Assembly (NCBI GenBank): GCA_022769665.1
Contig: JALEIR010000050.1
Coordinates: 1-64,000 of the forward strand
Length of the DNA stretch: 64,000 bases
Source of the DNA: Lachnospiraceae bacterium
GTDB lineage: Bacteria > Bacillota > Clostridia > Lachnospirales > Lachnospiraceae
Direction: 5' to 3'
This document shows positions 1 to 64,000 of this stretch, in pieces. The translations under genes were made by a program, and so were the position numbers. Each line of letters starts with the position of its first letter. Within the stretch, counting starts at the first letter, position 1. The notes under the pieces were generated by a model. That model saw only the letters and a program-made list of their open reading frames with translations, made no database searches and was not told where the DNA came from.

Positions 1-189
1 CGCAATCAATAAATCCACACTGGGATTATTGGTGCCGCGCTCTACCTTGCAAAAGGTACTGGTAGTTATTTCGACACCGTGTAATTGCAGCTTAGCGACA
101 ACATCTATGCTTCGAAGTTTGCGCTGTATTCTCAATTTACGAATGTTTGTGCCAACCAGGTTGTTGGTTCTTTGATTTACTCGTTCCAT
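1..189 (-). CDS. XRE-family helix-turn-helix regulator (partial, runs off left edge)
   Basis: The minus strand is open from an ATG at 189 to base 1 (63 codons) and the gene continues outside the window. The visible part is a typical HTH_3 DNA-binding domain: NIRKLRIQRKL near residue 15, then the recognition region STFCKVERGTNNPS before residue 60, as in Firmicutes repressors. No strong Shine-Dalgarno precedes the ATG, so the start is the first plausible one, not a proven one. The target is unknown; the gene could control itself and the small ORF divergent from it. The effector domain, if any, is not visible. Confidence 0.75.
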   Translation of the reverse strand, partial: MERVNQRTNNLVGTNIRKLRIQRKLRSIDVVAKLQLHGVEITTSTFCKVERGTNNPSVDLLIA

Positions 190-307
190 ATTTAGGAGTT
201 TATCCAATTTTTTTGAAAAAAGTTGCCAAAATGGACGCAAATATGATAAAATAGTGTGATATAATCATAAAACAAACACATATTGCTTAGTTTAGGGAAC
301 GTAAAAT

Positions 308-550
308 ATGAACATTCTAAAAAAATATTTGAAGAAATACAGAATAAAGTGTATGGAAACGGCAATTAAAAGATGTAATGCCTTCTCGCCCGGTGAACCC
401 CGTAATCTGTTCCCGCCCTTTTTTTATCTGATTAATGAAAAGAAAACAATTAAAGAGATGGAAAGGTATGGTCTGCATAGAATATCGGAGGTTATAAAGA
501 GGACCGGTCAGGAAGAAGGAATTGCCCCAAAGATGCCTAAAATGATGTGA
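308..550 (+). CDS. small basic hypothetical protein (80 aa)
   Basis: An 80-codon ORF starts at an ATG preceded by AGGGAA eight bases upstream and lies divergent from the XRE regulator. A strong terminator-like hairpin follows about 100 bases after the stop, consistent with a real transcription unit. The product is rich in Lys/Arg and has no signal peptide, membrane segment or motif I recognise. It may be a genuine small protein or a chance ORF in a regulator-flanked intergenic region. An overlapping ORF on the other strand (317-568) has no ribosome binding site worth noting. No function is assigned. Confidence 0.35.
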   Translation: MNILKKYLKKYRIKCMETAIKRCNAFSPGEPRNLFPPFFYLINEKKTIKEMERYGLHRISEVIKRTGQEEGIAPKMPKMM

Positions 551-646
551 CAATTGAATGTATGTCATATAGGATAACAGAATAAACAGACTAAGACAAG
601 TATAACATATGATTCAAAACGAACCGGGCAAAGTATTTGCCTGTTT

Positions 647-677
647 ACAGAGATGTATTCTGCATCTCTGTTTTTTT
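647..677 (+). terminator. Rho-independent terminator
   Basis: A 9-bp perfect stem (ACAGAGATG paired with CATCTCTGT, loop TATTCTG) is followed by a run of seven T. It ends the short transcript upstream of the CapA-like gene. Confidence 0.8.
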
Positions 678-730
678 GCCACAAAATGTGATATCCTGAA
701 AAGGAATTTTGAAAACGGAGATTGTCGGAA

Positions 731-1969
731 ATGAAAAGAAGAATTTTGATGTGTCTGTTGACGTTGACTGTCTGCGTTGGAATATCCTCCTGCGGAAGTG
801 AAAAACAGTATGAAATGACAGAAAATGTAGCAGAATCCGGAGCGTGGGAAGCGACAGAAACGGTTGTTGTGAATTCCGGGGAACAGGAGTCCGGGCCGGT
901 AGGGGAGAATCTACGGGAACAGGAGGCTGAGTCGGAAGTGGCGGATTCTGCGGAAGAAGCAGAATCTGAGTCTGCAGATGAGTCTGCAGATACCGTGCAA
1001 GAGTTTGATATAACGCTATGCTTCGCGGGAGATATTAATCTGGACGAGAACTGGGGTACCACACAGTTTATGGATGCACAGGAGAACGGAATTTATGACT
1101 GTATTTCCGAGAAACTGATTAGAAGGATGAAGGAAGCGGATATCATGTGTCTCAACAATGAGTTTACCTATAGTGACGGCGGCTCTCCTTTGGACGGAAA
1201 AACATATACCTTTCGCGCAAGACCGGAACGCGTGAAGGTATTACAGGAACTTGGGGTGGATGCTGTGACACTGGCAAACAATCATGTCTACGATTACGGA
1301 CCGGAGGCCTTGCTTGATACTCTTTCTGTATTGGAAGAGGCGGAAATCCCTTACTTTGGAGCCGGAAGGTCGCTGGAGGAGGCTATGGCACCGTTGTACC
1401 TGGAGGCGGACGGAAAAATTATAGCTTTGGTGGGGGCTTCCCGGGCGGAAAAGAATAAGATGACACCTCAGGCAACGGAAAGTGCGCCGGGAATTTTAAG
1501 ATGCTATGATACGACCCTTTACCGCGAGGCTATTGCGGAGGCAAAGGAAAACGCTGATTTCTGTATTGCTTTTGTGCACTGGGGGACGGAATACAGTTTT
1601 GAATTGGAACAGGTGCAGAAGGACACGGCAAGGGAGTACTTGGATGCCGGCGCGGATGTGATAATCGGTGCCCATTCTCACTGTCTGCAGGGGATAGAGT
1701 ATTATGAAGGAAAGCCTGTCTTTTACAGTCTGGGAAATTATTGGTTTAATGGGAAAACGCTGGATACCATGCTGGTACAGCTTCATATTACAGGAAATGA
1801 TGAGAGCAATGAAATTGAAGCACAGATTATACCGGCAGTGCAGTCCGGTTACAAAACCGTATATGCAGAGGAAGAAGAGGAGCAGAAACGGATTTTTGAT
1901 TTCTTGGAGGGTATTTCCGTCAATGTGGAGATAACCGATGAGGGTATTGTGAAAGAGATATCCGAATAA
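731..1969 (+). CDS. CapA-family (PGA_cap) lipoprotein
   Basis: A 412-residue protein of the CapA/PgsA metallophosphatase-like family, named for poly-gamma-glutamate capsule synthesis, though many members have no proven capsule role. The ATG at 731 is preferred over a TTG at 722 because GGAG ends ten bases upstream of the ATG but only one base from the TTG. The N-terminus is a lipoprotein signal ending in ISSC|G, then an acidic Ser/Glu-rich linker to about residue 95. The catalytic-type motifs follow in order: GDINLD (~98), NNEF, LANNHVYDYG (~180), GAHSHCLQG (~313) and YSLGNY. It is therefore probably a surface-anchored extracellular enzyme. It is monocistronic, with terminators on both sides. 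Confidence 0.88.
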   Translation: MKRRILMCLLTLTVCVGISSCGSEKQYEMTENVAESGAWEATETVVVNSGEQESGPVGENLREQEAESEVADSAEEAESESADESADTVQEFDITLCFAGDINLDENWGTTQFMDAQENGIYDCISEKLIRRMKEADIMCLNNEFTYSDGGSPLDGKTYTFRARPERVKVLQELGVDAVTLANNHVYDYGPEALLDTLSVLEEAEIPYFGAGRSLEEAMAPLYLEADGKIIALVGASRAEKNKMTPQATESAPGILRCYDTTLYREAIAEAKENADFCIAFVHWGTEYSFELEQVQKDTAREYLDAGADVIIGAHSHCLQGIEYYEGKPVFYSLGNYWFNGKTLDTMLVQLHITGNDESNEIEAQIIPAVQSGYKTVYAEEEEEQKRIFDFLEGISVNVEITDEGIVKEISE

Positions 1970-2001
1970 AAAGATTTTTGTCTTTTCATTGTGGCAACAA
2001 A

Positions 2002-2026
2002 GAGTTATAATTAACTCGGTTTTTTT
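2002..2026 (+). terminator. Rho-independent terminator
   Basis: GAGTTA-TAAT-TAACTC stem-loop followed by GG and seven T, 33 bases after the CapA-like stop. Flanking AACAAA/TTTGTT can lengthen the stem. Confidence 0.75.
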
Positions 2027-2102
2027 GTTCCTTAATAATGTAGCGTATCTTTGAGAATCACGGGATATCGAAGGTCTTAGTAGTGAACGGAAGGGAATAT
2101 CG

Positions 2103-3221
2103 ATGAATTATCAGGAAGAATACAACCGTCTTAAGGTAGAGTGGAGAAAAAGAATTCTACTGTCCTTCTATATAGTAGTCGGAGTACTTTTTGCGGCCGA
2201 AATTGTTATGTGGATTGTAATGCCGCGTTTGGGGATTTTGATGAAATATACCGGCTGGAATTATGTAATACTGTATGTCCTGCTGCCCAGCGCACTAAAC
2301 CTTGTTATCGTTATGATTACAAGGGGAATTGTATTGGGACAGTGCAGTGATAGAAAAAAGAATTTTGCCATTGTCTTCGGCTTAATCTGCATCTGTCTTG
2401 TGGTGACTACTTTTCACGGCTATTTTCCGATAACAACAGGAGTTTTTGTGGCTCCTGTCATGGTTTCCGTGATGTTTGATGATGAGAAACTGACCAGAAC
2501 CGCAGCAGTTGCAGCAGCGCTGTTTTTGGTAATCAGTGTTTTTTCTGCCGGTATTTTCGATAATACCTGGACAATGGCAGAACGTTTGACGAACGGGTTG
2601 GCAGGGCTGGTGTTTGTTGCAGCTTTTTATGTGATTTGCGCAGTCCTCTTGCAGTTTAGCGAGGCAAAAAATACAATGATTCATTCCAGCAGCGCGCTGA
2701 ATGAAGAGATGCAGCGGGCATTGAAAATTGATGCTATGACGGGGCTGTATAACCACACAGAGTTCTATAACAGACTGGAGCAGTATTATGAAGACTTTCA
2801 TGAGCAAACCACCCATTTGACCGTAGCGGTGCTGGATGTGGATTACTTTAAACAGGTGAATGATGCTTACGGTCATGAGTGCGGGGATACGGTTTTAATT
2901 CGGATTGCCGATATTTTAAAGAAGAACTGTGGAGGATGCGGGCATATTTTCCGGTATGGAGGCGAAGAGTTTGCGGTTATTTTCAGACATATGTCAGCGG
3001 AAGAAGTGGAAAAGCTGATGGATAAGGTAAGGGAAGCCATTAATGAACTTCGCTTTGACAATATGCCCAAAGAAAGACTGGGAATCAGCTGCGGTATTTA
3101 TGAATATATGGGCGACGATACAGCTGTACAGGAAATTTTTTCCAGGGCGGATAAGGCGCTATACCGCGCAAAAAAATTAGGACGCAACAGGTGTGTCTGC
3201 TACAGTGAGGATGAACAGTGA
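2103..3221 (+). CDS. membrane-bound GGDEF diguanylate cyclase
   Basis: A 372-residue protein with about five to six hydrophobic segments between residues 17 and 205 and a C-terminal GGDEF domain (~210-370). The active-site loop reads RYGGEEFAV near residue 285, an intact GGEEF, so it should make c-di-GMP from two GTP at the cytoplasmic membrane face. The residues just upstream of the loop (CGGCGHIF) do not contain the RxxD inhibitory site, so classic product inhibition is unlikely. The start at 2103 follows AAGGGAATATCG. The stop overlaps the GTG of the asparaginase gene by four bases (GTGA), so the two are translationally coupled. What the membrane part senses is unknown. Confidence 0.93.
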   Translation: MNYQEEYNRLKVEWRKRILLSFYIVVGVLFAAEIVMWIVMPRLGILMKYTGWNYVILYVLLPSALNLVIVMITRGIVLGQCSDRKKNFAIVFGLICICLVVTTFHGYFPITTGVFVAPVMVSVMFDDEKLTRTAAVAAALFLVISVFSAGIFDNTWTMAERLTNGLAGLVFVAAFYVICAVLLQFSEAKNTMIHSSSALNEEMQRALKIDAMTGLYNHTEFYNRLEQYYEDFHEQTTHLTVAVLDVDYFKQVNDAYGHECGDTVLIRIADILKKNCGGCGHIFRYGGEEFAVIFRHMSAEEVEKLMDKVREAINELRFDNMPKERLGISCGIYEYMGDDTAVQEIFSRADKALYRAKKLGRNRCVCYSEDEQ

Positions 3222-4243
3222 CAAAAGAGAGAAAAAAGATATTGTTGATTGCAACGGGAGGAACTATTGCTTCCGGATATACGGAAAAAGGACTTGCTCC
3301 CAGAATAGCGGCAAATGATTTGCTCAGTTATGTGGAGGAACACAAGGATTTTTGTGTAGTGGAAGTACTTCAACCTTTCAGTCTGGACAGTACCAATATT
3401 TACGGTAAACATTGGCTGGAACTGTCAGCAATCATCGAGAAGCACTATGAGTCTTACGATGGATTTGTGATTTGTCATGGAACGGATACCATGGCCTTTA
3501 CGGCAGCAGCGCTGTCTTATCTTGTACAGAACAGCCGAAAACCTATTGTGATAACCGGTTCCCAGAAGCCCATTAATCTGCCGGTGACGGATGCCCGCAC
3601 AAACCTGTTGGACAGTCTGCGGTTTGCTTCTGAAGAGAAGGCTCATGGTGTCAATATTGTCTTTGGCGGCAAGGTAATTGCCGGAACCAGAGCGAAAAAG
3701 GAGCGTTCCAAAAGTTATAATGCCTTTTCCAGCATCAATTACCCTTCTGTGGCTGTTATACAGGACGGCAGGATTGTGTTTTATGTGGACGATAAAGACA
3801 AGGCGGTCAGTGAAGTTTGCTTTTTTCACGACCTGAATGACAGAGTGCTTTTGCTGAAATTGATACCCGGCATGGACGGGAGCGTGCTAAACAGGCTATT
3901 CCCATATTATGACGGGGTTATTATTGAAGCCTTTGGTGTAGGTGGTTTCCCGGAGTATGGTGAGGACCCTTTCTATCAGGAAATCAGACATTGGAGCGAT
4001 GCGGGCAAGATTGTGATGCTGGCAACTCAGGTGACTCACGAGGGAAGTGATATGGAGGTTTACAGGGTGGGAAAGACCATCAAAGAGGACTTTCATCTCA
4101 TGGAAGCATATGATATGACACTTGAAGCTACAGTGACAAAAACCATGTGGGCTATGGGACAGACAGACTGTATTGAGGAGTTTCGAAAGCTGTTCTACAG
4201 TACCGTTAATCATGATATTTTACTGACCCCTATGGCGGAATAA
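3218..4243 (+). CDS. ansA: L-asparaginase, type I (AnsA-like)
   Basis: A 341-residue asparaginase that hydrolyses L-asparagine to aspartate and ammonia. The two catalytic threonine motifs are clear: ATGGTIAS at residues 12-19 and HGTDTMAF near residue 87. There is no signal peptide, so it is the cytoplasmic type. It starts with GTG overlapping the stop of the diguanylate cyclase gene and is preceded by GAGGATGAACA. A peptidase gene follows 38 bases downstream, which suggests a small amino-acid/peptide salvage operon; why it is coupled to a c-di-GMP enzyme is unclear. Confidence 0.92.
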   Translation: MTKERKKILLIATGGTIASGYTEKGLAPRIAANDLLSYVEEHKDFCVVEVLQPFSLDSTNIYGKHWLELSAIIEKHYESYDGFVICHGTDTMAFTAAALSYLVQNSRKPIVITGSQKPINLPVTDARTNLLDSLRFASEEKAHGVNIVFGGKVIAGTRAKKERSKSYNAFSSINYPSVAVIQDGRIVFYVDDKDKAVSEVCFFHDLNDRVLLLKLIPGMDGSVLNRLFPYYDGVIIEAFGVGGFPEYGEDPFYQEIRHWSDAGKIVMLATQVTHEGSDMEVYRVGKTIKEDFHLMEAYDMTLEATVTKTMWAMGQTDCIEEFRKLFYSTVNHDILLTPMAE

Positions 4244-4281
4244 AAGACAGTGCAAAAATGTCAAAAGGAGGAGATTTAGTT

Positions 4282-5520
4282 ATGAATTATCAGGCGAGAA
4301 GGGAAGCTGTTTTGGACAAAATGACACAGGGCAGCGTAGCAATTCTATATTCGGGAATCGAGGTGCATGTCAGTGCGGACGAGTATGAGCACTTTCATGC
4401 AAATCGGAATTTCTTTTACTTGACCGGACTTCGCAGAGAGCAGATGGTTTTGATACTGGACAAGGCTGTAGAGCCGGCCAAGACCATACTGTTTATAGAA
4501 GAGACAGATCCTACCATGGAACGTTGGTATGGCAGAAAGGTAACCATGGAGGAGGCGAAGAAAACCTCCGGTATCGATGATGTACAGTATATCGGTGCTT
4601 TGAATGGCGTGTTGGACCGAATCATGGAACGGGAGGATGTGGAACAGGTATACTTTGACACCTTCCGCCACAGTCAGGAGGATATGCCGGACTACAATTT
4701 GATTAAGGCAAATGAGTTCCGGACTCTTTATCCCGGTGTGCCTGTGAGAAATCTTTTCCCTCTTGTTGCAGCGGAGCGCATGTGGAAGGATGAAGAGGAA
4801 ATCAGTCTGACCAGAGAAGCTATCAGATTGACAAAAGAAGCACTGGAAGTGGTAATGAAGAACCTGAAACCCGGCATTAAGGAATATCAGGCGCAGGCAG
4901 ACTTTGAGCACAGCATTTTCAGAAACGGTGCAGAGTGCCCTGCATTCCATACAATTGCGGGAAGTGGTATGAATGGAACCATGCTGCATTATGATACCAA
5001 CAGAGATACCTGCCGGGACGGCTCGCTGCTTTTACTGGATCTTGGAGCGAGAGTAGCCGGATATAATGCCGATATTACGAGAACCTATCCGGTTAACGGC
5101 AAATTTACCGAGAGACAGAAGAAGGTGTATGACCTGGTTCTGGCTGCAAACCGGAAGGTAGCAGAGGAGGCAAAACCCGGCATAACTCTGAAGGAGCTGA
5201 ACGAAATCTGTAAGAGTGTATTGGCAAAAGGACTGATTGAACTGGGATTGATCAAAAAGGAGGATGAAGTCTCCAAATATTATATGCACGGAGTATCTCA
5301 TCATCTTGGAATTGATGTTCATGATGTGAATGTGGCAGCAAATGCGAAGCTGCGTCCCGGTGCCATCATTACCGATGAACCCGGTCTTTATATTGATGAA
5401 TGGGAAATCGGTGTCCGTATCGAGGATGATTTGTTGATTACAGAAGATGGGGCAGAGGTTCTTTCCAAGGACATCATCCGTACGACGGAAGAGATTGAGG
5501 CATTCATGAAGGGTATTTAA
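4282..5520 (+). CDS. pepP: Xaa-Pro aminopeptidase (M24B family)
   Basis: A 412-residue metallopeptidase that releases N-terminal residues preceding proline. The start is the ATG at 4282, nine bases after AAAGGAGGAG, rather than the upstream in-frame ATG at 4258, which lies in front of this ribosome binding site. An aminopeptidase-P N-terminal domain (1-~165) is followed by the pita-bread catalytic domain with all five metal ligands visible: Asp and Asp in LLLDLGARVAGYNADIT, His in HGVSHHLGIDVHD, Glu in ITDEPGLYI and Glu in VRIEDDLLI. Cytoplasmic; probably co-transcribed with the asparaginase gene. Confidence 0.94.
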   Translation: MNYQARREAVLDKMTQGSVAILYSGIEVHVSADEYEHFHANRNFFYLTGLRREQMVLILDKAVEPAKTILFIEETDPTMERWYGRKVTMEEAKKTSGIDDVQYIGALNGVLDRIMEREDVEQVYFDTFRHSQEDMPDYNLIKANEFRTLYPGVPVRNLFPLVAAERMWKDEEEISLTREAIRLTKEALEVVMKNLKPGIKEYQAQADFEHSIFRNGAECPAFHTIAGSGMNGTMLHYDTNRDTCRDGSLLLLDLGARVAGYNADITRTYPVNGKFTERQKKVYDLVLAANRKVAEEAKPGITLKELNEICKSVLAKGLIELGLIKKEDEVSKYYMHGVSHHLGIDVHDVNVAANAKLRPGAIITDEPGLYIDEWEIGVRIEDDLLITEDGAEVLSKDIIRTTEEIEAFMKGI

Positions 5521-5640
5521 AGAAATGTCATAGACCTGCAAGACTTCATGATTAGTTTAGGAAAAGGAGAAGAAGAGCAAATATATCCGTAAAGAGCGGT
5601 ATGTAGGCACCTTGCAGAGAAGTTTTTATGTAGGAGAACG

Positions 5641-5673
5641 AAACAAGGCCGTCACCATTTGGTGGCGGTCTTG
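5641..5673. terminator. bidirectional terminator between pepP and araC
   Basis: A long interrupted stem AAACAAGgCCGtCACC / GGTGgCGGtCTTGTTT with an ATTT loop. It has T-rich 3' ends on both strands, so it serves both convergent genes. Confidence 0.8.
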
Positions 5674-5675
5674 TT

Positions 5676-6593
5676 TTATCCTTTTGATTTCCGGTATTGT
5701 GTCGGAGACAGCCCTACATTTTTACGAAATACCTTGCAGAAATAATTGCTTCCCGAGAAACCGTTTCTCATGGCGATAGATTCCAAATCGGAATCGGAAT
5801 TCAACAAATCATTCATTGCAGATTGAATACGCAGTTTCGTAAGATAGCGGAGGGGAGAGATTCCCATATCTGCAGAAAATTGTCTGGTAAGATGTGCGGC
5901 AGAGATTCCCAGTCGTCCGGAAAGTTCCTCAATGCCGGAGAGAAGAGCATATTCCTGACGCATCAGGGAGGCGGCCTTTTCAGAAAGCGGATTTCTGGTA
6001 TTGCCTGTGGGATTCTCAATTTCACGTAAAAGAGCACAGAGAAAGCGGTACAGTAATTCTCCGCTCTCATATTTTTCCAGATGACCGCCGGTAGTCAGAC
6101 GTTCTTGCAGGAGAAGCAGCATACGGATGGGGGTGCTGTCCGGAGACAGAGAAAAGACACCGTTACAAAGTGAGTTGAGTCTGTCAGCGAAAGGACGAAC
6201 TGCCGGACCGTCAAAGTGAAGATACAAAAGCTCCCAGAATGCAGGGGCGTTATCCGAGTGTGTAATACAGTTTTCAGGGGGCGAAGTACAGTCTCCCGAG
6301 GGTGCTGTATAGTTTCCATATACATTGTCGGTTAGAAAATATCGGCTGTTTTCGGGAATGGACGCAAAAAAACCCATACCCGGTGTGAGCGTGAAGAGTT
6401 TTCCAACTTTTTGAAAGTATCCTGTTCCGCGAAGCGTGTATTGGAAAAGATATCCTGAAAAATCCGGACGTCTGTCGTTGTAAAAATCATATTTTTCCTG
6501 TTGACGTAATTCAATTCCGCCATCGCAGAGATAGAGCGGAGAATCCATATCTTCAAGATTCAATACACCGAAACACCCCAGTCTGTAGCTCAT
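5676..6593 (-). CDS. AraC-family transcriptional regulator
   Basis: A 305-residue regulator with an N-terminal cupin-like ligand domain (1-~190) and a C-terminal AraC double helix-turn-helix (~205-305). Visible are LGISAAHLTRQFSADMG for the first HTH and IAMRNGFSGSNYFCKVF for the second. The ATG at 6593 is used; a TTG one codon upstream is equally placed relative to AAAGGG. It is divergent from the GH27 alpha-galactosidase gene, and its promoter shares a -10 region with that gene's promoter. It is therefore inferred to control alpha-galactoside use and itself. Confidence 0.88.
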   Translation of the reverse strand: MSYRLGCFGVLNLEDMDSPLYLCDGGIELRQQEKYDFYNDRRPDFSGYLFQYTLRGTGYFQKVGKLFTLTPGMGFFASIPENSRYFLTDNVYGNYTAPSGDCTSPPENCITHSDNAPAFWELLYLHFDGPAVRPFADRLNSLCNGVFSLSPDSTPIRMLLLLQERLTTGGHLEKYESGELLYRFLCALLREIENPTGNTRNPLSEKAASLMRQEYALLSGIEELSGRLGISAAHLTRQFSADMGISPLRYLTKLRIQSAMNDLLNSDSDLESIAMRNGFSGSNYFCKVFRKNVGLSPTQYRKSKG

Positions 6594-6626
6594 CAAAAAT
6601 TTACCCTTTTCGTCAGCTTTTTATCA

Positions 6627-6655
6627 TTGCAGCAAGTGCATAGCCAAATTATAAT
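6627..6655 (+). promoter_or_regulatory. sigma-A promoter of the GH27 gene
   Basis: TTGCAG, 17-bp spacer, TATAAT, about 93 bases before the alpha-galactosidase start. The -10 overlaps the -10 of the oppositely directed araC promoter. Confidence 0.7.
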
Positions 6656-6676
6656 CGGAAATATAGAGAAAAGCAA
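6648..6676 (-). promoter_or_regulatory. sigma-A promoter of the divergent araC gene
   Basis: On the minus strand TTGCTT (6671-6676), 17-bp spacer, TATAAT (6648-6653). It shares four bases of the -10 with the plus-strand promoter. Confidence 0.65.
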
Positions 6677-6747
6677 CAATATCAAAAAAATGCTAACAGA
6701 TAGCAAGACAATGCTCATGAAGCATGTATCCGGAAAGGGAGAGAAAA

Positions 6748-8049
6748 ATGAATAAAAATGAATTTGCAATGACACCGCCAATGGGGTGGAACAGTTACGA
6801 CTACTATGACACTACAGTAAATGAGGAACAGGTGAAAGCCAATGCCGATTATATGGCAGCGCATCTAAAAGAATTCGGATGGCAGTATATTGTGGTGGAC
6901 ATTGAATGGTATGCTCATGGTGCCGGGAGCCGGAGAGACAGATATCAGTATATTCCGTTCAGTGAACTGGAAATGGATGAATTCGGAAGGCTTCTTCCGG
7001 ATCCTGAGCGGTTTCCTTCCTCCGCAAACGGTGCGGGATTTCAGCCTCTGGCGGACTATATTCATGGCTTGGGGCTGAAATTCGGAATCCACATTATGAG
7101 GGGAATTCCCAGAATTGCCGCTCATAGACATTTGCCTGTGAAAGGGATGAATGTAACTGCCGATGTCATTGCAGATCCTTCGTCTATCTGTGGATGGAAT
7201 CCCGATATGTATGGTGTGCGCGATATGGTTGAAGGTCAGGCGTATTATGACTCACTGTTAGAACTTTATGCACAGTGGGGTGTGGACTTTATCAAGTGTG
7301 ATGATATCTGCAATACTAATCTTTATCCGACCAATCCTTATTCCGGGCGGCATGAGATTGAGATGCTGGCAAAGGCAATTCAAAAATGCGGACGGGAAGT
7401 TGTGCTTTCTCTGTCACCCGGACCTGCACTTATCGATAAGGCGTGGCATTATGAGACATATGCCAATATGTGGAGAATTACGGATGATTTCTGGGATGAC
7501 TGGAGATTGTTAAAAGATATGTTCCACCGATGTGAACTTTGGCAGAATCATGTGTCAAAGGGATGCTATCCGGACTGTGATATGCTTCCGGTGGGGCATT
7601 TGGGAAAGGGCTTCGGACATGAGAGGACAACCAACTTTACATGGACGGAGCAGCGTACCATGATGACGCTGTGGTGTCTCTTCGGGTCACCTCTGATGAT
7701 AGGTGCAGAACTGACAAAACTGGATGAAAGGACGTTGGAACTTTTAACCAACAGACGGGTTCTTGCCATGCTGACACCGGAATGTAAACCATGGCAACTT
7801 TGCCTGGACGACAAAAAGGCAATCTGGAGAGCCGGTAATGAAAAGACAGGGGCCAAATATGTGGCATTATTCAATTTGAGTGAGGAAGAATCAGAGATGA
7901 CAGTTTCTCTTGCTGAAGCGGAAATGGAGGCGGGTGCATGCCTGACAGAGCTCTGGACAGGAGAGAGAGCAACCGTGGCACAGGGCGTCCTGCATGCGAA
8001 TATTCCCGCACATGGATGCGCTGTCTATGAAACGGGTTATTATGAGTAA
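6748..8049 (+). CDS. GH27-family alpha-galactosidase
   Basis: A 433-residue glycoside hydrolase. The ATG at 6748 follows AAAGGGAGAG; an in-frame ATG at 6724 lies upstream of that site and is not used. Family hallmarks: TPPMGWNSYD at the N-terminus, VDFIKCDD with the predicted nucleophile Asp near residue 184, CYPDCDMLPVG with the predicted acid/base Asp (~278), then EQRTMMTLWCLFGSPLMIG and a C-terminal beta domain. It should release terminal alpha-galactose (or related alpha-glycosides) from oligosaccharides. There is no signal peptide, so the substrate is imported first. It is likely controlled by the divergent AraC regulator; a second AraC gene follows 61 bases downstream. Confidence 0.9.
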   Translation: MNKNEFAMTPPMGWNSYDYYDTTVNEEQVKANADYMAAHLKEFGWQYIVVDIEWYAHGAGSRRDRYQYIPFSELEMDEFGRLLPDPERFPSSANGAGFQPLADYIHGLGLKFGIHIMRGIPRIAAHRHLPVKGMNVTADVIADPSSICGWNPDMYGVRDMVEGQAYYDSLLELYAQWGVDFIKCDDICNTNLYPTNPYSGRHEIEMLAKAIQKCGREVVLSLSPGPALIDKAWHYETYANMWRITDDFWDDWRLLKDMFHRCELWQNHVSKGCYPDCDMLPVGHLGKGFGHERTTNFTWTEQRTMMTLWCLFGSPLMIGAELTKLDERTLELLTNRRVLAMLTPECKPWQLCLDDKKAIWRAGNEKTGAKYVALFNLSEEESEMTVSLAEAEMEAGACLTELWTGERATVAQGVLHANIPAHGCAVYETGYYE

Positions 8050-8110
8050 GGGGAATAATTGAATGCGGAAAGTTTGATTTTGGTGTAGAATAGGGGAAGG
8101 GAGGTGAATT

Positions 8111-9079
8111 ATGGACGCACAATTGCTGGAAGAATTGAAAAAAATAACGCCGGAAGAGGAGAAGATTCTATCAGGAGCAGGTGAAATAGAAAAAAATATT
8201 TATATGTCCGGGAGAGCAGATATTGTGGATGCGGGAAAACTGCTGGAAGCAGGCAAAATGATACAGGTGCGTCCACACACCAGATTTGTACATTTCCCAC
8301 GGCACACGCACAATTATATTGAGGTCATCTATATGTGTTCCGGAAGTACACATCATATCATAAATGGAGAGGATGTGATACTGGAACAGGGAGAGCTGCT
8401 GTTTTTAAGCCAGAGTGCAGTACAGGAAATTTATCCTGCCGGTGAGAATGATATTGCGGTAAATTTTATTGTATTGCCGGAATTTTTTGAGTACGGGCTG
8501 AATATGATGGAGCCGGAGGAAAACTTGCTGAGAAGTTTTGTTATCGATTGTCTGCGTGGAGAAAATGCGTCTGCCGGGTATTTACATTTTAAGGTAGCAG
8601 ATGTACTTCCGGTGCAAAATCTTGTGGAAAATTTGATTTGGACAATCTGGAACAGACAGCCGAACAGACGAAGGACCAATCAGGCAACGATGGGACTTCT
8701 TTTCCTGCAACTGATGAATTGTATGGACAAGTTGGAGACGAATGAAAATGCAGGACAGCAGAAGCTTATGATAGCTGTATTGAGCTATATTGAAAATAAT
8801 TATCGAGACGGGGAATTGACAGCGTTGGCGGAGAGTCTTCACTATGACATATACTGGCTTTCCAGGGAAATCAAGCAGCGGACCGGCAAAACATACACAG
8901 AGCTCCTGCAAGCCAAAAGATTGAATCAGGCAGCATTCCTACTTGCAACCACAAACAGGAATATTGTGGATGTGGCTGCAGCGGTTGGGTATGACAACAT
9001 CAGTTATTTTCATCGCATTTTTCAAAAGAAATTCGGAGTCACACCCAGAACATACCGCGTTGGAGAAAAATTGACATAA
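8111..9079 (+). CDS. AraC-family regulator, cupin sensor (rhamnose-locus candidate)
   Basis: A 322-residue regulator with an N-terminal helix, a cupin domain (about 55-140, with FPRHTHNYIEVIY and LEQGELLFL) and a C-terminal AraC HTH pair (~220-320, LAESLHYDIYWLSREIK and VGYDNISYFHRIFQKKFG). The ATG follows GGGAGGTGAATT. It lies between the GH27 gene and the PocR/rha genes, so by position it could activate the rha genes or form a unit with the alpha-galactosidase. The HTHxxxE cupin motif suggests a sugar or metal pocket; the ligand is not deducible from the sequence. Confidence 0.88.
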   Translation: MDAQLLEELKKITPEEEKILSGAGEIEKNIYMSGRADIVDAGKLLEAGKMIQVRPHTRFVHFPRHTHNYIEVIYMCSGSTHHIINGEDVILEQGELLFLSQSAVQEIYPAGENDIAVNFIVLPEFFEYGLNMMEPEENLLRSFVIDCLRGENASAGYLHFKVADVLPVQNLVENLIWTIWNRQPNRRRTNQATMGLLFLQLMNCMDKLETNENAGQQKLMIAVLSYIENNYRDGELTALAESLHYDIYWLSREIKQRTGKTYTELLQAKRLNQAAFLLATTNRNIVDVAAAVGYDNISYFHRIFQKKFGVTPRTYRVGEKLT

Positions 9080-9112
9080 TATCCAAAAAAATGCAAAGAG
9101 TAGTTTGTTTTC

Positions 9113-9141
9113 TGTACAAAATCCACGAGAGATGCTATACT
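9113..9141 (+). promoter_or_regulatory. candidate promoter of the PocR-sensor gene
   Basis: TGTACA, 17-bp spacer, TATACT. The predicted transcript would begin at about 9148, exactly where the repeated leader element starts. The -35 is poor. Confidence 0.4.
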
Positions 9142-9147
9142 GTAATC

Positions 9148-9184
9148 AGCGCATAAGAAAACCAAGCGACGCCGAAGGCGGCAG
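9148..9184 (+). repeat. leader repeat element, half copy
   Basis: This stretch matches 53254-53289 at 33 of 36 positions, from AGCGCAT through AAAACCAAG to GACGCCGAAGG. It contains the small hairpin CGCC-GAA-GGCG. Unlike the second copy it lacks the closing right arm, so only the inner hairpin can form here. It sits in the 5' leader of the PocR-sensor gene. Confidence 0.7.
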
Positions 9185-9208
9185 ACAAATACAATGGAGA
9201 GTTTTGAT

Positions 9209-9979
9209 ATGGAAATAAAAGATTTCACCGATATGCAAAAATTTGAGAAGATTATGGCAAACTGGGCGGCGGCAACCGGTTTGGCAACGGTTGCGGTAGG
9301 AGCGGATGGAAAATATATCTCGGGTTGTTATAACTTCACGGATTTCTGTATCAAGCTGACCCGAGGCAGCAGTGCGGGTTGCGCCAGATGTGAAAAGTGT
9401 GACAGAGAAGGACAAGGCGTGTATCATTGTCATGCCGGACTCATTGATTTCGGTATTCCGCTTGAGGTGGATGGCGTTAAGGTGGGTTCGGTCATCGGAG
9501 GACAGGTCCTTCCCGAAGAGCCCGATGAAGATAAATTCCGTCAGGTAGCTCGTGAAATCGGAGTGGATGAGGATCAATACATAGAAGCGCTGCACAAGGT
9601 AAATGTGCGTACTGAGGAAGCAATCAAAGCTTCTGCCGAATTACTTGGGCAGGTGCTGAACAACTTTATTAATGCAGAATATGCCAGAAGCAGAAACGGA
9701 GTAATCATCGAAACGCTTGCCACCGGAGCTATGGAAACACACAATCTGGTAGAAAAGATTACCGCAAAAACAACAGAATTAAAAGCATTGCAGAATAAGC
9801 AGAAAATTCTGGCTTTGAATGCCAGCATTGAAGCAGCCAGAGCGGGTGAGCTGGGAGCCGGCTTTGCGGTGGTTGCAAAAGAGGTTGGAAAAATTTCGGA
9901 GCAGAGCACTGTGGTTAACAGGGAAATTGAAGAAATTGTGGAAAAGATTTCCGAAACTGTAGAGAATATGAAGAAGTAG
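9209..9979 (+). CDS. soluble PocR-domain sensor with short MCP signalling hairpin
   Basis: A 256-residue cytoplasmic protein. The ATG at 9209 has GGAGA eight bases upstream; an in-frame ATG at 9194 lacks a good site. Residues ~5-150 form a PocR ligand-binding domain with a Cys cluster (GCARCEKCD, YHCHAGL) and GVKVGSVIGGQ. The C-terminal ~95 residues are an abbreviated chemoreceptor hairpin whose tip reads [20 protein letters not shown], the CheA/CheW-contact region. There are no membrane segments and no full-length adaptation region. It lies just upstream of rhaBAD, so it may couple a catabolite such as rhamnose or propanediol to chemotaxis; PocR itself responds to 1,2-propanediol in enteric bacteria, and rhamnose breakdown yields lactaldehyde/propanediol. 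The link is inference. Confidence 0.85.
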   Translation: MEIKDFTDMQKFEKIMANWAAATGLATVAVGADGKYISGCYNFTDFCIKLTRGSSAGCARCEKCDREGQGVYHCHAGLIDFGIPLEVDGVKVGSVIGGQVLPEEPDEDKFRQVAREIGVDEDQYIEALHKVNVRTEEAIKASAELLGQVLNNFINAEYARSRNGVIIETLATGAMETHNLVEKITAKTTELKALQNKQKILALNASIEAARAGELGAGFAVVAKEVGKISEQSTVVNREIEEIVEKISETVENMKK

Positions 9980-9998
9980 ACAATGCATTGCAAATAAG

Positions 9999-10030
9999 GA
10001 CACTTTTTTGACAAAAGAGTGTCTTTTTTT
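9999..10030 (+). terminator. Rho-independent terminator
   Basis: GACAC-TTTT ... AAAAGA-GTGTC stem followed by seven T, 20 bases after the PocR-sensor stop. It separates that gene from rhaB. Confidence 0.75.
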
Positions 10031-10090
10031 GTGGGCCTTTTTATGCTAGGATTGAGATATGGAAAAGAAGACAGATAGAGGAGGTTGGCT

Positions 10091-11488
10091 ATGAAATCCT
10101 ATTATCTTGCAATCGATATCGGAGCATCCAGCGGAAGGCACATTCTGGCACATCTGGAAAACGGGAAAATGGAACTTGAAGAGATTCATCGTTTCCCCAA
10201 CGGTATGGTGGAGAAGGATGGAGAAAAGGTTTGGGATGTGGATGAGTTATTCAGGCAGATAAAGATCGGTATGCGAAAATGCGGTGAAGCGGGGAAGATT
10301 CCGGTAAGCGTAGGGATTGATACCTGGGGAGTGGATTTCGTACTCCTGGATAAGGCGGGGCAGCGAATCGGCAATGCTGTTGCGTATCGGGACGGACGTA
10401 CCAAAGGAATGGACAGAGAAGTATACCGATACATATCAGAAGAGGAGTTATATGCCGGAACCGGTATTCAGAAGCAGCTTTTTAACACCGTGTATCAGCT
10501 GATGGCGTTGAAGGTGAAAAAGCCTCAGTATTTGGAACAGGCAGAGACTCTGCTGATGATGCCTGATTATCTTCATTATTTGCTTTCGGGTGTGGCGGTG
10601 ACGGAATACACCAACGCTACCACCGGTCAGTTGGTAAATCCTGATTCAAAGGATTGGGATTTTGATTTGATTGACAAACTGGGATACCCCCGGAGAATTT
10701 TCAAGAAGATTGTAACACCCGGTACGATACTGGGTAATTTGAGAGAGGAAATACAGAGAGAAGTTGGATTCGACTGTAAGGTGGTTGCTCCGGCTACCCA
10801 TGATACCGGTTCGGCTGTGATTGCGGTTCCGACAGACAGCGACAATACGTTGTACATAAGCTCGGGAACCTGGTCATTAATGGGAACGGAGCTGCAAAAG
10901 GCAAATTGTTCTCCGGAAAGCAAAGCCTGCAATTTGACCAATGAGGGCGGATACGATTACCGTTTCCGCTATCTGAAGAATATCATGGGGCTTTGGATGA
11001 TTCAATCCGTGAAAAAAGAGATCGGAAGTGAACTTGGTTTTGGAGAGATTTGTGACAAAGCCTCCAAAGCTGAGATAGCTTCCATTGTGGACTGCAATGA
11101 TGACAGGTTCCTTGCACCTGCCAATATGACAAAAGAAGTGCAGGATGCATGTCGTGAGTCGGGGCAGCAGGTGCCTGAAGGCATTGGGGAAGTGGCCTGT
11201 GTCATTTACAACAGCCTGGCGAAATGTTATGCGGGAACAATCCGGGAAATTGAGACAATTACAGGGCAGTGTTACGATAAAATTCATATTGTGGGCGGCG
11301 GTGCAAATGCGGATTATCTGAACAGACTGACGGCGAAGGAGACGGGAGTTCCCGTTTATGCGGGGCCGACGGAGGCCACAGCTGTCGGAAATCTGTTGGC
11401 ACAGATGATTGCCCTGGGAGATTTAAAGGACTTAAAAGACGCGAGAGCCTGTGTGCGCCGCTCTTTTGAACTGAGAGAATATCGATAG
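10091..11488 (+). CDS. rhaB: rhamnulokinase
   Basis: A 465-residue FGGY-family kinase that phosphorylates L-rhamnulose to L-rhamnulose 1-phosphate. The ATG at 10091 follows AGAGGAGG with a six-base gap; a TTG two codons earlier is ignored. Visible are the N-terminal phosphate loop DIGASSGR (residues 7-14), the substrate region GIDTWGVDF, the ATHDTGSAV motif, and the second-domain ATP site IVGGGANADYLNR. The gene order rhaB-rhaA-rhaD with gaps of 10-20 bases marks one operon. No transporter or alpha-rhamnosidase lies in the window. Confidence 0.95.
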   Translation: MKSYYLAIDIGASSGRHILAHLENGKMELEEIHRFPNGMVEKDGEKVWDVDELFRQIKIGMRKCGEAGKIPVSVGIDTWGVDFVLLDKAGQRIGNAVAYRDGRTKGMDREVYRYISEEELYAGTGIQKQLFNTVYQLMALKVKKPQYLEQAETLLMMPDYLHYLLSGVAVTEYTNATTGQLVNPDSKDWDFDLIDKLGYPRRIFKKIVTPGTILGNLREEIQREVGFDCKVVAPATHDTGSAVIAVPTDSDNTLYISSGTWSLMGTELQKANCSPESKACNLTNEGGYDYRFRYLKNIMGLWMIQSVKKEIGSELGFGEICDKASKAEIASIVDCNDDRFLAPANMTKEVQDACRESGQQVPEGIGEVACVIYNSLAKCYAGTIREIETITGQCYDKIHIVGGGANADYLNRLTAKETGVPVYAGPTEATAVGNLLAQMIALGDLKDLKDARACVRRSFELREYR

Positions 11489-11504
11489 AAAAGGAGAGAT
11501 GACA

Positions 11505-12752
11505 ATGACTAGATTTGAATCTGCAAAGGAAATTTACGCTTCATACGGTGTTGATGTGGAAGAAGCGATGAGCCGGCTTTCGGAAGCTCCTGTGGCGTTG
11601 CACTGCTGGCAGGGTGATGATGTTACCGGCTTTGACCATGATGGCCCTTTGACCGGAGGCATTCAGACCACCGGGAATTACCCCGGAAAAGCAAAAACTC
11701 CGGAACAGTTGATGGCGGACATGGACAAAGCGATGAGTCTGATGCCCGGAAAAAAGAAGTTGAATCTTCATGCATCTTATGCTATTTTTGAACTCGGAGA
11801 ATTTGTGGACCGTGACAAGCTGGAACCGAAGCATTTTGCAAAGTGGGTGAAGTTTGCAAAGGAGAGAAATATGGGAATTGATTTTAATCCCACTTTCTTT
11901 TCTCATCCGAAGGTAAAGGACGGTCTGACACTGACCAGCCCTGACTCTGAAACCAGGAAGTTCTGGATTGAACACGGAAAAGCATGTATCCGTATTTCAC
12001 AGTATTTTGCCGAGGAGACCGGAATTCCCTGTGTCATGAATATCTGGACGGGGGACGGATTCAAGGATGTACCGGCAGACAGAATGGGTCCGAGAATGAG
12101 ATATAAGGATTCCATTGAGCAGATTCTGTCAGAGCCTTTTGACAAGAACAAGGTGAAGCCTTGCGTGGAGTCAAAGGTGTTTGGTATCGGTGTGGAAGCC
12201 TATACTGCAGGCAGCGCTGAGTTTACTTTGAGCTTTGCTGCAACCCATGAGGGGTGTCTGCCGCTTATGGATAACGGACATTATCATCCTACCGAGGTGG
12301 TTTCCGATAAAATTCCGGCATTGTTATGCTTCTATCCGGAGATTGCCCTGCACATCACCAGAGGCGTCCGTTGGGACAGCGATCATGTCCTGCTCTTGGA
12401 CGATGAGACAAAGGAGATGGCAAAGGAAATCGTGCGCTGTGACGGGCTGAACCGCGTCTACATGGCACTGGATTATTTTGATGCAAGTATCAACCGTGTA
12501 TCTGCGTGGGCGATGGGCTTCAGAAGCTGGCAGAAGGCACTGCTTTCAGCCTTGTGTACTCCAAACGAAGCGTTAAGAAAGCTGCAGGATGAGGCGGCCT
12601 TTACTGAACTTATGGTGGAACAGGAAGCCGTCAAATTGCTTCCGCTGGGCGATATCTGGAACGAGTATTGTGAACGACAGGGCGTAGTTTCGGACAGAGA
12701 GTTTTATACAGAAGTGAAAAAGTATGAGGACGAGGTCCTGTTAAAAAGATAA
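11505..12752 (+). CDS. rhaA: L-rhamnose isomerase
   Basis: A 415-residue enzyme, the usual length for the family, converting L-rhamnose to L-rhamnulose. The ATG at 11505 is eight bases after AAGGAG; an ATG two codons earlier is too close to that site. Family motifs include VALHCWQGDDVTGF near the N-terminus, LNLHASYAI, and the metal-binding region with MDNGHYHPTEV and RWDSDHVLLLDD. A Mn2+/divalent TIM-barrel active site is expected. Middle gene of the rha operon; rhaD follows 14 bases later. Confidence 0.96.
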   Translation: MTRFESAKEIYASYGVDVEEAMSRLSEAPVALHCWQGDDVTGFDHDGPLTGGIQTTGNYPGKAKTPEQLMADMDKAMSLMPGKKKLNLHASYAIFELGEFVDRDKLEPKHFAKWVKFAKERNMGIDFNPTFFSHPKVKDGLTLTSPDSETRKFWIEHGKACIRISQYFAEETGIPCVMNIWTGDGFKDVPADRMGPRMRYKDSIEQILSEPFDKNKVKPCVESKVFGIGVEAYTAGSAEFTLSFAATHEGCLPLMDNGHYHPTEVVSDKIPALLCFYPEIALHITRGVRWDSDHVLLLDDETKEMAKEIVRCDGLNRVYMALDYFDASINRVSAWAMGFRSWQKALLSALCTPNEALRKLQDEAAFTELMVEQEAVKLLPLGDIWNEYCERQGVVSDREFYTEVKKYEDEVLLKR

Positions 12753-12766
12753 AAAGGAGAGAAAAA

Positions 12767-13627
12767 ATGAGCGGTATTTGTGATGTAAAAGTGATTAAGG
12801 ATTATATACGTATGTGTTCCGACGGAGTAGGTCTGGGTTGGCATGAGAGAAACGGCGGAAATCTGACCTATCGTATGACCGGGGAAGAGGTGGAATTGTG
12901 TCGTCCTTTCTTTAAGGCAGAACCCGGTCCCTGGGTGGCAATGGGAGTACAGGCAGACAATTTGAAAGGGGAATACTTTATTGCTACAGGAAGCGGAAAG
13001 TATCTCAGGAATGTGGAGCTGGAGCCTCAGAATAATATTTGTATTGTGGAAATCAATGAGGCGGGTGATTCATGGAGAATTGTTTGGGGGTTGGAGAACG
13101 GCGGTAAACCTACCAGCGAATTTCCCAGCCATTTTATGAATCATTCGGTGAGAAAGCGTGTGACGGACGGTGCAAACCGCGTGATTTATCACGCACATCC
13201 CCCTTATGTGGTTGCCTTGAGCTATATCCTTCCACTGACAGCTGAGGCATTTACCAGAGTACTTTGGAAGAGTGAGACAGAGTGCTGCGTGGTATTTCCC
13301 GGAGGCGTAGGGGTTGTACCCTGGATGGTGCCGGGAGGCGCTGATATTGCGAAGGCTACCTGCGCAGAAATGGAGAAGTACGATGCGGCGGTTTGGGCCT
13401 TCCACGGACTGTTCGCCTCCGGACCTGATTTTGATACTGCATTCGGACTGATGCATACCATTGAGAAGGCTGCGCAGATTGCGTGCATTACCTTGTCTGC
13501 AAACGGAGGGAAAAAGACCCGCCAGTGCATCACGGATGATAACATCCGGGCAATTGGTAAGGAGTTCGGGGTAACGCTGAATGAGGATATTCTGAATTAC
13601 AAATCCGATGAAGAATTGTTTGTCTAA
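12767..13627 (+). CDS. rhaD: rhamnulose-1-phosphate aldolase
   Basis: A 286-residue class II aldolase that splits L-rhamnulose 1-phosphate into dihydroxyacetone phosphate and L-lactaldehyde. The zinc ligands appear as HAHPP (near residues 141-143) and a third His in AFHGLF (~212); the acidic residue in TSEFPSHF is the predicted catalytic Glu. The N-terminal NGGNLTYR and TGSGKYLRN are typical phosphate-binding stretches. The ATG follows AAAAAGGAGAG. It ends the rha operon before a near-perfect terminator. No lactaldehyde reductase or propanediol-utilisation gene is adjacent. Confidence 0.95.
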   Translation: MSGICDVKVIKDYIRMCSDGVGLGWHERNGGNLTYRMTGEEVELCRPFFKAEPGPWVAMGVQADNLKGEYFIATGSGKYLRNVELEPQNNICIVEINEAGDSWRIVWGLENGGKPTSEFPSHFMNHSVRKRVTDGANRVIYHAHPPYVVALSYILPLTAEAFTRVLWKSETECCVVFPGGVGVVPWMVPGGADIAKATCAEMEKYDAAVWAFHGLFASGPDFDTAFGLMHTIEKAAQIACITLSANGGKKTRQCITDDNIRAIGKEFGVTLNEDILNYKSDEELFV

Positions 13628-13647
13628 AATGCTCTGGTACATTTTTT

Positions 13648-13680
13648 CACCCTGTGTTATACTTAACACAGGGTGTTTTT
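13648..13680 (+). terminator. rha operon terminator
   Basis: A perfect 12-bp stem (CACCCTGTGTTA / TAACACAGGGTG, loop TACT) followed by five T, 20 bases after rhaD. Confidence 0.93.
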
Positions 13681-13745
13681 ACGAGCATCGAGATATGAAA
13701 GAGGCTGTTTTGAATTTTTGTTTCGTTGCGGAGGAAGAATAGAAA

Positions 13746-14222
13746 ATGTACGAAGGAGTAAAGGAAAACGGGAAGCTGGATCCGGATACTGAGTATGCAA
13801 GGTATCTGGGCCCCATTGAACTTCACTGTGACGGACTTGAGATAAAAGCAAGAGAGGTCCTGAGAGGAATGTTTTGTGGAGTGTTGCGTATTGTAACAGG
13901 ATACAAATGGCTGGAAGAATGCCCGAAAGAAATTGATTTGACAGGAGTACTCATCACGGCTGTTGCGCAGCAGAATGAAGCCGGAAAAAATCATAATGAC
14001 ATTCTGGGAAATTGGGACATCATTTTTCGCTTTGAAAAGTGTCGGGACAGTAGGGAAAGGGCCACCAAAACCGCTACGTTGTTTAGTATTCAGAAGACAA
14101 TGGAGCGTTATGTGCGTGCACGGTTTCAGATAAAGGAGCCGGAAGATTTATCGCTTATTATACTGGAAAAGCAGCGGAAGGATTTGATTCAGGAGCATTT
14201 TACGGGAATGAAGGAAGACTAA
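13746..14222 (+). CDS. conserved-looking hypothetical protein (158 aa)
   Basis: A 158-residue soluble protein with no signal peptide, membrane segment or motif that I recognise. The ATG follows GCGGAGGAAGAATAGAAA, a strong but slightly distant ribosome binding site. The middle contains hydrophobic beta-like stretches (CGVLRIVTGY, IDLTGVLITAV); the C-terminal third is highly charged and probably helical. A yqeY-like gene starts 18 bases after the stop, so the two are probably co-transcribed. Codon use matches the neighbours, so I see no sign of recent transfer. Function unknown. Confidence 0.7.
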   Translation: MYEGVKENGKLDPDTEYARYLGPIELHCDGLEIKAREVLRGMFCGVLRIVTGYKWLEECPKEIDLTGVLITAVAQQNEAGKNHNDILGNWDIIFRFEKCRDSRERATKTATLFSIQKTMERYVRARFQIKEPEDLSLIILEKQRKDLIQEHFTGMKED

Positions 14223-14240
14223 GAAAGTGAGGATTATGGT

Positions 14241-14678
14241 ATGGAACTGGAACAATTGAGAACTGATATGGTAGCAGCTATGAAAGCAAGAGACAAGGAA
14301 CGCAAGGATGCAATCTCTTCTTTGGTTTCGGCGGTTAAGAAAGCAGCAATTGATGAAGGGTGCAGAGAGGATGTGCCGACAGAACTGGTGGACAGAGTAA
14401 TCATCAAGGAACTGAAGACGGTAAAGGAACAGTTGGATTCCTGTCCCGCCGAACGTACCGATTTACTGGCAGAGTATCAGAAGCGCTATGACGTGATTTC
14501 GGAGTATGCACCTAAAATGATGTCTGCCGAGGAAGTGAAGGCATATATTGAAAGCAATTTCACAGAGTTGGTTGCAACGAAAAACAAGGGACAGATTATG
14601 AAAGCTGTTATGGCTGTATTGAAGGGAAAAGCAGACGGAAAGGTGATTAATGAAACCGTTGCGGAACTGTGTAAATAA
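14241..14678 (+). CDS. yqeY: GatB/YqeY-domain protein
   Basis: A 145-residue YqeY-family protein, the usual ~147 residues. It shows the N-terminal helical segment with MVAAMKARDKERKDAISSL and the C-terminal GatB-tail-like segment with NKGQIMKAVMAVLKGKADG. Family members resemble the tRNA-binding tail domain of the GatB amidotransferase subunit; a specific role is not established. The ATG follows AGTGAGGATTATGGT. It is followed by a good terminator. Confidence 0.9.
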   Translation: MELEQLRTDMVAAMKARDKERKDAISSLVSAVKKAAIDEGCREDVPTELVDRVIIKELKTVKEQLDSCPAERTDLLAEYQKRYDVISEYAPKMMSAEEVKAYIESNFTELVATKNKGQIMKAVMAVLKGKADGKVINETVAELCK

Positions 14679-14709
14679 GTTCTGCATAAATTTGCCGGAT
14701 ATACATTTT

Positions 14710-14746
14710 GAACAGGGATGATAAATACTCTCCCTGTTCATTTTTA
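14710..14746 (+). terminator. Rho-independent terminator after yqeY
   Basis: GAACAGGGA / TCCCTGTTC stem with a 12-base loop, followed by ATTTTTAT. Confidence 0.8.
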
Positions 14747-14757
14747 TAGTTTTTTAA

Positions 14758-14787
14758 TTGACAGGGATTACTGAAAAAAGTTAAGAT
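14758..14787 (+). promoter_or_regulatory. sigma-A promoter of citrate synthase
   Basis: A consensus TTGACA, 18-bp spacer, TAAGAT, 30 bases upstream of the start codon. It gives a very short leader. Confidence 0.6.
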
Positions 14788-14816
14788 AATAGAATAAGAG
14801 TGAGGAGGTATGGCTA

Positions 14817-16163
14817 TTGAAGAAGAATGAAGGGTATTTGAATGATTATGCAGTATTATGCAGAGAAGCGGACAAACTGGAACCTCAGTTGTTTGAGAAA
14901 TACGATGTGCAGAGGGGACTGCGCGACAAAAACGGAAACGGTGTGGTAACAGGATTAACGAATATATCCAAAATTGAGTCCTTTCAGATGGTAAACGGGG
15001 TTAAGACTCCATGCGAAGGTAAGCTCTGGTATCGCGGATACGATTGCATCGAACTGGTAAAGGGTTTCAGAGGAAAGCATTTCGGCTTTGAGGAGGTTGC
15101 TTATCTTTTGCTGTTCGGAGAACTGCCTGATGAAAAGCAGTTGACGGAGTTCACGGATATTTTGGCTGCCCATCGAACGTTGCCCACTAACTTTACCAGA
15201 GATGTTATTATGAAAGCTCCCAGCAGCGATATTATGAATTCTCTTACCAGAAGTGTGTTGACTCTTGCTTCTTATGATAAAAACTGCAGTGATACCTCAA
15301 TTGAAAATGTACTGCGTCAATGTATTGGCTTAATCAGTGTATTTCCCATGCTGTCGGTGTACGGCTACCATGCCTACAATCATTATCAGAACGATGAAAG
15401 TATGTATATTCATCGTCCCTCCAAAAAGCTGTCTACTGCAGAAAATTTATTGATGATGCTCAGACCGGATAAAAAGTATACCGAATTGGAAGCAGAAGTG
15501 TTGGATATCGCTTTGGTTTTGCATATGGAGCATGGCGGCGGCAACAATTCAACCTTTACAACACGCGTGGTTTCTTCTTCCGGTGCAGATACTTATTCTG
15601 TTATCGCAGCTGCGCTTTCTTCATTGAAAGGTCCCAAGCACGGCGGTGCAAACATCAAGGTTGTGGAAATGATGCGGGATATCAAGTCGCATGTGTCCGA
15701 TGAAAAGGATGAGGAAGCTGTAAGAGATTATTTGAAGAAGATTTTGAACAAGGAGGCTTTCGATAAAAAGGGTCTGATATATGGAATGGGGCATGCCGTG
15801 TACTCCCTGTCTGATCCCAGAGCGCAGGTGTTCAAGGGGTTTGTCAAGAAGCTTGCAGAAGCAAAAGGCCGGGAAAAGGATTATGCATTGTATTCCATGA
15901 TTGAGCGGATTGCGCCGGAGGTTATTTCGGAGAAGTCAAGAATCTATAAGGGTGTCAGTGCAAATGTAGACTTTTACAGTGGTTTTGTATATAGTATGTT
16001 GGAAATTCCGTTGGAGATGTATACGCCTATTTTTGCCATTGCCAGAATCGTCGGGTGGAGTGCCCATAGAATAGAAGAGCTGATTAATATGGATAAGATT
16101 ATCCGTCCTGCGTACAAGCGTGTGATGCAGGAGCGTGAATATATTCCGATGGAAGAAAGATAA
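14817..16163 (+). CDS. gltA: citrate synthase
   Basis: A 448-residue citrate/2-methylcitrate synthase-family protein that condenses acetyl-CoA with oxaloacetate. Translation probably starts at TTG 14817, eight bases after AGGAGG; the ATG at 14810 is one base from that site and runs into a stop after six codons. Active-site features: EHGGGN (~237), KHGGAN with the predicted catalytic His (~274), GMGHAVY (~322) and the catalytic Asp in NVDFYSG (~382). It has a longer N-terminal part than the ~375-residue Gram-positive enzymes, as in other clostridial forms. It stands alone, without aconitase or isocitrate dehydrogenase, and likely feeds glutamate synthesis. Confidence 0.93.
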   Translation: MKKNEGYLNDYAVLCREADKLEPQLFEKYDVQRGLRDKNGNGVVTGLTNISKIESFQMVNGVKTPCEGKLWYRGYDCIELVKGFRGKHFGFEEVAYLLLFGELPDEKQLTEFTDILAAHRTLPTNFTRDVIMKAPSSDIMNSLTRSVLTLASYDKNCSDTSIENVLRQCIGLISVFPMLSVYGYHAYNHYQNDESMYIHRPSKKLSTAENLLMMLRPDKKYTELEAEVLDIALVLHMEHGGGNNSTFTTRVVSSSGADTYSVIAAALSSLKGPKHGGANIKVVEMMRDIKSHVSDEKDEEAVRDYLKKILNKEAFDKKGLIYGMGHAVYSLSDPRAQVFKGFVKKLAEAKGREKDYALYSMIERIAPEVISEKSRIYKGVSANVDFYSGFVYSMLEIPLEMYTPIFAIARIVGWSAHRIEELINMDKIIRPAYKRVMQEREYIPMEER

Positions 16164-16177
16164 AAGAATAAATAAAT

Positions 16178-16209
16178 GAGCGGCTCGAAAATGAGCCGCT
16201 CATTCTTTT
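16178..16209. terminator. strong terminator hairpin
   Basis: A 9-bp perfect GC-rich stem GAGCGGCTC / GAGCCGCTC with loop GAAAAT, followed by ATTCTTTTA. It ends the citrate synthase transcript and may also stop transcripts coming from the right. Confidence 0.88.
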
Positions 16210-16239
16210 ATGTGCCACTATGCCATGCTTCTTAAATTC

Positions 16240-16288
16240 GCAAACCCGCATCTGCGATGCTTTATTGTCTGCTTCACAGACGGTTCGC
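16240..16288. other. potential three-way-junction RNA structure between convergent genes
   Basis: An outer stem GCAAACC / GGTTCGC (one mismatch) encloses two adjacent hairpins, GCATC-TGC-GATGC and GTCTG-CTTCA-CAGAC. It lies directly after the chemoreceptor gene's 3' end on the minus strand. No T-run follows, so it is not a classic terminator. Confidence 0.4.
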
Positions 16289-16291
16289 ACA

Positions 16292-18025
16292 TTATATCTT
16301 AAATTTGCGCATGTGCTCTGCAAGGGAGAAGGATGCTTCGGATACCTTGTCTGCGCTCTTGGCAACCACATGGCTGTCCTGAGAGAGCTGTAAGGAAGCA
16401 TCGGCAAGAACCTCGGTGGAAGCGAGGATTTCTTCTGTGCTCGCGGATTGTTCTTCGGAAAGAGCAGCGATGTTGGTCGCGACATCATCAACGTGTGCGA
16501 TACGTTCCACTATTTCCGTCAGCATGTTGTCTGTATCTGTTACGTTCTGATAAATCCGTTCAAATATTTCACATGAAGCAGTAATCTTTTCGGAATTGTT
16601 CTTTATGTAAGTTACGCTCTGGCTGGTCTGTTGTACCATATAGCCAACCTGTGAGTTTACCTGACTGATGATGTCTGAAATTTGTGAAGCGGAGGAAGCA
16701 CTGACCTCAGCAAGCTTTCTGATTTCCTCTGCGACAACAGCAAAACCTCTTCCTGCTTCACCGGCTCTTGCGGCCTCGATGGCGGCATTCAGTGAGAGCA
16801 GATTGGTTTGGTCGGAAATATCACTGATGATACCTACCATGGTATTAATCTGTTCGGTGGAAGCTCCAACCTTGTCTACAATCTGTTCCAGCTGGCTCAT
16901 GGAATCTACGATGGAATCCATTGCCTTGTTTACCTCTTCCATATCTGCACGGCCCTGGGAAGCAACGGTAACGGTTTGCTGCATGTTTTCCTTAGCCTGA
17001 CTTCCGCGTCGGTTGGTTTCGTTAACAACATCGGACAGGGTTGTGGCATGAAGAGCAAGCTCCTGTACACCGGTTGCAACCTGGTCAATTGTTACTTTCA
17101 TATCGCTCATGGAGTCTGCCTGGGAATCGGCAGCCTTGTTCAGAGCACCGGAAATCTGCTTTGTTGCCTCACTGGCATCGTCCAGCTGTCCGGATACATC
17201 ACGGATGTCGGAGATGACATTTTTCATGATGTCAACAAAATTATTGAGAGAGTTGCTCATCACCGCAATCTCATCACGGCCCTTGGATTTTACATTTACT
17301 GTAAAGTCGCCGTCTGTAATGGCTGTCAGCGTATCCGTCAGGGTCTGCATCGGCTTCAGAGAGATGCGGAGGAAAATGATGATAACAACAATAACCAGGA
17401 CAAGGATGAATGTAAACACACCTGCTATGGTAGATAACAGCTGGGTCAGTTCGGAGAGAATCGTCATCTGATCAATGCAGGTAACCACGATATAAGGAGT
17501 GTCCGTCAGGTAAAATGCCTTTACGTAATATTCCGCCAATCCGTCAGCTGCGGTGAAAAGTTCGGTATTTTCCGCCTGAACCTGTGTAATAATATCCCCG
17601 AGAAAGCTTCCTTCGCTGTACTGGGAGAGGGCAGTTCCCTGAACGGTTTCGTCCCGATGAGCAACAATGATACCGTCTTTTGTGTTAAACATGAAAGCAT
17701 AACCATTGCCCATAATGGATAGATTATTTACAGTATCATAAACCTGCTGACGTTTATACTCAAAGAGCGAAAGCTGAAGGGTTGCATTTTCCATGCTTCT
17801 GCTTCCTGTAGAGGAAAGCATGGTGTTTTCCACTGTCAGAACCTTCATTTCCGCCTCTGACTCAAAGTTCTTCTTTGAGTTATTGAGAAGGGTTTGTCCC
17901 GTGCTGGCAAATATGATGAAAGCAGCGATTGCAAAGGACACGATAAGAAGCGGAATGATGACAAGCAAAAGTTTTTTGCTCAATCCAAAAATTTTAGATT
18001 TCTTTAATTTCTTTTTCTTTGTCAT
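16292..18025 (-). CDS. methyl-accepting chemotaxis protein (Cache, HAMP, MCP signal)
   Basis: A 577-residue transmembrane chemoreceptor. A basic N-terminus precedes TM1 (~19-41); an extracellular Cache-type sensor follows (~43-190, with [18 protein letters not shown]); TM2 is ~195-222, HAMP ~223-278, and the cytoplasmic signalling hairpin ~290-577 has tip [20 protein letters not shown]. The ATG at 18025 has CGGAGG seven bases upstream. It is expected to sense a small external metabolite and signal through CheA/CheW, which are not in this window. It has its own promoter and is monocistronic. Confidence 0.94.
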
Positions 18026-18084
18026 AATAGCCTCCGAAGTATATAATATAAGTAAGTTGATAATTATGTGAAAATACTAGTGTC

Positions 18085-18113
18085 ATAATAGCATGTTTTC
18101 TGTCAAATTGCAA
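18085..18113 (-). promoter_or_regulatory. sigma-A promoter of the chemoreceptor gene
   Basis: On the minus strand TTGCAA (18108-18113), 17-bp spacer, TATTAT (18085-18090). Confidence 0.6.
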
Positions 18114-18180
18114 TTATAAAAAGTGTTGTAAAAAAGTTTTTTTAGTCATAATTACTATAAATCATGGGGGAGGAAGCAAT

Positions 18181-19458
18181 ATGGGAACAGTACTTGATTA
18201 TATAAAAGAATACGGTGATTGTTCCTTTCGGGATATGCCCATGACGGAGGTGGACAGCCTGGCGCTCTGCCAGTTGTCTTACCTGAAGTTTGACGGTATG
18301 GTTCCCGGGGTACGGGAGAACAAAAAGTCAGTCACCCTGATGAGCCTGAAGGAGCATTCCGATTATGAAAAGCTGTTTGCGGATGTGCGCTATGAGGAAG
18401 TAAACCGTGCGCTGATAGAGGGAATGCTGGCGGGAAGACGTTACCGGAACATGAAGCTGAACTGCTATGTCAATGTGGTTGAAAAGCAATGGGAGACACA
18501 GTTTTCAGCGATTACCTTCCTGTTGGATGACGGTACTGTGTATGTGGCTTATCGTGGGACGGACGAGACAATTGTGGGTTGGAAGGAAGACTTTAACATG
18601 GCATTTTTGTCTCCGATACCCGGACAGGAATATGGCGTTGGGTATTTGAATTCTGTAGCAGATAAAATTCGTGTCCCGTTTTATGTGGGGGGACATTCCA
18701 AAGGGGGAAACCTTGCTGTATACAGTGCCATGAACTGTAGACCGGAGGTGCAGGACAGAATTATCAGAATTTTCAGTATGGATGGGCCCGGTTTCCGCCC
18801 GGAAGTACTGGAAAAAGACAGATATGATTTGATAGCGGACAGGGTTACAAAAATTCTGCCCCATTCTTCACTTGTGGGTATGCTGTTTGAATCCGATATG
18901 AACTATCAGGTGGTAGCCAGCAAGACCTTTGGATTGGCTCAGCATGATCCGTATACCTGGCTGGTGGAGGGAGATCATCTGAAGCATGTAAACGATATTT
19001 ATGAGCGCAGAAAGCGGATGGACAATACTCTGAACACATGGATATTGTCATTGGATGAGAAGCAACTGAGAATCTTTGTGGATACCTTATATCAGGTAAT
19101 TTCCGCCTCCAAGGCAGACAACTTGATTGAGTTCACCGCAGAATGGAAGACAAGCATGAACAGAATCGTTGCCGCCTTGAAGGAGGTGGACGAGGATACG
19201 GTTAAAGTCTTAAAAACGGTAATCAAGGCGTTGTTTGAAATCGCCGGTGCAAATATGAAAGAAGAGATTTCAAAAAACACAAGGGATGTCATTTCCGGGA
19301 CGAAAGAATTAATGAAGCAAAGTAAGTCAAAACATTCTCGCCGGAAATTGCAGTCCGGGACGCATCAAGACGCTCCGGATGCCACTGCACCCCAAGAATC
19401 GGCAAAACTTCATGGACAAGGGCTTCCGGGCAGCCATCCGCCATGCAGTGCTGAATGA
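18181..19458 (+). CDS. Mbeg1-like (DUF2974) alpha/beta-hydrolase family protein
   Basis: A 425-residue protein of the Mbeg1/DUF2974 family. The lipase-like nucleophile elbow GHSKGG is at about residue 170, preceded by TVYVAYRGTDETIVGW, the usual arrangement in this family. Substrate unknown; probably a cytoplasmic lipase or esterase-like enzyme. The ATG follows GGGGGAGGAAGCAAT. The last 170 bases (about 56 residues, Lys/Ser/Pro-rich and without hydrophobic periodicity) are antisense to the end of the convergent C26-peptidase gene. The family fold seems complete by about residue 375, so the tail may be a late extension after loss of an earlier stop. Confidence 0.82.
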   Translation: MGTVLDYIKEYGDCSFRDMPMTEVDSLALCQLSYLKFDGMVPGVRENKKSVTLMSLKEHSDYEKLFADVRYEEVNRALIEGMLAGRRYRNMKLNCYVNVVEKQWETQFSAITFLLDDGTVYVAYRGTDETIVGWKEDFNMAFLSPIPGQEYGVGYLNSVADKIRVPFYVGGHSKGGNLAVYSAMNCRPEVQDRIIRIFSMDGPGFRPEVLEKDRYDLIADRVTKILPHSSLVGMLFESDMNYQVVASKTFGLAQHDPYTWLVEGDHLKHVNDIYERRKRMDNTLNTWILSLDEKQLRIFVDTLYQVISASKADNLIEFTAEWKTSMNRIVAALKEVDEDTVKVLKTVIKALFEIAGANMKEEISKNTRDVISGTKELMKQSKSKHSRRKLQSGTHQDAPDATAPQESAKLHGQGLPGSHPPCSAE

Positions 19459-19936
19459 TTTTCAGTCCGGTGCCGGGCTTACCGATGGATTGGTGATGGG
19501 CACTGTTGACTGTGATTGGACTGCCGTATAAATCGTATAACCAGGATGTATTTTCAACAACGGTGGCGTGATATTGATCGCCATCGCTGTATTTATGTAA
19601 CTCTGCGGTTTTCAAATTCTGAACAATGGTTCCACCAAGGCCGACATTAATTACCTGCATGCCCTTACAGATTCCGAGGACCGGTTTTCGCTCACGGATG
19701 CAAAGCTCAAGAGCCTGAAACTGTAGAATATCCAGTTCGGTGTCAATATTATGGGAACCATGGTTCTTTTCTCCGAAGAATGCGGGGGTAATGTCGCCGC
19801 CTCCGGGGAGAATCAGGGCATCACATACCGTGATTTCTCCAAGATTTAATGTGACCCGAGGCTCTATTCCGACGGAGTCAACATATCTGACATAATTTTC
19901 CGTGGCCGTTTTTTTGCCTGCAATTGCTATTTTCAT
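19289..19936 (-). CDS. gamma-glutamyl-gamma-aminobutyrate hydrolase-like peptidase C26
   Basis: A 215-residue class I glutamine-amidotransferase-fold hydrolase. The nucleophile Cys90 lies in VLGICKGMQVIN, and the catalytic His/Glu in VQWHPE close to residue 190; LPGGGDITP supplies the oxyanion region. Family members cleave gamma-glutamyl amides such as gamma-glutamyl-GABA, but the true substrate is not deducible. The ATG at 19936 has a weak AGAGGTTAAAA upstream. The 3' end overlaps the convergent Mbeg1-like gene by 170 bases. Confidence 0.88.
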   Translation of the reverse strand: MKIAIAGKKTATENYVRYVDSVGIEPRVTLNLGEITVCDALILPGGGDITPAFFGEKNHGSHNIDTELDILQFQALELCIRERKPVLGICKGMQVINVGLGGTIVQNLKTAELHKYSDGDQYHATVVENTSWLYDLYGSPITVNSAHHQSIGKPGTGLKIIQHCMADGCPEALVHEVLPILGVQWHPERLDASRTAISGENVLTYFASLILSSRK

Positions 19937-19972
19937 TTTTAACCTCTATAAAGACTGTTTCATTAGTATATG

Positions 19973-20001
19973 TTGTGATGTTCGGAAAAATCTGTTAAAA
20001 T
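19973..20001 (+). promoter_or_regulatory. sigma-A promoter of the YfhO gene
   Basis: TTGTGA, 17-bp spacer, TAAAAT, about 40 bases before the start codon. Confidence 0.55.
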
Positions 20002-20041
20002 AGCATTGCTTTTATTGTTTATCGGGTAAGAGGTTTTGAAT

Positions 20042-22645
20042 ATGAAAATAAAGAGAAAGTTTCCGGTGTTGATTTTGGCTTTTCTGATGCCGGTAACGGT
20101 GATGTTGGTGCTTTTTATCATTAACGGAATATATCCGTTTGGGGACAGAACTTTTTTGTCCGCCGATTTATATCATCAGTATATGCCCTTTTTCAGCGAA
20201 CTGCTTCACAAGGTGAGAGGAGGGGAAAATCTAAACTTTTCCTTCCATGTGGGAATCGGTTCCAATTTTCTTGCCCTGTTTGTCTACTATCTGGCCAGTC
20301 CTTTTCATGCGCTTGCTTTTTTGGTTCCGGAGGCTTTTTTGACGGAATTTATCGGGTATTTGGTTGTATTGAAGACGGGCCTCTGCGGTCTGACCGCCTG
20401 TAATTATCTGCAAAAGCATTTTCATACGAAGGATGTTGCCACTCTGCTTTTTTCTATGTTTTACGCCTTTTCCGGTTTTATGGCGGCTTATAATTACAAT
20501 ATCATGTGGGTGGACTGTATCTGGCTCCTTCCTTTGATTGTGCTGGGGCTGGAGAGACTGGTGAAGGAGGGAAAGTGCGGTCTGTATTGTATGACGTTGG
20601 CTTTTTCCATCTTTACAAATTACTATCTTTCTATCATGATATGCATTTTTTTAGTGCTGTATTTTGGATACCTTCTTGTGGTAGAGGGAGAGCATCGTTT
20701 TCGCAGCGCCGGAAATTTTATACTGTTTTCTCTTCTGGCCGGAGGTATGGCGGCAGTACTTTTGATTCCGGAGGTCTGCGCTATTCTTCAGACCGATTTC
20801 GGCGATATGGATTTTCCCGCGAAGGTGGAGTCTTATTTTTCCGTGTTGGATATGCTGGCAAGGCATTGCGTGTGCGTTTATACGGAGCGGGGACTGAATC
20901 ATTGGCCCAATATCTATTGTGGCAGTGCGGTGCTGATGTTGATTCCCATGTACTTGATGAACAGACAGATATCCATACGTGAGAAGTTTTGTAAAATGGG
21001 ACTTGCAGGCTTTTTGCTGCTAAGCTTTTCTACCAATATTCTGGATTTTGTGTGGCATGGGTTTAATTATCCGGATTCCCTGCCGGCAAGGCAGTCCTTT
21101 CTATATATCTTTTTGGTATTAACTATGTGTTATGATGCCTACCATCATGTGAGGGAAGCGGACAGGCAGCAAATTTTATACGGTTTTCTTTGGGCAGCCG
21201 GTTTTATTCTGTTCTGCGAAAAGTTTGTGGACAATGAGGACTTTGAATTGGGAGTAAAGCTGCTGACATTGGTGTTTGTGGCACTGTATGCGGTCCTTTT
21301 GTATCTGAGTAGAACCAGAGACAGGAGAGAGGTAAGATATGCTGTCGCTCTGGTGGCTTTTGTGGCGGTTATTGCGGAGTGCGGTATCAATACCTGGGAT
21401 ACAAGCATCGGTACTACAAGCCGCTCTGCATATCTGGGTCAGCAGGAGGACTATAAAGCGCTCTACGAGATTACAAAGGAGAGGGAAGACAGTTTGTACC
21501 GGGTGGAAAAATTTACCCGGAAGACGAAAAATGATGCAACATTGACAGGTTATCCTTCCGCCAGTGTGTTTTCGTCCACCATGGATTCCCGGGTTATGGA
21601 TTTGTATACCAGGCTGGGAATGCGGCACAGCAAGGTGTATTACAGCTTTGACGGTGCCACGGCATTTACAGCGGCATTGTTGAATGTTAATTACATGTTT
21701 GGGGACTCACCGGATTATGAGTGTAGTCTGTATACGAAGCTGGCTCAGAGCGAAGATGTTTATCTGTATGAGAGTAATGCCACGCTGCCCTTCGGCTATG
21801 TGGTACCCACAGGGTACGATATCCCGGAGGGGTATGACGATCAGGCCCTGAAGCTGCAGAACCGAATGGTTGAGGAACTTGGAATAGAAGGAAAGTTGTT
21901 TGAAGCGGTGCAGGAAACAGATGTGGGAGACGATATCCGGCTCACCGCCGGAGAAAGCGGTATCTATTACGGTCTTTTGACCACATCCGGGACAAAGAAG
22001 GTTGAGTGTATCGGCGGCAGCAGAGATGAAGAGGTCTTCAGCGATTTAAAACGAGGCTGTATCCTGTATCTGGGGTATTTGGAGCAGGGGCAGACAGTGA
22101 CTCTGACCAATGGAGATGAGGAGGACGAGACACCGAATATCGGTGTGGACATCTATAGATTAAATGAAGCAGTGTTGGATGAGGTACTTGACATGCTCTC
22201 AGAGCAGCATCCGGAGAATGTAGTTTGGGAGAGCGATTTTGTTTCGGTAGATATAACGTTGGAAAATGCAGGACGTCTTGTTTTATCGGTGCCGTATGAG
22301 GACGGCTGGCATGTGAAAATCAACGGAGTGGAGACAGAAGGACAGTTGTTTGGCGGTTGTCTCGCGGCTTTCGACCTGGAACCGGGAGAGTATATGATAG
22401 AGATGAAATATCGTCCGGTGGGTTCTGTGGCCGGAGTGATTGTCAGTGTTGTATGTATCACCATGTTTATAGGAATCATGCTGTGGCGCAGGAAAAGAGA
22501 TAGACGGAGAGGAAGCAGGGGTGCGGAAGAGGGAGCTTGTAGACCCGAAAAGAATGTGGCAGAGGCAGGAGACAGCATAGCCGAAGGAAATTTGAACGAG
22601 GCGGATGACAACAGAACCGTTGAAACGGCAGAAGGAGAGGTATAG
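20042..22645 (+). CDS. YfhO-family multi-pass membrane protein
   Basis: An 867-residue membrane protein. The ATG at 20042 is eight bases after AAGAGG; a TTG two codons earlier is too close. It has about a dozen hydrophobic helices from residue 8 to ~465, an extracytoplasmic soluble region to ~790, a final helix (~800-822) and a charged cytoplasmic tail. The features FSADLYHQYMPFF-like (LSADLYHQYMPFFSE) and NYNIMWVDCIWLLPLI are characteristic of YfhO, a GT-C-like family linked to glycosylation of teichoic acids. Probably a glycosyltransferase acting outside the membrane. An FAD dehydrogenase gene follows three bases later, a purely positional link. Confidence 0.88.
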   Translation: MKIKRKFPVLILAFLMPVTVMLVLFIINGIYPFGDRTFLSADLYHQYMPFFSELLHKVRGGENLNFSFHVGIGSNFLALFVYYLASPFHALAFLVPEAFLTEFIGYLVVLKTGLCGLTACNYLQKHFHTKDVATLLFSMFYAFSGFMAAYNYNIMWVDCIWLLPLIVLGLERLVKEGKCGLYCMTLAFSIFTNYYLSIMICIFLVLYFGYLLVVEGEHRFRSAGNFILFSLLAGGMAAVLLIPEVCAILQTDFGDMDFPAKVESYFSVLDMLARHCVCVYTERGLNHWPNIYCGSAVLMLIPMYLMNRQISIREKFCKMGLAGFLLLSFSTNILDFVWHGFNYPDSLPARQSFLYIFLVLTMCYDAYHHVREADRQQILYGFLWAAGFILFCEKFVDNEDFELGVKLLTLVFVALYAVLLYLSRTRDRREVRYAVALVAFVAVIAECGINTWDTSIGTTSRSAYLGQQEDYKALYEITKEREDSLYRVEKFTRKTKNDATLTGYPSASVFSSTMDSRVMDLYTRLGMRHSKVYYSFDGATAFTAALLNVNYMFGDSPDYECSLYTKLAQSEDVYLYESNATLPFGYVVPTGYDIPEGYDDQALKLQNRMVEELGIEGKLFEAVQETDVGDDIRLTAGESGIYYGLLTTSGTKKVECIGGSRDEEVFSDLKRGCILYLGYLEQGQTVTLTNGDEEDETPNIGVDIYRLNEAVLDEVLDMLSEQHPENVVWESDFVSVDITLENAGRLVLSVPYEDGWHVKINGVETEGQLFGGCLAAFDLEPGEYMIEMKYRPVGSVAGVIVSVVCITMFIGIMLWRRKRDRRRGSRGAEEGACRPEKNVAEAGDSIAEGNLNEADDNRTVETAEGEV

Positions 22646-22648
22646 AGT

Positions 22649-24016
22649 ATGAAGTATGATGTGATTATTGTTGGTGCGGGACCGGGAGGAATTTTTTCAG
22701 CATATGAGCTGATGAAGAATAATAAGAAGCTGAAGGTGGCAGTGTTTGAGGCGGGACATTCTTTGGAGAAGAGGCATTGTCCCATTGACGGAGATAAGGT
22801 AAAGAACTGCATCGGCTGTAAGTCCTGCTCTATCATGAGCGGTTTCGGAGGAGCAGGGGCATTCTCCGACGGAAAATATAATATCACCAATGATTTCGGC
22901 GGTACCTTGTACGAGTATGTAGGTAGAAAAGAAGCCATCGATCTGATGAAGTATGTGGACGGCATCAATATGAAGTACGGCGGAGAGGGAACAAAGATGT
23001 ATTCCACTGCCGGCACACAGTTTAAGAAGTTGTGTCTGCAGAATAAACTGAATCTGCTGGATGCTTCCGTCCGTCATCTGGGCACGGATATTAATTTTAT
23101 TGTGTTGGAAAATTTATATGCGGATTTGAAAGATAAGGTGGACTTTTTCTTTGATACGCCTGTGACGGAAATTGAATTGGCAGAGGGAGGCTACCGGGTA
23201 CGCTGTGAAAGTGAAAGCTATGAGTGTGAAAAGTGCATAATTTCTGTTGGGCGAAGCGGCAGTAAATGGATGGAGACGGTGTGCAAAAAGCTGGACATTC
23301 CTACCAAATCGAACCGTGTGGATATTGGTGTCAGAGTAGAGCTTCCGGCAGTGATTTTTTCTCATCTGACGGATGAACTTTACGAGAGTAAAATAGTTTA
23401 TCGCACGGAGAAATTTGAGGATAATGTACGTACTTTCTGTATGAATCCTTACGGCATTGTGGTGAATGAAAATACCAACGGTATTGTCACCGTAAACGGA
23501 CACAGTTACGAGGATGTAGAAAAGCGGACAGCCAACACCAACTTTGCATTGTTGGTGGCAAAGCATTTTTCAGAGCCTTTTAAGGACAGTAACGGCTACG
23601 GCGAGAGCATTGCAAGACTGTCCAACATGCTGGGCGGCGGAGTCATTGTCCAGAGATTCGGGGACCTGGTTCGGGGACGTAGGAGCAATGCCAAGCGAAT
23701 AGAAGAGGGTCTGGTTCAGCCTACGCTGGCAGCAACTCCGGGAGATTTGAGCCTGGTTCTGCCCAAGCGAATCCTGGACGGTATCATTGAAATGATTTAC
23801 GCGCTGGATAAGATTGCACCGGGTACCGCAAACGATGATACACTGTTATACGGTGTGGAAGTGAAGTTCTACAATATGGAGGTGGAGCTGGACCAAAATC
23901 TGGAATGCTGTCATAAGGGTCTATATATTATCGGGGACGGCAGCGGAGTCACCCATTCCCTTTCTCATGCTTCCGCCAGCGGTGTGTATGTTGCAAGAAA
24001 GATAACGGAATCATGA
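22649..24016 (+). CDS. FAD-dependent dehydrogenase (COG2509 type)
   Basis: A 455-residue flavoprotein. The N-terminal Rossmann FAD motif is VGAGPGG (8-14); a Cys-rich segment NCIGCKSC is followed by GFGGAGAFSDGK, and the C-terminus has the second FAD motif YIIGDGSGVTHSLSHA. The ATG follows AAGGAGAGGTATAGAGT, three bases after the YfhO stop, so they are co-transcribed. The family is widespread in Clostridia but its substrate is not established. The clustered cysteines could hold a metal or act in redox chemistry. Confidence 0.88.
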   Translation: MKYDVIIVGAGPGGIFSAYELMKNNKKLKVAVFEAGHSLEKRHCPIDGDKVKNCIGCKSCSIMSGFGGAGAFSDGKYNITNDFGGTLYEYVGRKEAIDLMKYVDGINMKYGGEGTKMYSTAGTQFKKLCLQNKLNLLDASVRHLGTDINFIVLENLYADLKDKVDFFFDTPVTEIELAEGGYRVRCESESYECEKCIISVGRSGSKWMETVCKKLDIPTKSNRVDIGVRVELPAVIFSHLTDELYESKIVYRTEKFEDNVRTFCMNPYGIVVNENTNGIVTVNGHSYEDVEKRTANTNFALLVAKHFSEPFKDSNGYGESIARLSNMLGGGVIVQRFGDLVRGRRSNAKRIEEGLVQPTLAATPGDLSLVLPKRILDGIIEMIYALDKIAPGTANDDTLLYGVEVKFYNMEVELDQNLECCHKGLYIIGDGSGVTHSLSHASASGVYVARKITES

Positions 24017-24039
24017 AAAAATCAGCAAAATGTGTATAA

Positions 24040-24126
24040 GATAACGCTGAAATGTATGAGAGTCTGGGCTTTCGCCCTACCGGTGAGGTGGATGAAGATG
24101 AGATTGTCATGAGCATGGAGCTATAG
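24040..24126 (+). pseudogene. GNAT acetyltransferase C-terminal remnant
   Basis: Twenty-eight codons ending in TAG encode the end of a GNAT domain: MYESLGFRPTGEVDEDE followed by IVMSMEL, the usual beta6-beta7 end of these enzymes. The preceding in-frame codon is a stop, there is no start or ribosome binding site, and the rest of the gene is absent. It begins 23 bases after the FAD-dehydrogenase stop. It is a relic, not an active gene. Confidence 0.75.
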
Positions 24127-24148
24127 CCTGCAGGAGGAGAGAAAGATA

Positions 24149-24358
24149 ATGAAGGATAAAGCATTGAAAGAAAAAGTGGGGAAAGCATTGCTTTGGACGG
24201 CTACAGTATTCCTGGGCTGTATTGTGTCTAATCAATTGAACAAGGAGCCGCTGGATTGGCAGACGGCAGTTATTGCAGGTGTCACTGTGGGAGTTGTGGT
24301 TTTCCTGTGGAACGTTTTGGCGGAATTCATCAGACAGAGGAAGAACAAGAAGAAATAG
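24149..24358 (+). CDS. small two-helix membrane protein (69 aa)
   Basis: A 69-residue protein with a basic N-terminus, two hydrophobic segments (about 13-29 and 38-58) and a very basic C-terminal tail (RQRKNKKK). The ATG has a strong GGAGGAGAGAAAGATA upstream. Predicted topology: helical hairpin with both termini inside. No family recognised; it could be a small membrane-associated regulator or transport accessory. It lies in a degraded GNAT neighbourhood. Confidence 0.7.
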   Translation: MKDKALKEKVGKALLWTATVFLGCIVSNQLNKEPLDWQTAVIAGVTVGVVVFLWNVLAEFIRQRKNKKK

Positions 24359-24436
24359 GAAGACAGAAGAAACAAGCAGGCAGAAGAAACAAGAAGACAG
24401 AAAAATTAGCAGACTGAAGAATAAGAAGAAATAAGG
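24359..24436 (+). repeat. imperfect purine-rich tandem repeats
   Basis: Four degenerate ~16-20 base units built on AGACAGAAGAAACAAG follow the stop of the small membrane protein. They look like slippage copies of its AAGAACAAGAAGAAATAG 3' end. Confidence 0.6.
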
Positions 24437-24444
24437 AAAATAGA

Positions 24445-24867
24445 ATGGAAAGTGTAGAAGAAGTTCTGGTTCGCTACGGTGAAGAGCAGGATTATGCGGA
24501 TGTGGAAGAAATTATGCAGCAGGTTCAGAAGCTGCACACCCGGTGGAGACCTGATATCTATAAAGATGTTGTTCCTATTTTAACTTTTGACACTTATATG
24601 AGTTTTTTGAAAGAAAATCAGGTCATCGTAGCTTGGGTGGATGGAAAGGTTGTCGGACTACTGATTTATGTGACGAGAAATATTTCCGGTGGCCCCATGC
24701 GGGAGAGAAAAGTATTGTTCGTGGATTCTATGGCGGTGGATGAAGCGTACCGGGGAAAAGGAATTGGTCATAAGTTGTTCGCGTTTGCAAGGCAGATATA
24801 CACTGACCAGGGATACGACGGTTTTGAACTACAGGTAAATGCGAAAAACCAAGTAATTAAGAGATGA
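24445..24867 (+). CDS. GNAT-family N-acetyltransferase, C-terminally truncated
   Basis: A 140-residue GNAT protein with the acetyl-CoA-binding loop in VDEAYRGKGIGHKLF (Q/RxxGxG/A motif) near residues 97-111. After FELQVNAKNQ it stops at VIKR, without the last ~25 residues (the YxxLGF strand-helix) that nearly all GNAT enzymes need. Downstream frames do not continue it. It probably decayed recently and may be inactive. The start ATG lies nine bases after AAGGAAAAT. A complete GNAT gene follows and a C-terminal fragment of another precedes. Confidence 0.7.
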   Translation: MESVEEVLVRYGEEQDYADVEEIMQQVQKLHTRWRPDIYKDVVPILTFDTYMSFLKENQVIVAWVDGKVVGLLIYVTRNISGGPMRERKVLFVDSMAVDEAYRGKGIGHKLFAFARQIYTDQGYDGFELQVNAKNQVIKR

Positions 24868-24987
24868 ATCGTTCGCCGTGAAGATAAGTTGGCAGGCTAC
24901 GGTTGAATTCCCTGATAAGAGAAAACAAGTTCCGACAATCTAATAGTCTAAGCATAAATGAAATATATTATGGGAAGTGAGAAGGGT

Positions 24988-25473
24988 ATGCAGATTCGTA
25001 AAGCCACAATGGAGGATTGGGCGACAATAAGTGAAATATACGCCGGAGCCAGACGGTTTATGGCAGAACACGGCAATGCAACTCAGTGGGGGAAGACAAA
25101 TCCTCCGGAGGAATTGTTGCTGGCGAACATAGCAGATGGAAATTTGTATGTCTGCATGGACAGCGACGTTGTTGCTGCGGTGTTTTACTTTGCGGTAGAG
25201 GAGGACCCTACTTATCGTGTGATAGAGGACGGAGCGTGGCTGAATGATGAGCCTTACGGAGTGGTACATCGGATTGCCTCTGCAAGGACTACCAAGGGAG
25301 CCGCTTCCTTTTGTATGAATTGGGCCTTTGCGCAAACCGGTAATATCAGGATAGATACCCACGAGAACAATATTCCCATGCAGAATATGTTGAAAAAGAA
25401 CGGATTTCAATACTGCGGAAGAATCTATTTGGAAAACGGTGACCCGAGGATTGCCTTTCAAAAGATAAGCTGA
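24988..25473 (+). CDS. GNAT-family N-acetyltransferase
   Basis: A 161-residue complete GNAT enzyme beginning MQIRKATMEDW, the normal first strand of the fold. In-frame ATGs at 24958 and 24970 give longer versions, but GAAGTGAG lies upstream of 24988 and the family N-terminus fits there. Positions typical of the family: central strand GVVHRIASARTT, and ENNIPMQNMLKKNGFQYCG close to the C-terminus. It lacks the classic RxxGxG loop (TTKGAASF instead), as in a known subgroup of clostridial GNATs. Acetyl acceptor unknown. Confidence 0.85.
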   Translation: MQIRKATMEDWATISEIYAGARRFMAEHGNATQWGKTNPPEELLLANIADGNLYVCMDSDVVAAVFYFAVEEDPTYRVIEDGAWLNDEPYGVVHRIASARTTKGAASFCMNWAFAQTGNIRIDTHENNIPMQNMLKKNGFQYCGRIYLENGDPRIAFQKIS

Positions 25474-25508
25474 AAGGATGAGAAAATCATGAGTGAAAGT
25501 TCAAATTA

Positions 25509-25546
25509 GGGAGGTTGAAAGGAAACAGGGAGGTTGAAAGGAAACA
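25509..25546 (+). repeat. perfect 19-bp tandem duplication
   Basis: Two identical 19-base copies of GGGAGGTTGAAAGGAAACA, head to tail, 11 bases upstream of the purC promoter. Each copy contains a Shine-Dalgarno-like GGGAGG with no start codon behind it. Confidence 0.9.
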
Positions 25547-25556
25547 GGAAAAGGTC

Positions 25557-25585
25557 TTGATTTTTTCCCAGGAATACAATACACT
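25557..25585 (+). promoter_or_regulatory. sigma-A promoter of purC
   Basis: TTGATT, 17-bp spacer, TACACT; the leader to the start codon would be about 37 bases, too short for a purine riboswitch. Confidence 0.6.
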
Positions 25586-25627
25586 CTAAAGAGAGCTTTT
25601 ACATACCAAAATAACGGAGGCAAAAAA

Positions 25628-26509
25628 ATGAGCGTTCAGGAGCTTAAGCCCATCAAAGAGGGCAAGGTACGTGAGATTTATGATAACGGTGACAGCCTGA
25701 TTATGGTTGCAACCGACAGAATCAGCTGTTTTGATGTGATTCTGAACAACAAGGTAGATAAGAAGGGTACTGTGCTGACTCAGATGTCAAAGTTCTGGTT
25801 TGACATGACAGAGGACATCCTTCCCAATCACATGATTTCCGTTGATGTCAATGATATGCCTGAGTTTTTCAGACAGGAAAAATTCGACGGAAACAGTATG
25901 ATGTGCCGTAAGCTTAACATGCTTCCCGTGGAATGCATAGTACGCGGATATATTACCGGAAGCGGCTGGGCAAGCTATAAAGAGAATGGTACTGTCTGCG
26001 GTATCAAGCTGCCAGAGGGATTAAGAGAGTCCGACAAGCTGCCTGAGCCTATTTATACCCCTTCCACCAAAGCCGAAATCGGAGACCATGACGAGAATAT
26101 CTCCTTTGAACAGAGTGTGGATTATCTGGAGAAGCGTTTCCCCGGCAAGGGTCTGGAGTACGCTACCAAGTTGCGTGATTATACCATTGCGCTTTACAAG
26201 AAATGTGCAGAGTATGCGCTGACCAGAGGAATAATTATTGCGGACACCAAGTTTGAGTTTGGTTTGGACGAGGAGGGAAATATTGTTATAGGAGATGAGA
26301 TGCTTACTCCAGACAGTTCCCGCTTCTGGCCCGCAGAAGGGTATGAGCCCGGACACGGACAGCCTTCCTTTGACAAGCAGTTTGCCCGCGACTGGCTGAA
26401 GGCAAATCCGGATAACAACTGGACACTGCCCCAGGATATTGTGGACAAGACGATTAACAAGTATCTGCAAGGCTACGAGCTCCTGACAGGTAAGCCTCTG
26501 AATAAGTAA
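25628..26509 (+). CDS. purC: SAICAR synthetase (phosphoribosylaminoimidazole-succinocarboxamide synthase)
   Basis: A 293-residue ATP-dependent ligase joining CAIR and aspartate in de novo purine synthesis. It begins LKPIKEGKVREIYDNGDSL, the nucleotide-binding start of the family, followed by VECIVRGYITGSGW and IIADTKFEFG; EMLTPDSSRFWP is the C-terminal signature. The length is closer to the ~300-residue form (as in yeast and some Clostridia) than the ~240-residue Bacillus type. The ATG follows ACGGAGGCAAAAAA. Unlike in most Firmicutes, it is not in a pur operon here. Confidence 0.95.
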   Translation: MSVQELKPIKEGKVREIYDNGDSLIMVATDRISCFDVILNNKVDKKGTVLTQMSKFWFDMTEDILPNHMISVDVNDMPEFFRQEKFDGNSMMCRKLNMLPVECIVRGYITGSGWASYKENGTVCGIKLPEGLRESDKLPEPIYTPSTKAEIGDHDENISFEQSVDYLEKRFPGKGLEYATKLRDYTIALYKKCAEYALTRGIIIADTKFEFGLDEEGNIVIGDEMLTPDSSRFWPAEGYEPGHGQPSFDKQFARDWLKANPDNNWTLPQDIVDKTINKYLQGYELLTGKPLNK

Positions 26510-26524
26510 TAGGTCAAATGATAT

Positions 26525-26560
26525 AAAGCGGCACGGGAGTTTTTCCTGATGCCGCTTTTT
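26525..26560 (+). terminator. Rho-independent terminator after purC
   Basis: AAAGCGGCA / TGCCGCTTT stem with a 16-base loop and a five-T tail, 16 bases after the purC stop. Confidence 0.85.
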
Positions 26561-26579
26561 GACAGTGGGGGACAAAATC

Positions 26580-29500
26580 ATGACAATGTTATACCTTTTA
26601 TCTCTTTTTGCATCCGGATTCATGATGATAATGATTATTAAGCGGTATGACTTTAAGGTGAGTTCTATTTATGTTCTCATTTATCTGTTAGTAACCATAT
26701 GTGATTTCGGGTATATTCATTTGCTCCGGTCAAAGACACTGGAGGGTGCTTTGCTGGCAAACTCAATAACATATATTGGCGGCTGTTTTATTCCTTTTCT
26801 GATGCTGCTTGCGGTTATCAGCATATGCCATATCAAGCAAAGAGACTGGATTATAGTGCTGGGAACGGTTTTATGCGTCTGTTCCTTTCTGCTGGTATCT
26901 ACATCCGGAATGAATCAGTTGAATTATCTTACGGTAAGTCTGGATACTTCCGGAAAGTATGCGCGGCTGGTTAAGGAATACGGTCCCTTTCATAATTTTT
27001 ATACTCTTACCATGATTTTATTTGCTGTGTCTACTTATGCTGTAATTGTGTGGACCTATCAAAGAAAGAAGGATGTTTCCTATTCAACGGCTCTTGGATT
27101 GGCGATAACCTGTTCCATTGATATTCTGACATACTTTATTGAGATGATAACAAAAACACCGGTAAAGCTGATGCCGTTTGCTTATCTGTTGACGGAGTGC
27201 GGATTGTTCTGGCTGGTGAGCAGAGTCAAAAAATATGATGTTGCTGCGGCGGTGTCAGATTATTACAGCAAGTCAAAAGAGTATGGGTTTGTGCTGATTG
27301 ACAGTAAAATGCATTTCATGGGCAGCAACGAGGTAGCGGAAAAATGGCAGCCTGCACTTTCTGAATGGCATGTCAACAAGGAAATCAGCGAAGAGCAGCT
27401 TCCATTTGCCCGGAATGTGAAACAAATCATTGATAGCGGAAAACAGGATGAGTTTTTCATGCCGTACGAGGACAGGATAATTAAAAACAGTGTCAAGTTT
27501 TTCTATAATCGAAAGAAAACTGCAAGAATCGGATACTATGTGGAGATGGTGGATGATACGGAAAAACAGAACCATCTCAAGATGATAGAGGAATACATGG
27601 AGAGACTTAAGGAGGAAAAGGAGAGGGCAGATGATGCAAATAACGCAAAATCTCAGTTCCTGTCAACAATGTCTCATGAGATTCGGACACCGATGAATGC
27701 AATTGTGGGTATGACGGATATTCTGCTGAGGGAAAAGCTTCCTCAATCTGAGAGGGAATACCTGAATAATATCAAAAATTCCGGCGATGCGTTGCTTAGC
27801 ATTATTAATGATATTCTTGATTTTTCGAAAATCGAATCAGGGAAATTGGAGATTCTGGAGGATGTCTATGAACCAATGTCGCTGTTTCATGATCTCACCG
27901 TTCTTTTCCTGAACAGAATCGGAAGCAAGCCGGTGGAGCTTCTATACGATATTGATACAGAGATGCCGACAAAGCTGTACGGAGACAGACAGAGATTAAG
28001 ACAAGTAATCATTAATTTGATGAACAATGCCATTAAATTTACGGAAAGCGGATTTGTACGGCTGAAGGTTCGGGTAGAACCGACAGAGGAGGGATTTGTC
28101 TGCCTGAGGTTTGAGATACAGGACAGCGGTCAGGGAATCAAAGAGGAGGATATCGGAAAACTGTTTGCCTCCTTCCAACAAGTGGATACCAAAAAGAATC
28201 GGAACAAAGAAGGCACCGGCCTTGGTCTTGCCATCTCAAAACAACTTGTAGAACTAATGCATGGAAACATAGGAGTTCAAAGTGTTTACGGGCAAGGTAG
28301 TACATTTTACTTCAGCCTGCCACAGAAGCTTGTAGATGACATGCCTGCTGCAGTCATTCATGAAAGTGTTGAACATAGTAAGATTGCACTTTGCATTGCT
28401 AATGGATATTTGAAGAAGCAAGTACGGGAACTGGCGGTTTCCTACGGTATTACCTGCAGCGACTTTATACCCGGAACAGAGGAAAAAACAGATTATGTAA
28501 TTGCAGACTGTGTAGATGCCATATCGGAAGCGAAGCTTAGTGATAACGATTGTAAGTTCTGTGTGCTTCAGAATCCCATGTTGGAAAATATAAATGAAAA
28601 GAGTATTACAGTCATCAATAAGCCTTTATACAGCTTAAATTTCTGCCAACTGATGAACCGGGAGGAGTTGGTGTACCAGAGCATTGTGGAAGAAGATATG
28701 AATTTCACTGCTCCGGAGGCTTCCATACTGGTTGTGGATGACAATGAGATGAATCTCAAGGTTGCAAAAGGACTTCTGGCACCCTTCCGGATGCGGATTG
28801 ATACGGCTGAGGACGGGCAGCAGGCAGTACATATGGTGGATGAACGACACTATGATCTGGTATTGATGGATCACATGATGCCTGTGATGGACGGGTTGGA
28901 GGCTACCGCTGCTATTCGTGCACTGGATGGAGAGTATTATCGAAAGCTGCCGATTATTGCTCTTTCGGCCAATGCAACGGTAGAAGCGCGGGAAATGTTC
29001 ATTCAGGGAAAAATGGATGACTTTATTGCCAAACCGATTCGGATGAAGGAATTAGTCAGATGTATTCTCAAATGGCTTCCCAAAGAACGGATTGTTTCGT
29101 CGGAGAATGTCTCGGCAGACAGTAGTAAATTACCCGGGACTGAGGAAGAAAATATCAATAGGCTTGGGGAGATAGACGGTCTGAATGTGGAGGAAGGACT
29201 GAAGAACTGCGGCTCAGAGAAGCTTTTTCTGGAACTCCTGGGAGACTTCCACAGAATGATTGAACCGAAGTGTACTAAGTTACAACAGTGCCTGCAGGAA
29301 GAGAGAATCCGGGATTATACCATTGAGGTGCATGCATTAAAGAATACAGCACGGATGATTGGGGCAATGGAGCTCTCAGATCAGTTTTACAGGATGGAAC
29401 TGTTGGGAAATGAGGGAAAGACGGAGGAAATCAGGGAAGGATTTCCTGCTTTATTGGAGCTTTATCGGAGCTATGAACAGATACTTTCTCCTTATGATCA

Positions 29501-29771
29501 GTCAGGACAGAATGGCGTGATACCGGTATCAGACGAAAAAATACGAGAGGTTCTTCAGAAGCTGCATCATGCGGTTGATGCGTTCGATTTGGACGGTGCA
29601 GATTGTGCAATGAAGGAATTGGAAGGCTTTTATTTTCCGGAGGAACTTCGGCCAGCGATAAAAGAGCTGGGGACATATGTGAGGGATGTGGCAATGGAGG
29701 ATATTCTGCGCCTGACAGAGGAACTGTGTGAAAAACTATGTGAAAAAGGAACAGATGAAGGAATTTTGTGA
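26580..29771 (+). CDS. membrane hybrid sensor histidine kinase (7TM-like, HisKA, HATPase, REC, HPt)
   Basis: A 1063-residue multi-domain kinase. About seven hydrophobic helices (~1-225), a PAS-like region (~235-330), a short coiled coil, HisKA with phospho-acceptor His in STMSHEIRTPMN (~365), HATPase with NLMNNAIKF, DSGQGI and GTGLGLAISK, a degenerate receiver-like segment (~590-690), a true receiver (ILVVDDNEMN, phospho-Asp ~763 in LVLMDHMMPVMDG, Lys in FIAKPIR) and an HPt domain with His in EVHALKNTARMIG (~918). It is a complete BarA-like phosphorelay in one chain, but no partner response regulator is nearby. The ATG at 26580 is used; a TTG at 26559 falls in the purC terminator. Ligand unknown. 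Confidence 0.92.
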   Translation: MTMLYLLSLFASGFMMIMIIKRYDFKVSSIYVLIYLLVTICDFGYIHLLRSKTLEGALLANSITYIGGCFIPFLMLLAVISICHIKQRDWIIVLGTVLCVCSFLLVSTSGMNQLNYLTVSLDTSGKYARLVKEYGPFHNFYTLTMILFAVSTYAVIVWTYQRKKDVSYSTALGLAITCSIDILTYFIEMITKTPVKLMPFAYLLTECGLFWLVSRVKKYDVAAAVSDYYSKSKEYGFVLIDSKMHFMGSNEVAEKWQPALSEWHVNKEISEEQLPFARNVKQIIDSGKQDEFFMPYEDRIIKNSVKFFYNRKKTARIGYYVEMVDDTEKQNHLKMIEEYMERLKEEKERADDANNAKSQFLSTMSHEIRTPMNAIVGMTDILLREKLPQSEREYLNNIKNSGDALLSIINDILDFSKIESGKLEILEDVYEPMSLFHDLTVLFLNRIGSKPVELLYDIDTEMPTKLYGDRQRLRQVIINLMNNAIKFTESGFVRLKVRVEPTEEGFVCLRFEIQDSGQGIKEEDIGKLFASFQQVDTKKNRNKEGTGLGLAISKQLVELMHGNIGVQSVYGQGSTFYFSLPQKLVDDMPAAVIHESVEHSKIALCIANGYLKKQVRELAVSYGITCSDFIPGTEEKTDYVIADCVDAISEAKLSDNDCKFCVLQNPMLENINEKSITVINKPLYSLNFCQLMNREELVYQSIVEEDMNFTAPEASILVVDDNEMNLKVAKGLLAPFRMRIDTAEDGQQAVHMVDERHYDLVLMDHMMPVMDGLEATAAIRALDGEYYRKLPIIALSANATVEAREMFIQGKMDDFIAKPIRMKELVRCILKWLPKERIVSSENVSADSSKLPGTEEENINRLGEIDGLNVEEGLKNCGSEKLFLELLGDFHRMIEPKCTKLQQCLQEERIRDYTIEVHALKNTARMIGAMELSDQFYRMELLGNEGKTEEIREGFPALLELYRSYEQILSPYDQSGQNGVIPVSDEKIREVLQKLHHAVDAFDLDGADCAMKELEGFYFPEELRPAIKELGTYVRDVAMEDILRLTEELCEKLCEKGTDEGIL

Positions 29772-29789
29772 AAAGAAGGATGTATAGGT

Positions 29790-30218
29790 ATGAAAGAACA
29801 TAACGGTAAGGTATATATTGAAAACGCTCCTCACAATATGGAGGAGCTTCTGGAGATTATTACGGTGCTTCGCAGTCCGGAGGGGTGTTCCTGGGACAGG
29901 GCGCAGACACATGAATCTTTAAAAGAATGTCTGACCGAGGAATCTGAGGAGGTTCTTCAAGCCATTGATAAGCAGGACGATGAGAATCTTTGTGAGGAGT
30001 TGGGTGACCTTTTGATGCAGGTGCTGGTACACTGTGAAATTGCAAAGGAGAGAGGAGCCTTTGATTTTTCCGATGTGGTACAGATGCTGTCAGAAAAGCT
30101 GATTCGCAGGCATCCTCATGTATTCGGTGATGTGAAACAGCCCGAGACACCGGAGGAGGCACTGGAGCTTTGGAAAGAAGTTAAGCGAATCGAGAAAGAA
30201 CGAAAAGCAGCAAAATGA
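29790..30218 (+). CDS. mazG: MazG-like nucleotide pyrophosphohydrolase
   Basis: A 142-residue single-domain MazG protein hydrolysing (d)NTPs to monophosphates, a housecleaning role. The Mg2+ site is visible as TEESEEVLQAID plus EELGDLLMQV, the EExxE...ExxD pattern; RSPEGCSWDRAQTHESL is the typical substrate-side start. About half the size of E. coli MazG, which has two domains. The start ATG lies 19 bases after the kinase stop, so co-transcription is likely. It ends HPHVFGDV and a charged tail. Confidence 0.92.
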   Translation: MKEHNGKVYIENAPHNMEELLEIITVLRSPEGCSWDRAQTHESLKECLTEESEEVLQAIDKQDDENLCEELGDLLMQVLVHCEIAKERGAFDFSDVVQMLSEKLIRRHPHVFGDVKQPETPEEALELWKEVKRIEKERKAAK

Positions 30219-30292
30219 TAAAAGGATAATGGGGATTGTACTGACGTAAATAGAATGAATAGCAAATGAACGATAAAAGCGAGGAATGGAAC

Positions 30293-30880
30293 ATGAAAAG
30301 TAATTTGACAAGAGAGGAAAGTTTGGAACTTTTGAAACAATACAATAAGGAGCCCTTTCACATTCTGCACGGACTGACGGTAGAGGGGGTCATGCGGTAT
30401 TTTGCCCGTGAAACAGGAAACGGTGATGATGAGGAGTATTGGGGTATCGTGGGATTGCTTCATGATATTGACTTTGAACTATACCCGGAACAGCACTGCG
30501 TCAAAGCCCCGGAGCTTTTGCGGGACGCGGGCGTAGGGGAGGACATGATTTATTCTGTCTGCAGTCACGGCTACGGAATCTGCTGCGACGTGGAGCCAAA
30601 GCACGAGATGGAGAAGATTCTTTTTGCCTGCGACGAACTGACGGGACTGATTGGTGCAGCGGCGAGGATGCGTCCCTCAAAGAGTGTTATGGATATGGAA
30701 CTTTCCAGTCTGAAAAAGAAGTATAAGGACAAGAAGTTTGCAGCAGGGTGTTCCCGTGATGTGATTGCCGTGGGGGCGGAGCGACTGGGCTGGGAATTGG
30801 ATGAGCTGCTTGAGAAGACCATTTTGGCTATGCGTTCTTGTGAGGAGAGCGTTAACCGGGAAATGGAGGCATTTGCATGA
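30293..30880 (+). CDS. HD-domain phosphohydrolase
   Basis: A 195-residue HD-superfamily protein. The start at 30293 is preferred (GAGGA seven bases upstream) over an in-frame ATG at 30266 without a site. HILHGLTVEGVM carries the first His, GLLHDIDFEL the HD pair, and CSHGYG a further His, matching the metal-dependent phosphohydrolase pattern. Such proteins often act on nucleotides; the specific substrate is unknown. The stop overlaps the next start (ATGA), so it is translationally coupled to the hotdog-fold gene. Confidence 0.88.
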   Translation: MKSNLTREESLELLKQYNKEPFHILHGLTVEGVMRYFARETGNGDDEEYWGIVGLLHDIDFELYPEQHCVKAPELLRDAGVGEDMIYSVCSHGYGICCDVEPKHEMEKILFACDELTGLIGAAARMRPSKSVMDMELSSLKKKYKDKKFAAGCSRDVIAVGAERLGWELDELLEKTILAMRSCEESVNREMEAFA

Positions 30881-31389
30881 AGGTAGTTGGAAAACAAAGG
30901 AACAGCAGAATGTGCATTATCTGCGGTATGGATAATCCCATTGGGTTACATGCCCAGTTTTACAATATGGAGGACGGAAGCGTTATAACGCTTTTTCGCT
31001 ATAACGAGAATCATCAGAGCTTTCCTCAGAGAGTCCATGGCGGGCTGGTGGCTACCATGCTGGATGAACTGGGACTGCGGGCTTTATGGGCAAACGGAGA
31101 TGAAAGTGTATTCGGTGTAACCATGAGTCTGGAGGTAAAATACAGAAAACCTGTGCCTTATGATGAGGATTTACTTGGCAGAGGGATTGTGGAGAAGGAG
31201 ACTCCGAAATTTGTCACTGTTCAGGCGGGAATTTACGATAAATCCGGTACCCTGTTGGCAAATGCCGAAGTGAAGTATATAAAATTGGATGTGTCCCAGA
31301 TTGCTGCGGGCATCGATACCCATGAGGAGATGTGTTATCTGATTGAAGATGATGTCCGGGAGATTGATTTTGAACAGCCGGGAAAATAG
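30877..31389 (+). CDS. PaaI/hotdog-fold thioesterase-like protein
   Basis: A 170-residue hotdog-fold protein expected to hydrolyse acyl-CoA thioesters. The hotdog helix carries VHGGLVATMLDELG, the HGG(x)xATxxDE-type active-site motif. An N-terminal pair of cysteines (CIICGMDNPIG) precedes the fold, as in a Firmicutes subgroup, and might bind metal. The ATG overlaps the HD gene's stop by four bases. Last gene of the kinase-mazG-HD-hotdog series, followed by a terminator. Confidence 0.88.
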   Translation: MKVVGKQRNSRMCIICGMDNPIGLHAQFYNMEDGSVITLFRYNENHQSFPQRVHGGLVATMLDELGLRALWANGDESVFGVTMSLEVKYRKPVPYDEDLLGRGIVEKETPKFVTVQAGIYDKSGTLLANAEVKYIKLDVSQIAAGIDTHEEMCYLIEDDVREIDFEQPGK

Positions 31390-31396
31390 TGCGGAC

Positions 31397-31427
31397 AAAA
31401 CAGGGGCGGCAGCGCGCCCCTTGTTTT
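31397..31427. terminator. bidirectional terminator
   Basis: AAAACAaGGGGCG-type stem (GGGGCG / CGCCCC, outer AAAACA / TTGTTTT) between the convergent hotdog and AraC genes, with A/T runs on both sides. Confidence 0.85.
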
Positions 31428-32283
31428 AGCTCACGCTCAAATTAGCGTATTTTTTTGGCGATACCCCTACCGCTTTGGTGAAGGCTTTAAAGAAGCTGCT
31501 GTAATCTCCGAAGCCGCTTCTTTCAAAGGCTTCGTTTACGCCGACACCTTCGCTCAGGGCCGCTTTTGCAATGCTGATACGGCGGGCGGTAATATACTTT
31601 CCGATGGTGGTACCGGTAGCCTGTTTAAAAATACGGCAAATATAGGATTCACTTAAGAAGAAGTTTTCTGCCAGCTGTTCTACGGTAATGGGCTGTGTAA
31701 TGTTTTGATTGATAAAGGCAAGAATATCGTCAACCTGATGATTATACTTGAATTCACTTTCCTGCGCCTCGACAGCGTTGGCGTTGGAAAGCGTATTAAT
31801 CATCACCATGAGCTCCATGAATGCAGCCTGTTCCACGATGTCGTGGGCATAGCCTTTGGCAGAAGTGATTTTGTTGACATAGTACAGAAAGCGCTTCTGC
31901 TGTTCCTTGTTCAGCGAGAGCTTATGCTGAAAACCGTTATATCTGTCGGAAAAGCAGGAATCCAGATCGGTTTCTTCAGTAGACAGACGCTTGGTGTAGT
32001 CCGGGTGGATGGACAGGACAATGCGCTCATGCAGCTGATTGTCAATCTGGGTCAGCTTGTGGCTTTCGTACTGATTGATAATAAACAAATCGCCCGGAGC
32101 AATGGAATAAAAGCGGTTGTCTATGAGAAACTGCTTCCCGCCGGAAATAGAATAGTATAATTCGTAACAGTCATGGATATGCATCTCCATGGCTTTTTCT
32201 TCTTTATAAAGATGAGCCACAGAAAAGGTTTTGGTGCGCTGGCAGTTTTCGATGGCAATTTTGCAGGATGTTAATTCTTCCAT
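31426..32283 (-). CDS. AraC-family regulator divergent from the kdu/kdg operon
   Basis: A 285-residue regulator: cupin domain (HIHDCYELYYSISGGKQFL around residues 35-55, IAPGDLFIINQYESH) and C-terminal AraC HTHs (LAENFFLSESYICRIFKQ and FERSGFGDYSSFFKAFTK, ending GVSPKKYANL). Start is the ATG at 32283 with TTGGAG six bases upstream; a TTG at 32295 is part of that site. It is transcribed away from kduI with a 300-base gap, so it is the likely sensor for a uronate-degradation intermediate controlling the operon. Confidence 0.88.
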   Translation of the reverse strand: MEELTSCKIAIENCQRTKTFSVAHLYKEEKAMEMHIHDCYELYYSISGGKQFLIDNRFYSIAPGDLFIINQYESHKLTQIDNQLHERIVLSIHPDYTKRLSTEETDLDSCFSDRYNGFQHKLSLNKEQQKRFLYYVNKITSAKGYAHDIVEQAAFMELMVMINTLSNANAVEAQESEFKYNHQVDDILAFINQNITQPITVEQLAENFFLSESYICRIFKQATGTTIGKYITARRISIAKAALSEGVGVNEAFERSGFGDYSSFFKAFTKAVGVSPKKYANLSVS

Positions 32284-32505
32284 GTGTTTCTCCAATCAAT
32301 AAGTTTCTTTCGCCGGCAGTGATGTAATCTGAAAAAGAAAGAGTTTACAGTGTATCATTTTGTTTTGATGTAAGTATATGCCATGTGTTCAAAATTTGCA
32401 ATGTTTTGAGAAATATTTGAATAGATTTGGAGAATTTTTTCGGCTATACTAAAGTTACAGAATCAGAAAGTACCGAAATTTTCTTATGAAAAACAGAAAA
32501 TGATA

Positions 32506-32534
32506 TGGAAATGCTTCTAACTGTATGTTATAAT
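32506..32534 (+). promoter_or_regulatory. promoter of the kdu/kdg operon
   Basis: TGGAAA, 17-bp spacer, TATAAT. The transcript start would be near 32541, inside the adjacent palindrome. This is the best sigma-A match in the 300-base divergent gap (32284-32583), which otherwise holds no gene. Confidence 0.65.
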
Positions 32535-32548
32535 GTAAGCACTTACAT
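32533..32548. promoter_or_regulatory. 16-bp palindromic operator (cre-like)
   Basis: ATGTAAGCACTTACAT is an inverted repeat of 7-bp arms around CA, overlapping the -10 and the predicted +1. It matches the CcpA cre consensus WTGNNANCGNTNNCAW except for the central G. A LacI/CcpA-family or GntR-type repressor could bind; carbon catabolite repression is the simplest reading. Confidence 0.6.
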
Positions 32549-32583
32549 AATTCGGTATCATTTCAGAAGGAGAGGTGTAATCA

Positions 32584-33444
32584 GTGGAACTAAGAACAGC
32601 AGTATCCCCAAGAGATGTGAAGCATTATACCACGGAGCGTTTGAGAGAAGAGTTCTTAATTCAGAATCTTTTCGTACCCGGAGAAATCAAGCTGGTATAC
32701 AGTCACATCGACAGAATCATCACAGGTGCGGCAGTGCCTGTAAAGCCTTTAACTCTGACAGCAGGTGACGAGCTTCGTGCAGAATATTTCTGCCAGAGAA
32801 GAGAGCTTGGTGTCATCAATATCGGAGGAGCGGGAACCATCACCGTAGATGGCAAGGTTTATCAGGTGGGATTCAAGGAGGCTATGTATATCGGTATGGG
32901 GTCAAAGGAGATTATCTTTGCAAGCAAAGATACTTCTCAGCCCGCTAAATTTTACATGAATTCCGCACCGGCCCACAGAACCTGCCCTACAGTCTTAATT
33001 AAGCCGGAAGGTACTCCCGAAGAAGGTGTGGTCATCGTTAAGCCGGAGAATAAGGTGGAGCTTGGATGTCTGGAGGATGCCAATCACAGAGTTATCTGTA
33101 AATACATACTGCCCGGTCAGGTAGAAAGTTGTCAGCTTGAAATGGGAATGACAAAGCTGGAGCCCGGAAGTGTCTGGAATACAATGCCCTGCCATACTCA
33201 CGACAGACGTATGGAGGTTTATCTGTATTTTGAGATGCCGGAGGATGCTTTTGTTATGCATTACATGGGTGAACCCAATGAAACCCGTCATATTGTGATG
33301 AGAAACGAAGAGGCTGTTATATCACCCAGCTGGTCCATTCATTCCGGATGCGGTTCCAGAGCCTATACCTTTATCTGGGGTATGGTTGGTGAGAATCAGG
33401 ATTTTGATGATATGGACGGCGTTGCAATGAAAGACTTGATGTAA
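32584..33444 (+). CDS. kduI: 5-keto-4-deoxyuronate isomerase
   Basis: A 286-residue cupin isomerase (family ~278) converting 5-keto-4-deoxyuronate, from unsaturated pectin oligomers, to 3-deoxy-D-glycero-2,5-hexodiulosonate. It starts with GTG, eight bases after AGAAGGAGAGG. The metal-binding motif is [16 protein letters not shown] (His, His, Glu) with the final His in WSIHSGCGS. First gene of the five-gene kdu/kdg operon. Confidence 0.95.
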
Positions 33445-33496
33445 AAAAGACGAATCAATTCGTCATGATAATTATTTACGAAAAGGAGATAATGAT

Positions 33497-34303
33497 ATGG
33501 GAAACTTTGTAAACAATTTTTCACTTGAAGGAAAAGTTGCATTGGTAACCGGTGCATCATACGGTATCGGCTTTGCTATTGCTTCTGCTTATGCTGAGGC
33601 AGGCGCAACCATCGTTTTTAACGATATCAAGCAGGAGCTGGTAGATAAGGGTCTGGCTGCTTACGCAGAAAAAGGTATCAAGGCTCACGGCTATGTATGT
33701 GATGTGACCAATGAGGAAGCTGTCAATGCAATGGTAGCACAGATTGAAAAGGAAGTAGGCGTTATCGATATTCTGGTGAACAATGCTGGAATCATCAAGA
33801 GAATCCCTATGACCGAGATGACAGCCGAGCAGTTCAGACAGGTAATTGATGTGGATTTGAATGCACCTTTCATTGTTTCTAAGGCTGTAATTCCTTCCAT
33901 GATTAAGAAGGGACACGGAAAGATTATCAATATCTGTTCCATGATGTCCGAACTGGGACGTGAGACCGTGTCTGCATACGCTGCTGCAAAGGGCGGTTTG
34001 AAGATGCTGACCAAGAATATCTGCTCCGAGTACGGACAGTACAACATTCAGTGTAACGGCATCGGACCCGGCTACATTGAGACTCCTCAGACAGCACCGC
34101 TTCGTGAGATTCAGCCCGACGGAAGCAGACATCCTTTTGACCAGTTTATCTGCGCAAAGACTCCCGCAAACAGATGGCTGAAGCCCGAGGAATTGGCAGG
34201 TCCCGCAGTATTCCTTGCATCCGATGCATCCGACGCCGTAAACGGACACATTCTGTATGTGGACGGCGGTATTCTGGCTTACATCGGGAAGCAGCCGCAG
34301 TAA
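33497..34303 (+). CDS. kduD: 2-dehydro-3-deoxy-D-gluconate 5-dehydrogenase / gluconate 5-dehydrogenase (SDR)
   Basis: A 268-residue short-chain dehydrogenase: cofactor loop TGASYGIG (18-25), NNAG (~94), Ser in ICSMMS and the YAAAK catalytic pair (YAAAKGGLK). Next to kduI, it is expected to reduce 3-deoxy-hexodiulosonate to KDG with NAD(P)H. Similar proteins are often labelled gluconate 5-dehydrogenase; the context favours kduD. The ATG follows AAAAGGAGATAATGAT, 52 bases after kduI. Confidence 0.9.
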   Translation: MGNFVNNFSLEGKVALVTGASYGIGFAIASAYAEAGATIVFNDIKQELVDKGLAAYAEKGIKAHGYVCDVTNEEAVNAMVAQIEKEVGVIDILVNNAGIIKRIPMTEMTAEQFRQVIDVDLNAPFIVSKAVIPSMIKKGHGKIINICSMMSELGRETVSAYAAAKGGLKMLTKNICSEYGQYNIQCNGIGPGYIETPQTAPLREIQPDGSRHPFDQFICAKTPANRWLKPEELAGPAVFLASDASDAVNGHILYVDGGILAYIGKQPQ

Positions 34304-34323
34304 AGAAAGGGTGAAAATTTATT

Positions 34324-34962
34324 ATGAAGATTGCATTAATCAACGAAAACAGTCAGGCTGCAAAGAACGAGATGATTTGCGGCACGTTGAAAAAAGTTGT
34401 GGAACCCATGGGGCATGAGGTCTTCAATTACGGTATGTGCGGAGCAGAGGATCCAAATCCTCTGACATATGTACAGAACGGTATTTTGGCGGCAGTATTG
34501 TTGAATTCCGGAGCAGCCGATTATGTGATTACAGGCTGTGGAACCGGAGAGGGTGCAATGCTCGCATGCAATTCCTTCCCCAAAGTACTCTGCGGTCATA
34601 TTGAGTCTCCGCTGGATGCTTATCTGTTCTCACAGGTAAATGACGGAAACTGTGTGGCAATTCCTTTTGCCGAGAACTTTGGTTGGGGCGGAGAGTTGAA
34701 TCTTCAGTACATTTTTGAAAAACTGTTCTGTGCTCCCGGCGGCGGTGGATATCCCCCTGAGAGAGTGGAACCCGAGCAGAGAAACAAAAAGATTCTGGAT
34801 AAGGTGAAAGAGGTTACCCATACTGATATGGTAACGATTTTGAAAAATCTGGATCGTGATTTGGTAAAGGGTGCGCTTTCCGGTGCAAAGTTTCAGGAGT
34901 ATTTCTTCGCAAACTGCAAGTGCGATAAGATTGCGGAGACAGTAAAGGAAATAATTAAATAA
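34324..34962 (+). CDS. RpiB/LacA/LacB-family sugar-phosphate isomerase
   Basis: A 212-residue member of the ribose-5-phosphate isomerase B family (usual 145-155), extended at the C-terminus. Active-site type motifs: MKIALINENSQAAKNE, YVITGCGTGEGAMLACN and the anion-binding CGHIES. In pectin loci such genes occur beside kduI/kduD and may act on uronate-pathway keto sugars; the exact reaction is not known from sequence. Twenty bases after kduD, same operon. The extended C-terminus (KVKEVTHTDMVTIL onward) is mostly helical. Confidence 0.85.
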   Translation: MKIALINENSQAAKNEMICGTLKKVVEPMGHEVFNYGMCGAEDPNPLTYVQNGILAAVLLNSGAADYVITGCGTGEGAMLACNSFPKVLCGHIESPLDAYLFSQVNDGNCVAIPFAENFGWGGELNLQYIFEKLFCAPGGGGYPPERVEPEQRNKKILDKVKEVTHTDMVTILKNLDRDLVKGALSGAKFQEYFFANCKCDKIAETVKEIIK

Positions 34963-34993
34963 AGTAGTCCCATGCGGACAGAAAGGTGTTATT

Positions 34994-35953
34994 ATGAACG
35001 CAGTATTAGAGCAAATCAGCAAAATCGGTATTGTCCCTGTGGTAAAGATTGACAGGGAAGAGGATGCTCTGCCCTTGGCAAAGGCATTATGTGCAGGCGG
35101 ACTTCCCTGCGCGGAGGTTACCTTCCGTACAAGTGCTGCAGCAGGCGCCATCAAAATCATGACAGAGAATTTCCCCAATATGTGTGTGGGTGCGGGGACC
35201 GTGCTGAATGCAGAGCAGGTTGATGCAGCTGTGGCAGCAGGAGCTAAGTTTATTGTCAGTCCCGGATTGAATCCCAGAACCGTAAAGTATTGTATCGAAA
35301 AGGGTGTGCCCATTACTCCCGGTACCTCCAGCCCTTCCGATATTGAGCAGGCAATTGAGCTTGGTCTTGACGTGGTGAAATTCTTCCCCGCAGAGCAGTC
35401 CGGAGGGCTTGCCAAGATTAAGGCTATGGCAGCTCCTTATGTCAATATGAAGTTTATGCCTACCGGCGGAATCAATGCAAAGAATTTGACCTCCTATCTT
35501 GACTTCCCCAAGATTATCGCATGCGGCGGCTCCTGGATGGTGCCCGGCGATTTGATTAACGAAGGAGCATGGGACAAGATCGAGCAGTTGACAAGAGAAG
35601 CAGTTCAGACGATGCTTGGCTTTGAACTGGCTCACATCGGCATCAATGCGGCTAACGAGGAGGAAGCTTTGAAGGTAGCAAACCGCTTTGCATTCCTGTT
35701 CGGTATGCCTGCAAAGGTTGGAAACAGTTCTATTTTCGCAGGAACTGCCGTAGAGGTAATGAAGACACCGTTCAAGGGTACAAACGGTCATATCGCAATC
35801 AGAACCAACTATATTGAAAGAGCAGTAAACTATATGAGCACTGTTCTGGGGGTTGAGTTTGAGGAGCCCAAGAAAGATGACAAGGGCAAGTATAAGGCAA
35901 TCTATCTGAAGGAAGAAGTAGGCGGATTTGCAGTACACCTTGTGCAAAAATAG
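34994..35953 (+). CDS. KDPG/KHG aldolase fused to a VOC domain
   Basis: A 319-residue fusion. Residues 1-~210 are a class I KDPG aldolase (Eda): Glu in AEVTFRT, CVGAGTVLN, the Schiff-base Lys in VVKFFPAEQSGG (~132), and PTGGINAKN. Residues ~215-319 are a glyoxalase/VOC-type domain (HIGINAANEEEALKVANRF, ending VGGFAVHLVQ). The aldolase cleaves KDPG to pyruvate and glyceraldehyde 3-phosphate, the last step of the pathway encoded here. The VOC part could be a second enzyme or a metabolite-binding regulator. ATG follows AGAAAGGTGTTATT. Confidence 0.93.
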   Translation: MNAVLEQISKIGIVPVVKIDREEDALPLAKALCAGGLPCAEVTFRTSAAAGAIKIMTENFPNMCVGAGTVLNAEQVDAAVAAGAKFIVSPGLNPRTVKYCIEKGVPITPGTSSPSDIEQAIELGLDVVKFFPAEQSGGLAKIKAMAAPYVNMKFMPTGGINAKNLTSYLDFPKIIACGGSWMVPGDLINEGAWDKIEQLTREAVQTMLGFELAHIGINAANEEEALKVANRFAFLFGMPAKVGNSSIFAGTAVEVMKTPFKGTNGHIAIRTNYIERAVNYMSTVLGVEFEEPKKDDKGKYKAIYLKEEVGGFAVHLVQK

Positions 35954-35977
35954 AACAAACGAAAGGAATTTAAAAAA

Positions 35978-37009
35978 ATGGCAAAAGTAATTACGATGGG
36001 TGAGATTATGCTGAGACTTTCCACCCCTAATTTTGAGAAATTTATTCAGGCAGATGAGTTCGATATCAATTACGGCGGCGGCGAGGCCAACGTTGCGGTA
36101 TCTCTGGCAAACTACGGACATGATGCTGAGTTCGTTACAGCGGTTCCCAACAATGAAATCGGTGAGTGTGCAGTGGCAGCTCTGAGAAAGTACAATGTTG
36201 GAACACAGCATATTGCAAAGTGCGGTGAGAGATTGGGCATCTATTTCCTGGAGAGCGGTTCTTCCATGAGACCTTCCAAGGTTGTATACGACAGAGCGCA
36301 TTCTTCCATTTCTACGGCAACTGCTGCCGACTTTGATTTTGATGATATTTTCAAGGATGCAGACTGGTTCCACTTTACAGGTATTACTCCTGCAGTATCC
36401 GATTCAGCTGCAGTATTGACAGAGGAAGCTTTAAAGGCAGCAAAGAAGCATGGCGTTAAGGTTTCTGTTGACTTGAACTTTCGTAAGAAACTTTGGTCTT
36501 CCGAGAAGGCACAAAAAGTAATGAAGAATCTGATGCAGTATGTTGATGTCTGCATCGGAAACGAAGAAGATGCAGAGCTTGTACTTGGCTATAAGCCCGG
36601 CAAGACAGATGTTACCAGCGGTGATTTGGAGCTGGCAGGCTACAAGTCCATCTTCGAGCAGATGGTAGCTGATTATAATTTTGAGTACTGTATTTCCTCT
36701 CTGCGTGTAAGCCATTCCGCATCCGACAACGGTTGGTCTGCATGTATCTACTCCAGAGACACCAAGGAATTCTATCATTCCAAGGAGTACAGCATTCATC
36801 CTATCGTAGACCGCGTAGGCGGCGGTGATTCTTTCGCAGGTGGTGTTATTTGCGGAATGCTGGATGGAAAGAACTTTAAGGATGCTCTTGAGTTTGGTGT
36901 GGCTGCTTCTGCATTGAAGCACACAATTCCCGGCGATTTCAATCTGGTTTCCAGAAAAGAAGTTGAGACACTGGCAGGCGGAGATGCTTCCGGACGTGTA
37001 CAGAGATAA
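35978..37009 (+). CDS. kdgK: 2-keto-3-deoxygluconate kinase (PfkB family)
   Basis: A 343-residue ribokinase-family sugar kinase making KDPG from KDG. N-terminal MGEIMLRLSTP, the substrate motif YGGGEANVAVSLANYG (~29-45) and the C-terminal catalytic DRVGGGDSFAGGVICG (~275-290) with the base Asp. The gene is last in the operon although it acts before the aldolase. It starts 24 bases after the aldolase with GAAAGGAATTTAAAAAA upstream and ends before a strong terminator. Confidence 0.94.
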   Translation: MAKVITMGEIMLRLSTPNFEKFIQADEFDINYGGGEANVAVSLANYGHDAEFVTAVPNNEIGECAVAALRKYNVGTQHIAKCGERLGIYFLESGSSMRPSKVVYDRAHSSISTATAADFDFDDIFKDADWFHFTGITPAVSDSAAVLTEEALKAAKKHGVKVSVDLNFRKKLWSSEKAQKVMKNLMQYVDVCIGNEEDAELVLGYKPGKTDVTSGDLELAGYKSIFEQMVADYNFEYCISSLRVSHSASDNGWSACIYSRDTKEFYHSKEYSIHPIVDRVGGGDSFAGGVICGMLDGKNFKDALEFGVAASALKHTIPGDFNLVSRKEVETLAGGDASGRVQR

Positions 37010-37024
37010 TTGAAAAAGGGTAAG

Positions 37025-37060
37025 AAAAAGCTTCCGGCTGATTTGGCCGGAAGCTTTTTT
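37025..37060. terminator. strong terminator after kdgK
   Basis: A 14-bp stem (AAAAAGCTTCCGGC / GCCGGAAGCTTTTT, loop TGATTTG); bidirectional, also placed to end the convergent lipoprotein gene. Confidence 0.93.
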
Positions 37061-37079
37061 AACAATATACGAAACAATA

Positions 37080-37616
37080 TTACTTTTTGTCAGCGTCGAA
37101 GTAAACAAAGAAAGTATCACCGGTTGTATCGTCATCAAAGTATTCCATGTAGGAAATGGAGAAATCGGTATTTCCTGCGGGAACCTCAAATACCAGAAGT
37201 CCGGTACGGCTCTCTTTTCCTGCGAGAGTGTAAATGCCGGGAAGCATTTTGTCGTTCAATCCTTCACCGTCCTCTGTATAGAAGGTGAGAGAGAAGTCGA
37301 ATGCATCGTCAGCGTCGCCGTTCCACTGAATTTGAAAGTCGGTGTCATACATTTCAATTTCGGAGCTGCCGGTGTTCTTAACGGTTACATCTGCAACAAG
37401 AAGTTCGTTGCCTTCTGCAGCGGTATAACCCGCATACTCATCGCAAAGATAGGCACTGTTAACGGTATAGTCAAAGAAATAGGTGCGCATGGTGTCGCCC
37501 ATTTTGCCCTCGGCAAAGCCGTCTGAATCAGGACGTACAATAGTTGGTGTGCTGCCGCAGCCAACCAGGGAAATTGCTGTTACAGTTGCAAGTAAAAGTG
37601 AGATAATTTTTTTCAT
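37080..37616 (-). CDS. DUF4352-like lipoprotein
   Basis: A 178-residue secreted lipoprotein. The ATG at 37616 has AAGGAGGAAGAT directly upstream; a longer in-frame version (to 37652) would include that site. The signal peptide ends in SLVGC|GS (lipobox). The rest is an Ig-like beta domain typical of DUF4352 (LLVADVTVKNTGSSEIEMYD, LVFEVPAGN), a fold in Firmicutes surface proteins of unknown role. It is convergent with kdgK and has its own promoter. Confidence 0.82.
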   Translation of the reverse strand: MKKIISLLLATVTAISLVGCGSTPTIVRPDSDGFAEGKMGDTMRTYFFDYTVNSAYLCDEYAGYTAAEGNELLVADVTVKNTGSSEIEMYDTDFQIQWNGDADDAFDFSLTFYTEDGEGLNDKMLPGIYTLAGKESRTGLLVFEVPAGNTDFSISYMEYFDDDTTGDTFFVYFDADKK

Positions 37617-37662
37617 ATCTTCCTCCTTATTCATTAAGAAAATTAAACACAATCTGAATTCT

Positions 37663-37692
37663 AGTATATTTTCTACGAAATAACAATTCCAA
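37663..37692 (-). promoter_or_regulatory. promoter of the DUF4352 lipoprotein gene
   Basis: On the minus strand TTGGAA (37687-37692), 18-bp spacer, TATACT (37663-37668). Confidence 0.6.
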
Positions 37693-37879
37693 CATTGGTG
37701 AAAAAATGATGAACTGAGGCGAAAAAATGGTGATTTTGAATAAACTTGGTAAGAAAAATCAAATCTTAATATTTTCCTAGGATACGTTTAGGCTACACTT
37801 AAGATTCAAGAGGTATGCATTGTGTTACCGTAATGAAGGACCGATTGAAAGGCGGGCTATCATAAGGAGGTAACATATT

Positions 37880-40096
37880 ATGAAACGTAACAGATTAACG
37901 GCAGCAGCCGTAAGTATATTTCTCGTGGCGGGAATATTGTGCGGATGCGGCAGAGAAGATGGCAGTGACAACATGCTTCCGGATGTGAATCCGGGAAGAT
38001 ATGTGGAAGAAGAGGTTGAGTGGCCGGAGGCGTGGAACGGATGGACGGTGAAGCAGCTGTTTACAGAGGAGGAGAAACTGCATCTGCTTTTGACAAAGGA
38101 AAAGGATGAATGTTTGATGCTCCAAGAGTGGGAGAAGGATGGAGACAGCTTCTCCGAGGTGACGGGAAAGTGGCTGAATACGGTATTTCTTCCTGCCAAA
38201 AGCTGGATGAACCTGAAACTGATGAGGGACGGCAACGGTGTACAGTATTTATTCGCGGGGTATGCGGAAGAAGATATCTATAAATGCCATTTATGGAGAA
38301 GCGACGGTGAAAGTGTTTTGGATATCACACCCGAGGAATGGACAGTGCCTGATGAGGAATGGGGTTGTTATGAGTATATCAGCGGTATTACAGCACTGGA
38401 TAACGGTACTCTGGTGGCAAACGGCAGCAGAACCGTGGACATTCTGTACGGAGAAGACGGAAGTGTACTGGACAGCGAACAGACAGAGGGGGATTACGAC
38501 GAAAATGTGTTGTCCGATGGGGAGGATATCTATCTGTTTTCCGCGGATTACAGTGGTGCAATTACGGAGATTGAAAGGAGACCGGGCGGTAAAAGAGAAA
38601 ATGTAGAAAGGATTCCTTTCGGACAGAACAGTTCTGCAGGAGTTATGCTGTGTGTAACGAAAAGCGGTACTTTGATTTCTGCAGGTGCCGACGGTATATA
38701 TAGATGTGAGGCCGGCCGGGAAGACTGGGAAAAGTTGATGTCAGGGTCAGAAACAGATTTTTCGCTGTCCGGCTGTTGGTGTACCGGTCTGACAGCACTG
38801 GAGAACGGAATCATATACGCCGCTTTTGCCCGGGAAGACGGTACAACAAAGCTGATAAAATATGAGTATGATCCGGATGCTGTGACCCGGGTAACGGAGA
38901 CGCTTAAGCTTTATGCGGTGAAAGAAAGCTTTTTGCTGCAAAATGCAGTTGCATTGTATCACAGGGAGCATCCGGAAGTGGCAATTGAGGTGGAATACGG
39001 TTACACTTATAATGATATGTATTCTGACAAGATACCCGACTATACGGAGATTTATCAAAAGCTGAATACCATGCTGATGAGCGACGAAGCACCGGATATC
39101 CTTGTTTTGGATCATCTGGATGCGGATTCCTTCCGGGAAAAGAGACTGCTTGTTGACGTGAATGATGTGGTAGGTCCCATGGAGGAAAACGGAGAACTGT
39201 TGAAGGGGATAACAGGAAGCTATTTGCAAGAGGACGGCACAAGATATACAGTGCCATTGCAGTTTGCTTTCACGTATATTACAGGAAGAGACTGCACTGT
39301 AGAAAATATGACTTCTCTGGAGAGTCTGGCCGAATTCTTGCGTGAAAAGAATGAGAGTTATCTGGGCCCTCAAACAGTAGAAGAATTGGTAGACAAATTT
39401 TATCCGTATTTTTGTGGGGATATTGTGAATGATAAAAAGCTGGATAAAGAGGTGCTGCGGGATAAGCTGGAGGCGCTGAAGGAAATAGCGGACAACAGCG
39501 GTATTGTGACGCAGCATGACGACAGCAACGGCAGAAACGGACATTGCTTTAATATGTGGGATTTGGCTTCTCGTACCAAGCTGGCATTGGATAAGGCAGA
39601 CGGATTTAACGGTTGCATGTTCGCAGTGGCGATTACGGATTATATTAAGGGAGAATTTACAGCTTTTGAAAACAGTTTCACTCCTATGATACAGATGGGA
39701 ATTTGCGCAAAGAGCAGCCATCAGGATACAGCAAAGGACTTTTTAAAATTTGTGTTGTCGGAGAAGGTTCAGGGAACGGATTATTATGAAGGGTTTCCTG
39801 TGAATACAAGCTGCCTGGTTGCACTGGCAGCTGCGGACCGCTCCGATGCTGCGGCTTCCACCACAATTACTACAGAGGACGGAGGAGAAGTGGAATTCAA
39901 TATTATGCCATATTCCCGGGAAACAGCGCAGAAGCTGCTTGACATATGTAACGGCTTGAATAAGCCTGTTGTGGAGGATGCCAAGATCAGAGAGGTGATG
40001 ATAGAAAGTCTTGGCGGTTATTTGTCCGGCAGTGAAAACGTGGAAGAGGTGTTGGATAAAATGGAGGCAGGGTTGAAAATGTATCTGGCGGAATAG
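37880..40096 (+). CDS. large solute-binding lipoprotein with N-terminal propeller-like region
   Basis: A 738-residue lipoprotein: signal peptide and lipobox to Cys23 (GILCGC). Residues ~50-345 are a repetitive beta-strand region that resembles a beta-propeller. Residues ~345-738 look like a family 1 extracellular solute-binding protein (LKLYAVKESFLLQNAVALYH, LMSDEAPDILVLDHLD, CAKSSHQDTAKDFLKF). Normal family members are 400-450 residues. No permease or ATPase gene is next to it, so it either borrows a transporter or works as a surface sensor. ATG follows AAGGAGGTAACATATT. Confidence 0.8.
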   Translation: MKRNRLTAAAVSIFLVAGILCGCGREDGSDNMLPDVNPGRYVEEEVEWPEAWNGWTVKQLFTEEEKLHLLLTKEKDECLMLQEWEKDGDSFSEVTGKWLNTVFLPAKSWMNLKLMRDGNGVQYLFAGYAEEDIYKCHLWRSDGESVLDITPEEWTVPDEEWGCYEYISGITALDNGTLVANGSRTVDILYGEDGSVLDSEQTEGDYDENVLSDGEDIYLFSADYSGAITEIERRPGGKRENVERIPFGQNSSAGVMLCVTKSGTLISAGADGIYRCEAGREDWEKLMSGSETDFSLSGCWCTGLTALENGIIYAAFAREDGTTKLIKYEYDPDAVTRVTETLKLYAVKESFLLQNAVALYHREHPEVAIEVEYGYTYNDMYSDKIPDYTEIYQKLNTMLMSDEAPDILVLDHLDADSFREKRLLVDVNDVVGPMEENGELLKGITGSYLQEDGTRYTVPLQFAFTYITGRDCTVENMTSLESLAEFLREKNESYLGPQTVEELVDKFYPYFCGDIVNDKKLDKEVLRDKLEALKEIADNSGIVTQHDDSNGRNGHCFNMWDLASRTKLALDKADGFNGCMFAVAITDYIKGEFTAFENSFTPMIQMGICAKSSHQDTAKDFLKFVLSEKVQGTDYYEGFPVNTSCLVALAAADRSDAAASTTITTEDGGEVEFNIMPYSRETAQKLLDICNGLNKPVVEDAKIREVMIESLGGYLSGSENVEEVLDKMEAGLKMYLAE

Positions 40097-40116
40097 CTGT
40101 TTTGAGCCCATGCAAT

Positions 40117-40145
40117 TTGACAAGAAACAGTGCATGTGCGATAAT
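40117..40145 (+). promoter_or_regulatory. sigma-A promoter of the acyltransferase gene
   Basis: TTGACA, 17-bp spacer, GATAAT, 60 bases before the start. Confidence 0.6.
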
Positions 40146-40205
40146 TGAGAGGCGTTGCAAGGGAGTAAAGAAGACGCATACAGAATAGCTGCAGAGGGAA
40201 CGGAT

Positions 40206-41252
40206 ATGAAACAGGAACGTCTTATTCATATAGATATTTTACGTATATTGGCTTGCTTCAGTGTAATTATGCTTCACAGTGCGGCTCAATATTGGTATGG
40301 ATTACCGGTTACGGATAAAAACTGGCTGGTTATCAACTCCTATGATGCGGTAGTACGTTTCGGTGTCCCGCTTTTCGTGATGATCAGCGGCGCTCTCTTT
40401 CTGGATGCAAACCGGGAAATTGATGTAAAAAGGCTCTATACCTATAATATTTTGAGAATTGTTGTTATTTATTTTGTATGGTCTGCAGTTTACGGATTGT
40501 TTGACTGCAGGAATTATGAGTGGTCTGCACTTCAGCCGAATGATATTTTGCTGGAGATTTACAACGGAAGATACCATTTATGGTATCTTCCGATGACAGT
40601 CGGTTTGTATATGTTGATACCTGTTTTCAAGAAGTGGCTGGACCATGCATCGATAAAAGATGTACAGTACTTTTTAGCCCTCTTTGTCATATTTAAGATA
40701 GTAAAATATACAATTATGGTTCTGAAACCCATGGAAAGTCTACAGTTTGTTTGGGGTGCGTTTGAACTCGGAGATATATTGGATTACCCGGGGTATTTTA
40801 TTTTAGGGTATTATATAGTACATTACGGCATTGCACAGAACCGGCATAAGTGGGTTTATATGGCGGGTGTTTTGGGCGCGTGTGCCAATGTGGTACTGGG
40901 TAATTACAAAGCACTGAAAACAGGGGTACCAAACGGAGATGTTTATAACAGCTTCAGCCTGTTTACTTTCTTGATGGTGACAGCGATTTTCCTGTTTGGC
41001 TTTGAGAAGGTTAGTAAATGGAATATTTCATCGGGAATCAGGAAAGTCATCAAGGAAATTTCCATGGCAACATTTGGCATCTATCTGATTCATTTACTTT
41101 GGATGGAGATTTTACAGTCATGGGGGATTGACAGTATGATGGTCTCTCCGATAGTGGGAGTGCCGTTATGCGCTGTGATTTGTTTTGCTTTGTCATATTG
41201 CTGCGCAGCTGTATTGCGAAGGATTCCTGTAATCGGAAAATATATTTGTTGA
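40206..41252 (+). CDS. acyltransferase family 3 membrane protein
   Basis: A 348-residue integral membrane acyltransferase with about ten helices. The N-terminal motif RILACFSVIMLHSAAQYW contains the conserved His of the family; YHLWYLPMTVGLYML is the second typical block. Such enzymes move acetyl or other acyl groups to cell-surface sugars or lipids. The ATG at 40206 follows AGAGGGAACGGAT; a TTG 17 codons earlier lacks a site. Monocistronic, between the binding lipoprotein and tRNA-Leu. The acceptor is unknown. Confidence 0.85.
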   Translation: MKQERLIHIDILRILACFSVIMLHSAAQYWYGLPVTDKNWLVINSYDAVVRFGVPLFVMISGALFLDANREIDVKRLYTYNILRIVVIYFVWSAVYGLFDCRNYEWSALQPNDILLEIYNGRYHLWYLPMTVGLYMLIPVFKKWLDHASIKDVQYFLALFVIFKIVKYTIMVLKPMESLQFVWGAFELGDILDYPGYFILGYYIVHYGIAQNRHKWVYMAGVLGACANVVLGNYKALKTGVPNGDVYNSFSLFTFLMVTAIFLFGFEKVSKWNISSGIRKVIKEISMATFGIYLIHLLWMEILQSWGIDSMMVSPIVGVPLCAVICFALSYCCAAVLRRIPVIGKYIC

Positions 41253-41269
41253 ATTTTTGGAAAAATTCA

Positions 41270-41298
41270 TTGACTTTTAGTGCGACAAATGCTAATAT
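41270..41298 (+). promoter_or_regulatory. promoter of tRNA-Leu(AAG)
   Basis: TTGACT, 17-bp spacer, TAATAT, ending 33 bases before the mature tRNA. Confidence 0.65.
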
Positions 41299-41331
41299 GA
41301 TACTTGCGCAGTGCGTAAAGCAGTCGTGCAT

Positions 41332-41415
41332 GCGGAAGTGTCGGAACTGGCAGACGAGCAAGACTAAGGATCTTGTGGTAGCAATACCGTGAGGGTTCAA
41401 GTCCCTTCTTCCGCA
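41332..41415 (+). tRNA. tRNA-Leu, anticodon AAG
   Basis: An 84-base class II tRNA. Acceptor stem GCGGAAG / CTTCCGC, discriminator A at 41415, D arm with AACTGGCAGA, anticodon stem CAAGA / TCTTG around the loop CTAAGGA (anticodon AAG), long variable arm, and T arm AGGG-TTCAAGT-CCCT. CCA is not encoded. A34 in this anticodon is unusual in bacteria, where A34 is normally confined to tRNA-Arg(ACG). Its own promoter and terminator flank it. Confidence 0.93.
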
Positions 41416-41424
41416 GTGAAAAAG

Positions 41425-41458
41425 AAAGCCTCAGGTGGGAACCTGAGGCTTTTCTTAT
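41425..41458 (+). terminator. tRNA-Leu(AAG) terminator
   Basis: A perfect 12-bp stem AAAGCCTCAGGT / ACCTGAGGCTTT (loop GGGA), followed by TTCTTATTT. Confidence 0.92.
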
Positions 41459-41495
41459 TTCTGGACCGAAGCGTCCAATCTTTCTATTACATTGA

Positions 41496-41768
41496 GTAAT
41501 TATTTATGAAGTGAAACGTTTACTTCCGGATATTGTTTTTTGGCCTGTGTATACCGATTATAACTACAATGAATGGAATGAAACCATTAAGTATGAATAT
41601 GCCGGCCAAGCCGGTAAAGTCGGCGGTAAAGTATTATATGTTAATTCCTTTTGTATAGATAAAGAAACAGATGAGATTGCAAAAGGCGGTTCTGTCCTTT
41701 TTCGTGATGGAAATATTGATAAGGAAATTCCGTCAGGAAAAGAGGGTGTACTTGTTGTCGAAGTTTAG
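41496..41768 (+). pseudogene. carbon-nitrogen hydrolase, C-terminal fragment
   Basis: About 90 codons are open after a TGA at 41493. The stretch LPDIVFWPVYTDYNYNEW, then YEYAGQAGKVGGKVLYVNS and GGSVLFRDG looks like the end of nitrilase/carbon-nitrogen hydrolase proteins, followed by the usual GKEGVLVVEV. The N-terminal two-thirds, with the Glu-Lys-Cys triad, is absent, and the GTG at 41511 has no ribosome binding site. It sits just beyond the tRNA-Leu terminator, so it is a truncated relic. Confidence 0.65.
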
Positions 41769-41821
41769 ATAATTTGACAAACTCCAATTTGCAGAGGGAT
41801 GCTGATTCAAGCAAGTAAAAG

Positions 41822-41856
41822 TTGCAATCATTGGATAATTATGTTAATGTTTATCC
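41822..41856 (+). promoter_or_regulatory. promoter with overlapping Fur-box-like inverted repeat
   Basis: TTGCAA (41822-41827), 17-bp spacer, TAATGT (41845-41850). Across it lies GGATAA ... TTATCC (41833-41856), an A/T-rich inverted repeat resembling a GATAAT...ATTATC Fur site. Located 36-70 bases before the ferric-type binding-protein gene, it would fit iron repression. Confidence 0.4.
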
Positions 41857-41891
41857 GAAAATATATAAATTATACGGGTGGAGAAAAGGTT

Positions 41892-42899
41892 ATGTTTAAG
41901 AGAGTTGCTGCTATCGGGTTAAGTTTATTATTCGTGCTGGGAAGTACTGCCTGTGGTAAGAAACAGGAAGAAGTTGTTGTATATACGGCGGTGGATCAGG
42001 TGTTTGCCGACGAAATATTTGCAATGTTTGAGGAAGAAACGGGAATAAAGGTGAGGGCAGTATACGACACAGAGGCAAATAAGACAACAGGTCTTACCAA
42101 TCGTATTATTGCGGAATCTGAGAGAACGGTATGTGATGTGTTCTGGAATAACGAATTTATTCAAACAATTGATTTGGAGAAGAAAGGTATGCTTCAACCA
42201 TATGTATCTTCGGAAGCTAATACAATACCTGACTACTATAAGGCAGAAAACGGAACATGGACAGCAATAGGAGGACGTGCAAGAGTATTTTTGGTTAATA
42301 CAGATTTGCTGACGGAGCAGGAATATCCGGACAGCATTTATGATTTTGTTAACGGCAAGTACGAAGGAAAAGAGCTGGCGATTGCTTATCCTATGTTCGG
42401 AACAACGAGGACCATGGCAGCAGCCATTTACGCACAGTTGGGAGAGGAAAAAGCGCGTGAATATTTTCAGACTATGGCAGACAACGGTGTGTGCGTCGTT
42501 GACGGAAATTCGGTAACAAAGGATATGGCGGCATCAGGTCAGGTTGCGATAGGTTTTACCGATACAGATGATGCCAAGGAGGCAATCTCCGATGGTGCAC
42601 CGGTTGTAATGGTATTTCCGGATCAACAGGACGACGGTATGGGAACCCTGATGACACCCGCTACGGCAGCAATCATTAAGGATGCTCCCAATCAGGAAAA
42701 CGCAAAAGCGTTTGTTGATTTTATCCTTTCTGAAAAGGTTGAGAGAAAACTGGTTGAGATGGGCTTTTTTGACATTTGCTGTAGAGATGATATCTCTGAC
42801 AACGGTATTAAGGGAATGGATTTAAATCTGGAAGACATTTATGATTATTTAGAGATTGCCAGTAAAGATATGGAGACGATTTTTTCCAAGGCACAATAA
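41892..42899 (+). CDS. ferric-type ABC transporter substrate-binding lipoprotein
   Basis: A 335-residue lipoprotein of the Fbp/Afu binding-protein family. Signal peptide with lipobox to Cys21 (GSTACGK), followed by VVVYTAVDQVFADEIFAMFE, the normal first strand, and CDVFWNNEF, VNTDLL, TPATAAII. The ATG at 41892 follows GGTGGAGAAAAGG; in-frame ATGs from 41799 have no site. It should bind ferric iron or a related oxyanion/phosphonate-like ligand outside the cell; tyrosines typical of direct Fe3+ binding are not obviously conserved, so the ligand is uncertain. Confidence 0.9.
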   Translation: MFKRVAAIGLSLLFVLGSTACGKKQEEVVVYTAVDQVFADEIFAMFEEETGIKVRAVYDTEANKTTGLTNRIIAESERTVCDVFWNNEFIQTIDLEKKGMLQPYVSSEANTIPDYYKAENGTWTAIGGRARVFLVNTDLLTEQEYPDSIYDFVNGKYEGKELAIAYPMFGTTRTMAAAIYAQLGEEKAREYFQTMADNGVCVVDGNSVTKDMAASGQVAIGFTDTDDAKEAISDGAPVVMVFPDQQDDGMGTLMTPATAAIIKDAPNQENAKAFVDFILSEKVERKLVEMGFFDICCRDDISDNGIKGMDLNLEDIYDYLEIASKDMETIFSKAQ

Positions 42900-42928
42900 A
42901 ATAGTTCTGTATTAAGGGGAGCTCATGA

Positions 42929-44452
42929 ATGAGAAATAGGAAGGATGCAATTCGCATAATTGGTTTTGTACTATATCTTGCAGTAGTGTGGCTGCCCTTA
43001 TTTTATGTATGTAAAAAATCGGAATGCGAGATAACACTCCCGGACGCAAGACGGATAGGGCTTTTTGTAAACAGTATAAAGCTCGGCGGTTGCACGGCAA
43101 TATTGGCATGCCTGTTGGGGGTTCTGGCGGCTTTGTTCCTTCATAACAGTTTTTTGGCAAACAAGTGGTATCGTTATTTCTTTGTGATATTGATGCCTGT
43201 TCCATACTATGTCTATGCATTGTCATGGATGTATCTGATGAGGCTTTTGGCTGTTATTTGGCCGGAGGTTTTAAAGTATTCCGCACAAGGTTTCGGAGCA
43301 TGTCTGTTCGTGGAAACCATGACATACATTCCGATTGCCACTTTGCTCGAATTGGCAGCATTAGAAATGAGAAACCGGCAAACGGAAGAGATGGCGTTGG
43401 TTTATAAAAGTCCGATAAAGGTACTGATGAAAAATACAATTCCGGAAGTATTGCCTTATATTGTGGCAGCAGCAGGTATCATATTTATTTTATCCGTGAC
43501 TGATTTTTCTGTGCCGTCCATGTTCCAATATAATACATACATGCTTGACATTTATTCTGTATACAGCAGAACCGGAAGTGTGGCGCAGGCATATGTAATG
43601 GCCTTACCGTTGTCTGTTTTGCTGCTGCCGTTATTGTCTTTTGTACAGCAGGCGATTAAGAAAATCAGTAAACCGCAGAGAAGTGAACGGTTTGTACCAC
43701 AGAGATACCCCATGTGGCTGCAGGGAAGTATGGTCTGTGCTTTTGGAGTACTGGTTTGCCAGGTGTTCCTTCCGATTCTTATTTTTGCAGTAACAACCGG
43801 CAGTTTGAAAAATGCCCGGAAATCTTTTGAAATGATTTATGAGCAGATAGGTACAACGCTGGTAATTGCATTACCGGCAGCAATCATAGCCGTATTATGT
43901 GCAGCTTTGGCAGCAGGATTTCTGGCAGATAGGGGAAACGGTGTGCTCTGGATGGCGGCATTGGGAACAATGGTGCTTCCGGGTGCATTACAGGCAATGG
44001 GGTTGTTGGATATGGTGAATGGCTCTGTCGTCCATTGGATGAGTACAACGGTGCTTATGCCTGCATTTGGATGTGCGCTGCATTATATGCCTTTTGCTCT
44101 TATTGTATTGACGGGTACAATAAAGCGGGCAGATAAACAGCGAAGAGAGCTTGCTATATTGTACGAAAGGCATTGGTATCAGCATTTGCTGTTAGAACTG
44201 GGAATGTTTTTGCCCGGCATCCTTTGTGCAATTGCGTTGGTGTTTTTCCTGTCCTTTGGGGAAGAGGGAATTGTATTGGTATTAATGCCTCCCGGTGCCG
44301 AAACAGTATCTGTTAAGATATACAATTATCTGCATTACGGAGCTTCCGAATATGTATCGGGCTTCTGTCTGATGGTAACTCTTTTTATGTTTTTGATTGA
44401 AGTGGTTTTGTTATGGATGATGAGGAGAAGGTATAGAGGACGGCATGAGTAA
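42929..44452 (+). CDS. ABC transporter permease, double-domain (FbpB type)
   Basis: A 507-residue membrane protein with two binding-protein-dependent permease halves, about twelve helices. The first half has LGVLAALFLHN and the EAA-like EMALVYKSPIKVLMKNTIPEVLP; the second half has LAAGFLADRG and RRELAILYERHWYQHLLLELGMFLPG. Duplicated permeases are normal for ferric importers. The ATG follows AGGGGAGCTCATGA. It starts 29 bases after the binding protein, and its end overlaps the ATPase start by eight bases. Confidence 0.9.
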   Translation: MRNRKDAIRIIGFVLYLAVVWLPLFYVCKKSECEITLPDARRIGLFVNSIKLGGCTAILACLLGVLAALFLHNSFLANKWYRYFFVILMPVPYYVYALSWMYLMRLLAVIWPEVLKYSAQGFGACLFVETMTYIPIATLLELAALEMRNRQTEEMALVYKSPIKVLMKNTIPEVLPYIVAAAGIIFILSVTDFSVPSMFQYNTYMLDIYSVYSRTGSVAQAYVMALPLSVLLLPLLSFVQQAIKKISKPQRSERFVPQRYPMWLQGSMVCAFGVLVCQVFLPILIFAVTTGSLKNARKSFEMIYEQIGTTLVIALPAAIIAVLCAALAAGFLADRGNGVLWMAALGTMVLPGALQAMGLLDMVNGSVVHWMSTTVLMPAFGCALHYMPFALIVLTGTIKRADKQRRELAILYERHWYQHLLLELGMFLPGILCAIALVFFLSFGEEGIVLVLMPPGAETVSVKIYNYLHYGASEYVSGFCLMVTLFMFLIEVVLLWMMRRRYRGRHE

Positions 44453-45068
44453 AGCGGTGATTGAAGTAAAGAATTTATGTAAGAGCTATGGGGAAAAAGC
44501 AGTGCTGAATCAGTTCTCGCTTTCCGTGGAAGAGGGAGAATTGGTTGTGCTTCTTGGCGAAAGCGGATGCGGGAAAACGACACTTCTTAGAATTCTGGCG
44601 GGACTGGAAAAGGAAAACAGCGGTAAGGTTATGATAAACGGTCGTTTAATGGAGGATAAAGTATCTCCCAACAAGAGGAACATTGCAATGGTTTTCCAGG
44701 AACCCGCATTATGGAACCATATGTCTGTAGGCAAAAATATTGCTTACGGTATGGAGAAAAGGGATGACAAGAAGATATGTGATATAATGAATGCATTGGG
44801 AATCGAAGGACTGGAGAACCGCTATCCCGAGGAAGTGTCGGGAGGTCAGGCAAAAAGAGTGGCTTTGGCAAGAGCTTTGGCCGCAGACAGGGATATTTTG
44901 TTTTTGGATGAACCGTTGTCAAATATTGATGAGGTAACAAAGAAAAAGATATTAAAATATATTGATGAAAATTACAAGGGAAAAAAGACCATTTTATACG
45001 TTACCCATAGCAGAACGGAAGCTGACTTTTTTGGCTGCAGAAAAATCAGGATGGATGCGGGGGAGTAA
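44445..45068 (+). CDS. ABC transporter ATPase
   Basis: A 207-residue ATP-binding protein: Walker A GESGCGKTT (~38-46), Q-loop VFQEP, signature VSGGQAKR, Walker B ILFLDEPLS and switch His in YVTHSRTEA. It lacks the C-terminal TOBE domain found in most ferric importer ATPases (usual 340-350 residues), so it is a minimal ATPase. The start overlaps the permease gene, and the propeller gene follows two bases after its stop, showing tight coupling. Confidence 0.93.
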   Translation: MSKAVIEVKNLCKSYGEKAVLNQFSLSVEEGELVVLLGESGCGKTTLLRILAGLEKENSGKVMINGRLMEDKVSPNKRNIAMVFQEPALWNHMSVGKNIAYGMEKRDDKKICDIMNALGIEGLENRYPEEVSGGQAKRVALARALAADRDILFLDEPLSNIDEVTKKKILKYIDENYKGKKTILYVTHSRTEADFFGCRKIRMDAGE

Positions 45069-45070
45069 AA

Positions 45071-46141
45071 ATGCGGCGAAATCGTATATTTACCTTTGTT
45101 TTATATATTTCCTTTGCGTTACTCATTGTGATTGCATTTATTCTTTCTTTGTTTATTACGGAAAATAAGGAGAAGACATCTCCGCAAAAGGAAGATTTCG
45201 TGGTGTTGAAAGAAGGCAAGGAAATTTCCGCGATATACTATGACGGTACAAATGTCTGGATAGGCGGTAATGACGGGGTGACCGTTTACAATGCGGACAC
45301 TATGGAAGAGGTTCGGTATCTGGAGGAATTTAAGCTCATATACTCTGCGGAGATAACACAGACTCCTGATGGAACAGTCTGGATCGGACATGAGGATGGG
45401 TTGACGGGAATTCAGGATATTGCCGGAGAAAAGAGAGTAGATTTTCATTATCCCGATATTCCCAAAGGACGTATCAATACAGTGGAATGGGATGGGGAAA
45501 GGCTGTGGGTCGGTACATATAACGGAGGAGCCGGTCTGATATGTGAGGATACCGGCTGGAGAGTTGACAGAATATACAATCGGAGCAATGGGTTGTGCAG
45601 TGATTCGGTAAATGTTATCTGCAACGCAGGTGAGAGCCTGTGGTTTGCTTCTTACCTGGATACAAAAAACGGGGGAATCAGTATCCTGGAAAAAGATGAA
45701 TTTCAATATCTGACATCAGAGGACGGAATTCCGCATCCTTATGTTACTTCATTGCAATATTTGGGTGACAATAAGATGCTGGTGGGAACGGGATATATGG
45801 ATACCGGGGGACTTGCGTTGGTACAAAAAGCGGAGAATGGCTACAAGGTAACGGAAACTTATTCTGTGGAGGATGGACTGCCGGGAGAAAAGGTAAGACA
45901 GCTCTTCCTGGACAGTGAAGGGTTCTTATGGATTACAACGGAGTATGACGGGATTGTGATTCTAAATTATGAAAGAGACGGACTGAAGAAGGATTTAAAC
46001 GGAATATATTTGACAGAGGGAAACGGTTTGTCGGATAATGAAATAAAGTGTATCGCAGAGACACCGCAGGGTTATTGGTTAGGCGGAAAATATGGGCTGA
46101 CGCTGATTAATCGTTCTTTTGTCAGAGAGAAATTACAGTAA
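45071..46141 (+). CDS. membrane-anchored beta-propeller protein (Reg_prop-like)
   Basis: A 356-residue protein with one N-terminal helix (~8-28) and a large extracellular part. The repeats have the two-component-regulator-propeller signature: NVWIGGNDGVTVYN, TVWIGHEDGLTGI, RLWVGTYNGGAGLI, SLWFASYLDTKNGGISI, FLWITTEYDGIVIL, YWLGGKYGLTLI, about seven blades. Unlike the usual proteins with this propeller there is no kinase or cyclase behind it. Two bases after the ABC ATPase stop, so the propeller probably works with the importer or with the next protein. The ATG is preceded by GCGGGGGAGTAAAA. Confidence 0.85.
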   Translation: MRRNRIFTFVLYISFALLIVIAFILSLFITENKEKTSPQKEDFVVLKEGKEISAIYYDGTNVWIGGNDGVTVYNADTMEEVRYLEEFKLIYSAEITQTPDGTVWIGHEDGLTGIQDIAGEKRVDFHYPDIPKGRINTVEWDGERLWVGTYNGGAGLICEDTGWRVDRIYNRSNGLCSDSVNVICNAGESLWFASYLDTKNGGISILEKDEFQYLTSEDGIPHPYVTSLQYLGDNKMLVGTGYMDTGGLALVQKAENGYKVTETYSVEDGLPGEKVRQLFLDSEGFLWITTEYDGIVILNYERDGLKKDLNGIYLTEGNGLSDNEIKCIAETPQGYWLGGKYGLTLINRSFVREKLQ

Positions 46142-46163
46142 AATACCGAAAAGAGGAATCAGG

Positions 46164-49100
46164 ATGAAAAAAAGTAGTGCTTTTCAGAAAACAATAAGGT
46201 TTGATGAGTTTATACTTGCTTTGAAGTACTTTATGAAGAATAAAGGGATTACGCATGTGAGCGGCCTTTGCAACGCGGAACTTTTGAGAAAAAACTTAAC
46301 GGAGGAAGAGCTGTCTGCGATTTTTTTCAGTGCACTGAAACATAAGGTGTTTGTAAAACAGGGGAGTGACGTTCATATCAATTTTGATTTGTATCGTATT
46401 ATGAATGCCTTTTCTCAGTCCAAAAACGTTGTTACCGTCCACAAACCGTCTTATGAAAACGAAAAAATGATTTCATTTGCCAAGGCGGATGATACATGGA
46501 TTGTTTTGTTGCAAAATGCCGGAAAGAATGAAGTAAGCATTATGGCTGACAGCAGCCTGGATAAACTGTATCAGATAGTAGCGCCTGAGCTGAAGAAAAA
46601 GGATAAAAACAGTCAGTTTCATCCTAAAAAGCTAAACAAACAGTTGGAAAAGATGGACTTGGCAGTGCGATTTCAGGAAGCTTATGAGTATCAGCTCGTA
46701 ATGCTCGCACTGGAAAACAGCACAGGCAGACAAACGGGAGAGGCCGTTCTTTTTCATGTGGGAAAAGAATCTTTCAACGTACTTACGGGAGCAATTGAAG
46801 AGAATCGGATAGAAAGTTTTCCGGCGGAAGCATTGGATGAGAAGGTAAAGGAATGTCTGATTGCAATGACCCGGGACGGCGGACCGGACAATCCGGACGG
46901 GACAGATAAAAACAATCGGACAGGCACCGATTATAAGCGAATGAATGAGGAAGAAGAGCCATATACCAAATTCAGCTTTCAACAGCTTAGTGCAAACCGG
47001 AGCTTTCCCCACAGTGTACCGCAATTGTTGAAACTACAGCTTAAAAATTGGGTAAAACAGCTGACGAATTGGAAAACCTGGGTAGTAATGCTGGTAATTC
47101 AATTGCTGTTTGCCGCAGCGGTTTTGATTTGGAATATGTATGGGATGTGTTATCTGAACGACACATTTCGTATTTCATCCAATGCCTTCTGGGGAAATGC
47201 AACAGCATATTTGTTTGCAGGTACCATTAGAAGAGGCAATGATATAAAGGGTCTGTCTGTATTTACAAAGGCATTTGATACAGTGCTGCTTGCAGGTTCC
47301 TTTTATTGCCTGCTGGGAATCGCATTCAGAAGTATGATTGGAACTATTGTCAAAGGGAAATTTATGAATTCCGTTGACAATATGCTGCGTTTTCCGAGCC
47401 ATATGAAGCAATACAGCAAAAAGGCCGGAAAAGGTATTGTTCATTATATCTGGTTAGGTGTATTGATAGCGGCACCCATAGGATTTCTATTGTGGAATCC
47501 GTTTACGGTAGCTCTTTTGGCAGTAATGCTGTTTTTTTCCTGTGTGAAAGCAGACAGCAGTAACATATCCGTCCCGGTTATGCTGTTCCGCAGTGCTTCC
47601 GGATACAAAAGGGTGATGGAAGGAAGAAAAAAGAAGCCGTTGTTTGCGGATGTTCAGTTACGGCTTTTCGGTATCAGTATCGGATTTTTCATTTACACAT
47701 TTGTAAATATTCTGGTGTGGGGACTTTTTGATTACAACTTCTGGGTAAGGCTGGTATTTACGGTATTGCTCATGATTCTGGCGCTTTTTGGGTTGGGGAT
47801 TATTAAAGTTAACAAGCCGCAAAAGGTTGCCGCGTGTCTGGCGGTGCTTGTTGTCTGCAGTGTTCTCGTGATGCTGTCCCGGAATGGTATGATGGTATAT
47901 GCGGATGACGGCGGCTGGTCCGAATCGGGAGGAACTCTGGCAGGGCTTTTTGCAAACGCCGGTTTTGCAACTATATTAGGGCTGTCGGCACTGCTTGCCG
48001 TTTGCACGCTGGGTGGTTCCCTTCTGGCTGCAGGCATCATCGGAGGCGTTGTCGGAGCCGGTTCTTTTGTGTGGAGCTGTGCGACGGAAACCGGCAGGGA
48101 AACGGCAGCGGATTTTATGCTGGGACAGTATAGTCCTTACGGAGGGGATTCAAAAATTGCAGCCGGACTTAATTTTGCAGTCGGTCTGGTCCCGGGAATC
48201 GGGGAAATATGGGGAGTCGCATCATCCACAAGAGATGCCGTATATAACTTCTCCCACGGAAATGAATTGTCCGGTATTTTTAATATTGTGTGCGGAGGAC
48301 TCAGCCTGAAGGGATTGGATGACGGCTTGAGGCTGGCAAAAGATGGACTGGTAAACGCGGCAGAAAAGACCGTGTTAAAATCTGTGGTTAAAAAGGAAGT
48401 AAAGAAGAATGTAGATAATTTGATATCCGGAATAACCGGAAGCGCGGACAATGTGGCGACGGCAGCAGCGGGAAGCGCGGACAATGTGGCGACGGCAGCG
48501 GCGGGAAGCGCGGACAATGTGGCGGCGGCAGCAGCGGGAAGCACGGACAATGTGGCGGCGGCAGCAGCGGGAAGCGCGGACAATGTGGCGGCGGCAGCAG
48601 CGGGAAGCGCGGACAATGTGGCGGCGGCAGCAGCGGGAAGCGCGGACAATGTGGCGGCGGCAGCAGCGGAAAGCGCGGACAACGTGGCAGGAGCAGCCGG
48701 TGCGGCAGCGCAGACTCATAAGCCTGGTGTTGTGGAAAAAGTGGTATCCGGTGTAATCACCAGAAAAACAACGAAAAGAATTGTTAATACTTTGCTGGGC
48801 GGACAAACCAAACAGGTACAACAGAAAATGGTGGATAATATTGTGTCCGGTATTTCCGGTAACATCAAACAGGGCGTTGCAGGGGATGTCATACAGAAAG
48901 CGGATGATTGGTTGAACGGAAGCAGTACGGAAATGCCGTTTGTACAACAGGGCACTCAGGGGAATATGGAAGTTCCGGACAGCAATGTCGGCAACTCTAT
49001 GGGGGAGAGTACCGGAGCGAACAACATAAATGAGTTTGGCAGTACTGAGACGAAGGTACATAATACAGAAAGTATACCGGAGGATGGCAGTATAAACACT

Positions 49101-49331
49101 GACGGCATAAATGCTGACAGTGAGGCATTTTCGCCGGAGGAAACGGCTGAAGTATTTGAGGCGATGACAGACGATGAGATTAGAAATCTACTGGATACGA
49201 TTGCGGAACAGTTCGGAAAAAGCGGAGAACAAATGCCGGCACTTTGTGCGGAGCTAAAGCAATATGTTGATTCTGTGGGAGAAGGTTCCATTGACAGAAA
49301 TGTTATCAAATACATTTTGATGAAAGGGTGA
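46164..49331 (+). CDS. large multi-pass membrane protein with Ala-rich 11-residue repeats
   Basis: A 1055-residue protein of no family I can name with confidence. The ATG at 46164 follows AGAGGAATCAGG; a TTG at 46119 overlaps the propeller gene. Residues 1-~245: soluble alpha/beta domain; ~302-325, 370-395, 425-461, 499-547, 554-571 and 593-638: hydrophobic segments; ~650-720: glycine-rich segment with LVPGIGEIWGVASSTRDAVY, similar in style to pre-toxin domains of polymorphic toxins; 759-846: eight 11-residue repeats around GSADNVAAAAA; then a Ser/Thr/Asn-rich linker and an acidic helical C-terminus. No toxin domain is visible at the end. Last gene of the ABC-propeller operon. Confidence 0.75.
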   Translation: MKKSSAFQKTIRFDEFILALKYFMKNKGITHVSGLCNAELLRKNLTEEELSAIFFSALKHKVFVKQGSDVHINFDLYRIMNAFSQSKNVVTVHKPSYENEKMISFAKADDTWIVLLQNAGKNEVSIMADSSLDKLYQIVAPELKKKDKNSQFHPKKLNKQLEKMDLAVRFQEAYEYQLVMLALENSTGRQTGEAVLFHVGKESFNVLTGAIEENRIESFPAEALDEKVKECLIAMTRDGGPDNPDGTDKNNRTGTDYKRMNEEEEPYTKFSFQQLSANRSFPHSVPQLLKLQLKNWVKQLTNWKTWVVMLVIQLLFAAAVLIWNMYGMCYLNDTFRISSNAFWGNATAYLFAGTIRRGNDIKGLSVFTKAFDTVLLAGSFYCLLGIAFRSMIGTIVKGKFMNSVDNMLRFPSHMKQYSKKAGKGIVHYIWLGVLIAAPIGFLLWNPFTVALLAVMLFFSCVKADSSNISVPVMLFRSASGYKRVMEGRKKKPLFADVQLRLFGISIGFFIYTFVNILVWGLFDYNFWVRLVFTVLLMILALFGLGIIKVNKPQKVAACLAVLVVCSVLVMLSRNGMMVYADDGGWSESGGTLAGLFANAGFATILGLSALLAVCTLGGSLLAAGIIGGVVGAGSFVWSCATETGRETAADFMLGQYSPYGGDSKIAAGLNFAVGLVPGIGEIWGVASSTRDAVYNFSHGNELSGIFNIVCGGLSLKGLDDGLRLAKDGLVNAAEKTVLKSVVKKEVKKNVDNLISGITGSADNVATAAAGSADNVATAAAGSADNVAAAAAGSTDNVAAAAAGSADNVAAAAAGSADNVAAAAAGSADNVAAAAAESADNVAGAAGAAAQTHKPGVVEKVVSGVITRKTTKRIVNTLLGGQTKQVQQKMVDNIVSGISGNIKQGVAGDVIQKADDWLNGSSTEMPFVQQGTQGNMEVPDSNVGNSMGESTGANNINEFGSTETKVHNTESIPEDGSINTDGINADSEAFSPEETAEVFEAMTDDEIRNLLDTIAEQFGKSGEQMPALCAELKQYVDSVGEGSIDRNVIKYILMKG
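48438..48701 (+). repeat. eight tandem 33-bp coding repeats
   Basis: Units of 33 bases start at 48438, 48471, 48504, 48537, 48570, 48603, 48636 and 48669. Units 5-7 are identical in coding sequence; unit 4 has ACG for GCG, units 1-2 have ACG in the seventh to eighth codon, and unit 8 is degenerate. They encode GSADNVAAAAA and stay in frame in the large membrane-protein gene. Near identity points to recent expansion by slippage or unequal recombination. Confidence 0.95.
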
Positions 49332-49378
49332 AATGAGAATCCCTGAATATTAGGTAAGGGTAAAAAGGAGGCATTCAA

Positions 49379-50896
49379 GTGACTGATGAAAATCGCACCT
49401 ACATCGCAATTGACCTCAAGTCCTTTTATGCTTCCGTGGAGTGTGTGGAACGGGGGCTTGACCCGCTGACAACCAATCTTGTTGTGGCAGATGCCGGCCG
49501 GACAGAAAAAACCATCTGTCTGGCGGTGTCTCCTTCCTTGAAGGCTTATGGTATTCCGGGGCGTGCGCGGTTGTTTGAAGTTGTGCAAAAGGTAAAACAG
49601 GTTAACGCAGGGCGGCAATACCGGGCACCCGGACGGAAACTCATCGGTGAATCATCATCGGATATTGAATTGAAGGCTCGTCCGGAGCTGGCAGTCGCAT
49701 ATGAAGTGGCTGTGCCGCGGATGGCGCATTATATCAGGTACAGCACCCGTATTTACAATATTTATTTAAAATACATTGCGCCGGAGGATATCCACGTTTA
49801 TTCCATCGACGAGGTGATGATGGATGTGACTTCGTATTTGAAAACATATAACATGACAGCACATGAACTGGCTATGACTATGATGAAGGATGTATTGCGG
49901 GAAACAGGCATTACTGCAACCGCAGGTATCGGTACAAACCTTTATCTCTGTAAAATTGCCATGGATATTGTGGCGAAACATGTTGCACCGGATAAGGACG
50001 GTGCCCGTATTGCGGAGCTTGACGAAATATCCTACAGACAGTTGCTTTGGGACCATCGTCCCCTGACGGATTTCTGGCGGGTGGGCAGAGGGTATGCGAA
50101 AAAGCTGGAACAGCAGGGGATGTATACCATGGGTGATGTGGCTCGATGCTCTGTTCAGAACGAAGAATTGCTGTACCGTATGTTTGGCATCAACGCTGAA
50201 CTGTTGATTGATCACGCATGGGGCTGGGAGCCGTGTACCATGGATATGATTAAGGCATATAAGCCGGAGACAAATTCCTTCAGTTCCGGTCAGGTGCTTC
50301 ATGCTCCTTACAGCTATGAAAAAGCCCGACTGGTGGTGCATGAGATGGCGGAGGCTGTTGCACTGGATTTGGTGGATAAAGGTATGGTAACAGACCAGAT
50401 GGTATTGACCGTCGGTTACGATATCGAATGTCTGAAGAATCCGGAAATCAGCCGGAAATACAAGGGTGAGGTCACTACGGACAGTTATGGACGAAAAATT
50501 CCCAAACATGCCAACGGCACAGTGAACCTTGGACGTCAAACATCCTCCGCCCGACTGATTTCGGACGCAGTTTTGGATTTGTACGATAAAATAGTCAATC
50601 AGGATTTGCTGGTACGCCGACTGACAATTACGACAAATCATGTGGTGGATGAAAAGAATGCAGCGCAGAACCGGGCAGAGACCTGCGAACAATTAGATTT
50701 GTTCACGGATTATACGTTGTTGGAAGAACAGCGGAAAACGGAAGAGGAATCTCTGGCCAGAGAACGCAAAATGCAGGAAGCAATGCTGGACATCAAGAAG
50801 AAATTCGGTAAAAACGCTATCTTAAAGGGCATGAACCTACAGGATGGTGCAACTGCCAAGGACAGAAACAATCAAATTGGAGGACACAAGGCTTAA
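49379..50896 (+). CDS. Y-family DNA polymerase (DinB/UvrX-like)
   Basis: A 505-residue translesion polymerase. Catalytic carboxylates: AIDLKSFYASVE (residues 9-20) and YSIDEVMMDV (~139-148). A beta-clamp-binding motif EQLDLF lies at about 438-443, and the C-terminus ends RNNQIGGHKA, typical of the clostridial/phage UvrX-like group. The GTG follows AAGGAGG by seven bases. I see no GAAC-N4-GTTC LexA box upstream. With the downstream YolD-like gene it makes the known polymerase-YolD damage-tolerance cassette, interrupted here by a membrane-protein gene. Confidence 0.93.
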   Translation: MTDENRTYIAIDLKSFYASVECVERGLDPLTTNLVVADAGRTEKTICLAVSPSLKAYGIPGRARLFEVVQKVKQVNAGRQYRAPGRKLIGESSSDIELKARPELAVAYEVAVPRMAHYIRYSTRIYNIYLKYIAPEDIHVYSIDEVMMDVTSYLKTYNMTAHELAMTMMKDVLRETGITATAGIGTNLYLCKIAMDIVAKHVAPDKDGARIAELDEISYRQLLWDHRPLTDFWRVGRGYAKKLEQQGMYTMGDVARCSVQNEELLYRMFGINAELLIDHAWGWEPCTMDMIKAYKPETNSFSSGQVLHAPYSYEKARLVVHEMAEAVALDLVDKGMVTDQMVLTVGYDIECLKNPEISRKYKGEVTTDSYGRKIPKHANGTVNLGRQTSSARLISDAVLDLYDKIVNQDLLVRRLTITTNHVVDEKNAAQNRAETCEQLDLFTDYTLLEEQRKTEEESLARERKMQEAMLDIKKKFGKNAILKGMNLQDGATAKDRNNQIGGHKA

Positions 50897-50917
50897 TGTC
50901 CGGGAAGGTGAAGTATT

Positions 50918-51574
50918 ATGTTGGAGAAATATGACTTGCCGGTTAAATTTACGGAAGAAGAGCGAAATGCTTATGCCGCATGGGGAATCAAAAAGCAGAA
51001 GGTGATGATACCTTATGTCATTATTGTTTTGCTGATTGATATATTTTCAATAACAATCGGCTGTATGCAAATATGGGATATTCGTAGTACCGACAGCATT
51101 CTCTTTCATATTATTCTGGATAGTGGCTGGTTGGAGAGTGTCTGCTATGTGCTGGCGGTTTGTCTTACAATTATGATTTTGGGACCGCTTAATTGGTTGC
51201 TTGACCGAATATGGAAAAAGCCTGAGGAACCGAGATGGCTGCGGATTGAAATTTCGGAAGAGGGAGTCCGGGTCAAGGTGCTTTCAGGGACAGAACGGGA
51301 AGAGATTCTGTCATCCGAAATGTATACGTGGGGGGAGGCAGAAGCGATTCTGGATTCCGAAAACAATGCAGTTCTGGCACAGAAGTGTTGGATGAAGATA
51401 GGAGAAAATACCATTGAAAATATTTATCCTGAGGAAAACAGACATCCGTGGATGGATTATCCCAAAAGAAAGGTAAAGGGAATAGACAGTGTAGAAAAAC
51501 TTTGCCGTATATTAAAGGGGTATCAGGCTTCTTTGATGGAAAAGAAAATGGAACGGAACTGGAAGGAAGCGTAA
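50918..51574 (+). CDS. two-helix membrane protein of unknown function
   Basis: A 218-residue protein with two hydrophobic segments (about 26-52 and 70-93), then a soluble C-terminal domain (~105-218) of beta strands and helices (LRIEISEEGVRVKVLSG). The ATG follows GGGAAGGTGAAGTATT, 21 bases after the polymerase stop, and the YolD-like gene follows 12 bases later. I do not recognise a family. Its place between the two cassette genes suggests a linked role, but this is only positional. Confidence 0.75.
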   Translation: MLEKYDLPVKFTEEERNAYAAWGIKKQKVMIPYVIIVLLIDIFSITIGCMQIWDIRSTDSILFHIILDSGWLESVCYVLAVCLTIMILGPLNWLLDRIWKKPEEPRWLRIEISEEGVRVKVLSGTEREEILSSEMYTWGEAEAILDSENNAVLAQKCWMKIGENTIENIYPEENRHPWMDYPKRKVKGIDSVEKLCRILKGYQASLMEKKMERNWKEA

Positions 51575-51586
51575 AAGGGGAGTATC

Positions 51587-52012
51587 ATGGCCGCTATGGG
51601 AAAAGAACACAAATATGACGATATCATCAATCTGCCACACCACGTTTCAACACAGCACCCGCAGATGTCCATGATAAATCGGGCTGCCCAGTTTGCACCC
51701 TTTGCCGCATTGACCGGTCACGATGCTGCCATCCGGGAAACAGCGCGGCTGACAAACGAAAAGCCGGAATTGGACGAGTACGAGAAAGAGGTAATCAACA
51801 GCAAGATACAGATTCTGTCGGAACATTTGGGAGAGAATTATACCGTTACGATTACATATTTCATGCCGGATAACAGAAAAAACGGCGGATTCTATGTGTG
51901 CGTTGACGGTGTAGTAAAAAAGATGGATAAATACGAACATACGATTATCCTGACAGACGGAACGGGAATACCCATAGACAATATCCTGGAAATTGAAATT
52001 CAGGGAGATTGA
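51587..52012 (+). CDS. YolD-like protein
   Basis: A 141-residue protein of the YolD-like family, which accompanies Y-family polymerases in Firmicutes genomes and phages. Visible signature: YDDIINLPHHVSTQHPQMSM, then NRAAQFAPFAALTGHDAAI, followed by a beta-rich half with GTGIPIDNILEIEI. The ATG follows AAAAGGGGAGTATC; a second ATG three codons later is possible. Likely a partner or regulator of the polymerase two genes upstream; no enzymatic activity is known. Confidence 0.88.
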   Translation: MAAMGKEHKYDDIINLPHHVSTQHPQMSMINRAAQFAPFAALTGHDAAIRETARLTNEKPELDEYEKEVINSKIQILSEHLGENYTVTITYFMPDNRKNGGFYVCVDGVVKKMDKYEHTIILTDGTGIPIDNILEIEIQGD

Positions 52013-52284
52013 ACTTTACATGACCGATTTGAGAACCGAAGAGGTTGCATTGGCGGAAGTATGATAGTATTATAAAAGGCAGAAACCTGTCAGGAAAACA
52101 ACCTCTTTCCGGAGAGTACATAGCAAGTCCCGATAAACACACAGATAAGGAAACGGGAAAGCATTCTGTGGCTGAAATGATGTTGCAGCCGATTAATGAG
52201 AGATGCTGATAAACCGATAAACGGATCTGTGCTTCCGGTTAAAATATAAACCTGGTTTCTCGGGTGTACCAATGTAACGGATGA
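52013..52284. other. intergenic stretch with no recognisable gene
   Basis: No convincing start, ribosome binding site, RNA gene or terminator is visible here. Short open stretches in different frames, each broken by stops, suggest decayed coding sequence linked to the pseudogene to the right. Confidence 0.5.
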
Positions 52285-53025
52285 TTCATTGGAGAAGGCG
52301 ATATTTTCTTCTGCAAAAAACTCACACGGATTATAGCTTTTACGAATGATACCGGCGCTGCTTGCAGTAATTATATTTATCTGGCTGTGGTGCTTTTGTT
52401 GTCTGCCATGGCGAAGCCGGTATTTGCGGAAATGTTTATCCCTGCGGTAGGAATTATTATGCTGGTGGAATGGATGATGCGTATAGTGCGAAAGGATGAA
52501 AGTGCAGTAGGATATTTTAGGCAATGTCTGGCGATGCTCTTATGTTCGATTCCTGCTTTAATGTATATTTTGGCACAATTTTTGGCGTTTTTCGGCGGGA
52601 GTGAACAGGAAAGCAGTTCGCTTATTTTTACAAAATGGATGGAAGTTTGGAGCATGTATTCCGAAAATATTGTTCTTTCCATCATATTGGGGATGGCATT
52701 TCCCGTTTTTATGATTCTGATAGACGGACGCTTTTTTGCAAAGACCGACATGGGAAGACTGGCTTTGGCAGGGTATGCAGTAGGACTTTTGGAGGCAGCG
52801 ATATTAGGAGAAGGAGGGGACAGACTGAGCCATGGAAATTTCCTCTGGCCTATGATGTGTGGTATGCAGTTGGTTTGGGTGGTTGCTACGCTGAGATTTG
52901 CGGAATTGGAAAAAAATCAGGCAGATACAAAGGTTAAGAGAGTTTTGCTGGATTTTGCCTGGGTATTGTTCGGTTTACATATTCTGTGCGGATTTATGTA
53001 TATCAGGGAAATAATCGTTTCCTGA
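52285..53025 (+). pseudogene. membrane-protein gene lacking its 5' part
   Basis: An open frame from 52285 (after TGA 52282-52284) to a stop at 53025. From about 52387 it encodes five or six hydrophobic helices (LAVVLLLSAMAKPVFAEMF, IVLSIILGMAFPVFMILI, LWPMMCGMQLVWVVATLRF) and the striking loop ILGEGGDRLSHGNFLWP. No ribosome binding site precedes any ATG/GTG near the start, and the first 30 codons look unlike the rest. It resembles the C-terminal half of a larger polytopic protein; an active short version starting at GTG 52387 is less likely. Confidence 0.55.
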
Positions 53026-53063
53026 GTGCGGAGGACAATATGAAACAGAATTCATTTTACCTC

Positions 53064-53091
53064 TTGCTTTTTTGAGGCACCGTGCTACAAT
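53064..53091 (+). promoter_or_regulatory. promoter of tRNA-Val
   Basis: TTGCTT, 16-bp spacer, TACAAT, ending nine bases before the tRNA. Confidence 0.6.
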
Positions 53092-53100
53092 GAATCATAT

Positions 53101-53174
53101 GGAAGCATAGCTCAGCCGGGATGAGCGTTCGCCTCACACGCGAAAGGTCAGGGGTTCGAGCCCCCTTGCTTCCA
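53101..53174 (+). tRNA. tRNA-Val, anticodon CAC
   Basis: A 74-base tRNA without encoded CCA. Acceptor GGAAGCA / TGCTTCC with discriminator A, D arm GCTC-AGCCGGGAT-GAGC, anticodon stem TTCGC / GCGAA around CTCACAC (anticodon CAC), T arm AGGGG-TTCGAGC-CCCCT. A T-run follows directly. Confidence 0.95.
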
Positions 53175-53222
53175 TTTTTTGTTGCAATTTTTACGGTTTG
53201 CCATGAAAAGAAGTAATTTTTT

Positions 53223-53252
53223 TTGCAAACCCTCCGAAATATATGATATAAT
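53223..53252 (+). promoter_or_regulatory. promoter of the FliD-like gene
   Basis: TTGCAA, 18-bp spacer, TATAAT. The predicted start is at about 53259, within the palindromic leader element. It is sigma-A-like, not a sigma-28 flagellar promoter. Confidence 0.6.
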
Positions 53253-53253
53253 A

Positions 53254-53306
53254 AGCGCATAGGAAAACCAAGAGACGCCGAAGGTGGCATTTGGTTTTCA
53301 TGCGCT
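53254..53306 (+). repeat. palindromic leader element, full copy
   Basis: A 53-base near-perfect inverted repeat: AGCGCATaGGAAAACCAA pairs with TTTGGTTTTCATGCGCT, with an inner hairpin CGCC-GAA-GGTG at the tip. The left arm and tip match 9148-9184 at 33 of 36 positions; one difference (C to T in the tip) keeps pairing as G-U. Confidence 0.75.
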
Positions 53307-53316
53307 ATTAACGAAC

Positions 53317-53356
53317 GGACAGGAGAGCATCGAAGATGCGGGTACAGGGAGGTACC
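53317..53356 (+). promoter_or_regulatory. two CsrA-like GGA sites, one on the ribosome binding site
   Basis: ACAGGAG at 53319-53325 and ACAGGGAGGT at 53344-53353; the second matches the CsrA consensus ACARGGANGU. It lies in the loop of a hairpin GGTAC-AGGGAG-GTACC (53341-53356) and is the Shine-Dalgarno of the FliD-like gene. A GCATC-GAA-GATGC hairpin separates the sites; the GGAs are 26 bases apart. Confidence 0.6.
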
Positions 53357-53359
53357 AAT

Positions 53360-54127
53360 ATGAGTATTAATATTCAGGCAAAGACAGACGTTTCTTACTT
53401 GTTTTCCAGCCTTGGCAGCGGGGCTTCAGGCGTAGCGGGCAGTAATTTCTTAAGCGACTATGCAAGTATCAAGAATGGCAGCTATGCCAAGCTGATGAAG
53501 GCATATTACAGCGAAAATGCAAGCGACTCCGTGAAAACTGTTGCAAAGAACAGCAAAGCGGCTTCCACTGCGCTGTCTTCCGAGGAATCCAAAGCATACG
53601 CCAAGGTGCAGACCAATACCGATGCATTGAAGGAATCGGCAGATGCCCTTTTGGGCAAATCCCTGTTTGAGAAAAAGGACATTACTACCAAAGATGAAAA
53701 CGGTGTGGAAAGTACCGTGAGGGATTACGATAAGAATGCAATTTATGAAGTGGTAAACAATTTTGTAAATGACTACAATTCGGTGATGAAGGCTGTGACG
53801 GATACGGATGACAGTACGGTTTCCCGGCGCGTGACAAGTTTGACAAATGAAACTGTCAGCAATCAGAAAGCATTGAACCGTCTGGGAATCACCATGAATC
53901 TTGACGGCACATTATCTTTGAATAAAGAAACCTTTATGAATGCGGATATGTCTAAAGCAAAGAGCCTGTTTAACGGAAACGGGTCCTATGCTTATCAGGT
54001 ATCGGCGCAGGCATCCCTGATAAATTATGCGGCGGATAATGCCATAACCAAGGGGAGCTCTTACGGCGTGAATGGTGCTTACAGTTCCGGCTTCAGCAGC
54101 GGAAATCTGTTTAATGGATATTTTTAA
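53360..54127 (+). CDS. FliD-like flagellar protein
   Basis: A 255-residue Ser/Ala/Asn-rich protein starting MSINIQAKTDVSYLF, with no Cys, no signal peptide and a low aromatic content, as in flagellar axial proteins. The C-terminal part RLGITMNLDGTLSLNKETF resembles the end of the filament cap FliD, which counts strands before the C-terminal helix. FliD proper is ~450-900 residues, so this is a short relative found in motile Lachnospiraceae. ATG at 53360 follows AGGGAGGTACCAAT. Exported by the flagellar system or non-filament role: unknown. Confidence 0.72.
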   Translation: MSINIQAKTDVSYLFSSLGSGASGVAGSNFLSDYASIKNGSYAKLMKAYYSENASDSVKTVAKNSKAASTALSSEESKAYAKVQTNTDALKESADALLGKSLFEKKDITTKDENGVESTVRDYDKNAIYEVVNNFVNDYNSVMKAVTDTDDSTVSRRVTSLTNETVSNQKALNRLGITMNLDGTLSLNKETFMNADMSKAKSLFNGNGSYAYQVSAQASLINYAADNAITKGSSYGVNGAYSSGFSSGNLFNGYF

Positions 54128-54156
54128 AATTATTCAAAAAACTTAAAAAATTTCTA

Positions 54157-54185
54157 TTGACAATTTTGGACGAATCAGATAGAAT
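54157..54185 (+). promoter_or_regulatory. promoter of tRNA-Leu(CAG)
   Basis: Consensus TTGACA, 17-bp spacer, TAGAAT, 11 bases before the tRNA. Confidence 0.75.
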
Positions 54186-54196
54186 ATGATTTGTTC

Positions 54197-54280
54197 GCAG
54201 GAATGGCGGAATTGGCAGACGCGCACGGTTCAGGTCCGTGTGGTAGCAATACCATGAGAGTTCAAGTCTCTTTTCCTGCA
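54197..54280 (+). tRNA. tRNA-Leu, anticodon CAG
   Basis: An 84-base class II tRNA with acceptor GCAGGAA / TTCCTGC and discriminator A, anticodon stem CACGG / CCGTG around TTCAGGT (anticodon CAG), and a long variable arm. The same length and body as tRNA-Leu(AAG) at 41332, which suggests a common origin. CCA is not encoded. Confidence 0.95.
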
Positions 54281-54284
54281 TGAT

Positions 54285-54316
54285 AAATGCGTTGGACGAA
54301 AGTTCAGCGCATTTTT
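54285..54316 (+). terminator. tRNA-Leu(CAG) terminator
   Basis: AAATGCG-TTGGAC / GTTCAG-CGCATTT stem around GAAA, with a T-tail; two G-U pairs. Confidence 0.8.
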
Positions 54317-54393
54317 GTATTGGATAAAAGCAGCGGGACGGTCTAATGACAGATTAACAGGATGAATTGGTTATTCCGGAAACGTTTCGGGTA

Positions 54394-54423
54394 TTGTATA
54401 GGGAATAGGGTATTTGTTATAAT
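54394..54423 (+). promoter_or_regulatory. promoter of the acetyltransferase cassette
   Basis: TTGTAT, 18-bp spacer, TATAAT. Confidence 0.6.
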
Positions 54424-54466
54424 TTGTATATATCAGGTCGGAAGGACAGGGTGAAGCGATACTGAT

Positions 54467-55852
54467 ATGAAGTCAAGACAGCTCCGAAAGACAGGAAAAA
54501 CCTGTCCGGGAGAAAGAGGCAGAAAGGTTGGAAAACCTATGGATAGAAAGGAAAATAAGGAAAAGAACGGGCGCAGAGATTGGTATAAGCTGGATTTATC
54601 GGCAATCGTTTACCCCACACTTCAAAGAAGAGATTTCTCTTCGGTATATAGATTATCGGTTGTGCTGAAGGAGGAAATCAAGCCTGACATACTGCAAAAG
54701 GCATTGGACTTGACACTTCCCAGATTTCCGACCTACAAGGCAGCTATCCGGAAAGGACTGTTCTGGCGGTATCTGGAACCCAATGACCGTCCGGGGCCTT
54801 TTGTTCGGGAGGATGTAAAAAATCCATGCCAGCCCATGCATTTTAAGGCAGACAACAGATATCTGGTGCGGGTTTACTATTTCCGCAATCGTATTTCACT
54901 GGAGGCTCACCACAGTCTGGGAGACGGCACGGGAGGCATGTGTGTGTTACAGACTCTGACCGCAACATATTTGAGGCTGCTGGGTCATACAGAGATTGAA
55001 AACGGGGGGTTCGTGTTGGACATCAATCAGGCTCCGGCAGAGGGTGAACTGGAGGATGCCTATATGCGTTATGCCAATGCAAAGGTCTGCCCGCCAAGAC
55101 TTCAGGAGAAGGCATACCGGGTGAGAGGGACGGCGGAACCCTTCTATACACTCAATATTATCGATGGAATTATGTCAGTGTCGGAAGTCATGGCAGTGGC
55201 AAAAAAATACAATGCCACAATCACGGAATACTTAAATGCCGTGCTACTTCAGGCACTTTTGAAAAAGCAGTTGGAGGAGCCTCATATGCGGCTTCGCCCG
55301 GTGAAAATTGCGATGCCTGTGAACCTGCGGCGTTTTTTCCCGTCCATTACGTTGCGCAATTTTATCACCATGATTTATCCCGGTATAGACCCGCGGCTGG
55401 GAGACTATACTTTTGAGGAAATCGTAGCGCAGGTGCACAATTACATGCACTATTACATTAATGAAAAGCTTCTTCGGGGCGATATTACAACCAATGCGGC
55501 AACCCAGAGAAATCCTGCCATCCGTGTGGTACCGTTGTTTATCAAGGATTTTGTGGTAAAAACCTTTTATACAAAGGTACAGGACAGAAATTCTTCCGCG
55601 GGCCTGACCAATATGGGAGCATTGAAGGTGCCGGAAGGGATGAAGCCTTATATTGAAAGATTTGATATTTATATGGGGCAGCCGTTTTCAAGAAGAACCA
55701 ACTGCGCCATCATCAGTTTTGAGGATATTCTGACGGTTAATTTTGCCAGCAGTATTATTGAGGCGGATGTGGAACGGTATTTTTTCCGTAAACTGGTACA
55801 GGATGGTATTCATGTAAAAATCGAGAGTAATCGAGGAAAGGTGGAGGAGTAG
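54467..55852 (+). CDS. condensation/alcohol acetyltransferase-like protein
   Basis: A 461-residue CoA-dependent acyltransferase-fold protein. The HHxxxDG motif reads EAHHSLGDGTGG at about residues 146-157, as in alcohol acetyltransferases and peptide-synthetase condensation domains. The first start is ATG 54467; ATG 54539 (24 codons later) is also possible, since family homology begins only at RDWYKLDLSAIVYPTLQRRD. Acyl acceptor unknown. One base before the zinc-ribbon membrane gene; together with the alpha/beta hydrolase it forms a three-gene cassette that makes sense as ester synthesis and hydrolysis. Confidence 0.82.
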   Translation: MKSRQLRKTGKTCPGERGRKVGKPMDRKENKEKNGRRDWYKLDLSAIVYPTLQRRDFSSVYRLSVVLKEEIKPDILQKALDLTLPRFPTYKAAIRKGLFWRYLEPNDRPGPFVREDVKNPCQPMHFKADNRYLVRVYYFRNRISLEAHHSLGDGTGGMCVLQTLTATYLRLLGHTEIENGGFVLDINQAPAEGELEDAYMRYANAKVCPPRLQEKAYRVRGTAEPFYTLNIIDGIMSVSEVMAVAKKYNATITEYLNAVLLQALLKKQLEEPHMRLRPVKIAMPVNLRRFFPSITLRNFITMIYPGIDPRLGDYTFEEIVAQVHNYMHYYINEKLLRGDITTNAATQRNPAIRVVPLFIKDFVVKTFYTKVQDRNSSAGLTNMGALKVPEGMKPYIERFDIYMGQPFSRRTNCAIISFEDILTVNFASSIIEADVERYFFRKLVQDGIHVKIESNRGKVEE

Positions 55853-55853
55853 A

Positions 55854-56561
55854 ATGTCATATTGTGTAAACTGCGGTGTGGAACTGGATGCTTCTGCAAA
55901 GGAATGTCCTCTGTGCAATACGCCTGTCTTAAATCCAAAAGAGCTGGAAAAGGTGGCACGGGCCGTGCCTCCCTTCCCGACGGAAAAGGGAACCGTTGAG
56001 CCGGTGAAAAGAAAGGACCTTGGAATTCTGGTCTCCATGGTGGTATTGGCTACAGCTGTTACCTGCGGAATCCTGAACGGTTTTGTTTTTCGGGGAAATT
56101 TGTGGTCCCTTGCTGTAATCGGTGTCTGCATCATTTTGTGGGTAATTCTGATACCGGCGGTAATCTATACAAAGCAACCGGTGTATGTGTCGCTTTTGTT
56201 TGACGGATTGGCAGTGGTGGCTTACCTGTATATGCTGACCTTTCTTAGCGGTACGAACCGCTGGTTTTTCGGCTTGGGAGTCCCTATCACGGTTTTGGTA
56301 ACTGTCATAGCAGAATGTTTTACCTTATGTGTCCGCAAACTACCCAGATCTTTTTTAACGGTTGCGCTATATCTGTTTACGGCAATCGGACTTTTATGCG
56401 GAGGCTTGGAAATACTGATTGACAGATATGTCAGCGGTACAATTATGTTAAGCTGGTCTGCAGTGGTTCTGACAGTAACGGTTATTCTGGACATTGCTGT
56501 CATTACGATGCTGTCCCGCAGAAGGCTCCGCAACGCAGTACGCAGGAGGCTGCACTTTTAG
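55854..56561 (+). CDS. zinc-ribbon membrane protein (DUF6320-like)
   Basis: A 235-residue protein with an N-terminal zinc ribbon (CVNCGVELD ... CPLCNTP, four Cys) and about six hydrophobic helices between residues 58 and 220. Membrane proteins with this zinc ribbon in Clostridia are labelled DUF6320; the function is unknown. The ATG is preceded by AGGTGGAGGAGTAGA and lies one base after the acetyltransferase stop. It may anchor or regulate its neighbours at the membrane. Confidence 0.82.
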   Translation: MSYCVNCGVELDASAKECPLCNTPVLNPKELEKVARAVPPFPTEKGTVEPVKRKDLGILVSMVVLATAVTCGILNGFVFRGNLWSLAVIGVCIILWVILIPAVIYTKQPVYVSLLFDGLAVVAYLYMLTFLSGTNRWFFGLGVPITVLVTVIAECFTLCVRKLPRSFLTVALYLFTAIGLLCGGLEILIDRYVSGTIMLSWSAVVLTVTVILDIAVITMLSRRRLRNAVRRRLHF

Positions 56562-56587
56562 AAACGATTTTGCACCGGAGGATTAGA

Positions 56588-57484
56588 ATGGGAAAAATAA
56601 GCAAGAGAAATCAAAATTTGATGAACCTGATTAAGAGAGTTCACGGTCTTGTTGAAAACCCTGACTTGGAAAAACACAGACAGTCACAGGATGCAATCGG
56701 TTCCATTCTGGGGAATACAAAGGCAATCAATTACCGTGAAATCAATATAGAGGGTATGTACGCGGAATGGGTCAGCGTCAACAGAGCACATATGAAGAAA
56801 TATGTGATTCTGCACTGCCATGGCGGTGGTTACTCCACAGGGAGCAGCCTGTACGCAAGAACACTGACTTCAAAACTGGCAGAATCCACCTCCATGGATG
56901 TACTTTGCTTTGACTATCGTCTGGCACCGGAGCATCCTTATCCGGCAGCAACCGAGGATGCCATGAAAGCTTGGAATTACCTGATGCTGTCAGGTTACGG
57001 CGCAAGAGATGTGATTCTGACCGGAGATTCAGCCGGAGGGAATCTGGCATTGTCACTTGTGCTGAAGCTGAAGGAGGAGGGAAGAATTCTGCCCAGAGGG
57101 CTTGTCCTCATGTCCCCGTGGACCGATTTGACTTCCTCGGGAAAATCGTTTACCACCAAGGCGGAACTGGATCCTGTTTTGGACAGTGCATATATTGACA
57201 GGATGATTCATGCATATGCGGAAGGACAGAATTTAAAAAATCCTTTTATCTCACCGCTGTTTGGAAATTTTGATGGTTTTCCGCCGACTTACATTCAGGT
57301 GGGAGAAAATGAAATTCTGTTGAGTGATTCGCTTCGCCTGCATCAGAACCTGGTGGATGCCAATGTGTCGGTGAAAATGGATACATATCCGGGAATGTGG
57401 CATGTTTTTCAAATGTCTCCTGTGAAGGCAGCCAGAGAAGCTATGGATAAGAATGCTGAATTTATTTATGATATTTGCGGATAG
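56588..57484 (+). CDS. alpha/beta hydrolase (HSL/acetyl esterase type)
   Basis: A 298-residue esterase of the hormone-sensitive-lipase group. Oxyanion motif HCHGGGY (~80), nucleophile elbow GDSAGG (~144), Asp in VGENEILLSDS and His in MWHVF near the end. The ATG at 56588 follows CGGAGGATTAGA; a TTG at 56570 overlaps that site. Cytoplasmic. Third gene of the acetyltransferase cassette; expected to remove small acyl groups. Confidence 0.9.
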   Translation: MGKISKRNQNLMNLIKRVHGLVENPDLEKHRQSQDAIGSILGNTKAINYREINIEGMYAEWVSVNRAHMKKYVILHCHGGGYSTGSSLYARTLTSKLAESTSMDVLCFDYRLAPEHPYPAATEDAMKAWNYLMLSGYGARDVILTGDSAGGNLALSLVLKLKEEGRILPRGLVLMSPWTDLTSSGKSFTTKAELDPVLDSAYIDRMIHAYAEGQNLKNPFISPLFGNFDGFPPTYIQVGENEILLSDSLRLHQNLVDANVSVKMDTYPGMWHVFQMSPVKAAREAMDKNAEFIYDICG

Positions 57485-57570
57485 AAAAAAGGAAAATCGG
57501 GACAGGTGCAGAATATATTAATAGGAGAATGGTTTCGCTTACGACTTTTACGGTCAGAAAAGGAGCAAAC

Positions 57571-58575
57571 ATGACAATCAGAGAGAGCTTGGAGCTGAGA
57601 GAAAAGGAGTATTTAAGCCCGTATGCATCATTGAACATGGCATCAAAGGGCAGATTGAAGCCGGAGGTTGAGTGTGATATCCGACCGGCTTTCCAACGCG
57701 ACAGAGACAAGATACTGCACTGTAAGGCGTTCCGCAGATTAAAAGATAAGACGCAGGTATTTCTGTCACCGGAGGGAGACCATTACCGTACCAGACTTAC
57801 CCATACTTTGGAAGTATCCCAGAATGCCAGAACCATTGCGAAAGCATTGAAACTGAATGAGGATTTGGTGGAGGCGATTGCACTGGGACATGATTTGGGA
57901 CATACTCCCTTCGGACACGCAGGGGAGAGAGCTTTAAACAGAGTGTGTCCTATCGGCTTTGAACACAGCCAGCAGAGTCTGCGCACCGTGGACAGACTGG
58001 AGAGAGGCGGTCAGGGATTGAATCTTACCTTTGAGGTCCGGGACGGTATTTTGAACCATCAGACCATCGGCAAACCCCATACACTGGAGGGGAAGGTTGT
58101 GAGACTGTCGGACAAGATTTCTTATATTCATCATGATATGGACGATGCGGTACGTGCCGGTATTTTAAAGGAGGAGGATGTCCCCAAGGAAATCCGGGAT
58201 GTCATCGGTTGTACTCCCAGCGAAAGACTGGACCATTTTGTACATGATATCGTGACCAACAGCATGGGAAAGAATGACATTTGTATGTCGGAGCCTATTG
58301 CGGATGCGATGAAAAAGATGAGACAGTTTATGTTTGAGAATGTATATCAGAATCCGGTGGCAAAAAGTGAGGAAGGTAAAGCAGAGATGCTCATGGAAAC
58401 TCTGTATTCCCATTTCATGAAAAATATAGACGATCTGCCGGAGGAGTTTTTGAATCTGCTTTCCGAAGGAGAACCCAGAGAGCAGGTAATCTGTGACTAT
58501 GTGGGTGCTATGACGGATCGGTTTGCCATTGCGGTATATGAGGAAATATACATACCCAAATCATGGACTTTATAG
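57571..58575 (+). CDS. dgt: deoxyguanosinetriphosphate triphosphohydrolase-like HD protein
   Basis: A 334-residue HD-domain dNTPase that splits dNTPs to nucleoside and triphosphate. Motifs: FRRLKDKTQVF, RTRLTHTLEVSQNARTIA with the first His, ALGHDLGHTPFGHAGE with the HD pair, and SYIHHDMDDAVRAG. The ATG at 57571 follows AAAAGGAGCAAAC; upstream in-frame codons to 57475 overlap the esterase gene. Next to dnaG and rpoD, a common Firmicutes arrangement linking nucleotide pools with replication. Confidence 0.93.
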   Translation: MTIRESLELREKEYLSPYASLNMASKGRLKPEVECDIRPAFQRDRDKILHCKAFRRLKDKTQVFLSPEGDHYRTRLTHTLEVSQNARTIAKALKLNEDLVEAIALGHDLGHTPFGHAGERALNRVCPIGFEHSQQSLRTVDRLERGGQGLNLTFEVRDGILNHQTIGKPHTLEGKVVRLSDKISYIHHDMDDAVRAGILKEEDVPKEIRDVIGCTPSERLDHFVHDIVTNSMGKNDICMSEPIADAMKKMRQFMFENVYQNPVAKSEEGKAEMLMETLYSHFMKNIDDLPEEFLNLLSEGEPREQVICDYVGAMTDRFAIAVYEEIYIPKSWTL

Positions 58576-58588
58576 AAGAGAGGTAACA

Positions 58589-60361
58589 ATGTATTACCCG
58601 GAAGAAGTAGTGGAAGAAGTCAGAGCGAAAAATGATATAGTGGATGTTGTGTCCGGGTATGTGAAACTGCAGAAGAAGGGCGGAAATTACTGGGCATGCT
58701 GTCCGTTTCACGGCGAGAAAACCCCTTCGTTTTCCGTATCCGGGAGCAAGCAGATGTATCATTGCTTCGGCTGCGGCGTCAGCGGCAATGTATATACCTT
58801 TGTCATGAAGTATGAGAATTATACATTTCCCGAGGCAGTCAGAATGCTGGCAGAGCGTGCCGGAGTGAAACTTCCGGAGGTGGAGTATTCGGAAGAACAG
58901 AAGGCAAGAGCAAGCAGAAGGGCAAGGCTTTTGGAGGTTAATAAAGAGGCGGCAAAATTCTTTTATTTTCAGTTGCGTTCTCCTCACGGAACCACAGGCT
59001 ATCAGTATCTGCAGAAGAGAGAGCTTACCGATGAGACGATGCATAGGTTCGGTTTGGGGTATGCCGGAAAGAATGGCGCGGAACTGGTACAGTATCTGAG
59101 AAGTAAAGGCTTTGAGGATGATTTGATAAAGGAAGCCGGATTGGCTAATTTTTCGGAACGTCACGGACTGGTCAGCCAGTTTTGGAACAGAGTTATGTTT
59201 CCCATTCAGGATGCCAACAACAGAGTTATCGGCTTCGGCGGACGCGTCATGGGAGACGGTGAACCAAAATATCTGAACTCACCGGAAACGCCGGTGTTCG
59301 ACAAAAGAAGAAATCTTTACGGATTGAATTTTGCCAGAACGGCACGCAGCGGGAATATTATTCTCTGCGAAGGTTATATGGATGTTATTGCCATGCATCA
59401 GGCAGGATTTACCCAGGCGGTTGCTTCTCTTGGAACCGCATTTACTCCGGAACAGGCGAACCTGTTGAAGAGATATACCGACAATGTCCTTTTGGCCTAC
59501 GACAGCGACGGTGCCGGTGTTAAGGCGGCCTTGCGCGGTATAGGCATATTGCGGGAAGCAGGACTGACCGGGAAGGTTATCAATATGAAGCCCTACAAGG
59601 ATCCGGACGAATTCATGAAGGCTTTGGGCAGGGAGGCTTTTCAGGAGCGCATCAACCGGGCGGAAAACAGCTTTTTCTTTGAAATCAGGATTCTGGAAAG
59701 CCAGTATGATATGAGCGATCCGGAGTCCAAAACAAAATTTCATCGTGAAATTGCAAAGAAGCTTTGTGAATTTACCGAGGATGTTGAGAGAGACAATTAT
59801 CTACAGGCTATTGCGGAGAAATATTTTATCGGCATAGAAAATCTAAGGAAACTTGTGACAACCTACGCCGCACAGACGGGGCTTGCAAAGCCAGTGGAAC
59901 GGCCGAAATCAGGAATTCAACAGAAGAACAAGCCTGAAGAAAGTGCAAAAAAGTCCCAAAGACTGTTAATTACATGGATAACGGACGAGCCTTCGGTTTA
60001 TGGAAAAATACGAAAATACATTACACCGGATGACTTTACGGAAGAACTTTACCGTAAGGTGGCAGAGCGTTTGTTTGCAGATATGGACGCCGGAAATTTC
60101 AATCCTGCGGGAATCATCAGCACATTTGAGGACGAGGAGGAGCAGCATGAAGCTGCCGAGCTATTTAATACCAATCTACCGGAACTTGGAACGAAGCAGG
60201 AGCGCGAAAAGGCATTGCACGACATTCTGCTGGCGGTAAAGAAGAGCAGCTACGAATATTTTTCGACCAGATTGGGAAGTGATGTAAACGCATTGAATCA
60301 GGTAATTGAAGGAAAGAAAGCACTGGAAGAGTTGGCAAAACTGCATATTTCCCTGGATTAA
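58589..60361 (+). CDS. dnaG: DNA primase
   Basis: A 590-residue primase that makes RNA primers for DNA replication. N-terminal zinc finger with CCPFHGEKTPSFSV and YHCFGCGVSGN (CHC2); the central core has the Toprim motifs ILCEGYMDVIAMHQAG and LLAYDSDGAG; the C-terminal ~140 residues are the helicase-interacting region, with DnaB-binding helices ending in LAKLHISLD. The ATG at 58589 follows AGAGAGGTAACA; earlier in-frame codons overlap dgt. Part of the macromolecular synthesis cluster with rpoD. Confidence 0.96.
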   Translation: MYYPEEVVEEVRAKNDIVDVVSGYVKLQKKGGNYWACCPFHGEKTPSFSVSGSKQMYHCFGCGVSGNVYTFVMKYENYTFPEAVRMLAERAGVKLPEVEYSEEQKARASRRARLLEVNKEAAKFFYFQLRSPHGTTGYQYLQKRELTDETMHRFGLGYAGKNGAELVQYLRSKGFEDDLIKEAGLANFSERHGLVSQFWNRVMFPIQDANNRVIGFGGRVMGDGEPKYLNSPETPVFDKRRNLYGLNFARTARSGNIILCEGYMDVIAMHQAGFTQAVASLGTAFTPEQANLLKRYTDNVLLAYDSDGAGVKAALRGIGILREAGLTGKVINMKPYKDPDEFMKALGREAFQERINRAENSFFFEIRILESQYDMSDPESKTKFHREIAKKLCEFTEDVERDNYLQAIAEKYFIGIENLRKLVTTYAAQTGLAKPVERPKSGIQQKNKPEESAKKSQRLLITWITDEPSVYGKIRKYITPDDFTEELYRKVAERLFADMDAGNFNPAGIISTFEDEEEQHEAAELFNTNLPELGTKQEREKALHDILLAVKKSSYEYFSTRLGSDVNALNQVIEGKKALEELAKLHISLD

Positions 60362-60372
60362 GGTAAAAAATA

Positions 60373-60386
60373 GGGAGGTATCTCCC
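60373..60386 (+). promoter_or_regulatory. hairpin in the rpoD leader
   Basis: GGGAG-GTAT-CTCCC, 23 bases before the rpoD ATG, containing a Shine-Dalgarno-like GGGAGG. The likely true site is GGAAGGATGG downstream of it. Confidence 0.5.
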
Positions 60387-60409
60387 GAAGGAAGGATGGA
60401 ATTACTACA

Positions 60410-61522
60410 ATGGATGAAAACACACAGGCAAGGTTTGATGAGAAGATCAAGGAGCTTTTAGCGGCTGCCAAAAAAAAGAAAAATGTGCTGGAGTATCAGG
60501 AAATCAGTGACTTTTTTGCGGACATGCCTTTGGAAGAGGAACAGTTCGAGAAGATACTGGAGGTGCTGGACCAAAATAATGTGGACGTTCTTCGTATCAC
60601 GGATGAGGATGATGTGGATGACGAGGAAATCATGCTCACCGAAGAGGATGAAGTTGACGTTGAAAATATTGATCTTACCGTACCTGACGGAATCAGTATT
60701 GAAGATCCGGTGCGCATGTATCTGAAGGAAATCGGTAAAGTTCCGCTGCTGTCTGCAGAGGAAGAAATTGAACTGGCCAAGAGAATGGAATTGGGAGATC
60801 AGGAGGCCAAAAAGCGCCTTGCTGAGGCGAACTTACGTCTGGTTGTCAGTATCGCAAAGCGGTATGTGGGACGCGGTATGCTGTTTTTGGATTTGATTCA
60901 GGAGGGTAATCTGGGATTAATTAAGGCAGTGGAAAAGTTTGACTACCGCAAGGGATATAAGTTTTCCACCTATGCCACATGGTGGATTCGCCAGGCGATT
61001 ACCAGAGCCATTGCCGACCAGGCAAGAACGATTCGTATACCGGTACACATGGTTGAGACCATCAATAAATTAATCCGTGTCAGCAGACAGCTTTTGCAGG
61101 AGCTGGGACGTGAACCCTCTCCCGAAGAGATAGCCGAGGAGATGAATATGCCGGTGGACCGTGTGCGTGAAATTTTGAAAATCAGCCAGGAGCCGGTTTC
61201 CCTTGAGACACCCATCGGTGAGGAGGAGGACAGTCATCTGGGTGATTTTATTCAGGATGACAATGTGCCTGTGCCCGCGGATGCCGCAGCTTTTACCCTG
61301 TTGAAGGAACAGCTTGTGGAGGTCCTGGGAACATTGACGGAGAGAGAGCAGAAGGTACTGCGTCTCAGATTCGGTTTGGACGACGGGCGTGCGCGTACTC
61401 TGGAGGAAGTGGGTAAGGAGTTTAATGTTACCCGTGAACGTATCAGACAGATTGAAGCGAAAGCACTTCGTAAACTGCGCCATCCCAGCCGCAGCAGAAA
61501 ACTGAAGGATTATCTGGATTGA
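60410..61522 (+). CDS. rpoD: primary sigma factor (RpoD/SigA)
   Basis: A 370-residue sigma-70 protein, short like Bacillus SigA (371). An acidic region 1.1 remnant (residues ~60-90, rich in Asp/Glu) is followed by region 1.2 ([18 protein letters not shown]), region 2 ([19 protein letters not shown]), region 3 and region 4 with the [22 protein letters not shown]. It recognises TTGACA/TATAAT promoters, as seen throughout this window. Co-transcribed with dnaG upstream; its stop overlaps the trmK start. Confidence 0.97.
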
Positions 61523-62256
61523 TGAAGAACAGAGAGATTGTGTTGTCCGAGCGGCTTCAGATGCTGGCTGAAATGGTGACACCGGGGTACCGTGTGGCTG
61601 ATATAGGGTGTGACCACGGCTTCCTGTCCATTTATCTGGTACAGAAGGGGATCAGTCCGCATGTGTTGGCGATGGATGTGAGGAAAGGTCCTCTGGCGGC
61701 GGCGACAGAACATGTAGAGAACAGCGGGCTGGGCGCATACATAGAAACCAGATTGTCAGACGGTATGTGCGGCATGCGGGATGATGAAGCGGAAACCGTT
61801 GTCTGTGCCGGAATGGGCGGCAGGCTGATGGAAAAGATTCTGACGGAGAGCATGGATAAGGCAAAAGCGTTGAAGGAGCTGATTTTGCAGCCGCAGTCAG
61901 AATTGAGGGAATTTCGTGCTTTTTTGCGCAGAATGGGATTTCGGATTACGGATGAGAGCGCAGTGTATGAGGAAGGTAAGTTTTATTTTGCCATGAAAGC
62001 TGTGTACACCGGGGAAGAGATCGGTGTCGAAGCAAAGGCAGATATCAATGAGCAGAACATTTTGGATGAATTCGGGGAATTGCTGTTATGCCGCAGGAAT
62101 CCTGTGCTGAAGCAATATCTTATGTTTCGACGGAATGTATTATCTCAGCTTTTGGAGAAACTGCTTGGGGAAAATACCGGGAGAGCTTCCGCCAGACTTG
62201 CGGAAGTCAGACAGGAGTTAACAGAAATTGAAACGGCATTATGCCGGTATGCGTGA
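61522..62256 (+). CDS. trmK: tRNA (adenine22-N1)-methyltransferase
   Basis: A 244-residue class I SAM-dependent methyltransferase of the TrmK/YqfN family that methylates A22 in the D loop of tRNAs. SAM motif VADIGCDHGFLSIYLVQ (~23-39), then AMDVRKGPL and CAGMGGRLM. The start ATG overlaps the rpoD stop (TGATG); TTG 61519 is the alternative. The conserved rpoD-trmK order in Firmicutes supports the call. The C-terminal coiled-coil part is typical. Confidence 0.93.
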   Translation: MKNREIVLSERLQMLAEMVTPGYRVADIGCDHGFLSIYLVQKGISPHVLAMDVRKGPLAAATEHVENSGLGAYIETRLSDGMCGMRDDEAETVVCAGMGGRLMEKILTESMDKAKALKELILQPQSELREFRAFLRRMGFRITDESAVYEEGKFYFAMKAVYTGEEIGVEAKADINEQNILDEFGELLLCRRNPVLKQYLMFRRNVLSQLLEKLLGENTGRASARLAEVRQELTEIETALCRYA

Positions 62257-62290
62257 AAGCAGCCGGAAAATGCGGAAAGAGAAGGTGAAT

Positions 62291-63946
62291 ATGGTTACTG
62301 TTACAATACATGGGGAAAAACGGGAATTTGCACAGGGAACGTCCTATGAGACAATAGCGGCAGATTATCAGAAGAATTATGACGGAATGATTGCCGTTGT
62401 CACAGTGAACGGTAAAATCCGTGAATTGTTTAAGAAGGTGACAAAGGACTGTACGGTGGATTTCTTTACCGTCAAGGATGATGTTGGCTATAAAACCTAT
62501 GTCAGAACGGCAACTATGCTGTTTTTGAAGGGGATTTATGATGTGTTCGGAGCAGATGCCGCGCAGAAAAGCTGTGTGGAGTTTGCCATCGGACATGGGT
62601 ACTATGTGAATGTTGCGGGAATGGTACCGGTAGATAAGGAGAGTGCGGAAAGAATCAAGGCACGTATGCAGGAACTGGTGGAGAAAAAGACTCCTTTCAT
62701 GAAGCGTTCTTATCCCTTAGAGGACGCCATGGAACTGTTCCGCAACAAGGGCATGACAGACAAGGAAAAGCTGTTTCGCTATCGCATGAGTTCAACGGTT
62801 AATATTTACGAAATCGACGGATATTATGATTATTATTACGGATATATGCTGCCCAATGCCGGGTATGTGAAATGGTTTGATGTAATTCCCTATGAGGATG
62901 GCTTTATGCTGCTTCTTCCCACGAAAAAAAGTCCGACCACAGTGGCCCCCTTTGATAATCGGAGAAAGCTGTTTGAAACCATGGAGGCTTCTGAGAACTG
63001 GGGAAGAAAAGCAGGAATTGAGACGGTAGGCGATTTGAACGACCAGATATGCAACGGTTCCATGAGTGAACTGATTTTGGTGCAGGAAGCAGAGCAGGAG
63101 AGAAAAATCGGCGAGATTGCAAAGGAGATTGTCAGCCGGGGAAATGTAAAATTTGTAATGATTGCCGGACCTTCGTCCTCGGGTAAAACCAGTTTTTCCC
63201 ACCGGCTTTCCATCCAGTTGAGAACACTCGGTAAGGTGCCCCATCCCATTGCGGTGGATGATTATTTTGTAAACCGTGAGTTGACCCCCAGAGATGAAAA
63301 CGGAGACTATAACTTTGAGTGTCTGGAAGCAATCGATGTGAAGCAGTTTAACGAGGATATGACCAAGCTGCTTGCCGGGGAGCGGGTGGAATTGCCGACA
63401 TTTAACTTCAAAACAGGACAAAGGGAATACAGAGGTAATTATAAGCAGCTGGGTAAGGACGACATTTTGGTGATTGAGGGAATTCACGGATTGAATGAGA
63501 AGCTGTCTTATGCTTTGCCCAATGAGAGCAAGTTTAAGATATATATCAGCGCACTTACAACGTTGAATATTGACGGACACAACAGAATTCCCACCACCGA
63601 CGGAAGACTGCTGCGCAGAATGGTGAGGGATGCGCGGACGCGGGGAGCCAGTGCGCAGAGGACAATTCAAATGTGGCCTTCTGTCAGAAAGGGTGAGGAG
63701 GAGAATATCTTCCCGTTCCAGGAGGGAGCGGATGCCATGTTCAATTCTGCCCAGATTTATGAACTGGCTGTATTGAAAACCTTTGCGGAACCTCTGTTGT
63801 TCCAGATTCCCAAGGATGTCCCGGAATATTATGAGGCAAAGCGTCTGCTGAAATTTTTAGACTACTTCCTGTGTGTACCCAGTGAGAGTCTGCCTAATAA
63901 TTCAATTTGCAGAGAGTTTGTGGGCGGAAGCTGTTTTAACGTATAG
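62291..63946 (+). CDS. nucleoside kinase (uridine kinase family with TGS-like N-terminus)
   Basis: A 551-residue protein. The N-terminus is a TGS-like domain (VTVTIHGEKREFAQGTSYETI), then a threonyl-tRNA-synthetase second-domain-like region (ADAAQKSCVEFAIGHGYYVN). The C-terminal kinase has a P-loop IAGPSSSGKTSFSHRL (~294-308), DDYF and VIEGIHGLNEKL. Typical of the clostridial nucleoside kinase family (~550 residues), probably acting on uridine/cytidine. The ATG at 62291 follows AGAAGGTGAAT; earlier in-frame codons overlap trmK. Confidence 0.92.
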   Translation: MVTVTIHGEKREFAQGTSYETIAADYQKNYDGMIAVVTVNGKIRELFKKVTKDCTVDFFTVKDDVGYKTYVRTATMLFLKGIYDVFGADAAQKSCVEFAIGHGYYVNVAGMVPVDKESAERIKARMQELVEKKTPFMKRSYPLEDAMELFRNKGMTDKEKLFRYRMSSTVNIYEIDGYYDYYYGYMLPNAGYVKWFDVIPYEDGFMLLLPTKKSPTTVAPFDNRRKLFETMEASENWGRKAGIETVGDLNDQICNGSMSELILVQEAEQERKIGEIAKEIVSRGNVKFVMIAGPSSSGKTSFSHRLSIQLRTLGKVPHPIAVDDYFVNRELTPRDENGDYNFECLEAIDVKQFNEDMTKLLAGERVELPTFNFKTGQREYRGNYKQLGKDDILVIEGIHGLNEKLSYALPNESKFKIYISALTTLNIDGHNRIPTTDGRLLRRMVRDARTRGASAQRTIQMWPSVRKGEEENIFPFQEGADAMFNSAQIYELAVLKTFAEPLLFQIPKDVPEYYEAKRLLKFLDYFLCVPSESLPNNSICREFVGGSCFNV

Positions 63947-63980
63947 GACAGTGAATAGTAAGTGAATGGAGGATAATACA

Positions 63981-64000
63981 GTGGGAGCTAATCGAAAGGA
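63981..64000 (+). CDS. start of next gene (cut by right edge)
   Basis: A GTG codon preceded by ATGGAGGATAATACA begins an open frame MGANRK that runs to the end of the window. Only six codons are visible, so neither product nor reality can be judged beyond the good ribosome binding site. Confidence 0.4.

Follow-up and report, generated by a model that had tools for sequence, protein, structure and literature searches.

A conserved locus of an ABC importer, a tethered beta-propeller and a variable giant membrane protein in a Lachnospiraceae bacterium as a candidate module for effector deployment

The closest published analogue of the system described here are the PrsW-dependent polymorphic toxins, for which the available parts of the 2012 survey (PMC3482391) describe an N-terminal multi-helix membrane module with an interchangeable C-terminal toxin and propose extrusion and release across the membrane. 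A second point of comparison is EsaE of Staphylococcus aureus, which according to the accessible portion of its description (PMC10653861) is an EspG-like chaperone for the nuclease toxin EsaD. The RHS, CDI and LXG polymorphic toxins likewise combine a conserved N-terminal part with swapped C-terminal parts and contain pre-toxin and RHS domains. A literature search, largely at title and abstract level, returned no description of the five-gene system presented here.

The system is encoded in a stretch of 64,000 nucleotides from a Lachnospiraceae bacterium (in the following: the window), where it occupies, like all features given below, the + strand. The gene for a binding lipoprotein (SBP; 335 amino acids, 41892..42899) is followed by that for a fused permease (42929..44452), which starts 29 bases past SBP. 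The gene for a 207-residue ATPase (44445..45068) overlaps that of the permease by 8 bases, and after gaps of 2 and 22 bases, respectively, follow the genes for a Reg_prop beta-propeller (45071..46141) and for a membrane protein of 1055 residues, here named BIG (46164..49331). The original prediction had described the five genes, including their overlaps and gaps, in just this way, and this was borne out. A sequence scan found no terminator-like site in any of the gaps between the five genes. Within the propeller gene, at 46010-46039, there is one promoter-like site with agreement at 11 of 12 positions; such sites are not commoner than in shuffled sequence (25 versus a mean of 26.6). The next gene downstream of BIG encodes a DNA polymerase.

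The five genes form a single conserved system, and their linkage is far above chance expectation. All five occur together at 13 loci from nine genera (as labelled), two of them in metagenome bins labelled Caldisericota and Nitrospirae, while the gene order varies. Co-occurrence of the propeller and BIG with ABC genes in at least three genera, as had been proposed for a check, is thereby confirmed. SBP and BIG share one locus for 19 of the 29 BIG copies. Within the genus, SBP is present in six of 138 genomes, exactly those with a non-decayed BIG, and within the class in four of 391, the same four that give a strong BIG match. The pairwise distances of the five proteins over the 13 loci correlate with r between 0.81 and 0.92 (0 of 5000 permutations as high), which in part reflects shared descent. 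A single SBP match is found together with three BIG frames and a broken fragment in G874, with two frames in G999 and with four in G446, as would be expected for one machine with several cargoes. However, G874 and G999 carry the transporter set and the BIG proteins on different contigs, which speaks against a strict unit. G903, a single-contig genome, has BIG, but the dedicated set was not found there (the closest SBP is a distant FbpA-like protein, E 2.7e-46), nor was the propeller at the two loci inspected (L081, L091). At the G762 locus the ATPase was not found.

The genome-level co-occurrence of SBP and BIG would also suit a producer with its own receptor and protection. Contact-dependent inhibition toxins enter through ABC permeases of their target cells, and the importer could similarly be an entry receptor instead of a launcher, with kin that carry importer and propeller recognizing, taking up or neutralizing the toxins of their siblings. 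We regard this as improbable, since the companion genes are linked to BIG and covary with its common membrane core, whereas the tails differ, and since the propeller would be left without a clear role.

With regard to the importer, SBP family, fused permease and ATPase motifs are those of FbpA/PhnS-type ABC importers. The two halves of the permease give weak matches to PhnV and PotI, one per half, and the ATPase of the window possesses Walker A, signature, Walker B and H-loop (the H-loop pattern is absent in three of 12 ATPases). The importer differs from these relatives in that it scores under the PhnS equivalog cut-offs, has BIG alongside and carries Asp-Asp in place of a Tyr pair. The Tyr pair of FbpA-type binding proteins binds iron. 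In the SBPs, the Tyr-Tyr of the solved relatives (NNYY, NHYY) aligns with T-D-[TS]-D-D-A, of which D-D-A is invariant in 12 of 12 sequences. Judged from these residues, iron is an unlikely ligand, and iron import was rejected as a function because the Tyr pair is not retained. Import of 2-aminoethylphosphonate was rejected as well, since the best NCBIfam models are PhnS-like and the match is far under their cut-off (106 versus 310 bits).

The propeller (Pfam Reg_prop, 4.2e-20) has one N-terminal membrane anchor. It shares its repeats with Reg_prop sensors such as hybrid two-component systems but, in contrast to these, stands free, without a kinase, cyclase or regulator. Protein P0004 ends at the propeller, it lacks an output domain, and none of the five proteins gave a kinase match; the absence of a following kinase or cyclase had been correctly anticipated. 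PADLOC, run at E 0.1 for defence systems, gave no match for the propeller or BIG.

The C-terminal half of BIG is swapped in relatives. Over 29 BIGs the N-terminal parts form one cluster and the C-terminal parts 14, so that a constant N-terminal trafficking part is combined with exchanged C-terminal domains as in polymorphic toxins. Toxin-type features are found in eight of the 29: a Tox-GHH tail in one (6.9e-15), HExxH in three, PT-TG in two, RHS repeats fused to the core in one (G903, 2.6e-73) and RHS in the next ORF in one. An ORF of 109 amino acids, which matched no Pfam or NCBIfam family, starts 14 bases after the GHH-tailed BIG and is a candidate immunity gene, which would be a further likeness to the RHS, CDI and LXG toxins, from which BIG differs in its trafficking part and companion genes. 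In the scan of all 29 BIGs, the remaining 21, among them that of the window, were without a recognised toxin, pre-toxin or RHS feature; these features thus belong to the family and not to the window's own copy. For the latter, a pre-toxin-like segment had been proposed: Pfam Pre-toxin TG is indeed above cut-off in two relatives, but the Gly-rich stretch of the window where it would sit (residues 651-740, 48114..48383) matches no Pfam family. The final portion of this stretch is common to the window's BIG and P0006, after which the two diverge. The Ala-rich repeats, predicted to be eight, are present as 7.6 copies of a 33-base (11-residue) unit with 96% matches (48438..48688), and the tail behind them (48689..49328) contains no recognised toxin.

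The original prediction had joined importer, propeller and membrane scaffold in one surface machine. The linkage of the five genes stands; a role of BIG as a mere scaffold for import does not fit its swapped C-terminal half and the nuclease-toxin, HExxH or RHS domains of some relatives. We therefore think it unlikely that the locus serves nutrient import, with the propeller reading a ligand, BIG acting as a membrane scaffold and the C-terminal variation being drift of a structural tail. The intact motifs of the window's ATPase, the 21 BIGs without a toxin feature and a sub-group in which the tail is kept to the last residues (L024, L025, L026, L028) speak for such an importer, but GHH, HExxH, PT-TG and RHS tails together with 14 C-terminal clusters are unlike drift, and the iron ligands of FbpA are missing in SBP. 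There is an equally small chance that BIG is a surface protein, released or displayed for recognition or adhesion, and that toxin tails were acquired now and then through recombination. RHS and simple-repeat tails are known in surface proteins too, and both occur among the BIGs, the latter as Gly-Tyr-Asp repeats in relatives and as 11-residue repeats in the window, while toxin-like tails are a minority; however, the EspG-like domain and the pre-toxin TG point to toxin export. On balance, the BIGs are best read as one family of polymorphic effectors whose delivery module is undescribed.

The part of BIG that is held constant suggests how such a delivery might work. According to its predicted structure, the N-domain (residues 1-196, 46164..46751) may adopt an EspG fold, and on this model we counted it as a probable EspG-fold chaperone of the type VII kind. 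A Foldseek search with the BIG model gave no match at E 0.001, the best being EspG3 with 6.9e-3. The domain is fused to the membrane core of the cargo in the window, L022 and L023, a difference to the EspG/EsaE chaperones of type VII secretion as far as their source was available (PMC10653861); for the standalone SOL proteins the evidence for an EspG-like fold is weak.

The membrane core (residues 303-572, 47070..47879) is conserved in 29 of 29 copies. Instead of the predicted "about nine" hydrophobic segments, a Kyte-Doolittle analysis counted a near eight, seven before residue 580 and one after it. At the end of the core lies a signal-peptidase-like site, VYA|DDGGWSESG (residues 578-589, 47895..47930), where, as in substrates of signal peptidase I, a hydrophobic segment is followed by small residues at -3 and -1; cleavage by this enzyme is putative here. 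In an alignment built without the pattern, [AV]xA is found in 15 of 15 rows. Located by pattern or eye, the site reads [AV]xA in 26 of 29 BIGs and LxA in the three with Leu at -3; since the pattern, which found the site in 27 (the other two by eye), demands [AVL]xA[DH]D, the figure of 29 of 29 is partly built in. With one hydropathy threshold, seven membrane segments precede the site in three BIGs, six in 15, five in ten and four in one, and because of this variation the topology rests on charge and the last segment. The charge pattern fits an N-in/C-out orientation; for this count, the seven segments of the window were transferred to 15 aligned copies, with two short loops extended manually. 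Two differences to the PrsW-dependent toxins are thereby evident: the core ends in the site described, and a Pfam scan of the 29 BIGs, with E limits from 0.01 to 1, gave no hit to PrsW. The EspG-like N-domain and the companions (ABC importer, propeller and zinc ribbon) are further differences.

Taken together, we consider it rather probable that the system serves effector deployment, with BIG as a membrane-held precursor, interchangeable cargo and a companion module that senses a ligand and controls release. The precursor would be inserted in the membrane with its EspG-like N-domain in the cytoplasm, followed by about seven helices, the last of which may behave as an internal signal peptide. 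Signal peptidase would cut after [AVL]xA and free the variable C-terminal cargo outside the cell. This cargo would be of toxin type in some relatives (GHH nuclease, HExxH, RHS), where it may be toxic, and would be the 11-residue-repeat tail in the window. SBP, permease, ATPase and tethered propeller would form the conserved companion module, detect a ligand other than iron and gate, power or position the release. The fuller picture is more tentative, a possibility we rate below even chances: an undescribed machine in which ligand reading by an importer-type complex and the tethered propeller sets off the signal-peptidase release of membrane-held toxins from a multi-helix carrier, in some cases with a built-in EspG-like chaperone. 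A single machine of this kind would serve several cargo genes, which are interchangeable and in some cases dispersed, and would have spread patchily among clostridia and on into outer-membrane bacteria.

It is very improbable that BIG is instead an aberrant substrate of type VII (ESX) secretion which carries its EspG-like chaperone in fused form and is exported by EssC, despite the predicted EspG fold and the example of EsaE and EsaD in S. aureus (PMC10653861, available part). For the Firmicutes-type EssC this reading is already contradicted, since model TIGR03928 (cut-off 778 bits) is exceeded in none of the 11 carrier genomes, three single-contig ones included, and Pfam WXG100 and LXG have no match in the 29 BIGs scanned. 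Weaker TIGR03928 matches occur in ten of the 11 carriers (best 111-139 bits per genome); among 14 control genomes nine have matches and one exceeds the cut-off.

If effector deployment proves true, gut clostridia and some distant bacteria would possess a toxin-deployment route with a dedicated ABC importer and beta-propeller, which is absent from the delivery modes in the available parts of the 2012 survey (PMC3482391). Unannotated giant proteins would gain a testable function, the motif [AVL]xA|[DH]DGG and the DDA-type SBP could serve as markers for further effectors, and it would become testable whether a nutrient-type ABC complex can gate protein release. The predicted EspG-like domain in genomes without a recognised type VII EssC may also bear on the origin of this chaperone fold.

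The count of 29 BIGs depends on what was admitted. From an early match list, nine of eleven rows were dropped (all but the window's own and G277), eight of them with matches only around the Ala-rich repeats and G060 with a match of 68 residues only; G337:C11, likewise matching only around these repeats, was dropped as well. Also left out were the weak rows G545, G548, G649, G740 and G771 (E 2.9e-4 to 8.9e-4), G954, G980 and G1092 (1e-5, 2.9e-5 and 2e-8), the broken G874 fragment (C34) and the decayed G364 copy (L021/L030). Duplicate contigs were counted once (L017/L029, L018/L022, L019/L028, L020/L027, L021/L030, L031/L057). P0006 had no tblastn match in plasmids and phages, and in viral contigs 24 pattern stretches were found and none confirmed. 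The profile search of contigs with P0005 alone gave 54 pattern stretches, of which none was confirmed, and the four-row core alignment as query found 12 loci.

The five genes at 41892-49331 (all on the forward strand) encode, in order, a binding lipoprotein, a fused permease, an ATPase of 207 residues, a tethered Reg_prop propeller and the giant membrane protein of 1055 residues, here termed BIG. From one gene to the next there is a gap of 29 bases, an overlap of 8, and gaps of 2 and 22 bases. The Reg_prop-type propeller of the original prediction is supported by Pfam Reg_prop repeats (4.2e-20), and the repeats claimed for BIG are present as 7.6 copies of an 11-residue unit; of its hydrophobic segments, put at about nine, we counted eight. 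Window BIG has no Pfam match above the cut-off, and searches against NCBIfam, PADLOC and PDB sequences were empty at the limits used.

Searches with the window copy of BIG (P0005) returned relatives in its own genus and in one further genome of the family. Profiles of the membrane core revealed 12 BIG loci in the contig collection, BIG in seven of the 138 genomes of the genus (one a decayed fragment), nine rows, four of them strong, in the class (391 genomes) and ten, seven of them strong, in the phylum (299 genomes). The BIG of genome G522 scored 1.3e-6 in the class search and 6e-84 with a larger profile, and a profile search of the order of G522 gave BIG in two of 67 genomes. The resulting non-redundant set comprises 29 BIGs, with the window copy included and the decayed copy of G364 left out.

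BIG and the binding protein share a locus in 19 of these 29 cases. At three others (L058, L080, L086) a propeller adjoins BIG without the binding protein, and neither was found at seven (L031 with two copies, L078, L079, L081, L083, L085). All five genes occur at 13 loci: the window, L022, L023, L024, L026, L028, L032, L033, L042, L061, L082, L084 and L087. As to the incomplete loci with a binding protein, the contig ends within the set at L025, L027, L029 and L041; no ATPase was detected at L060, and neither ATPase nor propeller at L059. The binding protein leads in the window, propeller and BIG lead in L023, and in L033 and L082 the transporter genes lie on the strand opposite to propeller and BIG. 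Since the gene order differs among loci, the conserved unit is a set of genes, beyond mere operon inheritance. Judged by this comparison of loci, the linkage of the five genes is genuine and old. Across the 13 loci, the pairwise distances of the five proteins correlate with r of 0.81-0.92, and for no pair was the observed value reached in 5000 permutations; common descent accounts for part of the correlation.

The same association is seen by genome. Six genomes of the genus (G000, the window's own, G337, G388, G392, G399 and G421) encode a close binding protein (E <= 1e-60), and they are exactly those with a non-decayed BIG. Four of the six also have the propeller (E <= 1e-30); in the other two, G388 and G421, the contigs stop before its place in relatives. 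Of the 391 class genomes, those with such a binding protein (E <= 1e-90) are G000, G446, G522 and G762, exactly the strong BIG carriers. The numbers are not always equal: one binding-protein match stands against BIGs at four places in G446, three BIG frames and a broken fragment in G874, and two BIGs in G999. In G874 and G999, the transporter genes and a propeller gene are neighbours on a contig stretch that contains no BIG (L089, L090). Three genomes count against the mechanism proposed below: in G903 the only binding protein recovered was a distant FbpA-like one, and the two loci inspected showed no propeller; the search for an ATPase at the G762 locus was negative; and no binding protein of the BIG-linked type was found in the fragmented genome G964.

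We divided the 29 BIGs at the conserved site that follows the final helix of the core and grouped the parts by single-linkage blastp clustering (E <= 1e-5, at least 80 columns); the N-parts formed one cluster and the C-parts 14. Compared in 15 bins of 50 residues up to residue 750, window BIG and its closest relative, P0006 of L022, share 30-54% identity in 14 bins and 14% in the remaining one, and they diverge beyond; P0006 ends in Tox-GHH (6.9e-15), window BIG in the 11-residue repeats. The L081 BIG of the single-contig genome G903 runs on into RHS repeats (2.6e-73), and in L082 a short BIG is followed by a separate RHS ORF (2.3e-67). Pre-toxin TG lies above the cut-off in the BIGs of L080 and L086, and HExxH is found in those of L031 (two copies) and L033, for which Pfam gave only a sub-threshold DUF6782 and no match, respectively. 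Thus eight of 29 BIGs carry, or in L082 are followed by, a toxin, pre-toxin, RHS or HExxH feature, while the Pfam scan of all 29 recognised none in the remaining 21, including that of the window. The exchange of C-parts behind a common N-part indicates that BIG is a cargo carrier. Against deployment of effectors count the unchanged tail, up to its end, of one BIG sub-group, the promoter-like site 125 bases upstream of window BIG, and the sole immunity candidate, an unclassified 109-residue ORF that begins 14 bases after the Tox-GHH-tailed P0006.

As judged by eye, the BIG tails of L078 and L079 contain a Gly-Tyr-Asp-type repeat that extends over hundreds of residues and then a domain in which Cys, His and Asp follow one another in peptidase-like order; the C-part of L085 belongs to the same cluster.

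At one threshold, hydropathy gave seven segments before residue 580 of window BIG, and among the 29 BIGs seven segments before the site in three, six in 15, five in ten and four in one; because of this variation, the helix count is not fixed by hydropathy alone. When the seven window segments were mapped onto 15 aligned copies, Lys and Arg made up 218 of 1156 residues in predicted inside loops versus 65 of 993 in outside loops, with inside exceeding outside in 15/15. The N-domain would therefore be cytoplasmic and the tail outside. In an alignment made without any site pattern, [AV]xA directly follows the last segment in all 15 rows. Over the 29 BIGs, where a pattern located the site in 27 and visual inspection in two, position -1 is always Ala, position -3 is Ala, Val or Leu (16, 10 and 3 cases), and the residue at -2 varies but is usually bulky; elsewhere in these N-parts, 2.4% of positions show [AVL]xA. 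The residue pattern at the site is that of signal peptidase I sites. Conservation continues beyond it, with [DH]-D in 27, Gly at +4 in 28, and Glu at +7 and Gly at +9 in 27 each. This exceeds what a peptidase needs, so that the freed N-terminus may itself be recognised by something.

The BIG N-termini of L032, L033, L082 and L083 have a short helical stretch and then a Trp-rich WW.....G.WL.W.G..W in place of the EspG-like domain, and the first 40 residues of the L081 BIG are of the same type. This N-terminus is common to sequences labelled as different phyla.

Concerning the companion genes, the window ATPase has every motif sought, and among 12 ATPases the sole motif to be missed was the H-loop pattern, in three. 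The binding protein has the lipoprotein Cys in 12/12 as well as unusual invariant acidic residues. Iron is an unlikely ligand, because the Tyr pair of FbpA-type proteins is replaced, aligning with T-D-[TS]-D-D-A. In the window a membrane anchor precedes the propeller, and in L058, as well as in L060 and L032 when read by eye, a lipoprotein-like signal does so; the propeller should for this reason be extracellular. The set is repeatedly accompanied by a small zinc-ribbon protein whose N-part is helical (L022:4224-4703, L028:7725-8120, L026:10599-10994, L082:16422-16892), and at other loci zinc ribbons are fused to BIG or to SOL, a standalone protein that perhaps shares the fold of the BIG N-domain.

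At the level of sequence comparison, we could show one system with polymorphic cargo, a conserved cleavage-type site and an N-in/C-out charge pattern, and modelling suggests a chaperone-like BIG N-domain. BIG would insert in the membrane and signal peptidase would free its tail, while the ABC complex with binding protein and propeller would sense a ligand and gate, power or position the release. We regard this whole chain as moderately probable, gating being its weakest step. Among the polymorphic-toxin routes in the part of a 2012 survey considered here (type II, V, VI, VII, PVC, PrsW, MuF and TcdB/TcaC; PMC3482391), the PrsW-dependent one comes closest; however, a PrsW peptidase was not found in the BIG system. 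Our literature search gave no description of the combination of ABC-importer module, propeller and BIG, and we classify it as a polymorphic toxin system with an undescribed delivery module.

Carriers outside the window's genus are labelled Caccomorpha, Fournierella, Gemmiger, Lachnospiraceae, Eubacteriales, Caldisericota, Nitrospirae and further genera, most of these labels belonging to metagenome bins. At L033, genes of type II secretion (secretin, T2SSE, T2SSF, T2SSG) lie in the neighbourhood, which supports an outer-membrane bacterium as host. L032, whose ATPase was recognised by eye and then by profile, is a contig of 9.3 kb whose bin may be mislabelled. The decayed copy of G364 (L021:11900-12394, at a contig end) consists of a binding-protein start and then a DDGGWSESGG piece of BIG, which indicates that the system is also undergoing loss within the genus. 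The G392 set is flanked on both sides (L028:2216-3360 and 11491-12332) by transposase-like ORF parts, recognised by eye, and is possibly mobile.

Just upstream of the five genes, a lipoprotein-like protein of 738 residues (37880-40096) combines an SBP_bac_1-type binding domain with a long N-terminal region that matches no family; it represents a second unusual binding protein. An open stretch of 85 residues without Pfam match (41511-41765), between a tRNA-Leu terminator and the binding-protein gene, may be the tail end of a broken gene. Directly downstream of BIG (49379-52012), genes for a Y-family DNA polymerase (IMS), an unmatched protein of 218 residues and a YolD-like protein resemble an SOS mutagenesis cassette.
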